Part shown: one piece after another, positions 1-25,914 of the stretch
Numbering within the stretch: the first letter of the stretch is position 1
Layout: each line of letters opens with the position of its first letter
Virus record (IMG/VR): IMGVR_UViG_3300032092_000210
Coordinates: 1-25,914 of that record
Source of the DNA: a virus
DNA length: 25,914 bases
Direction: 5' to 3' (one strand)
Notes under the pieces: generated by a model
Told to the model about the DNA's origin: nothing
The model's input: the letters and a program-made list of their open reading frames with translations, nothing else
Databases searched by the model: none
Program-made: the position numbers and the translations under genes

Positions 1-813
1 ATACATTCTCTTTATAGTTTCAACTGAAATAGGTTCTCCCTTTGCTAATTGTTGTGCACGAACTTTACCAACTTGAGTTGCACATTTGTTGTTGTTCTTC
101 TCATTTAGTTCAATTCCTTTTTTCGCATTTGAACGAATACCCTGGCTATAATCAGAATAAGATTCCATCTCTATCCTTTCACCCTTCTTAAACCTCTTAT
201 CCTTACGAATAAGCGCTTTAATTTGTCCGAGTAATACATTCACCTCATTTTCACTTAGCTCATCTATATGCTTCTCTAAATCGATTTTAGAAGCCTGTAC
301 TAAAGCATGAGTAAAAAGACCTTCAATACTGAATCCTTTTACTTTACCTTCTTTTACATAGTCATTCCAAACCTTATCATCGGTAATCTTAAACATACCA
401 ACCCAAGTTCCTTCAGGCAAAGATAAACCATAGTTATTTGATTTATCTAACTTACCATCTTTAACCCAGCTTTCAACTAAATGCACTTTACCATTAATTG
501 ATTTATCGTGCTCGATAGTAGCCTTATCAGTATATTTTTTCATTAAGTAGTTTTGAGCTAATTTCTTAACTGTATGCTTTGAGAAATAAACATGATATGG
601 GTTACCTTCACCATCTACTCTTAATATACGCTTTTCAGGTATAAGGATTGGACCAATAAGCATTTTTTGCTCATCATCTACCTTAGCAAACTGAATTACT
701 TCTTTATCAAAGTAAACCCAATTTGATTCAATAGCCGGGGATTCCACGAGAGATATCGCGAAAACTTCGTCTGTATCATCTTCAATTCGTAATTCGTATA
801 ATAAATCTTTCAT
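1..813 (-). CDS. XkdF-type prohead serine protease (3' end outside window)
   Basis: This is an open frame of 271 codons from the ATG at 813 with no stop before the window edge, so the C-terminus is missing. I recognise the Peptidase_S78_2/XkdF family, which matures proheads by cleaving scaffold and capsid proteins. Residues 17-30 read VFAISLVESPAIES, residues 51-60 MLIGPILIPE, the likely catalytic His is H102 in TIEHD, and the likely nucleophile is S162 in KGFSIEG. After the protease domain (about 1-168) comes a charged linker and then, from about residue 218, a module beginning SYSDYSQGIRSNAKKGIELN. I have seen this module behind such proteases in Bacteroidota phages but cannot name it. The gene is last in the late region, 31 nt after the tape measure gene and about 15 kb from scaffold and capsid, which is an odd place for a maturation protease. 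No clear Shine-Dalgarno sequence is visible. Family call firm, catalytic residues inferred. Confidence 0.85.
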   Translation of the reverse strand, partial: MKDLLYELRIEDDTDEVFAISLVESPAIESNWVYFDKEVIQFAKVDDEQKMLIGPILIPEKRILRVDGEGNPYHVYFSKHTVKKLAQNYLMKKYTDKATIEHDKSINGKVHLVESWVKDGKLDKSNNYGLSLPEGTWVGMFKITDDKVWNDYVKEGKVKGFSIEGLFTHALVQASKIDLEKHIDELSENEVNVLLGQIKALIRKDKRFKKGERIEMESYSDYSQGIRSNAKKGIELNEKNNNKCATQVGKVRAQQLAKGEPISVETIKRMY

Positions 814-844
814 ACTATATTAACAATTTCAAATTTAAAAATTA

Positions 845-2743
845 TCATCCACCCGTAAAGGTAGCTGCTCTACTCGTTCTTCTATCTAATGCCTGTTGTG
901 ATGATACATCACCACTAACTACAAAAGCACGTACAGGTCTTTGAGCTGCTGATAGTGTTTCAGCTATTTGTGAAGATGGATTCATACCACCTGTTGTTTG
1001 TATTTGTGGTGCTGCTGCTCCTGCTACTCTCGGTGCTGCTATTGATGGAGCGCTAACTGCTGAACCACCACCTCCACCTGGAACACCCGCTTGTGATGCC
1101 GCTTTGTTAATTTCAGATATAGATTTAGCCGCACCTGCTACTGATGCTGCAATTGATAAACCTGCTGATATCGTGTTAATTGCGACCCATGGCGCACCAA
1201 ATGTTAAAGGTGAGGCTGCTACTGCTTTAGCGTTAGCTATACCTGTATTAGCTATAATCTGTCCTATTGATGCAGCCTGTTGTATGATTACACCAGCGAT
1301 TGCCAATGCGCGATTTTTACCAGCTATTTGGCTTAGGAATCCACCAAACTGCTCGAACAAACCAAGGTAAGCCATATTGATTTCATGCTTAGCTGCCGCT
1401 GCTGCTTTTTCAGTTGCTATCTCTTGGTCTGATATTACCTTTCTAGCATCAGCATACTTCTTTCTTATCTCTGTTTTCTGGAACTCTGTAAGTTCCATAT
1501 TTTGTAATTCGGTTTTTTCTTGTTCTGCTAATATAGCTCTTTGTTCTCCTAAACGAGCTAAATCTTGCTCAAAATCAAATTCAACTAATTGATTCTGTCT
1601 ATCTAAATCTTCTAATCTTTGTTGTAATCCAACTAATAAGATACCTCTTTCTTCTTCTTGCTTTTTAAGTAAAGCCTCTTTATCTTTTTTATCTTGCTCT
1701 TCTTTCTTCTTAGCTTCCTCATCATCGTACTTCTTCTTTATTTCTGCAAGTGTAATACGATATTGTTCTTCGATAGCAGTCATATCAGTTCTACCTGCTT
1801 CTGCTAATGTTTTTCTTTGTTCAGCTAATTTTATTCCTGCTTCATATTCAGCTCTTTCTCTTTCAGTTAATGTAGCTTTGAATGCTTCTAATTCAACTGC
1901 ATCTGCTGCTTCAGCTTTCTTTAATTGTTCTTGTCTACGTTTCTCTGCTTCTGCTGCCGCTTTCTCTTCAGCTGCTTTTCTTTTAGCTGCTGCATCTGCT
2001 GCGTTCTTATTTCTTTCTTCTAAGTTTTCTTTTTCAGTTTTAGTTTGTTCCTTTGTACCTGCTTCAAAACGTTTGTATGTATCATCAAATGTTTTACTTA
2101 CACCTACAAATGCATCTTTAATGCCTGCTGCACCTTCTTTAAGTGCATCAAAATCTAAAGTGAATACACCTTTTAATATTTTACCTACCGATACACCTAC
2201 GTTCTTTACTAATGTGAATAGAGAGTATAAGCCTGAATAGAACATACCAATACCCTTTGTGATGTATGGTAATGCTGATGTTGCTAATTCTATAAACGCA
2301 TCTAATACGGGTTCGAATGCTCTAAATATACCACCTAAGATTTTCTCTAATGCAATCCACAATGGTTCTAATTTCTTCATCGCAGTTTCACTCTTAGTGA
2401 ATGCTGCAACTAATCCACCAACTGCGGCTACGATTAAACCAATAATAGATGTTTTTAGAACGGCATTAAAAGATGAGAATGTCTTTTCAGCATTTCTAAT
2501 ACCTTGTCCTAACATTCCTAACGGACCTGATGCGTTTTCTAAGTATCCTAAGAAATCATCAGATGTTGCATTTGCATCTTTAATAGCATCATCCATGTCT
2601 CTGATTTGCTGAGCTACTTTATTAAACTCTGCAGAACCAGCGGCAGTTTCTCTCAATTGCTTTTTTAATATTTTTAAATTAGCAATTGTAGGCTCTAAAT
2701 TCGCATCTACATCAATTTTTACTTTGACCCTTTTCTCAGCCAT
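845..2743 (-). CDS. tail tape measure protein
   Basis: This 632-residue protein is the likely tail-length ruler, packed inside the tail tube and probably helping DNA entry. The N-terminus (1-60) is helical and charged. A strongly hydrophobic stretch lies at about 98-116. Residues about 225-450 are a long Lys/Glu/Ala-rich coiled coil, and residues 455-545 are a second hydrophobic, Ala/Gly-rich region. A Gly/Ala/Pro-rich linker follows, then a C-terminal motif (about 603-630, VRAFVVSGDVSSQQALDRR) that I recognise as typical of Bacteroidota phage tape measures. The length is modest; the usual rule of about 0.15 nm per residue would give a tail near 95 nm. The start ATG lies inside the end of the preceding 52-residue gene (25-nt overlap), suggesting translational coupling. 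It is shorter than the 1285-residue fiber, so the longest gene here is not the tape measure. Confidence 0.88.
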   Translation of the reverse strand: MAEKRVKVKIDVDANLEPTIANLKILKKQLRETAAGSAEFNKVAQQIRDMDDAIKDANATSDDFLGYLENASGPLGMLGQGIRNAEKTFSSFNAVLKTSIIGLIVAAVGGLVAAFTKSETAMKKLEPLWIALEKILGGIFRAFEPVLDAFIELATSALPYITKGIGMFYSGLYSLFTLVKNVGVSVGKILKGVFTLDFDALKEGAAGIKDAFVGVSKTFDDTYKRFEAGTKEQTKTEKENLEERNKNAADAAAKRKAAEEKAAAEAEKRRQEQLKKAEAADAVELEAFKATLTERERAEYEAGIKLAEQRKTLAEAGRTDMTAIEEQYRITLAEIKKKYDDEEAKKKEEQDKKDKEALLKKQEEERGILLVGLQQRLEDLDRQNQLVEFDFEQDLARLGEQRAILAEQEKTELQNMELTEFQKTEIRKKYADARKVISDQEIATEKAAAAAKHEINMAYLGLFEQFGGFLSQIAGKNRALAIAGVIIQQAASIGQIIANTGIANAKAVAASPLTFGAPWVAINTISAGLSIAASVAGAAKSISEINKAASQAGVPGGGGGSAVSAPSIAAPRVAGAAAPQIQTTGGMNPSSQIAETLSAAQRPVRAFVVSGDVSSQQALDRRTSRAATFTGG

Positions 2744-2877
2744 GTGCTTCTAATTATTTTTTTCCAACCATCTTTCCATCTGATTGGTATTTCATATTTT
2801 CCTTTTGCTATTTCAACTCTTTCTGAAACACCATAGTATTCAGAAGCGTTTAATAATTCTATCAATGATTTCATCAT
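2719..2877 (-). CDS. small conserved-looking protein before the tape measure
   Basis: A 52-residue basic protein with no domain I recognise. I start it at the tandem ATGs at 2877 and 2874 (MMKSLIELLNASEYYGVSER). The frame stays open upstream to 2973, but that part would overlap the end of the preceding baseplate gene and reads as a shadow of it. The chosen start leaves a 35-nt gap after that gene. The C-terminal half is rich in Trp, Arg and Lys (WKDGWKKIIRSTWLRKGSK). The stop lies 25 nt inside the tape measure gene, so the two are probably translationally coupled. Small genes just before tape measures are often tail assembly chaperones, but this one is too short and dissimilar for me to claim that. 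Confidence 0.6.
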   Translation of the reverse strand: MMKSLIELLNASEYYGVSERVEIAKGKYEIPIRWKDGWKKIIRSTWLRKGSK

Positions 2878-2912
2878 ATATGAATAACAATTTAGTTTTA
2901 TTCTATCAGTTA

Positions 2913-4112
2913 CTAACAAGTAGCTCCTGCAGTAAACGGTCCACATCCACTTAAATTTCCTTCTCTCGCACACGTTATATTATAAGTTTGTCCTGCTGGT
3001 ACAAATGCTGATTGTTGATTTCCATTACAATCTTGCCAAAATATAGTACAACCTGCTATTGCCGTATATGTGTAGTTTCTACAAACTAATGATGGGCAAC
3101 CATACTGACCCGTTGCTGTAATCGATACATTTGCTCCACCTGGATTTGAACTATATGTGTTTACAATTGTATAATCAGCTCCAGCGTATGTTACTCTTTC
3201 ATTAGTTAAGAATGTATTTTGTAAATACGATGTAGTAGTTAGTAATGTAGATGTTGCACAATTTTGTATTTGATGCCAAACATAAACAGGTGAAGGCGTT
3301 AATGATATAACATTTGATGGACTTGATTCAGTACCACCACTACAATTAGTTATTATTCTATAATATGTAGTTACAGCCGGCGCTGATAATGTTCTAGGTG
3401 ATGTACATCCTGCGGTATTACTATTACCCCAACTTATACCATCGGTAGATGTTTGTATTGTAGTTGCAGCACAATCAGTACACGTATCACCACCACCCAA
3501 TGTAAAGTTTAATACAACGCTTGAACCACTTTCGGTTACTGAATTAAGAGTTGGTGTACAACAACTTGCCACAATAGGAGTATTTTCAGTTGCACTACTA
3601 AATGTATCTGCGATAATTGGACCTAATAATTGTAAATTACACGTACCATCTTTTAAACTATAATCATTTATAGCTCTTAGGTGATAATATGAACCTCTAA
3701 AGTTTACAATATCATTAAGTTCCATTTTAACATAATCAGCTAAAGGAATAATTGCAGAGCAATTTAATAATCTCGTTTTTGGATTATATAAAAGAGAAAT
3801 ATAAGTTTCCCAATAATTTGTATAAAGTGAGCCCGATGGCATCACACCATAAGAAGGATTTTCATTATTAAAAAGTAAAGATAATGAACCTTCAGTTGGA
3901 AAGCTACCACTAACTACATTATAATTATCAAAGTATGGAAATGAGCTTTGCGCTTGTGTTACACCACTATTAGTTAATGAACCGCTTTCTATATAATATT
4001 GTTCACATTCAACCAATCCATTATAAAAAAATAAACGTGGTAAAACTCTCGATGGTCTGTATGTAGCATCAGAGATATAAGTTGGTATGTATATAGGAAT
4101 TTGTTGTGACAT
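2913..4112 (-). CDS. tail tip/baseplate protein with Fn3-like and Cys-rich C-terminal modules
   Basis: 399 residues. The first ~170 residues (for example VLPRLFFYNGLVECEQYY, and a FRGSYYHLRAINDY stretch near 138-151) look like the last part of the large tail-tip protein of Bacteroidota phages, a section usually joined to the N-terminal part encoded by the gene just before it. Residues about 183-275 resemble a fibronectin III or Ig-like beta-sandwich (TPTLNSVTESGSSVVLNF, then TTYYRIITNCSGG). Residues about 278-340 form one Cys-containing module, and residues about 344-399 a Cys-rich module around TIFWQDCNGNQQSAF that also appears in the DUF1566 protein. The start is 3 nt after the previous stop. 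The role is probably host recognition at the tail tip. The assignment to the tail is firm; the exact role is inferred. Confidence 0.65.
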   Translation of the reverse strand: MSQQIPIYIPTYISDATYRPSRVLPRLFFYNGLVECEQYYIESGSLTNSGVTQAQSSFPYFDNYNVVSGSFPTEGSLSLLFNNENPSYGVMPSGSLYTNYWETYISLLYNPKTRLLNCSAIIPLADYVKMELNDIVNFRGSYYHLRAINDYSLKDGTCNLQLLGPIIADTFSSATENTPIVASCCTPTLNSVTESGSSVVLNFTLGGGDTCTDCAATTIQTSTDGISWGNSNTAGCTSPRTLSAPAVTTYYRIITNCSGGTESSPSNVISLTPSPVYVWHQIQNCATSTLLTTTSYLQNTFLTNERVTYAGADYTIVNTYSSNPGGANVSITATGQYGCPSLVCRNYTYTAIAGCTIFWQDCNGNQQSAFVPAGQTYNITCAREGNLSGCGPFTAGATC

Positions 4113-4115
4113 ATA

Positions 4116-6134
4116 TTATGGACAATTATAGAATGAACTAATGTTACCATTGAAATCAATGAATGAAGAATACTTACTATAATAGTAAGGGAATCCCCAC
4201 TTCCAATAACTATACCCACCATTGAATGGAGTAGTTAAAGAAGAATCAGTAAATAATCTAGTTACTGCAGCAGGATTATTTGTATCAGCATATACTATCG
4301 TTGGGAATGAATAAGTATTAGCACAAGCGGCTGTATCACTACCATATCCGGCGTTACCAATTACATATGTGTAAGATGTAACAGGCGGTGTTATACCACC
4401 AACGGAGCCAGATAAACCTGTTCCTGCTATTCTAATTAATGGTGTAGATGCAAATGTTGTTTTAACTTCAAACTTACCTTGTGAGAAGAAGTTTGTTGTA
4501 TCAGTATAATATGTTTTACTATATTCTCTATTTGCTTCTTTACTGAATTGTTGTGAAATATAATCCTGGTCTAAAGTATCTCCAAAGTTTAATTGGTTTA
4601 CAGCTAAGTTATTAGCTGGAATTACTTCAATCTTTTCATCTAAATTAATGTATCTATTAAAATCTCTTACTTGTCCTTTTTTGTAAAAATTATTAAATGT
4701 TTCTATTATAAACTCATTTGATTTAGTTTTATTAGGATAAATTACTAAGTTAAACTTCTTTTGTAAGCCTGTAATAAAATCAATTTGCTTAATTCCATTT
4801 GTACCATATGGCATATTAGATGGAATATCCATAATTCTACCATCAGCTGCCTGATTCACTTGCGTAATTTGTAAGTAAGATTTTGTAGTAGAATTAGGGT
4901 CAATAGTTACAGTAGGTAAAGTACCTGTTGCAACATTTGGTCTTTGTTTTACTTGGAAATAATAATTACCCGCAGGAATACCATACAATTTGAATTGTGT
5001 TTGTAATTCGTATGTTGTATTGATACCACCCGTTCTACTATTTTGTAATTGGTCAAAGAATACAATATAAGATTGTAAAGCAGTTAAACCATATGCGGTA
5101 GAACTACCTGTTTCAATCATTTGTAATTGGAATGTACCATTTGCACTAAATGTACCTGGTATGTTATTTACTGAACAACTTATGTTTAGATTAAGGTTTA
5201 ATATACCATCTAAATTAGTTGCTTTTTCTATTTTATAAGCACCATTATTATAAAATCCTTGCTCATCCGATAATTTATTATACCAAGGCAAAGTAACAAA
5301 AGTATTTGCTGGCATATTAACATCAGTCATTCCACTTCCCGATATTGCACCTACTTTTATTTTACCATAAGTTTCTAAATCAACTTCATTAAATTCAGGA
5401 TATTTAAGTGCATAGTTACAAATCATATACACATCATCCATAAATGGTTCATTCATAAACGATGATGAGTATGTATATCCTGCTTCTTCAAATATTGCAT
5501 CTAATACTTTTTTTACTCTAATAGCAGGCTTAAAGTTTTGCACAGTCAATGCACCATCTTGGTCATTCATTCCAAATGTTTGGAAATCACCTGATGCATA
5601 TTGATAACCACTACCATAATCCGCTAAAGGATAAACTATATCACCATTGAAAAGATTACCACTCCAACTTGATGTAATAGCATTATAAGATGCAGTATGG
5701 TTATATTTTGCTAATGAAGTTAAGTTTGTAAGATAATCTCTATTGATATCTCTACCAAATGAAGATAATGTACCATATATTGTTACTTCGTATGAATCAA
5801 TAAATTTATTAGCAAGAACATTTACTTTATTTAATTGTAAATACCCATTTGATAAATAAATTGAGTCAAAATCAAAATATGCAGGCACCTTTATATTTGT
5901 TGCAAAAAGGAATGGTTCATCGATACTGATATCATAAACATGCTCAAAGAAAGCGTTGTTTATTTTTGTACCTGGTAGCGTTATTTGACGAGTAAAATCA
6001 GATGGAAGCACACCAATATCAAATAAGCCTGTTACATTATTTGATAATTGAATATCTTCATCAGCAAATAAATCCAATTGTTGCCCATTAGCAACCAATC
6101 TAAAGGTAAAGGCTTGCGTTGATATAACTCCCAT
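4116..6134 (-). CDS. large tail tip/baseplate protein
   Basis: 672 residues, of a type I recognise from Bacteroidota phage tails but cannot tie to a named Pfam family. The N-terminus (FRLVANGQQLDLFADEDIQL, then DFTRQITLPGTKINNAFFEH) and the central part (VKKVLDAIFEEAGYTYSSSF; KKFNLVIYPNKTKSNEFIIE) are typical. The N-terminal ~560 residues look like the body of a hub or distal tail protein. The last ~110 residues, after a Gly/Pro linker (SGSVGGITPP), look like an added module with Cys at both ends, a YADTNN turn, a TDSSLTTPFNGG segment and a terminal Cys. The ATG overlaps the preceding stop as TAATG, so translation is coupled. The next gene starts 3 nt after this stop and seems to carry the rest of what is often one protein. 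Confidence 0.68.
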   Translation of the reverse strand: MGVISTQAFTFRLVANGQQLDLFADEDIQLSNNVTGLFDIGVLPSDFTRQITLPGTKINNAFFEHVYDISIDEPFLFATNIKVPAYFDFDSIYLSNGYLQLNKVNVLANKFIDSYEVTIYGTLSSFGRDINRDYLTNLTSLAKYNHTASYNAITSSWSGNLFNGDIVYPLADYGSGYQYASGDFQTFGMNDQDGALTVQNFKPAIRVKKVLDAIFEEAGYTYSSSFMNEPFMDDVYMICNYALKYPEFNEVDLETYGKIKVGAISGSGMTDVNMPANTFVTLPWYNKLSDEQGFYNNGAYKIEKATNLDGILNLNLNISCSVNNIPGTFSANGTFQLQMIETGSSTAYGLTALQSYIVFFDQLQNSRTGGINTTYELQTQFKLYGIPAGNYYFQVKQRPNVATGTLPTVTIDPNSTTKSYLQITQVNQAADGRIMDIPSNMPYGTNGIKQIDFITGLQKKFNLVIYPNKTKSNEFIIETFNNFYKKGQVRDFNRYINLDEKIEVIPANNLAVNQLNFGDTLDQDYISQQFSKEANREYSKTYYTDTTNFFSQGKFEVKTTFASTPLIRIAGTGLSGSVGGITPPVTSYTYVIGNAGYGSDTAACANTYSFPTIVYADTNNPAAVTRLFTDSSLTTPFNGGYSYWKWGFPYYYSKYSSFIDFNGNISSFYNCP

Positions 6135-7306
6135 TATAATATTAATTTATAGCTTTGACCAAAATTAAATTCGAATTGGTATTGAATTAATTTATCTACA
6201 ACACCCGTTTTGAATGTCATATTTTGTGTTGCTATTGTTATAGGTCTTATTACATTATTTTTTGAATCAACCCAATATAGTTCATCTGAAACTAATAATT
6301 GTTTTATAATATCATTCCAATCTTCTGTCAGCCAATTTGTATTTGCTAAAAGAGATTGTTTAGAATCTGATACATAGTTTAATACCGAACTATCAGTCGG
6401 TTGATATGAGAATGTAGAACTTTCCCACGTTCCTATTTGTGGAGAATATGTTCTCTTTTCAGTTTGGAATGATTGTCTACTTACTTCATTCATATCGATA
6501 TAATCAAATTGACCATATCTATTTTTAAATGCAATTTGTTGATTTGGATATTTTGTAGGGCAATCTATTTCAAATCTTACTCCCGTTCCTACTGGCGTAG
6601 AACCACTATATGCTTGAATACTATACCAATCCAATGATAAACCTACAAATGCTCCAAATGGAAAGCCTACGTTAGCCGGTCCTTGTGGATAGTTTAATAT
6701 ACACAAAGATGTTGTTGTAGCATTTTCGGTAATTAAATCGGTAGCAGTTCCTACATTTGAATTATAAACAATTCTATCAGGAACAGTAGTACCTACATTA
6801 CCAATAAAAACTCCCATAGTACCAACATCAGTATTTAATACTGATTGTGTTACAGGTCCATCGGTCATTAATGGCCAAAATGGAGTTTTATTATATATTT
6901 GTTGTCCGATTGGTTCTGGAAATATACCATAACCATCCAATGCTCTATAAGTTTGTGAACGAACATGCGAACCTGTTACATATACACTACCTGAAAGATA
7001 TTGCCAATAGAAATCAACTGCATAATACATTACGTTTGAAGAATTATCAATTCTCAAATCAGTTAATGTAGAGTTTATAATTCTATTTAAGTCGAAAATA
7101 CCAACTGTTGCGGTATTTGGAAACTTTAATATTGTATAATCAGCTGTTGAAGAAGATTGGAATAAGTTACCTTGCCAATAGTATAACTCACCTACATATT
7201 GAAATGAAGATGATGTATATACAGGCGTATTTTCAGCCACCGTAAATATAATAGGTGATTGAGCCAATGAGCAAGATGCAGGAGTTTGTGTAATTGAAAT
7301 CGCCAT
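6134..7306 (-). CDS. tail structural protein (baseplate region)
   Basis: 390 residues, a beta-rich Bacteroidota phage tail type. It begins MAISITQTPASCSLAQSPIIF and carries a DLNRIINS motif near residue 73. Its middle contains the CPTKYPNQQIAFKNRYGQFD segment (about 250-270), which I recognise as recurrent in this family (Cys, then a Phe-x-Asn-[Lys/Arg]-Tyr-Gly turn), followed by SRQSFQTEKRTYSP. The C-terminus, IQYQFEFNFGQSYKLIL, is amphipathic beta. It sits between the gp10-like connector gene and the large tail tip gene and shares a TAATG junction with the latter. Function is inferred from position and family likeness: a structural tail tip or baseplate subunit. No enzymatic motif is visible. 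Confidence 0.65.
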   Translation of the reverse strand: MAISITQTPASCSLAQSPIIFTVAENTPVYTSSSFQYVGELYYWQGNLFQSSSTADYTILKFPNTATVGIFDLNRIINSTLTDLRIDNSSNVMYYAVDFYWQYLSGSVYVTGSHVRSQTYRALDGYGIFPEPIGQQIYNKTPFWPLMTDGPVTQSVLNTDVGTMGVFIGNVGTTVPDRIVYNSNVGTATDLITENATTTSLCILNYPQGPANVGFPFGAFVGLSLDWYSIQAYSGSTPVGTGVRFEIDCPTKYPNQQIAFKNRYGQFDYIDMNEVSRQSFQTEKRTYSPQIGTWESSTFSYQPTDSSVLNYVSDSKQSLLANTNWLTEDWNDIIKQLLVSDELYWVDSKNNVIRPITIATQNMTFKTGVVDKLIQYQFEFNFGQSYKLIL

Positions 7307-7353
7307 TACGCTTTTATTTTAAATAACCAATAACTCTAAAAAAGTATTGGATG

Positions 7354-7752
7354 CTACATTAAGTCTTTAAATTCCCTATCTACTGCTTTAGCAATTTCAT
7401 CTGCTACTTCATCAGCAATTTGATTGACATATTCATCAATCATTTTTTGTATTTGAGGGTCATTCAATGCTTGCTCAGCAAAGTTTATTGATTTAGGTAC
7501 GTTTGGTGTTTTACCATTTCTGACTGTAGATGACACGTTAGGGTCATTCCAAAACTTACCATATTCTGCACCTGGTGGCGATACATCTAATTCAAATTCA
7601 AAAGAGCGTGTTGTATTAGTTTTAGATTGCTTAATCATACCTGAAGGACGATTATAATCTGCTAACTTACGTTTTAGATTACCAGTCTTTTTAGGTGCTT
7701 TTAAAACAGCTAAATCCCTAATTCTATTTGCTATTTGTGCTAATGTTGCCAT
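7354..7752 (-). CDS. HK97 gp10-like head-tail connector/tail completion protein
   Basis: 132 residues. The N-terminus (IANRIRDLAVLKAPKKTGNLKR) has the APxxTGxLxxS/R pattern of the HK97 gp10 family, whose members help close the head-tail joint. The centre has the AEYGKFWNDP turn expected of the family's Y-[AG]-x-[FY] region, and the C-terminus is a long acidic helix (QIADEVADEIAKAVDREF). The length fits the family. The gene starts 2 nt after the adhesin gene's stop. A 47-nt gap separates it from the next gene and holds only a weak inverted repeat and a GGTTATTTA string. Placing it after the fiber and lectin genes, rather than next to the other connectors, is unusual. Confidence 0.62.
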   Translation of the reverse strand: MATLAQIANRIRDLAVLKAPKKTGNLKRKLADYNRPSGMIKQSKTNTTRSFEFELDVSPPGAEYGKFWNDPNVSSTVRNGKTPNVPKSINFAEQALNDPQIQKMIDEYVNQIADEVADEIAKAVDREFKDLM

Positions 7753-7754
7753 AA

Positions 7755-8876
7755 TTACGGAACTAATGAAGATGTAAAGTATCTATATCCCCAAAATGCT
7801 CCTGTTGTATCTTTCGTAATACTACCAAGGTTGTTAGCTATTGTTGTACCTACAATATAATTTCTTTGTTCCCTATTAGCAGTCGTACCTTCTGTTCCAA
7901 CTTCATTAGAAGTAAGAATCGAATTTCCTTTGGTAATTCTCCAGACTTGTGGCTGATTACTTAAAAGATTATTACTTTGTACACCAGATTGTGGAGCCCA
8001 TTGAACAGGCCATTGAATATGATTTGTAGTACTAGCAAACGATTCACTTACTGATGGCAAGAACCAATCATTATAACCATTTATACTAGCCGTAAATGCA
8101 TTTGCAGCAATTGAAGCAGTAGCAGGTGTAAAATTTCTTAAAGCTTGCGTATTACTTGCACCTGTTCCATATGCTTTATTATTTATATTAGTTATAGTAC
8201 CATAAAATCCCCATCTATTCGTAGCAGGTAGTACGGATGATGTTGCAACTGATGCAGTAGTTATAATTAATCCATTTTGATTTGGATAACTTCCTGTAAC
8301 ATATATTACCATTCCTCCACCTCTTAAATCTCCAACTTGTAAACTTCCTGAAACTATTGGTTGACAACTACCTGAATTAACTTGCTTAATTACTCCCGAA
8401 GGTCCATTATCATTTACGTCTATTGCTCCTGATATTGGCATAACAGCCCAAGGAAAAGAACATACAAATGAACCGGTAGATAATGGTGTAAATGGTCCTA
8501 TTGTTATCGCGGATGATGATGGTTGATTACATGGAACATATCTTATATAAGTTTCTGGTGCCGTTGATGTTTGATAAAAGAACTCATAACACGAACAAGA
8601 TTGACAATTTGTTTCCAAACATACTCTATCTAAATTAAAATTATTAACTGTTCCTGTGCCAGAAAAGTTATAATTTCTTTCTGCAACACAAATTCCTTGA
8701 TTTACAACAGTTGATGATGTGTATCTTATAATTTGTGTCACTTCACCATTACATGGTTGGTAAGTTAAATCAATATACTGACCAGATGCAATTGTTAATT
8801 GAAAATCCAAATAATTACAATTGCAAGATGCAATTACATTACCACTTCCACCCATAAACGACAAAGGAATATACAT
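7755..8876 (-). CDS. tail adhesin with Cys-rich modules and DUF1566 (Lcl-type) lectin-like domain
   Basis: 373 residues. Two Cys-rich modules come first: about residues 18-66 (ending near GICVAE, with YQPCNG in the middle) and about 96-141 (with IRYVPCNQ in the middle). From about residue 182 the protein shows the DUF1566/Lcl signature: GGGMVIYVTGSYPNQNGLII, then WGFYGT, a GTG-SNTQAL segment, and the diagnostic NGYNDWFLPS at 266-275, with QVWRITKGNS later. DUF1566 domains adopt C-type-lectin-like folds and bind surface ligands. Its place just after a long fiber gene (1 nt between stop and start) suggests a receptor-binding tip. The C-terminal ~90 residues are rich in Asn, Thr and Gln. Cytoplasmic enzyme roles are unlikely. 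The ligand is unknown. Confidence 0.7.
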   Translation of the reverse strand: MYIPLSFMGGSGNVIASCNCNYLDFQLTIASGQYIDLTYQPCNGEVTQIIRYTSSTVVNQGICVAERNYNFSGTGTVNNFNLDRVCLETNCQSCSCYEFFYQTSTAPETYIRYVPCNQPSSSAITIGPFTPLSTGSFVCSFPWAVMPISGAIDVNDNGPSGVIKQVNSGSCQPIVSGSLQVGDLRGGGMVIYVTGSYPNQNGLIITTASVATSSVLPATNRWGFYGTITNINNKAYGTGASNTQALRNFTPATASIAANAFTASINGYNDWFLPSVSESFASTTNHIQWPVQWAPQSGVQSNNLLSNQPQVWRITKGNSILTSNEVGTEGTTANREQRNYIVGTTIANNLGSITKDTTGAFWGYRYFTSSLVP

Positions 8877-8877
8877 A

Positions 8878-10827
8878 TTATATTAAATTTTTTGTTGATG
8901 CTGCAAATAAATTTGTAGTATCATATGTAACAAATGTAATTATATCAGTTGCACCAGATATAGCTGATGCTGAATATGCTAATAAATTTGGAAATTTAAT
9001 GTTTGATGGGTAAGTTAAACTACCAGTCGTTGCAGGTTGTAATACTTTTAAAGTTATTGTTTCACCTGGTTGTATATTTGTGGCAACTAATCTTGTAGTA
9101 GCTCCACTAGCTAATGTTAAAGTAAAGAAGTTACCCAATGAACAATCCATACTTGCAGTATTAGATGTGATTGTTAAAGGTACTACAACTCCTCTTACAC
9201 TTCCGCTAAATGTTGAATTACCCATTACATTTAATTCAACTGCTGCTGAAGATGAAAGTATTAAACTTCCTGTTATTGTTTGGTTACCATTAAATGAATT
9301 ACTTCCAGTCGTTGCATAAGAAGCAGTTGCTGCTGATAATTCATTTAATCTAGTTATTGTAGATGATGTAAATGATTGTAAAGATGAAGTAGCAAATTCT
9401 AAACTTCCTAATCTTTGATTTATAGAAGAAGTATAAGAATTAAATGAAGAAGTAAATAACTTCTGATTAATTTGATTTTGTAAGAATGATGCAGTTGCAT
9501 CTAATTCAGCTTGTGTAGCAAAATCAATTTGAAGAGATGAACTCCAACTTTGTAATTCAGTAAATTGAGAAGATACGGAAGAACTAAATGGCCCTTCTAA
9601 AAAATCTAATCTACTATCAACCGATGTTGAAAAGTTTATATATGTAGATGAAGTAAAATTCTCTAATGAATCTAATCTACTATCTACTGAAGTACTAAAA
9701 GGTCCTTCTAAGAAATCTAATCTACTATCTACTGATTGAGAGTAAGTTGTTACATTACCAATTCCACTAATTGTAGAAGAAGAAATATTTCCTTTAACAT
9801 CTAAATTAGCAGATATACCCATAGAACCTGTCAAAGAAGCGCTTCCTGACATTATCACGGAACCGATGAGGGTTTGTGTATCCGAAACCTCATCTCCTAA
9901 TATATTGCTCCCTGATGAGTAAATAATCGATGATGATTCTATTAGTGTTACTACCTTATTTGCGGTTAAAGTACCAACTACGTTTAAGTTATTTCTTACT
10001 TCAATATTAGAAGCAGTAATATCATTTGTGAATATAGTATTAGCTCCACTTGCAGTAAATGCTGCTCTTAATGAAGATGTATAATTTTCAATGTTAGTAA
10101 ATTCAGACCACAAAGATTGTGAGAATGTAGTTACGTTACCTATACCTGTTATAGTTGATGAACTTATTGCATTAGAAACAAATAGAGAACCTGTATTTCT
10201 TTGGCTTCCACTTACTTCTAAATCACCATTAATTCTTACATTATCATTTACAGTTACCTTACCTTCAATATCAAATGTACCTGATATAATAAGATTTTCA
10301 GAAACTTCTAAACTTCCGTATATGCGTGCAGTAGGTGAAGTTCTACCTGTGAATGTATAAGATTGTGCTATTTGTGGAGATTGACCTGCCATTGTAATAT
10401 AATAGCCGGATACCGATTTAGATACAGCTGTTACTACACCATTTGTAACGTTAATACCATTACATAACCAACCAACTTGCACATCGGCAATTGATGGAGG
10501 ATAATTATCAGATTGATAACTACCAGTCACATATACAGTATCCGTAAAAAATGGTTGTGTTGAGTTTGTATATGCCGGAGTAGATGCAGTAAAGTATGTA
10601 TTTAAACTAAATGCACCACTTAATTCAGTATCACTCATTACATTTAAATTTAATGTAGTTACTGAATTTGATGCTGATATATCACCTCGTGTATTTACTG
10701 ATATGCCTAATCCATTTCCAAGTCCATCTTGCAATTCTACTAAAGTAGCTGAAGCAGTTCTATCATTACCTAAATGAATAAGTGATGTATAACTTTGTGA
10801 AATGTATTGATTTGCTAAACTTCCCAT
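8878..10827 (-). CDS. long Ser/Thr-rich phage fiber protein
   Basis: 649 residues of low-complexity, Ser/Thr/Asn-rich sequence typical of marine and freshwater phage fibers. The N-terminus (YTSLIHLGNDRTASATLVEL then NGLGISVNTRGDISAS) looks like the virion-anchoring head of such fibers. The middle has beta-repeat tags such as GSLEVSENLIISG and VRINGDLEVSGS, then heptad-like coiled-coil repeats with SVDSRLDFLEGPF occurring twice and a shorter SVDSRLDSLENF copy between. A SYATTGSNSFNGNQTITGS linker leads to a C-terminal domain of ~130 residues that resembles the end of the 1285-residue fiber (both share a SxTFSGSV or SASFTGSV, then TSNTAS, then a TxLxVxxTNIxPG run). It is likely a trimer. The stop is 1 nt from the adhesin start. 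Confidence 0.7.
   Translation of the reverse strand: MGSLANQYISQSYTSLIHLGNDRTASATLVELQDGLGNGLGISVNTRGDISASNSVTTLNLNVMSDTELSGAFSLNTYFTASTPAYTNSTQPFFTDTVYVTGSYQSDNYPPSIADVQVGWLCNGINVTNGVVTAVSKSVSGYYITMAGQSPQIAQSYTFTGRTSPTARIYGSLEVSENLIISGTFDIEGKVTVNDNVRINGDLEVSGSQRNTGSLFVSNAISSSTITGIGNVTTFSQSLWSEFTNIENYTSSLRAAFTASGANTIFTNDITASNIEVRNNLNVVGTLTANKVVTLIESSSIIYSSGSNILGDEVSDTQTLIGSVIMSGSASLTGSMGISANLDVKGNISSSTISGIGNVTTYSQSVDSRLDFLEGPFSTSVDSRLDSLENFTSSTYINFSTSVDSRLDFLEGPFSSSVSSQFTELQSWSSSLQIDFATQAELDATASFLQNQINQKLFTSSFNSYTSSINQRLGSLEFATSSLQSFTSSTITRLNELSAATASYATTGSNSFNGNQTITGSLILSSSAAVELNVMGNSTFSGSVRGVVVPLTITSNTASMDCSLGNFFTLTLASGATTRLVATNIQPGETITLKVLQPATTGSLTYPSNIKFPNLLAYSASAISGATDIITFVTYDTTNLFAASTKNLI
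9581..9740 (-). repeat. internal direct repeats in the fiber gene
   Basis: Two near-identical copies of about 45 nt (9581-9625 and 9692-9736, about six mismatches by eye) encode SVDSRLDFLEGPF. A shorter related copy around 9669-9690 encodes SVDSRLDSLENF. They share the plus-strand core tctaatctactatc. They sit in the coiled-coil part of the fiber and could let it change length by recombination. Confidence 0.7.
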
Positions 10828-10844
10828 TTTATATTATTTATCTT

Positions 10845-11714
10845 TTAATCGTATTGCCACATTCTATATGCTACCGCAGAACCGGATGACCAGTTTTGAG
10901 GTGTTGTACTCCAAACTTGCGGATTAGCCCATAATTCACAATACTCACACGTTCCAAAATCAACATATGGTAAAGCAAGTATTGGCAAATTCACAAAATC
11001 AAAATCGTTCTCACCATTAAATGTATCTACAATAGTATAACAATTGTAGTCATAGTAGGTAGTGATGTCTCTTCTCGCATCTAATATATATTTGCTCATA
11101 AAGACCTGACCTATACTACCACTTTGGTTTAATACTGCCTTATATCTTTCACCCGTATCACACTCTTCAATTATATAGCCACTTCCCGAAGGGTTAACTA
11201 AAAAAAAAAGACAACGATTTTTATCGTTGTGAGTAGTTAACTCAAAGTTGGCTACCCACCCCGCCAGTCCGTTATTAAACCTATCGGAGAAGGGTTGACA
11301 AACAATATCTCCGTTTACTTCGAATCCCTGCACCCCCCTCTGTGTGTATGCGGTTAAATCGTTTAATACTGCAAGTGTGTTAGCGTGTATATCAACCATA
11401 TCATCCACTCCATAGAACGGAATTGTTTGAGCGTTTGTGCTACCTGATGATTCATTGTTTAATAGTTTCTGCTTATCAGCAATAGTTAACTGAACTGTAA
11501 AAGTAGTTGTTGATGTTTCAAATCTACTATCAGTTATTAACACATTACCCAACGGATATTCAGGATACTGCTTATCATCAATCGAATCAACATCACCATA
11601 GGTAACGGATTGAATCGATGGATGGTTCTTCATTATTGTCTTAAAGTAATTTAAAACATTGTAATAAAGAGAGTAGTTTACGCCTGTGTTATGTACAATT
11701 TGTTGATTAGCCAT
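10845..11714 (-). CDS. tail completion/head-tail connector protein with C-terminal extension
   Basis: 289 residues in zero frame. Residues 1 to ~172 resemble a Bacteroidota phage connector or tail-completion type: YYNVLNYFKTIMKNHPSIQS, VTYGDVDSID, a YPLGNVLITDSRF segment, a hydrophilic stretch with DDMVDIHANTLAVLNDL, and a closing DRFNNGLAGWVANFEL then NDKNRC. In relatives I remember, the protein ends about there. Here a T10 run follows, and the frame continues into a ~117-residue Cys-containing extension (GYIIEECDTGERYKAV, YNCYTIVDTF, FGTCEYC). If ribosomes slipped -1 on the T run they would stop after one Ser codon, giving a 173-residue core form. The gene lies 6 nt after the adaptor gene. 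The core role is inferred from family memory and position. Confidence 0.6.
   Translation of the reverse strand: MANQQIVHNTGVNYSLYYNVLNYFKTIMKNHPSIQSVTYGDVDSIDDKQYPEYPLGNVLITDSRFETSTTTFTVQLTIADKQKLLNNESSGSTNAQTIPFYGVDDMVDIHANTLAVLNDLTAYTQRGVQGFEVNGDIVCQPFSDRFNNGLAGWVANFELTTHNDKNRCLFFLVNPSGSGYIIEECDTGERYKAVLNQSGSIGQVFMSKYILDARRDITTYYDYNCYTIVDTFNGENDFDFVNLPILALPYVDFGTCEYCELWANPQVWSTTPQNWSSGSAVAYRMWQYD
11199..11210 (-). other. T10 slippery run, site 2
   Basis: In the sense strand the codons are CTT TTT TTT TTA (Leu-Phe-Phe-Leu), ten T in a row ending in the heptamer T TTT TTA, a classical -1 slippery pattern. A -1 slip gives AGT TAA, so translation ends at 11194-11196. Zero-frame reading gives the 289-residue form. 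The same 12-nt string in the same codon phase occurs at 21635-21646. Confidence 0.55.
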
Positions 11715-11720
11715 AGTTTA

Positions 11721-12239
11721 TTATAATTGTATTCCCTGGAAGTACTGATTGTCCTGCGCTGGATATATCTGCGTTTGATTTCCAACACTTTGTAAGTACT
11801 GCGGAATATTGTTTGAGTATGCAATCAAATAGTTTTGTAATCTCAACGCATAGTAGTCAGCATTGTTCTGAGCTTTCATTAATAGGTAATCTATCTCCGA
11901 TTTTGATGGAGCGACGCCTTGCTCACTTTGTTGCTTCACAGCGCCATTAGATTTGAATTGTACTGAACTGAATGGAATATATTCTACACAAGCATACCAC
12001 AAAAGTGTATATTTGATATGTTCATCCATTAAGTCCTGATAGTATGAATCCAATGTACTAAATGTATTTGTTTCAATCTTTGATTGTAGATATTCGAATA
12101 GTACTGTACCTAATAAATTCTTTAAGTACTTATCCTGCGCAGTTCTACAAAATGGTAATAGAGCATCTGCATCTATCGCACCTTGCAGTGGACTATTTTT
12201 GATTATATCGTTTCTTGTTATAAAAAGTGCGTACGCCAT
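11721..12239 (-). CDS. head-tail adaptor protein (DUF6712-like)
   Basis: 172 residues, mostly helical. The N-terminus (LFITRNDIIKNSPLQGAIDA then ALLPFCRTAQDKYLKNLLGT) matches the pattern I know from Bacteroidota phage adaptors: a short helix, a D-x-x-x-LLPF step, then A-Q-D-x-Y-[IL]-x-x-[IL]-LGT. After it come LMDEHIKYTLLWYACVEYIP and a KSEIDYLLMKAQNNADYYAL helix. The family sits just after the portal in many such phages and is thought to form the ring under it, as it does here (8 nt after the portal stop). The C-terminal 25 residues are Gln/Asn-rich and probably flexible. The adaptor role is inferred from position and general likeness, since no catalytic motif exists. Confidence 0.62.
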   Translation of the reverse strand: MAYALFITRNDIIKNSPLQGAIDADALLPFCRTAQDKYLKNLLGTVLFEYLQSKIETNTFSTLDSYYQDLMDEHIKYTLLWYACVEYIPFSSVQFKSNGAVKQQSEQGVAPSKSEIDYLLMKAQNNADYYALRLQNYLIAYSNNIPQYLQSVGNQTQIYPAQDNQYFQGIQL

Positions 12240-12247
12240 ATGTTTAA

Positions 12248-13555
12248 TTATTTAAATTCTTTTTCGAAAAATGCTGACTTAGTTCCAACTCTTCTTATCA
12301 AATCAATTTCATCTTTATCACTATTCATTTCAGTTATAGCAACATCTTCGTTTGTATCTACCGGCTCATCCTCAATAGTTGCAGGATTTTCCATTGAATC
12401 ATTTACTTCATCCTCAACTTGCTCAATACTCTTATCAGTTTCTTCAGCAGTTGTTGAAAGAATTACTAATGGAGTTAATTGCTCAAAATATAATTCAGTA
12501 TCAGCGTATCCACCACACGTTAATGCGTAATCAATTGCATTTAGCAAAATGTTTTGGAATGGCATGATTGTCATTGTTTGCATAATAGAGAATGCCGTTT
12601 TCATTTCTTCTGATTGAGAAGAGAATCCATTGTTAGCAGTTCTAATACCAAACAAAAGTGGTGATGTTACTCTATGCGATACTAAGATTCTGTCTTGCGC
12701 ATATTCCGCAACATACTCAAACTTTTCGTGTAGATTATCGATACTAATTGTATCAACGGTTGGTTTTGTGGTGACATCATCGTTAAATGATAACATAAAT
12801 CTACCAGCGTTATTTGTGCCTGTAAACTTAGCCTGTAATAAATCCTCAATAGTTTGTCTTTCTTCCGGTGCAGGTACTCCATTGTTAAAGTTTACCATAA
12901 CCATTGGTAAGAAACCATTTGTGATATTACTTAAATGTAAATTACTTAATTCAGCTTCACTAATACTGAATTGTAATGATGAAACATAATCAGGTAATGC
13001 ATAGTAATACAAACCTGGACAATAATGTTTGATATAAAGAATCTCCATTTTTTCATTTGATGTTTCAAACGCAGGAATCTTCTTTTTATCTTTTACTTTT
13101 CTTTGGTCATTCCAATCAGTACAATAATAGTAATTATCTATTCTCGGAGAACCATATAGTTTTTCAGCACGTAATGTTTGTACTGGTATGTGATACATTT
13201 TAATTATCTTAGTATGCTCATCGTTCCAATATACTTGGAATGCAGCATTACCAAACAATTTAAAATCAAATGATACTCTTTTTAATTCCTCTTGCGGAAG
13301 GATTTTAGCTAAAGTATTATTGAACTCTTCTTTTTTAGAGTAAATACCTTTACCAAATATCAAATCAGCAATACCTTCGATGGATGCTGCATTAGTTGTA
13401 GAGTGATTGTAAGCGGCTGTTACTGCATCAAAGAAATCATCATGTCCATAAACACCAAATGGCACCCAGCTATATCGAGTTTTTGTATCTTCCTGAATTA
13501 CAGGAAGTTGGTTTGTGTTTACGTTAACTACTGAAAATTTTTGTTGTTGTTTCAT
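12248..13555 (-). CDS. portal protein
   Basis: 435 residues, a length usual for siphovirus portals. It forms the dodecameric gate through which terminase pumps DNA. Features fit a portal of Bacteroidota type: N-terminal VPFGVYGHDDFFDAVTAAYN and the region IEGIADLIFGKGI; a wing segment with KLFGNAAFQVYW near residues 98-109; the YYYALPDYVSS stretch; the stem and crown region from about 270 with LHEKFEYVAEYAQDRILVSH, then RVTSPLLFGIRTANNGFSSQ and a long helix EEMKTAFSIMQTMTIMPFQN. The C-terminal ~70 residues are strongly acidic (DEVNDSMENPATIEDEPVDT). The gene starts 1 nt after the preceding gene's stop. The call rests on pattern plus neighbours (adaptor downstream, capsid upstream) rather than a single catalytic motif. 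Confidence 0.82.
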   Translation of the reverse strand: MKQQQKFSVVNVNTNQLPVIQEDTKTRYSWVPFGVYGHDDFFDAVTAAYNHSTTNAASIEGIADLIFGKGIYSKKEEFNNTLAKILPQEELKRVSFDFKLFGNAAFQVYWNDEHTKIIKMYHIPVQTLRAEKLYGSPRIDNYYYCTDWNDQRKVKDKKKIPAFETSNEKMEILYIKHYCPGLYYYALPDYVSSLQFSISEAELSNLHLSNITNGFLPMVMVNFNNGVPAPEERQTIEDLLQAKFTGTNNAGRFMLSFNDDVTTKPTVDTISIDNLHEKFEYVAEYAQDRILVSHRVTSPLLFGIRTANNGFSSQSEEMKTAFSIMQTMTIMPFQNILLNAIDYALTCGGYADTELYFEQLTPLVILSTTAEETDKSIEQVEDEVNDSMENPATIEDEPVDTNEDVAITEMNSDKDEIDLIRRVGTKSAFFEKEFK

Positions 13556-13556
13556 A

Positions 13557-13916
13557 TTAATCCATTATTATATATCGATTCTCTGATTGATGAGAAATAT
13601 ATTGCTTATTTTGATTTTCATAAACGCTCTTATCAGTACTTTGAGAAGCATATACCTGAATAGAGCCGTTCCATATTGGTTCTAATGAGCCACTATTGAT
13701 TAGTGTTGCTCTATATTCTTCACCAACAATTGCACCACTTATGTTTAAAGAGAATGATACATATGATTCGTATGATTCGTATGTTAATCCACTAATTGAT
13801 GCAGTAAAGTTTTGTAGAGTTGTCATATCTTGCAAACTCATAGTGAATTGAGAACTGGCAGTAGGCTGTGTTCTGAACACATATTGATTGCTTTGTGATA
13901 TAAAATATGCTAACAT
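13557..13916 (-). CDS. beta-rich small virion protein, function unknown
   Basis: 119 residues. The sequence alternates hydrophobic and polar residues in the way of a beta-sandwich: YFISQSNQYVFRTQPTAS, then YESYVSFSLNISGAIVGEEY, then EPIWNGSIQVYASQS and a terminal NRYIIMD. No enzyme motif is present. It is the first gene after the UUCG-loop terminator and the first gene downstream of one copy of the recurring intergenic motif, with its stop 1 nt from the portal start. That position would suit a head decoration or head-fiber protein, but I do not recognise the family with certainty. Confidence 0.55.
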   Translation of the reverse strand: MLAYFISQSNQYVFRTQPTASSQFTMSLQDMTTLQNFTASISGLTYESYESYVSFSLNISGAIVGEEYRATLINSGSLEPIWNGSIQVYASQSTDKSVYENQNKQYISHQSENRYIIMD

Positions 13917-13947
13917 TATCTCGTATTTATCTTGTCTTTATCTATAA

Positions 13948-13962
13948 ATAACAACTACGGAA
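13948..13962 (-). promoter_or_regulatory. recurring intergenic motif, copy 4
   Basis: The sense strand reads TTCCGTAGTTGTTAT, followed by TTATAGATAAAG, 31 nt before the ATG at 13916. It shares AGTTGTTAT with copies 2 and 3, and CCG-N-AG with copies 1 and 3. It lies just downstream of the terminator, as expected for a promoter that restarts transcription for the portal-to-protease unit. No standard Bacteroidota -33/-7 pair is evident. Confidence 0.5.
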
Positions 13963-13979
13963 GTATAAATAGTTAAAAC

Positions 13980-14011
13980 AAAAAAAGGGTACTACCGAAG
14001 TAATACCCTTT
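13980..14011 (-). terminator. rho-independent terminator with UUCG loop
   Basis: In the sense strand a 12-bp stem AAAGGGTATTAC / GTAGTACCCTTT (one G-U pair) closes a UUCG tetraloop as C(UUCG)G and runs into a T tract (T7 including three paired T). It sits 24 nt after the stop of the tube-like gene. This is the clearest terminator in the window and ends the scaffold-capsid-tube unit. Confidence 0.9.
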
Positions 14012-14034
14012 AATATTTTTTAGCTTATACTGAA

Positions 14035-14571
14035 TTAGCTATATACGATAGTTGGTTGTGCTGATAAACCAGCGAATGGGTTAGTAGTTGTACTACCACT
14101 CAAAAATGCTGCTGGCAATTGCTCCATACCTGTGAAAGTTACTGAATAACCATAAAGGTCACCCATTGCACCCCCGGTTTGGATAGTACCTGCGGTAACA
14201 TCTGCACCTTCTCTTTCACCAACTAACAATGCATCTCCATTCATAGTCCATACAACGATTTGAGGTCTACCATAAGCCATTAGCTTTAATTGAGTAGTCA
14301 TTTCGTTAGTTAATTTCTTCAAATTAAGAGTTAACTCTTGAGAGAAGAAAGTAGTACCATTATCACGAGATGTGTTTACAGTTTCAGTATATGAGCTGTT
14401 TCCTTTTAATTCGTAGTAATATACAGTCGAACCCGAAGGTAAAGCGGTAACTTGACCACTTCCGTTTTTAGTAAAGGAGCCAGTAGTGTAGTTAATAAAG
14501 TAAACACCGGCTAAACCGCCTACTGATTCTTTACATACTTCCTGACGTCCTTGCGTTAATAAACAAGCCAT
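14035..14571 (-). CDS. probable tail tube (major tail) protein
   Basis: 178 residues, a type I have seen repeatedly next to capsid or tail genes in Bacteroidota phages. It starts MACLLTQGRQEVCKESVGGL, continues with VYFINYTTGS, and has the recognisable core SRDNGTTFFSQELTLNLKKL (about 69-88), LKLMAYGRPQIVVW, a GADVTAGTIQTGGAMGDLYG segment and FTGMEQLPAAFL. The alternating beta pattern and size suit a tail tube subunit. An alternative is a capsid-associated protein, because it directly follows the major capsid gene rather than lying with the tail genes. A strong terminator after it and its place in the capsid unit suggest high-level expression. Moderately sure it is a major virion protein, less sure of tube. 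Confidence 0.6.
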   Translation of the reverse strand: MACLLTQGRQEVCKESVGGLAGVYFINYTTGSFTKNGSGQVTALPSGSTVYYYELKGNSSYTETVNTSRDNGTTFFSQELTLNLKKLTNEMTTQLKLMAYGRPQIVVWTMNGDALLVGEREGADVTAGTIQTGGAMGDLYGYSVTFTGMEQLPAAFLSGSTTTNPFAGLSAQPTIVYS

Positions 14572-14599
14572 ATCTGTTGTGTTTTAAATTTTTAAAATT

Positions 14600-14627
14600 T
14601 GGTGGGAAGTTTGCGGCTGTCCCACCA
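14600..14627 (-). terminator. hairpin between capsid and tube-like genes, possible partial terminator
   Basis: The sense strand has the 8-bp stem TGGTGGGA / TCCCACCA around a 12-nt loop. The sequence after it is AAATTTTAAAAATTT rather than a clean T tract. It could be a leaky terminator or an RNA-stabilising hairpin after the capsid message. Confidence 0.4.
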
Positions 14628-14653
14628 TTTATTTTTTAGTTAGTTAGTTACTA

Positions 14654-15619
14654 TTAGTATGCACCATAGTAAACGATGTCCTGACCGATACCGAATTGAG
14701 TACCTGCAGTATATCTCATAATTATTCTATAATTTTGAGAACCATCGATGTTTGCCATGTCTAACACTCTTACTTCATTGTAGTCAGATAATAAACCTGT
14801 ACCGAAGAATAAGTTAGATTTTTGAGCTGCAACGATTTTAGATGCACTCATACCTGGACATAATACGATTTCAATACCATTGAAGTTGAATGGTTTTTCA
14901 CCAACGTTTAATTGGTTGTTCCATCCGTTAGCACCTACTGCTCCACCTGCTAATGCTTGTTGGTAAGCTTTTGCTACGTTTGTTGGAACGTATAACAATA
15001 AGTCTTCCTTACCATATACAGTATCAGGGATAGTATCTACTACAGAGTTCATTACTGATAATACGTTTGCTGAAGTGATGCTACCAGAGATGATAACTGA
15101 ACCGCTTCTTGCTGGCAATACTGCTCCAGCTCCACCAGCTGCAATAGATGCAGATAATGCAGTTTGGAAACCAGGGAATGAACCATTCGCTGTTGTACCT
15201 TGCCAAATTGCTGTTTCAGTTGCTTCTGCTACTTTACCACCAACGTAAGATACTAAATAATCGTTGAAGTTCTTTGGAATTTCATCGAATGCAGAGAATC
15301 CTAATTGTAAAGCTTCCCAGCTATCTACAAATTCTTGCTTACATAATTCCAAGTTAACTTGTAGTTCCTTTGGAGTTAATACTCTTTCAGAGATTGCTAC
15401 AGAACCTGAAGTTACGAAATCACAACTAGCATCTTGTACGATACCAGATACGTCTAATTTTTGGATTACAGATTTGAACTTAACATTTGGCATGATAGTT
15501 ACTAATTTGTTATCCAAAGTTCTTGCACTTAACAATGCAGCTGCTATATAGCCAGATGCTGCCTCACCAGCGTAAGTTGTGGTGATAGTAGGAAGTGCGA
15601 AATTTTGTTTTGCTTTCAT
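14654..15619 (-). CDS. major capsid protein
   Basis: 321 residues. Size, position right after an acidic scaffold gene, and composition fit an HK97-fold major capsid protein. Visible features are an N-terminal arm (MKAKQNFALPTITTTYAGEA), an E-loop-like part, the LCKQEFVDSWEALQLGFSAF then NFNDYLVSYVGGKVAEATET spine helix (about 112-141), an Ala/Gly-rich P-domain part, VYGKEDLLLYVPTNVAKAYQ, and a closing FGIGQDIVYYGAY strand. The gene ends with three in-frame stops in tandem (TAA TAG TAA), and the next bases stop the other two frames as well. The leader AAAGGAAAA just before the ATG is the nearest thing to a Shine-Dalgarno sequence in the unit, which suits high expression. I did not find a clear cleavage site by eye. 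Confidence 0.82.
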   Translation of the reverse strand: MKAKQNFALPTITTTYAGEAASGYIAAALLSARTLDNKLVTIMPNVKFKSVIQKLDVSGIVQDASCDFVTSGSVAISERVLTPKELQVNLELCKQEFVDSWEALQLGFSAFDEIPKNFNDYLVSYVGGKVAEATETAIWQGTTANGSFPGFQTALSASIAAGGAGAVLPARSGSVIISGSITSANVLSVMNSVVDTIPDTVYGKEDLLLYVPTNVAKAYQQALAGGAVGANGWNNQLNVGEKPFNFNGIEIVLCPGMSASKIVAAQKSNLFFGTGLLSDYNEVRVLDMANIDGSQNYRIIMRYTAGTQFGIGQDIVYYGAY

Positions 15620-15653
15620 TTTTCCTTTGTTTTTTAAATGAGTTAAAATATTT

Positions 15654-16379
15654 TTACTTATAAAGTTTAGATAAGAAAGATGATTGTGTGTTACTCACTT
15701 TCTTACCATATGATTTTGATTTTTCTGCTGAAAACTTAACACCTTCTTCAATTGGTGCTCCGTCTAATTTAGGAAGTTCCATTTCTTCGATATCATCTTC
15801 TTCTTTGATATCAGCTTCTTTGTCTACTACTTCCTCTTTTACTTTCTCCATTTCCATCATCTTCTTTTCCATTTCTTCGATACGATAAGCCATTTCTTCA
15901 ACTTTCTTTTTCATATCTCCAAATTCGATTTCGATAGAACGTTCTTCATCCATTGGTTTTTCATCATCAGCAGGAATAGTTTCAACTTCTTCAGTTTCCT
16001 CTGCCATCATAGTGCCAGATTTAACTTGACCTGTTTGGTCTTTTACTTCGTTTGCTTTCTCCTTATCGCCTGATGCTTGTGGAATATCTTTTACTTCAAC
16101 ATCTTCTAATTCAACGTTTTCTCTTTCAACGATTTTACCATCTTTAGTGATAACTTTGATAAGAACTTCGTTTCCTTCAGTGTCTTTTAAAGATAACTCA
16201 TGCTCACCATCCGGTGCAGGAGTTTTAGTTCCATCTTCTGATACTACGAACAAATCTTCACCTACATCGAATGTAGCTGATTCTACGATTGTTCCATCTT
16301 TCAATTTTGCGTAAGTTAAATTAACTTCATCAGTTGATAAAAGAGTTAATATCTTACTTAGTACTTTTTTTGCGTTCAT
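15654..16379 (-). CDS. acidic capsid scaffolding protein
   Basis: 241 residues, extremely rich in Glu, Asp and Lys. Residues about 20-95 form a beta-like domain (NLTYAKLKDGTIVESATFDV; EDLFVVSEDG; NEVLIKVITKDGKIVE). A disordered acidic linker follows, and about 145-195 is a coiled coil with heptads such as MKKKVEEMAYRIEEMEKKMM. The C-terminus is basic (SKSYGKKVSNTQSSFLSKLY), a usual place for scaffold to grip capsid subunits. Immediately upstream of the major capsid gene (34-nt gap), this composition is what is expected of an internal scaffold that the prohead protease later degrades. A separate virion role for the N-terminal beta domain is possible. The gene is first after copy 3 of the recurring motif. 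Confidence 0.72.
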   Translation of the reverse strand: MNAKKVLSKILTLLSTDEVNLTYAKLKDGTIVESATFDVGEDLFVVSEDGTKTPAPDGEHELSLKDTEGNEVLIKVITKDGKIVERENVELEDVEVKDIPQASGDKEKANEVKDQTGQVKSGTMMAEETEEVETIPADDEKPMDEERSIEIEFGDMKKKVEEMAYRIEEMEKKMMEMEKVKEEVVDKEADIKEEDDIEEMELPKLDGAPIEEGVKFSAEKSKSYGKKVSNTQSSFLSKLYK

Positions 16380-16404
16380 AATTTTATGTTTTCTAAATTA
16401 TATA

Positions 16405-16425
16405 ATATATAACAACTTCGGTTTG
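16405..16425 (-). promoter_or_regulatory. recurring intergenic motif, copy 3
   Basis: The sense strand reads AACCGAAGTTGTTATATA, 29 nt (from the end of GTTGTTAT) before the scaffold ATG. Over 21 nt it matches copy 1 with two mismatches. A perfect 7-bp inverted repeat ACAACTT / AAGTTGT with a 9-nt loop overlaps its 5' half (16412-16434). Confidence 0.55.
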
Positions 16426-16440
16426 AAAAGTTGTAAGTTT

Positions 16441-17178
16441 TTAAAATCTTGTTACAAAGTTATTGTAAATATTTGTCAAATCGGTTGTACTTAATGCCGA
16501 ATTATAATGTAAATACGCCATCAAATATCCATTAGCATATCTATCACTTACTGCATTATCAAATCCAATATTTGCAGTTCCTGTTCCAGTTCCACTTCTA
16601 TCAAAGTTTTGTGTTTGAGTTGCAGAGCTTGTGTTTCCATCTAAATAAGTAGTAGCAGTTGTATTGGGTGAACTATATGTTACAACTTGTCCGTATTGAT
16701 GCCAAATAGTAATATCGGATGGAGTTGATGTTGCTGAAAAGAATGTACTACCTCCACCTGATGTATTAAATAGAATTGGACAAAATCCTTTACTTCCACC
16801 TAAAAATGCAGCAAGATATCCATTGTTACCTCTTAAATTTGGAACACCTGTATCTTTTGAGAATGTAGAATCTATATTTTTCCAAATTATAACAGTAGAT
16901 GTATTTGATGTAAATGAAGCAGTATAATCTATTCTTTGAGAACTAGCATTATTCAATCTTAATATACCACCATTATCAGTACTAAATGTTGGTGAGTTTA
17001 CTAATGTACCATTATTACCATTTCCGCTTACATCATTAACAGTTGTACCACTTCCACCATATGAAGATGGATTTCCAAAATCATATATAGCGTACGCACC
17101 AGCGGGGTAATTAAAAGTATTACCACCCGCTGCTGCTTTTATTATTTGTCTATTAAAACCAAAGTTTTGAAATATCAT
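16441..17178 (-). CDS. LamG/concanavalin A-like lectin domain protein
   Basis: 245 residues. From about residue 28 the sequence is typical of a LamG-like or ConA-like jelly roll: YAIYDFGNPSSYGGSGTTVN, DVSGNGNNGTLVNSP, a TVIIWK strand, then TTYLDGNTS, and a closing YANGYLMAYLHYNSALSTTD segment followed by an amphipathic helix. Such domains in phage tails bind glycans or decorate heads. There is no signal peptide. The ATG overlaps the stop of the 1285-residue fiber gene (TAATG), so the two are translated together and may assemble together, the lectin perhaps as fiber tip. An alternative is a capsid decoration protein, since scaffold and capsid genes follow. Confidence 0.68.
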   Translation of the reverse strand: MIFQNFGFNRQIIKAAAGGNTFNYPAGAYAIYDFGNPSSYGGSGTTVNDVSGNGNNGTLVNSPTFSTDNGGILRLNNASSQRIDYTASFTSNTSTVIIWKNIDSTFSKDTGVPNLRGNNGYLAAFLGGSKGFCPILFNTSGGGSTFFSATSTPSDITIWHQYGQVVTYSSPNTTATTYLDGNTSSATQTQNFDRSGTGTGTANIGFDNAVSDRYANGYLMAYLHYNSALSTTDLTNIYNNFVTRF

Positions 17179-20100
17179 TATACTAATGCTTTAGTTGCTA
17201 CTAAATTTACTTTAGATGTATTGAATGCTACTAATGAAAGGATATCAATACTTCCTGCACTTCCACTATATGCACTTCCTGATGGTTGTGCTACGTTTGG
17301 TGAGAATGTAATTGATGAACTTGCACTTGCACTTACAATTAAAGTAGATGTAGTTCCTGGTTTAATATTTGTTATGTTTAAGTGTAATGGAGTTACTGAT
17401 GATGTTACTTCAAAGTAACTAGCTAAATTAAAATCAATAGATGCAGTATTAGATGTAATACTTGCTGAAACAACATTACCTGCTACACTGCCTGTAAACG
17501 ATGCACTACCACTTACGTTTAATGTACCTTCTACAAATGTGTTCGAACCACTATCGATTAAGAAACCAGTCTTTCTAGTCGCTTCACCCGTACCTGTACC
17601 TACTGCGAATACCGTTTCAGCAGTTTGGTCTTTTGTTCCATCAATTGCATTCCATCTACCAACATATACTGAACCCCAATCACTTCCTGATGTTGCTGTT
17701 GACCTAGTATTAGTTCCTAATGCTATTAATCCTTGTCCAATTAATGCTGCAGAATTAATTTGTGCATTATCACCATTTAAAGATGCAGAGAATACGTTAG
17801 CAGTACCAAACATACTAGCGTTACTAATTGTTCTACCAGGAGGGCCTGTAAGTGTTGTGTTGGAGCCTGATAAGAATATAGTATTGGAAGAACCAATGAA
17901 AATATTACCATTAACATTCGATACTACTTGTGAACCTGTTGTAGCGGGGAAATAAGAGTTATTTATAGTTAATCCACCCTGAATATTATTACCACTAAAA
18001 CCGATAGATGAACTATCCATATTCAATGTAGCTGTTCCACCAATGATATTAGATGATGCAACAACTGATGCAGATAATTGAGTTTTAGATGCTACTGCAC
18101 TAATAGTTCCAGCTAATATATTTGATGCTAATGTTAATCCACTTACTGCTCTTTCAAAATGATTTGTTGCAGATGTACCTAAATTGATTGTACCTCCTCC
18201 TAATATGTTATTATTAATATTATATGTAGATGAACTAACAGGTCCTCTTAATGTTAATGGATTTGCTGAATTACCAAAATAGTTATTAGCTATTGTTGGT
18301 GAGAATGCCATACTTCCACTTATTTGTGGAATTGCTACTCCACCACCTCCGACTGCTATATTACCACCAGTCATATATCTTTTAAATCCTGCAGTTGGTG
18401 CTGATGGGTTAGCAAATATATTATTACTACCTGATACGATTGTATCACCAGTACTTGTATTTGATTTGAATATTAAGTTCGTATTACCATTTATTTGCGA
18501 AGAAGTAATATGTGAAAGAGCTGCATATGTTGGAGTTGCTGTTGAGTTACCAATTACTAAACTACCTGATTCAGATAATAGATAAACTTCACCTTGTCCT
18601 GTACCTGATACGCTATTAATTGTTTGAACTCCTATAAAGTTATTCGAACCAGTCGTTGCGAAACTACCTGTATCTATTGTAGTTCCAAATGATGATGTGG
18701 CAACAGTTGTAGATACACCACTTGCGTTACCAACCCACACATATCCTTGCTGTAAAGATGCGGTAAATGTTGAACTAGCTTTTAAACTACCTGTAATATC
18801 TACGTTACTATTTACACCTGCATTAATTACTAATGGTGTAAACATTGTTACTCCACCAACGTTTCCTTGGAACTCAACAGGGTTATTTTGGAATGTTGTA
18901 GTGTTTCCAGCTGCACCTGCTAATGTAAATACTTTAATATTACTTGCTCCATCTCTACTAAATGCGATATCACCAACACCTGGCACTAATTGTACATTGT
19001 AATAAGATGAGCCACTAATGAAACGAACATTAGAACCATCGCCAATAGATAAAGCAGTTGTGTTAGGACCTGAATAGAATCCATTAGATGCTGATACAAA
19101 TCCATTAACAGTTTGATTGCCAGTAAATGTATTTGAGCCTGTTGTAGCGTAACTACCAGTTGCTGCTATTAAACTATTTACCTTTTGGTCATTACTTGCA
19201 GTATATGCGTTAAATGTTGTATTTGAAACTGAATTACTTCCTCCACCAACATCAACTCTATTTAAACTTGCTATTATTGATGCAGCTGAAGGTGTTGTTG
19301 GTGTTGTACCTTGTGGTAAATATTGCCAAGTTGTGTTAGCACTATCTGAAGCCCATTCTAATTCAACAACATCATTTTGATTAAGAGTTAGTAAATAAGT
19401 CCATGCAGGTAACAATTTACTATTAGAAGGTAATGTTACATCTCCTCTAGTACCTGGTACCTCAATACCATTTACATTTACCCAAACTGAAACTATTGCT
19501 GCACCTGAACCTTGAACTGCTTGTCCACTCCATTGTAAATTATATACACCATATGCACCTACTTGTAATCCAGTGCTACCTGAAAGTATTACACCATCAG
19601 AAACATCCGTTGTATTAAACTTAAATGCATATGCAGTATTAGCACTACCTGATTGAGTTGTACTATCTTGGAATGCACCATAAGAACCTGTTACATAAAT
19701 ACCACTACCTGTTGGTATAGTTAAATTAAATGTAGTTGCATCTCCTTTTCTGAATTGTAATATCTGTCCACTTATACTTGCAGTAGTTAAAGATAAACTT
19801 GCTGAAGTATATAAAGATGAAGTTGCAGATTGTAATGAAGCAGTAGCCTGATTTAATTGAGATATAGAGTTTACTATACTTGCAGTCGATTGTGATGCAG
19901 TATATACGTTTAATGCGTTTATACTAACTTGCTGTGATGCAGAACTTGCATTCAATTGTGATATAGATGAATCCGTAGATGCAGTATATGCGTTGAATGA
20001 AGATGTAGTTACAAAATCACCTGCACTTCCACTAACATCAGGAATGTTTACACTAAATGTAGTTGTATCTCCTTTTGTGAATGTTAAGTTACGAGTACCA

Positions 20101-21035
20101 TTATTAAATGATGCCGTATATAATGCCAAACTAGCTGAAGTATTTAAACTTGCAGTAGTTGATTCTAAATTATTTAATCTAACATTAGTTGAAGAAGTAT
20201 ATGAATTGAATGATGCGGTTAATTGGTTATAAGAGCCCGTATCCAATCCATTAACTGAAATGATTGCTACACCACCTATAACAGTCGCACCGATTGCAGA
20301 ACCTGTAAAGTTAAGTGATACTGCGTTACCTTGTGGAATACCTTCATCTAATATCGGCATTGAGATTGATGCGGTGATACCTGTAATCTTACTACCATTA
20401 CCAATAAATTCAGATGCGGATACAAATGAACTTGCACTAATAGATGTGAATGTATTAGCAGAAGTAAATGTGTTTGAGCCCGTAGTTGCGTAACTACCAG
20501 TCTTTGCATTTAAATTATTGATTGATGTTTGTTGTGATGCAGTAACTGAATTTAAATTAGTTATACTAACTGCAGTCGAAGCAGTAAACGTATTGATATT
20601 AGTTACTGATGTATTTAAACTTGCAGTAGTAGATTCTAAATTAGAGAATCTAATGTTTGCTGATGCAGTATATTGTTGTAAAGATGCAGTAGCTTGGTTT
20701 AAGTTACTGATATCAGGTATACTACCCGTTGCAACAGTTACATTAAATGTACTACCATTACCCTTTGTGAAAGTAATTGTATTACCTGCTGCAGATGCGG
20801 TTACTAATAGAGAGCCGGTAGTTAAACCTGTTGCTGATGCAGTGAATTGTTCTAATGCATCTATTTGCTGATTCCAACTTCCACTATCCGTATTATACTG
20901 AGTCTGATTAACAGTTGAATCAATCATATCCACATTAAATGCTCTTAAATTGGATGGGGTGATTGCTCCGTTATTGTTATTCGGAAATTCCGTATTGTTT
21001 TCTACCTTTAAGGCCTGTTTTGAAATTTCTGCCAT
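17178..21035 (-). CDS. giant multi-domain tail/side fiber
   Basis: 1285 residues, the largest gene here. Residues 1-45 (MAEISKQALKVENNTEFPNN, then GAITPSNLRAFNVDMIDS) look like a virion-attachment head seen in related phage fibers. Residues about 50-445 are Ser/Thr-rich heptad-like repeats (NLESTTASLNTS; FTKGNGSTFNV and its variants FTKGDTTTFSV, FRKGDATTFNL). Residues about 450-595 resemble a C1q/TNF-like jelly roll (NTAYAFKFNTTDVSDGV; YNLQWSGQAV; VSVWVNVNGIEVPGTRGDV; DVVELEWAS). ATTGSN-x-F linkers recur at 183, 630 and 793. A beta-solenoid-like part with repeated NNI-x-GG segments spans about 870-1080. The end (about 1165-1285) resembles the end of the 649-residue fiber. Probably trimeric and extracellular. 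Its stop overlaps the lectin start. Confidence 0.72.
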   Translation of the reverse strand: MAEISKQALKVENNTEFPNNNNGAITPSNLRAFNVDMIDSTVNQTQYNTDSGSWNQQIDALEQFTASATGLTTGSLLVTASAAGNTITFTKGNGSTFNVTVATGSIPDISNLNQATASLQQYTASANIRFSNLESTTASLNTSVTNINTFTASTAVSITNLNSVTASQQTSINNLNAKTGSYATTGSNTFTSANTFTSISASSFVSASEFIGNGSKITGITASISMPILDEGIPQGNAVSLNFTGSAIGATVIGGVAIISVNGLDTGSYNQLTASFNSYTSSTNVRLNNLESTTASLNTSASLALYTASFNNGTRNLTFTKGDTTTFSVNIPDVSGSAGDFVTTSSFNAYTASTDSSISQLNASSASQQVSINALNVYTASQSTASIVNSISQLNQATASLQSATSSLYTSASLSLTTASISGQILQFRKGDATTFNLTIPTGSGIYVTGSYGAFQDSTTQSGSANTAYAFKFNTTDVSDGVILSGSTGLQVGAYGVYNLQWSGQAVQGSGAAIVSVWVNVNGIEVPGTRGDVTLPSNSKLLPAWTYLLTLNQNDVVELEWASDSANTTWQYLPQGTTPTTPSAASIIASLNRVDVGGGSNSVSNTTFNAYTASNDQKVNSLIAATGSYATTGSNTFTGNQTVNGFVSASNGFYSGPNTTALSIGDGSNVRFISGSSYYNVQLVPGVGDIAFSRDGASNIKVFTLAGAAGNTTTFQNNPVEFQGNVGGVTMFTPLVINAGVNSNVDITGSLKASSTFTASLQQGYVWVGNASGVSTTVATSSFGTTIDTGSFATTGSNNFIGVQTINSVSGTGQGEVYLLSESGSLVIGNSTATPTYAALSHITSSQINGNTNLIFKSNTSTGDTIVSGSNNIFANPSAPTAGFKRYMTGGNIAVGGGGVAIPQISGSMAFSPTIANNYFGNSANPLTLRGPVSSSTYNINNNILGGGTINLGTSATNHFERAVSGLTLASNILAGTISAVASKTQLSASVVASSNIIGGTATLNMDSSSIGFSGNNIQGGLTINNSYFPATTGSQVVSNVNGNIFIGSSNTIFLSGSNTTLTGPPGRTISNASMFGTANVFSASLNGDNAQINSAALIGQGLIALGTNTRSTATSGSDWGSVYVGRWNAIDGTKDQTAETVFAVGTGTGEATRKTGFLIDSGSNTFVEGTLNVSGSASFTGSVAGNVVSASITSNTASIDFNLASYFEVTSSVTPLHLNITNIKPGTTSTLIVSASASSSITFSPNVAQPSGSAYSGSAGSIDILSLVAFNTSKVNLVATKALV

Positions 21036-21048
21036 GTTGTATTTATTT

Positions 21049-21324
21049 TTAATCTAATATTATATCGAATCCATCAGAGTATCCATCAGAGAATGCTCCA
21101 CCTTTAGTTCTTACTGGTGATTCAATTACACCAATACCTTGCTGCATCAAATGTCCTTTACAGCATCTAACATCGTATGTATCTGAATCTAAACATAAGC
21201 AAGCTCTCCTACTATTCTTAGGTGAACTTAATCCTAAAGTAGGTCCAACGTATATACCACTCTCATTCTCTCTATTGACAGAATAACGTAGGTTACCATT
21301 TCTGCTATTTGACCATTTTCCCAT
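21049..21324 (-). CDS. small Cys-containing conserved phage protein
   Basis: 91 residues. The N-terminus is polar (GKWSNSRNGNLRYSVNRENE), and the centre has a Cys cluster (ACLCLDSDTYDVRCCKGHLM, then QQGIG) that I recall as a recurring pattern in Bacteroidota phages (C-x-C, about ten residues, CC-x-G-x-L-x-x-Q-G-I-G). The Cys spacing would suit a small metal site or disulfides in a virion protein. The C-terminus is Gly/Asp-rich and acidic. The gene is first after copy 2 of the recurring motif and ends 13 nt before the giant fiber. Function unknown; a virion or fiber-associated role is an inference from position. Confidence 0.55.
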   Translation of the reverse strand: MGKWSNSRNGNLRYSVNRENESGIYVGPTLGLSSPKNSRRACLCLDSDTYDVRCCKGHLMQQGIGVIESPVRTKGGAFSDGYSDGFDIILD

Positions 21325-21343
21325 TGATACTTTGTTTATTAGA

Positions 21344-21359
21344 ATAACAACTATCGAAA
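21344..21359 (-). promoter_or_regulatory. recurring intergenic motif, copy 2
   Basis: The sense strand reads TTTCGATAGTTGTTAT, then TCTAATAAAC, 19 nt before the ATG at 21324. It shares AGTTGTTAT with copies 3 and 4, with a looser CG part. An inverted repeat ATAACAA / TTGTTAT spans the element. The short spacing to the ATG leaves no room for a conventional -33/-7 promoter after it. Confidence 0.45.
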
Positions 21360-21368
21360 CATAAATTG

Positions 21369-21637
21369 TTATCGGTTACTCATTTTAGCAACTGATTCTT
21401 TATGTAATAGATTTTCTAATACAACTTTATCAGCTCTATAAGCTAAGTATAACAGACATTTCTCTAACGGCTCTTTAACAATGACATCGAATTTGGTAAT
21501 GTCCCCATCGGCAAGCTCAACAATTGTAGCATATGATGCCCACTTCTTTGCAAAATTGGCTTGATGTTGGGAGGCAAGTCCATCTCCATCGAAGATTTCA
21601 GGGTAGCGCTCAGCAAGTCCGTTAATAAATTGAATAA
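21369..21637 (-). CDS. -1 frame C-terminus of the chaperone-like protein (frameshift extension)
   Basis: This open frame has no good start of its own. It continues the preceding gene if the ribosome or polymerase slips -1 on the T10 run at 21636-21645, and would make a 256-residue fused product (168 + 88). The sequence IQFINGLAERYPEIFDGDGL, then ANFAKKWASYATIVELADGD, then FDVIVKEPLEKCLLYLAYRA is balanced in charge and hydrophobicity. It matches the C-terminal part I remember for this Bacteroidota phage family (W-x-x-S/Y-I-x-x-L-A-x-G-D-I-T-K-F, then P-L-x-x-C-L-x-Y-L). The zero-frame tail does not look like a natural protein end by comparison. The alternatives are a sequencing error in the homopolymer or a real disabling mutation. 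Confidence 0.6.
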
Positions 21638-22138
21638 AAAAAAAAGTGCCCCAAAATGAACATGCATTGGCACATCTAAGAACTTCTCTGAATTATCTTC
21701 AGCTACATATGGTTTAATAGAATAGTATTTGCCTATTTTTTTATCTATTGGTCTGTATAAGATATTCATTATCTTAATCCAATTCTCATCTATCTGAATT
21801 GTTTCAAACTTAGTAATGTCAGAATAAGCACCATAACTCATCTCTCCCAAATTAGGTTCAAAGCCGTATTCAACGCCATCTATTGTAATAAATTGCTGTA
21901 AAGGTAATTCAGTATTCATTAAGAATGAGCCTAGCTCACCTTTAATCATATTGTAATCATCTACGGATAATCCTCTTAGATATTCAGCCGGCAAATTACA
22001 TAAGTGCATAAGAAGTAAAGCAACAGTTGCTTCTTCATCATCTTCATATGATTTTAATTCGTTTTGTAATTGTAGCCATTTCTTTAGGTTGATATCTGCA
22101 TAAGATGTAGGTATCTTAATTTCTAATTCCTTTACCAT
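21464..22138 (-). CDS. conserved tail-assembly-chaperone-like protein, zero-frame form
   Basis: 224 residues as read straight through. Residues 1-168 look like the N-terminal part of a Bacteroidota phage protein often found among tail genes: VKELEIKIPTSYADINLKKW, VDGVEYGFEPNLGEM-type segment (here IDGVEYGFEPNLGEMSYGAY), MNILYRPIDKKIGKYYSI, then a PMHVHFGALFF hydrophobic segment. After the T10 run the zero frame adds 56 residues rich in Pro, Leu, Met and Ser that look out of frame. The arrangement (short form plus -1 extension) is what lambda G/GT-type tail chaperones use, but the tape measure here is far away, so the chaperone role is an inference. The ATG overlaps the preceding stop by 7 nt (ATGGTAA). 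Confidence 0.6.
   Translation of the reverse strand: MVKELEIKIPTSYADINLKKWLQLQNELKSYEDDEEATVALLLMHLCNLPAEYLRGLSVDDYNMIKGELGSFLMNTELPLQQFITIDGVEYGFEPNLGEMSYGAYSDITKFETIQIDENWIKIMNILYRPIDKKIGKYYSIKPYVAEDNSEKFLDVPMHVHFGALFFLFNLLTDLLSATLKSSMEMDLPPNIKPILQRSGHHMLQLLSLPMGTLPNSMSLLKSR
21635..21646 (-). other. T10 slippery run, site 1
   Basis: The sense codons are CTT TTT TTT TTA (Leu-Phe-Phe-Leu), ten T ending in the slippery heptamer T TTT TTA. A -1 slip enters the long open frame that ends at 21369. Zero frame ends at 21464. I see no strong stimulatory hairpin within about 15 nt downstream. Confidence 0.6.
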
Positions 22139-22326
22139 ATATTGTTTTGTTTTAATATTAACATTAATCTTTTTACTTTAGCTTCTTCGTTATCTAATTT
22201 AGCCTGCATTGCTATAATGCCTGCACGAAGGTCTTCATTTGTTTGTTGTAGCTCTTTTGCAAATAGAATTAAATCTCTTATCTCTTCTGCTGTCCACGTT
22301 TGTTCTTTATCTAATACTGATGACAT
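22132..22326 (-). CDS. coiled-coil miniprotein
   Basis: 64 residues, nearly all helix. TAEEIRDLILFAKELQQTNE and LRAGIIAMQAKLDNEEAKVK have heptad hydrophobic spacing, so a short dimeric coiled coil is likely. It overlaps the end of the terminase large subunit gene by 20 nt and the start of the next gene by 7 nt, so it is embedded in a tightly coupled operon. No known family comes to mind. A packaging or assembly accessory role is suggested only by its neighbours. Confidence 0.6.
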   Translation of the reverse strand: MSSVLDKEQTWTAEEIRDLILFAKELQQTNEDLRAGIIAMQAKLDNEEAKVKRLMLILKQNNIW

Positions 22327-23461
22327 ACTTTCCTTTGTTTGTTGCTTTTTGTGTTAACTTCATCATTGCTACATAACGTGCAGCATCCAATAAGTGGTCT
22401 AATCCACCTTCGGGTGTATCTGTAATATAACCATGCTTATCAGTTGCGTATTGATAGGCATACATCTCATTGATTAGGTTTTGTGATTTCTTATGTACAT
22501 GCAGTTTATGATTCTGCAATACTGATATACCAAACTTAATACTATCAGGTCCTTTTTTTACTGCCTTTGCATTAAAGCCCATTCGGTATAACTCTTCTAT
22601 TGAACGTGGTTCAGAACTATCACACCAAATCTCTTCAGATTTAGTTATGTCTAATTTATTTAGTTTATCCGAAATATCTTTTAGAACTAATCCCTTCTCA
22701 TATAGTATCTCTTCTAAGTAAAGGTTATCACCATTCTTATAAACTGCTACAACAGCAGTAGGGTCTTGCGAATATCCCCAGTCCAAACCAAATGCCACAA
22801 ACTCCGCTTCGTAATCTTCAACTACTTCAAAGTTGTATATTGCTTTATCATTTGCAGCAAACTCACCTTTACCATATATTGTCCATTGCTTAGGGTTCTT
22901 ATATTGTAACTCTTCAATTGCTCTAACCATTTCGATAGGCAAGTATATGTTATCTTTATATGTGGTAACGTATCTATCACAATCTTGCATTTGTCTTAAC
23001 CAATGATAAGGTGATACAGTAGGGTTATAAGATAGTATGATTCTGCCTGTTGTTCTTATACTTAACTGAAAATAACTTTCCTCATCTAATTCCGATGCTT
23101 CATCTATATAGAGTATATCACTCTTTAAACCTCTTAACTTCTCCGGGTCATCTGAATTAATAAATTGAACTATACTATCACCTAACTTATATGTTCTGTC
23201 CGTTGTGTTCCAATCGTTCTCATTCCATATTCCTAAGCTCTTTAGTATATCGGTGAAATCTTTGATTATAGTACGTTTAAGCGATGGAATGGTTCTACGC
23301 ACCACTGTTATCGTTTGCGTTGATTCTAGCCCCCTTACAATGAGAAATTGGAGTATTGCATACGTCTTACCACTACGAGTTCCACCAATATGTTGACTGA
23401 CTCTTTGTTTTGATTCTAAAAGATTCTCAAACGTTACAGTAGTGTTAATCGTTACTTCCAC
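22307..23461 (-). CDS. terL: terminase large subunit (PBSX-like)
   Basis: 384 residues. This is the packaging motor: an N-terminal ATPase and a C-terminal RNase H-fold nuclease that cuts concatemers. Walker A is GGTRSGKT at 26-33. Walker B is ILYIDE at 116-121 with the catalytic Glu121. The coupling motif is SYN at 144-146. The nuclease acids are likely D227 (FGLDWGYSQDPTA), D281 (IWCDSSEP) and D355 or D359 (GLDHLLDAARY). The overall pattern is like the PBSX/Terminase_3 group. The start is GTG at 23461: an in-frame TAA lies just upstream and no ATG occurs before Walker A. It overlaps the small subunit gene by 17 nt, so expression is coupled. All key residues are present, so it should be active. 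Confidence 0.93.
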   Translation of the reverse strand: MEVTINTTVTFENLLESKQRVSQHIGGTRSGKTYAILQFLIVRGLESTQTITVVRRTIPSLKRTIIKDFTDILKSLGIWNENDWNTTDRTYKLGDSIVQFINSDDPEKLRGLKSDILYIDEASELDEESYFQLSIRTTGRIILSYNPTVSPYHWLRQMQDCDRYVTTYKDNIYLPIEMVRAIEELQYKNPKQWTIYGKGEFAANDKAIYNFEVVEDYEAEFVAFGLDWGYSQDPTAVVAVYKNGDNLYLEEILYEKGLVLKDISDKLNKLDITKSEEIWCDSSEPRSIEELYRMGFNAKAVKKGPDSIKFGISVLQNHKLHVHKKSQNLINEMYAYQYATDKHGYITDTPEGGLDHLLDAARYVAMMKLTQKATNKGKYVISIR

Positions 23462-23738
23462 TCTTATTTATGTTTACTGATATAGTATGAATCCTTTGGT
23501 CAATCTCTGCTCTCATCTCTGTCCTACTTAATTTAGGAAGGGTAAATTCCATTAGCTTCAGAGCCAATTCTATTGCACGTTCCGGGTCTTCCTTTCTAAT
23601 CTTTTCTAAGTCTGCTGATAGTGTGTTAAGTGTATTATCAACTGCTCTTGCAATTGTTAACTTCATCATCTCCGTAGAACGATTGATTGCGCCTTTTGGT
23701 CTGCCCGTTGCTAATTTATTTCCTTTTTCGAATGGCAT
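23445..23738 (-). CDS. terS: probable terminase small subunit
   Basis: 97 residues. The N-terminus (MPFEKGNKLATGRPKGAINR) has the basic GN-x-x-A-x-GRPKGA-x-N-[KR]-[ST] pattern of DNA-binding proteins found next to terminases in Bacteroidota phages. The rest is helical with LSADLEKIRKEDPERAIELA and LKLMEFTLPKLS. It should recognise the packaging site and recruit the large subunit, whose GTG start lies inside its 3' end. It is shorter than many small terminases, and no clear helix-turn-helix is obvious. The call rests on the N-terminal pattern and on gene order. The gene is first after copy 1 of the recurring motif. Confidence 0.68.
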   Translation of the reverse strand: MPFEKGNKLATGRPKGAINRSTEMMKLTIARAVDNTLNTLSADLEKIRKEDPERAIELALKLMEFTLPKLSRTEMRAEIDQRIHTISVNINKSGSND

Positions 23739-23758
23739 GTTATCCTGCGTTATTTAAA

Positions 23759-23827
23759 CATATATGTATATATAACATCTGCGGTTTGGTTTGTAGTTGA
23801 TGTATTCATATATATGTATATATTAAC
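23759..23827. repeat. pair of AT-rich direct repeats upstream of terminase
   Basis: On the plus strand catatatgtatatataac (23759-23776) recurs as catatatatgtatatattaac, with a 2-nt and a 1-nt insertion (23807-23827), 48 nt apart start to start. They flank copy 1 of the recurring motif. Possible operator or AT-rich promoter elements. Low-complexity AT sequence makes chance similarity easier. Confidence 0.45.
23768..23788 (-). promoter_or_regulatory. recurring intergenic motif, copy 1
   Basis: The sense strand reads AACCGCAGATGTTATATATA, about 33 nt before the ATG of the small terminase gene. It matches copy 3 at 19 of 21 positions. It is the only candidate start signal in the 84-nt gap between the 30-residue peptide gene and the terminase operon. 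Confidence 0.5.
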
Positions 23828-23915
23828 CGATGAGTGCTTCCCAAATAGTGTATAGCATTCCGAATCCATACACCAAGCAGAATAGCAAACCAAAGTATGC
23901 TATTAGTAATATCAT
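23823..23915 (-). CDS. 30-residue single-pass membrane peptide
   Basis: An uninterrupted small frame from ATG at 23915 to TAA at 23823-23825. The peptide is almost entirely hydrophobic: MILLIAYFGLLFCLVYGFGM, then LYTIWEALIG. One transmembrane helix of about 20 residues is obvious, with no charged residue except one Glu near the end. The start follows the previous gene's TGA by 4 nt, with GAAGAT just before the ATG, so it sits where a coupled gene should. Function unknown; small membrane peptides in phages can be holin-like, superinfection or host-modulating factors, but nothing here selects among these. It could also be a chance frame, though position and composition argue against that. Confidence 0.5.
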   Translation of the reverse strand: MILLIAYFGLLFCLVYGFGMLYTIWEALIG

Positions 23916-23919
23916 ATCT

Positions 23920-24267
23920 TCAGTAGTGAAGAATGAGATTATCCCTTTCCACAACCTTATCAATAGCTTTTTCATATATTGTGCTTTTATTAATTCTTTT
24001 GTTATTATACTTTTCTTCTAGTCTTATTACTTCTCTTATTACTTTCTGATATATATTTTGTCCGATTATGAATTGAGTCAAAAGTGCTACCTTTAATTCA
24101 TCCGGCATCTTTCTAACATTTGTGTGATAACCATATATAGGCTCTGTCCATTCTGCTATACCTATTCCGGTTCCAAAATCTTCTGCAAACTTATGGTAAT
24201 GTTTATCTTTTAGCATACTATCAAAAAATTTAACTATCGACTTCGTTATCCCCCAGCCCCCTCTCAT
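23920..24267 (-). CDS. unknown small protein
   Basis: 115 residues from the ATG at 24267, which overlaps the preceding zinc-ribbon gene by 38 nt. An alternative start is the ATG at 24216 (MLKDKHYHKFAEDFGTG), 11 nt after that gene's stop, giving 98 residues. The short form may be the true one, because the extra N-terminus is Gly-rich and may only mirror the overlapping gene. The body has a GIAEWTEPIYGYHT segment and then a basic, helical C-terminal half (QKVIREVIRLEEKYNNKRIN). I do not recognise the family. It belongs to the small-gene cluster between the sigma factor and the terminase. Confidence 0.5.
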   Translation of the reverse strand: MRGGWGITKSIVKFFDSMLKDKHYHKFAEDFGTGIGIAEWTEPIYGYHTNVRKMPDELKVALLTQFIIGQNIYQKVIREVIRLEEKYNNKRINKSTIYEKAIDKVVERDNLILHY

Positions 24268-24676
24268 ATTCTTCCCACGTTATATTGCGTGTATCGGGGT
24301 AATCACTTTCTATCCTTTTTTGTTTTTTAATTGGTTCATCACCATCATGTGCATTAATCCATTTTAAAACATCTTCACTTAGATTTAGTAATCTATTCCG
24401 CATTAACTCTCTCCATTCTTCTCTCGTCTTACATTTAAATGTTTTACTAGCCAATGATTTAAAGTAATTGCCTGTTGTAGAATGTCCTTCACTCAATGGG
24501 TATGGTACTCTTCCTATAAATCCAATTCTTTTACCTTCTCTTATTGATGCTTCCCTTTGATAATGTTTAGATGCTTCTCTTTGACATTCTACACAGGTAT
24601 TAGTAGCGTGTTTATGTTTTTGTGGTATATCTTTTACTTCTCCACACTTAATGCATGTTCTACTTTCAATTCTCAT
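24230..24676 (-). CDS. zinc-ribbon protein, possibly DNA-binding
   Basis: 148 residues. A CxxC-x16-CxxC zinc ribbon lies at C8, C11, C28 and C31 (RTCIKCGEVKDIPQKHKHAT, then NTCVECQREASKHYQ), followed by a basic helix. This N-terminal layout occurs in phage endonuclease VII-like and HNH-associated proteins, but I see no His-Asn-His or other nuclease core here. The middle (GNYFKSLASKTFKCKTREEW, then RELMRNRLLNLSEDVLKWIN) is helical, and the C-terminus is acidic. It overlaps the end of the sigma factor gene by 11 nt, so the two are coexpressed. A DNA-binding or regulatory role is plausible but unproven. Confidence 0.58.
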   Translation of the reverse strand: MRIESRTCIKCGEVKDIPQKHKHATNTCVECQREASKHYQREASIREGKRIGFIGRVPYPLSEGHSTTGNYFKSLASKTFKCKTREEWRELMRNRLLNLSEDVLKWINAHDGDEPIKKQKRIESDYPDTRNITWEEYERGLGDNEVDS

Positions 24677-25217
24677 CGTATGGATTATTTATAACTTCTT
24701 TTAAATACTTTCTTATTTTCTTTACAGCTAAGAAAGTTGTACTTTTACTTATTTTAATGTCTTTTGCTACTTCATCCAATGTTCTTTCACTCATCCAATA
24801 TAACTGAAAGATACGAGCTGATGGCCACATCTTTGTTGTTTCTAAATGTTTTAATTCATTCATTACGTCATCGAATGCTTTCTGAATTGCTGCATCTTTT
24901 TCTTCATCATAAGGTATGTCAATTTCATCAGAATATATTTCTTCTTTTAGTGTTATCTTTGAATTTCTTTTTTGTTTGTTAATCCATCTATGTTTCAAAA
25001 ATTGCTGGCAGTACATTATGTTATAAGAGTTTCCCCAAAAGATAGATGGGTTACACTTTTCAGCTAAGTAAAGATAGAGTTCCTGCACTAAATCATCTGC
25101 AGAATCTCTATCCTTAGTTACATTTAATGCCATATTAAATAACCATTTGTGCGAATCAATATAAAGGACTTCTAGTCTTTTATTACATTCGGTTAATAAT
25201 AGGCTTCCACTAATCAT
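24666..25217 (-). CDS. phage sigma-70-like (ECF-type) factor
   Basis: 183 residues from the ATG at 25217, which overlaps the preceding stop as TAATG. A TTG 21 nt further up (25238) would also be in frame but is the weaker choice. Residues about 10-75 fit sigma region 2 (RLEVLYIDSHKWLFNMALNV, then DRDSADDLVQELYLYLAEKC, the usual A-[DE]-DL-[VT]-Q-E core). A charged acidic linker follows. Residues about 125-175 fit region 4 with its helix-turn-helix (ARIFQLYWMSERTLDEVAKD, then SKSTTFLAVKKIRKYLKE). It would bind host RNA polymerase and direct it to phage promoters. The recurring intergenic motif before late units is a natural candidate target. Divergent from housekeeping factors, but both regions are visible. 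Confidence 0.72.
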   Translation of the reverse strand: MISGSLLLTECNKRLEVLYIDSHKWLFNMALNVTKDRDSADDLVQELYLYLAEKCNPSIFWGNSYNIMYCQQFLKHRWINKQKRNSKITLKEEIYSDEIDIPYDEEKDAAIQKAFDDVMNELKHLETTKMWPSARIFQLYWMSERTLDEVAKDIKISKSTTFLAVKKIRKYLKEVINNPYDEN

Positions 25218-25441
25218 TATTTTCTTTCTTTTATCCAATTATGTAAATAATCAACGGCTCTTTTCCAATGCGCTCCACTGCTTGCGCAAGTACACGGACG
25301 TGGTTCGTTTTCGTTTCTTAACTTATTAAAGTTATCCCAAATGTATGGTGCTTTGTTTTCAGGTAGATATGCTCCTATTTCTGATAAGGTTTTATCTAAT
25401 TCCTGAAACTCTTCAAATGTCAATGGATAATACTTTTCCAT
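25217..25441 (-). CDS. small unknown protein with CTC motif
   Basis: 74 residues. The C-terminal part (RPCTCASSGAHWKRAVDYLH, then NWIKERK) has a pattern I have seen in other Bacteroidota phage miniproteins (PC-[ST]-C-x-SSG, a W, then a basic helix), with no known function. The N-terminus (YYPLTFEEFQELDKTLSEIG) is a probable helix. The ATG is 1 nt after the upstream stop, and its own stop overlaps the sigma factor start, so the three genes form one coupled unit. Confidence 0.58.
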   Translation of the reverse strand: MEKYYPLTFEEFQELDKTLSEIGAYLPENKAPYIWDNFNKLRNENEPRPCTCASSGAHWKRAVDYLHNWIKERK

Positions 25442-25442
25442 A

Positions 25443-25706
25443 TTAATCTAATTTTTTAAGTTTAGGTAATTTAACATCTTCAGGCTTTTGTAAAGGAATA
25501 CCCTGATTAGGATAAATAGGATTGTCCAAATTAGCGAACTTCTTTACTAATTCCCAATGTGGGTGTTGTGGTGAAAATGATATACCCATTGAACTCATAA
25601 TTAATACTAAATCATTTACCGATTCTAAACGAGAGAAATCAATTAAGTAAACTGCTTTTGGGTCTACTGCTGGTGTTTCACCGAAATTTAATGTTGCTTT
25701 TTCCAT
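25443..25706 (-). CDS. small unknown protein
   Basis: 87 residues with no domain I recognise. The N-terminus is polar, the middle (VYLIDFSRLESVNDLVLIMS, then SMGISFSPQHPHWELVKKFA) suggests a small alpha/beta fold, and the C-terminus is Pro/Lys-rich (PLQKPEDVKLPKLKKLD) and probably disordered. It starts 7 nt after the upstream stop in an A-rich leader (AAAAACAAAATGG) and ends 1 nt before the next start. Its steady spacing with its neighbours argues that it is a real gene in the early-type operon. Confidence 0.55.
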   Translation of the reverse strand: MEKATLNFGETPAVDPKAVYLIDFSRLESVNDLVLIMSSMGISFSPQHPHWELVKKFANLDNPIYPNQGIPLQKPEDVKLPKLKKLD

Positions 25707-25713
25707 TTTGTTT

Positions 25714-25914
25714 TTATTTATTTGTATAATATTTTGCTAATGTTAAAATGTAAGGAGTTTCATTCCATACTTCTCTGGCTTCATTTGTTTCTAACCATTT
25801 AAAGAAACCTTGCCAATTCTCTTCACCTACTATGTACTTTGTGTTTCCCATATCAGGCATTGAGCGGAATAGTTTCGCATCTGCTACGATTTGTTCTCTA
25901 CTCCATAATCTCTT
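25714..25914 (-). CDS. unknown protein, 5' end outside window
   Basis: An open frame enters from the right edge and ends at the TAA at 25714-25716; 66 residues are visible. The sequence (REQIVADAKLFRSMPDMGNT, then GEENWQGFFKWLETNEAREV, ending YILTLAKYYTNK) is amphipathic and Trp-containing, consistent with a folded small alpha-helical protein. I do not recognise it. It heads the visible part of the operon that leads to the sigma factor. Confidence 0.5.
   Translation of the reverse strand, partial: KRLWSREQIVADAKLFRSMPDMGNTKYIVGEENWQGFFKWLETNEAREVWNETPYILTLAKYYTNK

Follow-up and report, generated by a model that had tools for sequence, protein, structure and literature searches.

A conserved hairpin and ten-T run as a probable transcriptional slippage site in a predicted phage tail terminator gene

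What does an uninterrupted run of ten T's do in the middle of a phage structural gene? The window, i.e., the whole stretch of 25,914 nucleotides analysed here (IMG/VR record IMGVR_UViG_3300032092_000210), holds only two runs of eight or more T's, with both strands counted, at 11209–11200 and 21645–21636. Both lie inside the same 12-mer, for which 0.05 chance matches are expected in the window. The initial annotation had pointed to this repetition, in the same phase and encoding Leu-Phe-Phe-Leu each time, and it was borne out. At the first site, the 12-mer occupies 11210–11199 on the minus strand and reads CTTTTTTTTTTA, with its codons CTT TTT TTT TTA being codons 169–172 of a minus-strand open reading frame of 289 aa (10845–11714). 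Zero-frame reading past the run appends 117 residues, the number that had been estimated.

Slippage at this run has consequences in both directions. When one T is gained, or a −1 shift is made, the reading becomes CTT TTT TTT TTT AGT TAA and the product ends after 173 aa at a TAA on the minus strand (11194–11196), exactly as first read, one codon beyond the run. When one T is lost, CTT TTT TTT TAG is read and the product ends after 171 aa (TAG at 11198–11200, minus strand). The proposal that slipping shortens the protein therefore stands, with the correction that not only a −1 slip but slips of either sign terminate. Neither this TAG nor the hairpin found on the 5′ side of the run figured in the initial annotation.

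None of the family models searched with the 289-aa protein names it. An AlphaFold2 model built from 60 relatives, with an only moderate mean pLDDT of 66.8, divides into an N-terminal domain and a C-terminal beta domain joined by a linker of low confidence (residues 164–176); the boundary between core and extension falls within that linker. In this predicted model, residues 13–163 (11226–11678, minus strand) match lambda gpU with a Z of 11.8 and an rmsd of 3.1 over 122 residues, and they also match the pyocin R2 collar, T5 p142, the corresponding chains of Mu, Chi and Milano, and dozens of further neck and terminator chains. We consider that the gene probably encodes a phage tail terminator of the lambda gpU / SPP1 gp17 type with an optional C-terminal module; relatives match it over its full length. 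The T run had been placed at the core/extension boundary of a connector-class protein, which agrees with these results, and the core can now be specified as a tail terminator fold. The gene sits in the head–tail connector block, near the portal and adaptor: the portal gene lies upstream (12248–13555), with a DUF6712 gene in between (11721–12239), and an HK97-gp10-like neck gene is found at 7354–7752 on the minus strand. Elsewhere in the window, a 178-aa structural gene (14035–14571) is followed by a strong hairpin and T tail resembling a terminator (13984–14011), and an ORF at 24666–25238, upstream of the structural gene block, resembles a sigma-factor-type protein by reading of its translation.

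Relatives of the gene come from environmental contigs, five scans of viral contigs having produced about 265 loci with the terminator gene. No cultured relative was found by tblastn of the 289-aa protein against 50,697 phage records, and a search of bacterial genomes for relatives of the same protein found none. The nearest cultured relatives by portal and another structural protein are the Nonlabens phages P12024S/L (29–37% identity). Since these phages come from a marine flavobacterium, a Bacteroidetes host is likely for this aquatic phage family. P12024S/L were also considered as carriers of the terminator gene itself and were rejected, as their structural region has no match to the terminator family profile.

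Among the genes with an extension, T10 in the same phase is present in 86/89, 48/49, 31/32 and 11/11 cases at 95, 85, 75 and 65% redundancy, respectively, compared with about 5% (0.05) expected from the genes' own codon use. This exact length persists across about 50% protein divergence. In 2.47 Mb of relatives, runs of ten or more T's occur 228 times at the terminator site and four times elsewhere; three of these four are the chaperone site, judged by position, and the fourth is probably the terminator site too, in a contig where a frameshift precedes it. Our run length rests on the 228 T10 loci from metagenome contigs. Most codons flanking the run are near background synonymous conservation, and the highest eight-codon windows are those covering the hairpin and the run.

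Could such a run arise with nothing programmed at all, simply because the protein needs Leu-Phe-Phe-Leu and T-rich codons are common? The genomes are AT-rich and Leu-Phe-Phe-Leu is invariant in 60 aligned long proteins, as this explanation expects. However, CTT makes up only about 12% of Leu codons and yet is found in all T10 genes except the two in which the first residue changed from Leu to Ile (ATT in L057 and L280), where T10 is still kept. TTC, 22% of Phe codons, is absent at the run; CGT is kept in the hairpin despite AGA being the dominant Arg codon; and the same four residues are encoded without any run at three loci (L039, L115 and L116). We give an unprogrammed origin almost no credence. 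A DNA-level contingency locus, in which replication slippage toggles phages between fibre-bearing and bare states, has slightly more in its favour and is still very improbable: the only indels at the run, a T9 (L218) and a T11 (L219), both give the short form, but they are two deviants in roughly 230 loci that otherwise hold T10 exactly over so large a protein divergence. Phase-variable tracts normally vary in length. These two loci, together with L199, which has a frameshift just upstream of the run, are either sequencing errors or real variants.

The genomes fall into three classes that relate the run to the two protein forms. Genomes with one long gene always have T10, with 0 of about 200 loci lacking it. 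In the 22 core-only genomes, the gene ends 4–12 residues past the boundary and a T run is never present. In the third class, two adjacent genes are found, short then long, and the long gene usually has T10; most of these genomes retain it despite already encoding a short form. The conservation of the run with the extension, which the initial annotation had proposed to check by aligning homologues, is thus clear from the 48/49 extension genes at 85% redundancy set beside 0/22 core-only genes. Extension genes without a T run, named there as evidence against slippage, were found only at L039, L115 and L116, and each has next to it a distinct short gene, which encodes the core and ends LFELYPN. 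Their run region reads TTG TTC TTC TTA and similar, with the hairpin pairing also lost. From these classes, it follows that the core is complete without its extension and that the run disappeared only from genomes in which the short form has a gene of its own.

If slippage is the function of the run, stops should be maintained in both other frames, and this is the pattern that we observe. Loss of one T gives an immediate stop in 55/56 nonredundant genes, and after one T is gained 56/56 reach a stop within nine codons, via 24 different sequences; both patterns are tighter than any of 400 synonymous reshufflings, although these stop counts are not independent of phylogeny. TTG occurs as the last Leu codon only where the next base is A, the base required for the immediate stop (Fisher p = 9e-6 at 85% redundancy, with few independent changes behind it). 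A tree-based test of this pair, TTG then A, gave a median p of 0.25, there being too few independent events.

The second conserved element is a hairpin whose 8-bp stem is perfect and closes an AAAA loop, ACAACGAT-AAAA-ATCGTTGT, located at 11230–11211 on the minus strand, one base 5′ of the T run (z −3.7). In 49 relatives, the hairpin has a mean of −5.5 kcal/mol, compared with −0.2 for synonymous shuffles, and structure directly 5′ of the run has a z of −2.95 across relatives. On the 3′ side, no RNA structure was detected in windows within codons +4 to +34 (z about 0). No compensatory pair changes were seen in the hairpin among relatives, and one locus (L066) has T10 with a broken hairpin. The hairpin is mostly kept in short paralogues that have no run and whose proteins have widely diverged (L062:9298–9816, L039:2987–3511 and similar), and given this retention it may have another role; gene conversion is a possible cause of its presence in the short copies. 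The sequence at codons 8 to 30 before the run (11220–11310) also folds somewhat better than synonymous shuffles, with a mean z of about −1.5 across relatives.

A hairpin followed by a T run fits the pattern of an intrinsic terminator, and shared features of slippage stimulators and terminators are named in the title of the Penno et al. 2015 paper, as cited in PMC5009743. The element could then be a true terminator that reduces how much the fibre and tail-tip genes downstream of it are transcribed, with slippage being incidental. Termination at this point, however, would leave a core mRNA with no stop codon, and the stops in both other frames would have no explanation; nor would the location of the run exactly at the module boundary and its absence from core-only genomes. 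We regard this alternative as very unlikely, while partial termination may occur in addition to slippage.

The short form could also be made without polymerase slippage, by ribosomes shifting to the −1 frame at U UUU UUU or U UUU UUA, a reading that is more probable than the alternatives above and still unlikely. The run contains in-frame −1 heptamers (T TTT TTT, T TTT TTA/G), a stop in the −1 frame is preserved in 56/56 genes and this route is known in tail chaperones (PMC5009743). On the other hand, a heptamer takes seven bases, yet the terminator gene conserves ten T's and the chaperone gene never has fewer than nine. A −1 shift has no use for a stop in the remaining frame, although that stop is preserved just as well (55/56), and the 3′ side has no detected structure and little synonymous constraint. 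A 5′ hairpin without 3′ structure suits slippage mediated by a nascent stem-loop, whereas ribosomal frameshifting is usually stimulated from the 3′ side. The stops for slips of either sign, the 5′ hairpin and the lack of a 3′ signal therefore indicate slippage by RNA polymerase, which in our judgement is favoured over ribosomal frameshifting by about 5 to 1.

We hypothesize that the hairpin, fresh from the exit channel, would loosen the RNA–DNA hybrid while the polymerase copies T10, so that a fraction of transcripts would gain or lose U's. Such transcripts would meet a prompt stop and give a bare terminator of 171–173 aa unless their length changed by a multiple of three, while faithful transcripts would give the 289-aa form, whose extension would dock the neck fibre encoded next door. 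The ring that caps the tail would then mix bare and fibre-bearing subunits in proportions set by the slippage rate. The comparison of relatives strongly supports a conserved and selected slippage site that would make a bare and a decorated tail terminator; for the full explanation, hairpin-aided polymerase slippage at T10 giving bare and fibre-docking forms, taken jointly with the identity of the gene, we estimate a probability of roughly 0.7.

The proposed role of the extension comes from its company. This 117-aa module (10848–11198, minus strand) contains four invariant Cys. A PDB search for a known fold gave no convincing match (best E 0.27, Z 4.9), and a BFVD search returned only uncharacterised phage homologues. 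A fibre gene with a conserved head (8878–10827, minus strand) lies directly downstream; of the genomes whose extension is separate, 138/139 have it in this position (109/110, 26/26 and 3/3), against 0/22 core-only and 0/3 fused genomes. In the latter two groups, the terminator gene is followed directly by the gp10-like gene, with a median distance of 23 bp in the core-only genomes. A second adhesin-like gene (7755–8876, minus strand), with a GYNDWFLPS stretch that resembles the Lcl_C domain by eye, has no separate counterpart in L156, L288 and L229. In L156, L160, L261/L262 and L288, the extension continues in frame for hundreds of residues and T10 is kept in all of them. The fused terminators with long adhesin-like tails (L156:3648–6926, L160:5995–8145, L288:3903–6077) have Thr-rich linkers, with a Gly_rich_2 domain in the tail of L156 and an Lcl_C-like stretch, scoring below the curated cut-off, in that of L160; the separate fibre genes are missing in L156 and L288. 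Because the extension either co-occurs with the downstream fibre gene or is fused to adhesin domains, the simplest reading of these gene arrangements is that it probably docks or carries neck fibres. The Cys content of the extension had been recognized in the initial annotation; its description as adhesin-like fits less well than that of a docking module, since the extension tracks the fibre gene.

The other copy of the 12-mer lies at 21635–21646 (minus strand) in the tail assembly chaperone gene (21464–22138, minus strand), where the −1 frame stays open over about 88 aa until the stop at 21369–21371. Across the 38 relatives covering it, this frame is open for about 85–93 aa in all, and the run is T9 or T10 in 38/38, in all three codon phases and never shorter than T9, where a heptamer would suffice ribosomally. 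This is an ordinary chaperone recoding site, and polymerase slippage is plausibly its mechanism too. A conserved hairpin was also considered here and rejected: the window's own sequence folds no better than shuffles (z −0.8) and the upstream sequences of relatives differ. The idea that one slippage rate sets the dose of both products does not hold up well, as a single shared rate is unlikely for a chaperone site with T9 or T10 in varying phase and no conserved hairpin. More tentatively, and with chances slightly below even, slippage may set the number of fibre-bearing ring subunits across this aquatic phage clade, with the chaperone T run answering to the same polymerase property.

Known systems share parts of this arrangement. 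In Thermus thermophilus dnaX (tau/gamma), slippage at a T9 with stops in both non-zero frames leads to truncation (PMC5009743), and likewise here the long form is in one frame and nearby stops in both others would truncate it. Unlike dnaX, which encodes a bacterial polymerase subunit, the present gene would encode a virion part and has a T10 with a hairpin on its 5′ side. Stem-loop-mediated slippage is described for a Roseiflexus IS element (Penno et al. 2015, as presented in PMC5009743), in which the nascent RNA stem-loop is also directly 5′ of the slippery run; according to that account, however, a T5C5 run directs the loss of one nucleotide that joins two frames, whereas the T10 would truncate. 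The tail tube proteins gp17.1/gp17.1* of SPP1, made at about 3:1, and TpeX of 936 phages (PMC6316719, PMC6669499) are likewise structural proteins with and without a C-terminal surface module, and theirs is a set ratio. In those phages, the tail tube gains its module by a ribosomal frameshift, while in the present case slippage would strip it from the terminator ring. The second T10 site of the window resembles the gpG/gpGT frameshift of the tail assembly chaperone, in that slipping extends a protein that is not part of the virion, the opposite logic to that of the terminator site. The structural-protein cases that we found in the literature add a module by ribosomal frameshift, and our search found no published report of a phage structural gene with programmed transcriptional slippage.

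If true, our explanation would mean that these phages have a transcriptional route to partial virion decoration, with a ring that is mixed by design and a module that is removed by slipping. Natural controls are at hand in the core-only, fused and separate-short-gene genomes, and the slippage reading is a testable prediction of how phages may ration their neck fibres.

Follow-up and report, generated by a model that had tools for sequence, protein, structure and literature searches.

Frameshifting in the tail assembly chaperone (TAC) genes of lambda-type phages is textbook ribosomal recoding. The RNA polymerase offers another way of drawing two proteins from one gene. Runs of nine A or T are enough for efficient slippage of the bacterial enzyme in vivo, its RNA:DNA hybrid spans 9-10 bp, and examples of slippage are known from insertion sequences, dnaX and the genes of type III secretion (PMC5009743). 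Thermus dnaX has a T9 run, and both shifted frames are closed by stops there; in a Roseiflexus element a 5' hairpin next to the slip run stimulates polymerase slippage (PMC5009743). E. coli RNA polymerase slips on at least seven T, more on T than on A (PMC6260861); single-nucleotide insertions are the dominant outcome and increase exponentially as the run lengthens (PMC5574713). For a phage methylase slippage has been suggested (PMC2853527), and in the literature searched, outside of which most subscription papers lay, we found no precedent in a tail chaperone or tail terminator gene.

We find that two genes of a phage lineage carry T9 or T10 runs at which host RNA polymerase quite likely slips, so that each gene would give two proteins. 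The window, by which we mean the whole stretch of DNA analysed, comprises 25,914 bases of a viral record at 33.6% GC and encodes on its minus strand a terminase, a portal, a tape-measure-like gene and further tail genes. At this base composition a T10 alone is not rare, and the evidence therefore lies in conservation: shuffled windows average 0.64 A/T runs of at least ten, 13% of them hold two or more, and compared with them the window has no excess of T runs. In two large Ser/Thr-rich proteins (17178-21035 and 8878-10827, minus strand) short motifs recur (SATGSYATTGSN, SVDSRLDFLE) and the C-terminal parts resemble each other; these proteins are perhaps tail fibres. A strong hairpin of terminator type, AAAGGGTATTACTTCGGTAGTACCCTTT and then TTTTGTTTTA, stands between two tail/head genes (13984-14011, minus strand).

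Gene 1 is a 224-codon frame on the minus strand (21464-22138) that passes, exactly as the initial annotation described, through CTT TTT TTT TTA (slip site 1, 21635..21646, minus strand; T10 at 21636-21645). The strand reads GCA CTT TTT TTT TTA TTC, and the heptamer T TTT TTA that had been noticed there is present. The 166-aa N-terminal domain, a putative tail assembly chaperone domain, lies in the zero frame (21641..22138, minus strand), and a zero-frame tail (21464..21640, minus strand) ends the 224-aa product. Beyond the run the -1 frame is open, as had also been claimed, until the stop codon at 21369-21371; it encodes ...FINGLAERYPEIF...KKWASYATIVELADGDITKF...EPLEKCLLYLAYRA.... Read from the sequence, a shift would yield a product of 256 aa, whose C-terminal domain lies at 21369..21638 (minus strand). 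This -1 tail has 221 relatives among viral-contig stretches and a mean column identity of 64% in 29 sequences, P12024S included.

Is the frame relation real? The N part (zero frame) and the C part (-1 frame) were searched separately, and loci with both parts were counted; in 255 of 255 the C part lies in the -1 frame of the N part with T9 or T10 at the junction. These loci amount to 166 unique 300-base site sequences and 128 representatives below 95% identity and, being related, overstate independence, as do the gene 2 counts below. The family extends to the cultured Nonlabens phages P12024S and P12024L (28% identity), which have T9 at the same junction; the P12024S annotation splits the homologue into two hypothetical proteins, gp38 and gp39. 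Homopolymers are prone to error and the window comes from a metagenome-derived viral record, so that a similar picture could come from gene decay or from a mistake in base calling or assembly. Yet the same relation recurs in all the unique site sequences, which come from many samples, and in the cultured genomes, and both gene 1 domains are conserved. Given that the frame relation holds across the family and reaches the Nonlabens phages, sequencing error is excluded, and the chance that error or decay explains the locus is negligible. The 255 loci thereby support, at the level of sequence, the earlier proposal of two products from a programmed -1 event resembling G/GT.

Both tails of gene 1 appear to be under selection. 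The zero frame after the run stays open for a median of 50 codons, against 4 when codons are reshuffled synonymously with the -1 protein fixed, and p<0.05 in 91% of sequences; the +1 frame closes early, after 4 codons against 8. Counted from the slip, zero-frame positions 4, 7, 8, 13 and 15 show clearly more conservation than the -1 protein explains; others do not, and a few show less. The Nonlabens clade keeps a zero-frame Y-x-L-x-x-D-L beside a -1 frame that is likewise conserved. Synonymous diversity is 0.26 in the first 8 codons of the overlap, and across the overlap without them it is not lowered (0.90 vs 0.85, p 0.72); constraint at the amino-acid level is confined to these 8 codons and to individual zero-frame residues. 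Because the zero frame is kept open and zero-frame residues are conserved, both products look functional, and the 224-aa and 256-aa forms are probably both used. The initial annotation would have taken a conserved zero-frame tail as evidence against a shift; that tail is indeed under selection, but so is the -1 tail.

Gene 1 probably encodes a tail assembly chaperone. The N domain of the window protein matches phrog_32199 (E 4.5e-13), as do 50/50 members of its family; 19/50 match phrog_166, a 'tail protein', 3/50 match phrog_3140, a tail assembly chaperone, and 6/50 match PF10109 TAC_7 (best 6e-5), the window protein itself falling under the Pfam cut-off. An AF2 model of the N domain (pLDDT 89) is mostly helical and finds in BFVD, among many phage proteins that are uncharacterised, one that bears the name tail assembly chaperone (E 3.2e-3). 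Against PDB folds the model gave nothing at E below 3, known TAC folds still being possible; VIA returned weak rows only (Z 2.9 or less), and a solved-structure sequence search with the gene 1 alignment gave no match. A TAC gene customarily, though not strictly, stands just upstream of the tape measure gene. Gene 1 instead comes after TerL (22307-23461) and adjoins the terminase, an unusual placement, with the tape measure gene at 845-2743. The chaperone-like identity first suggested is thus probable from TAC_7, phrog_166 and phrog_3140, but the matches are weak and the gene stands beside the terminase.

When slip site 1 is compared among relatives, as had been suggested, the run is T9 or T10 in all 255 loci; T7, T8 and T11 or longer do not occur. 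This length is held through five codon registers, since T9 may begin at any of the three codon positions and T10 at position 2 or 3: xxV TTT TTT TTT (T9, 131 loci), NTT TTT TTT TTx (T10, 109), NTT TTT TTT TAy (T9, 10), GGT/ACT TTT TTT TTC (T9, 3) and AGT TTT TTT TTT (T10, 2). By parsimony the register changed at least 11 times on the gene 1 tree, and the run class or the codon before the run at least 33 times, so the codon counts of the T9 class are far from a single event. A run of 9-10 T is also a possible site of replication slippage, by which the DNA run length would alter and the products switch between virions. Such phase variation is highly improbable, since the switch would produce T8 and T11 genomes, of which there are none among the sampled loci, and both products of virion assembly genes are expected in the same cell.

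The more serious alternative to polymerase slippage is programmed -1 ribosomal frameshifting at both sites on T TTT TTT or T TTT TTA, much as in lambda G/GT. T TTT TTT stands in frame in every class of site 1, and at site 2 as well, in agreement with the X XXY YYZ pattern; -1 is the direction in known tail chaperones, and for frameshifting TAC genes values of 6-7% have been measured (PMC3711429). A ribosomal heptamer alone, however, would tolerate T7, T8 and T11, since T TTT TTT needs only 7 T, and through all the register changes the run has nowhere shortened to T7 or T8. Against this, the demand for Phe in the protein, combined with the need for T TTT TTT, would hold many runs at 8-9 T, and part of the run-length conservation could be ribosomal in origin.

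The base before the run gives a further point. Of 55 representatives of the T9 class, 54 have G or C as the last base of the Leu codon ahead of the run (TTG, CTG or CTC), where 19% is expected, and this codon is never CTT or TTA; elsewhere Leu codons are TTA in 49% and CTT in 15%. CTT ahead of a T9 run would make T11. This base is outside any ribosomal heptamer, and its selection argues against the ribosomal reading. The consensus of the T9 class is G-T9-G, with G before the run in 55/67 and after it in 43/67. The elemental pause consensus of RNA polymerase is G-10 Y-1 G+1, which the G-T9-G consensus resembles.

RNA structure points in the same direction. At site 1 RNAalifold, run on 41 sequences with pseudoknots outside its scope, finds 0 conserved pairs; in the window the site folds worse than shuffles (z +1.87), and mean z values in the family are +0.2 upstream and +0.5 downstream. 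A search of Rfam gave no match. Since no structure is conserved at site 1, the downstream element that usually stimulates ribosomal frameshifting is missing there, pseudoknots lying outside the search, and within the same scope downstream structure is absent at site 2 also. That gene 1 has no hairpin speaks, on the other hand, against the polymerase reading.

The window holds a second copy of the identical 12-mer, CTTTTTTTTTTA, overlooked in the initial annotation. This CTT TTT TTT TTA (slip site 2, 11199..11210, minus strand; T10 at 11200-11209) lies in gene 2 (10845..11714, minus strand), which encodes 289 aa, a tail-terminator-like domain (about residues 14-172) and an extension of about 117 aa. 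An exact T10 in the same register is found in 159 of 161 gene 2 loci (95 unique site sequences), while codon usage for Leu-Phe-Phe-Leu would give T10 in about 7%; in two loci (L152, L153) Leu is replaced by Ile and T10 is kept. Because relatives align in one frame through site 2, the unslipped product is the long form. Directly after the site AGT TAA (11194..11199, minus strand) closes the -1 frame, so that, read from the sequence, the slipped product would be 173 aa. In 81% of 69 representatives the -1 stop is the second codon beyond the run, against 32% expected, and the +1 frame is stopped at once in 69/69 against 91% expected. By chance about 55% would have a -1 stop within 6 codons and 91% a +1 stop, and so the stops are supporting and not decisive. 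That gene 2 closes the +1 frame as well as the -1 frame speaks against a ribosomal shift.

Just upstream of site 2 a terminator scan finds a hairpin, ACAACGAT-AAAA-ATCGTTGT (11211..11230, minus strand), one base (C) short of the T10; its RNA form is ACAAYGAU-AAAA-AUCGUUGU, likewise one base 5' of the run. Mean fold z is -3.3 upstream and +0.1 downstream at gene 2, and the position of the hairpin on the 5' side of the run is a further argument against ribosomal frameshifting. The Arg codon in the hairpin is CGT in 61/70 representatives against 15% in the gene family, being AGA only in a gene 2 copy that has no run, and the His codon is CAC in 66/70 against 40%. Compensatory changes or covariation were not found in the hairpin, because the encoded peptide HNDKNRC is nearly invariant. 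The hairpin and T10 together score as terminator-like, and site 2 might then be no slip site but, within gene 2, an attenuator or a weak intrinsic terminator. We hold this to be very unlikely: the stem has just 3 G-C pairs, the stops in both shifted frames are conserved, a terminated mRNA would have no stop codon, and standalone short genes of matching length indicate a translated short product.

These standalone genes are found in eight contigs (L383/L157, L434, L386/L169, L452, L444, L447/L134, L454 and L438), where a separate gene of 171-174 aa lies directly upstream of the long gene 2. They end where the slipped product ends, with NRCLFELY or NRCLFELM. The long gene of L134/L447 reads TTG TTC TTC TTA, having lost both the T run and the hairpin codon. 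Given that standalone short genes exist and that the run is lost in L134/L447, a need of the phage for the short protein is supported.

The nature of gene 2 comes from structure prediction. The model is of low-to-moderate confidence (pLDDT 60); Foldseek relates it to the Mu terminator (E 4.6e-4), and VIA places residues 14-163 on lambda gpU (3fzb) with Z 10.9 over 122 residues at an rmsd of 3.1, the top rows being nearly all terminator or cap proteins, including Mu and T5 p142. Sequence homology gave no PDB match and only phrog_30964, whose function is unannotated, and among GenBank phages gene 2 has no match. Residues 14-172 are thus predicted, with moderate model confidence, to adopt a gpU-like tail terminator fold. 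Slip site 2 encodes residues 169-172, the end of this domain; slippage there would accordingly free a bare terminator from a form with an extension of about 117 residues.

Across 24 genomes, sense-strand T9+ runs in open frames occur only in genes 1 and 2, apart from one in a chance frame of 95 codons that lies antisense to an ORF of 650; all other T9+ runs fall outside ORFs or on the antisense strand, and several of them have terminator-like surroundings. In L458 (~1044, minus strand) and L460 (~1025, minus strand) an intergenic T9 stands behind a hairpin (GCCACC...GGGTGGC), and the lineage therefore also uses T9 in ordinary terminators. We infer Bacteroidota as the host group, because of the Nonlabens phages only; a search of genome contigs confirmed no prophage relatives. 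Near the terminase genes the window encodes a small sigma-70-like protein (24666-25238, minus strand; PF04542 E 0.0023, below cut-off), and a similar gene occupies the corresponding position in P12024S. Such a protein may redirect host polymerase late in infection.

Taken across relatives, the sequences make it near certain that slippage at both T runs is programmed. As to the enzyme, slippage of RNA polymerase is probable and ribosomal frameshifting unlikely, and of the two mechanisms named in the initial annotation polymerase slippage is thus favoured; both could contribute. It is favoured because the run keeps to hybrid length, the base before it is under selection, no ribosomal stimulator is seen, and in gene 2 a hairpin stands on the 5' side and both shifted frames are closed. 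In the proposed mechanism host RNA polymerase would slip back on T9 or T10, a run as long as its RNA:DNA hybrid of 9-10 bp, in part of the transcripts and add one U, which gives exactly the observed -1 shift, and ordinary translation of the mixed mRNAs would yield two proteins per gene. Unslipped gene 1 mRNA would give the N domain with the zero-frame tail (224 aa), and mRNA with one extra U the N domain with the conserved -1 domain (256 aa), the putative counterparts of lambda gpG and gpGT. Unslipped gene 2 mRNA would give the 289-aa protein with its C-terminal extension; slipped mRNAs would stop immediately and give the bare 173-aa terminator, the hairpin just upstream helping slippage. The conserved runs, the frame relations, the stops, the open zero frame, the codon bias in the hairpin and the separate short genes can all be read from the sequences; that the slip occurs at the polymerase we infer, and likewise its rate and the roles of the products. 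In the literature searched we found no report of slippage by Bacteroidota RNA polymerase at T9 or T10.

If so, the lineage would set both its G/GT-type ratio and the ratio of long to short terminator by hybrid-length slippage of RNA polymerase and not ribosomally, with the chaperone gene dual-coding a tail of about 50 residues, and we regard this broader reading as somewhat favoured by the data. A large and environmentally widespread phage lineage then appears to replace ribosomal recoding by polymerase slippage, and the same device appears to be used again for two forms of the tail terminator. Two genes of one assembly line suggest a shared control point at which the polymerase, and not the ribosome, sets the ratio. 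The positions, registers and flanking bases of the runs offer a natural series for testing what RNA polymerase needs to slip. Frameshift predictors built on ribosomal motifs, and pipelines that split genes, as with gp38/gp39 of P12024S, would miss or misread such proteins.

How do the two genes compare with described systems? Like lambda gpG/gpGT and frameshifted TACs, gene 1 would derive from one gene a short and a -1 extended product with a common N part, which has weak matches to TAC families. It differs in having T9-10 without RNA structure, whereas the lambda type uses a G GGA AAG-type heptamer, in the selected alternative tail of about 50 residues on its unshifted product, and in adjoining the terminase and not the tape measure. 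Residues 14-172 of gene 2 share their predicted fold (VIA Z ~10) with the tail terminators lambda gpU, Mu and T5 p142; the long form differs in adding a C-terminal region of about 117 residues that slippage would remove. With dnaX of Thermus thermophilus (tau/gamma) gene 2 shares a T run (T9 in dnaX), stops in both shifted frames and a slipped mRNA predicted to give a truncated protein; gene 2 is, however, a putative phage tail terminator gene with T10 and an upstream hairpin, where slippage is predicted. The Roseiflexus IS630-type element likewise has a nascent-RNA hairpin adjacent to the slip run on its 5' side, but its run is T5C5 in place of T10, the stem in gene 2 is weaker, and an insertion or a bidirectional shift is expected in gene 2 as opposed to the single deletion of the element. 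Shigella spa13, spa33, mxiA and mxiE are a precedent for transcriptional slippage in several length or assembly genes of one machine, giving extended or truncated products, as is proposed for genes 1 and 2; these in turn are phage tail genes, with T runs on the coding strand that are conserved across a whole phage lineage.
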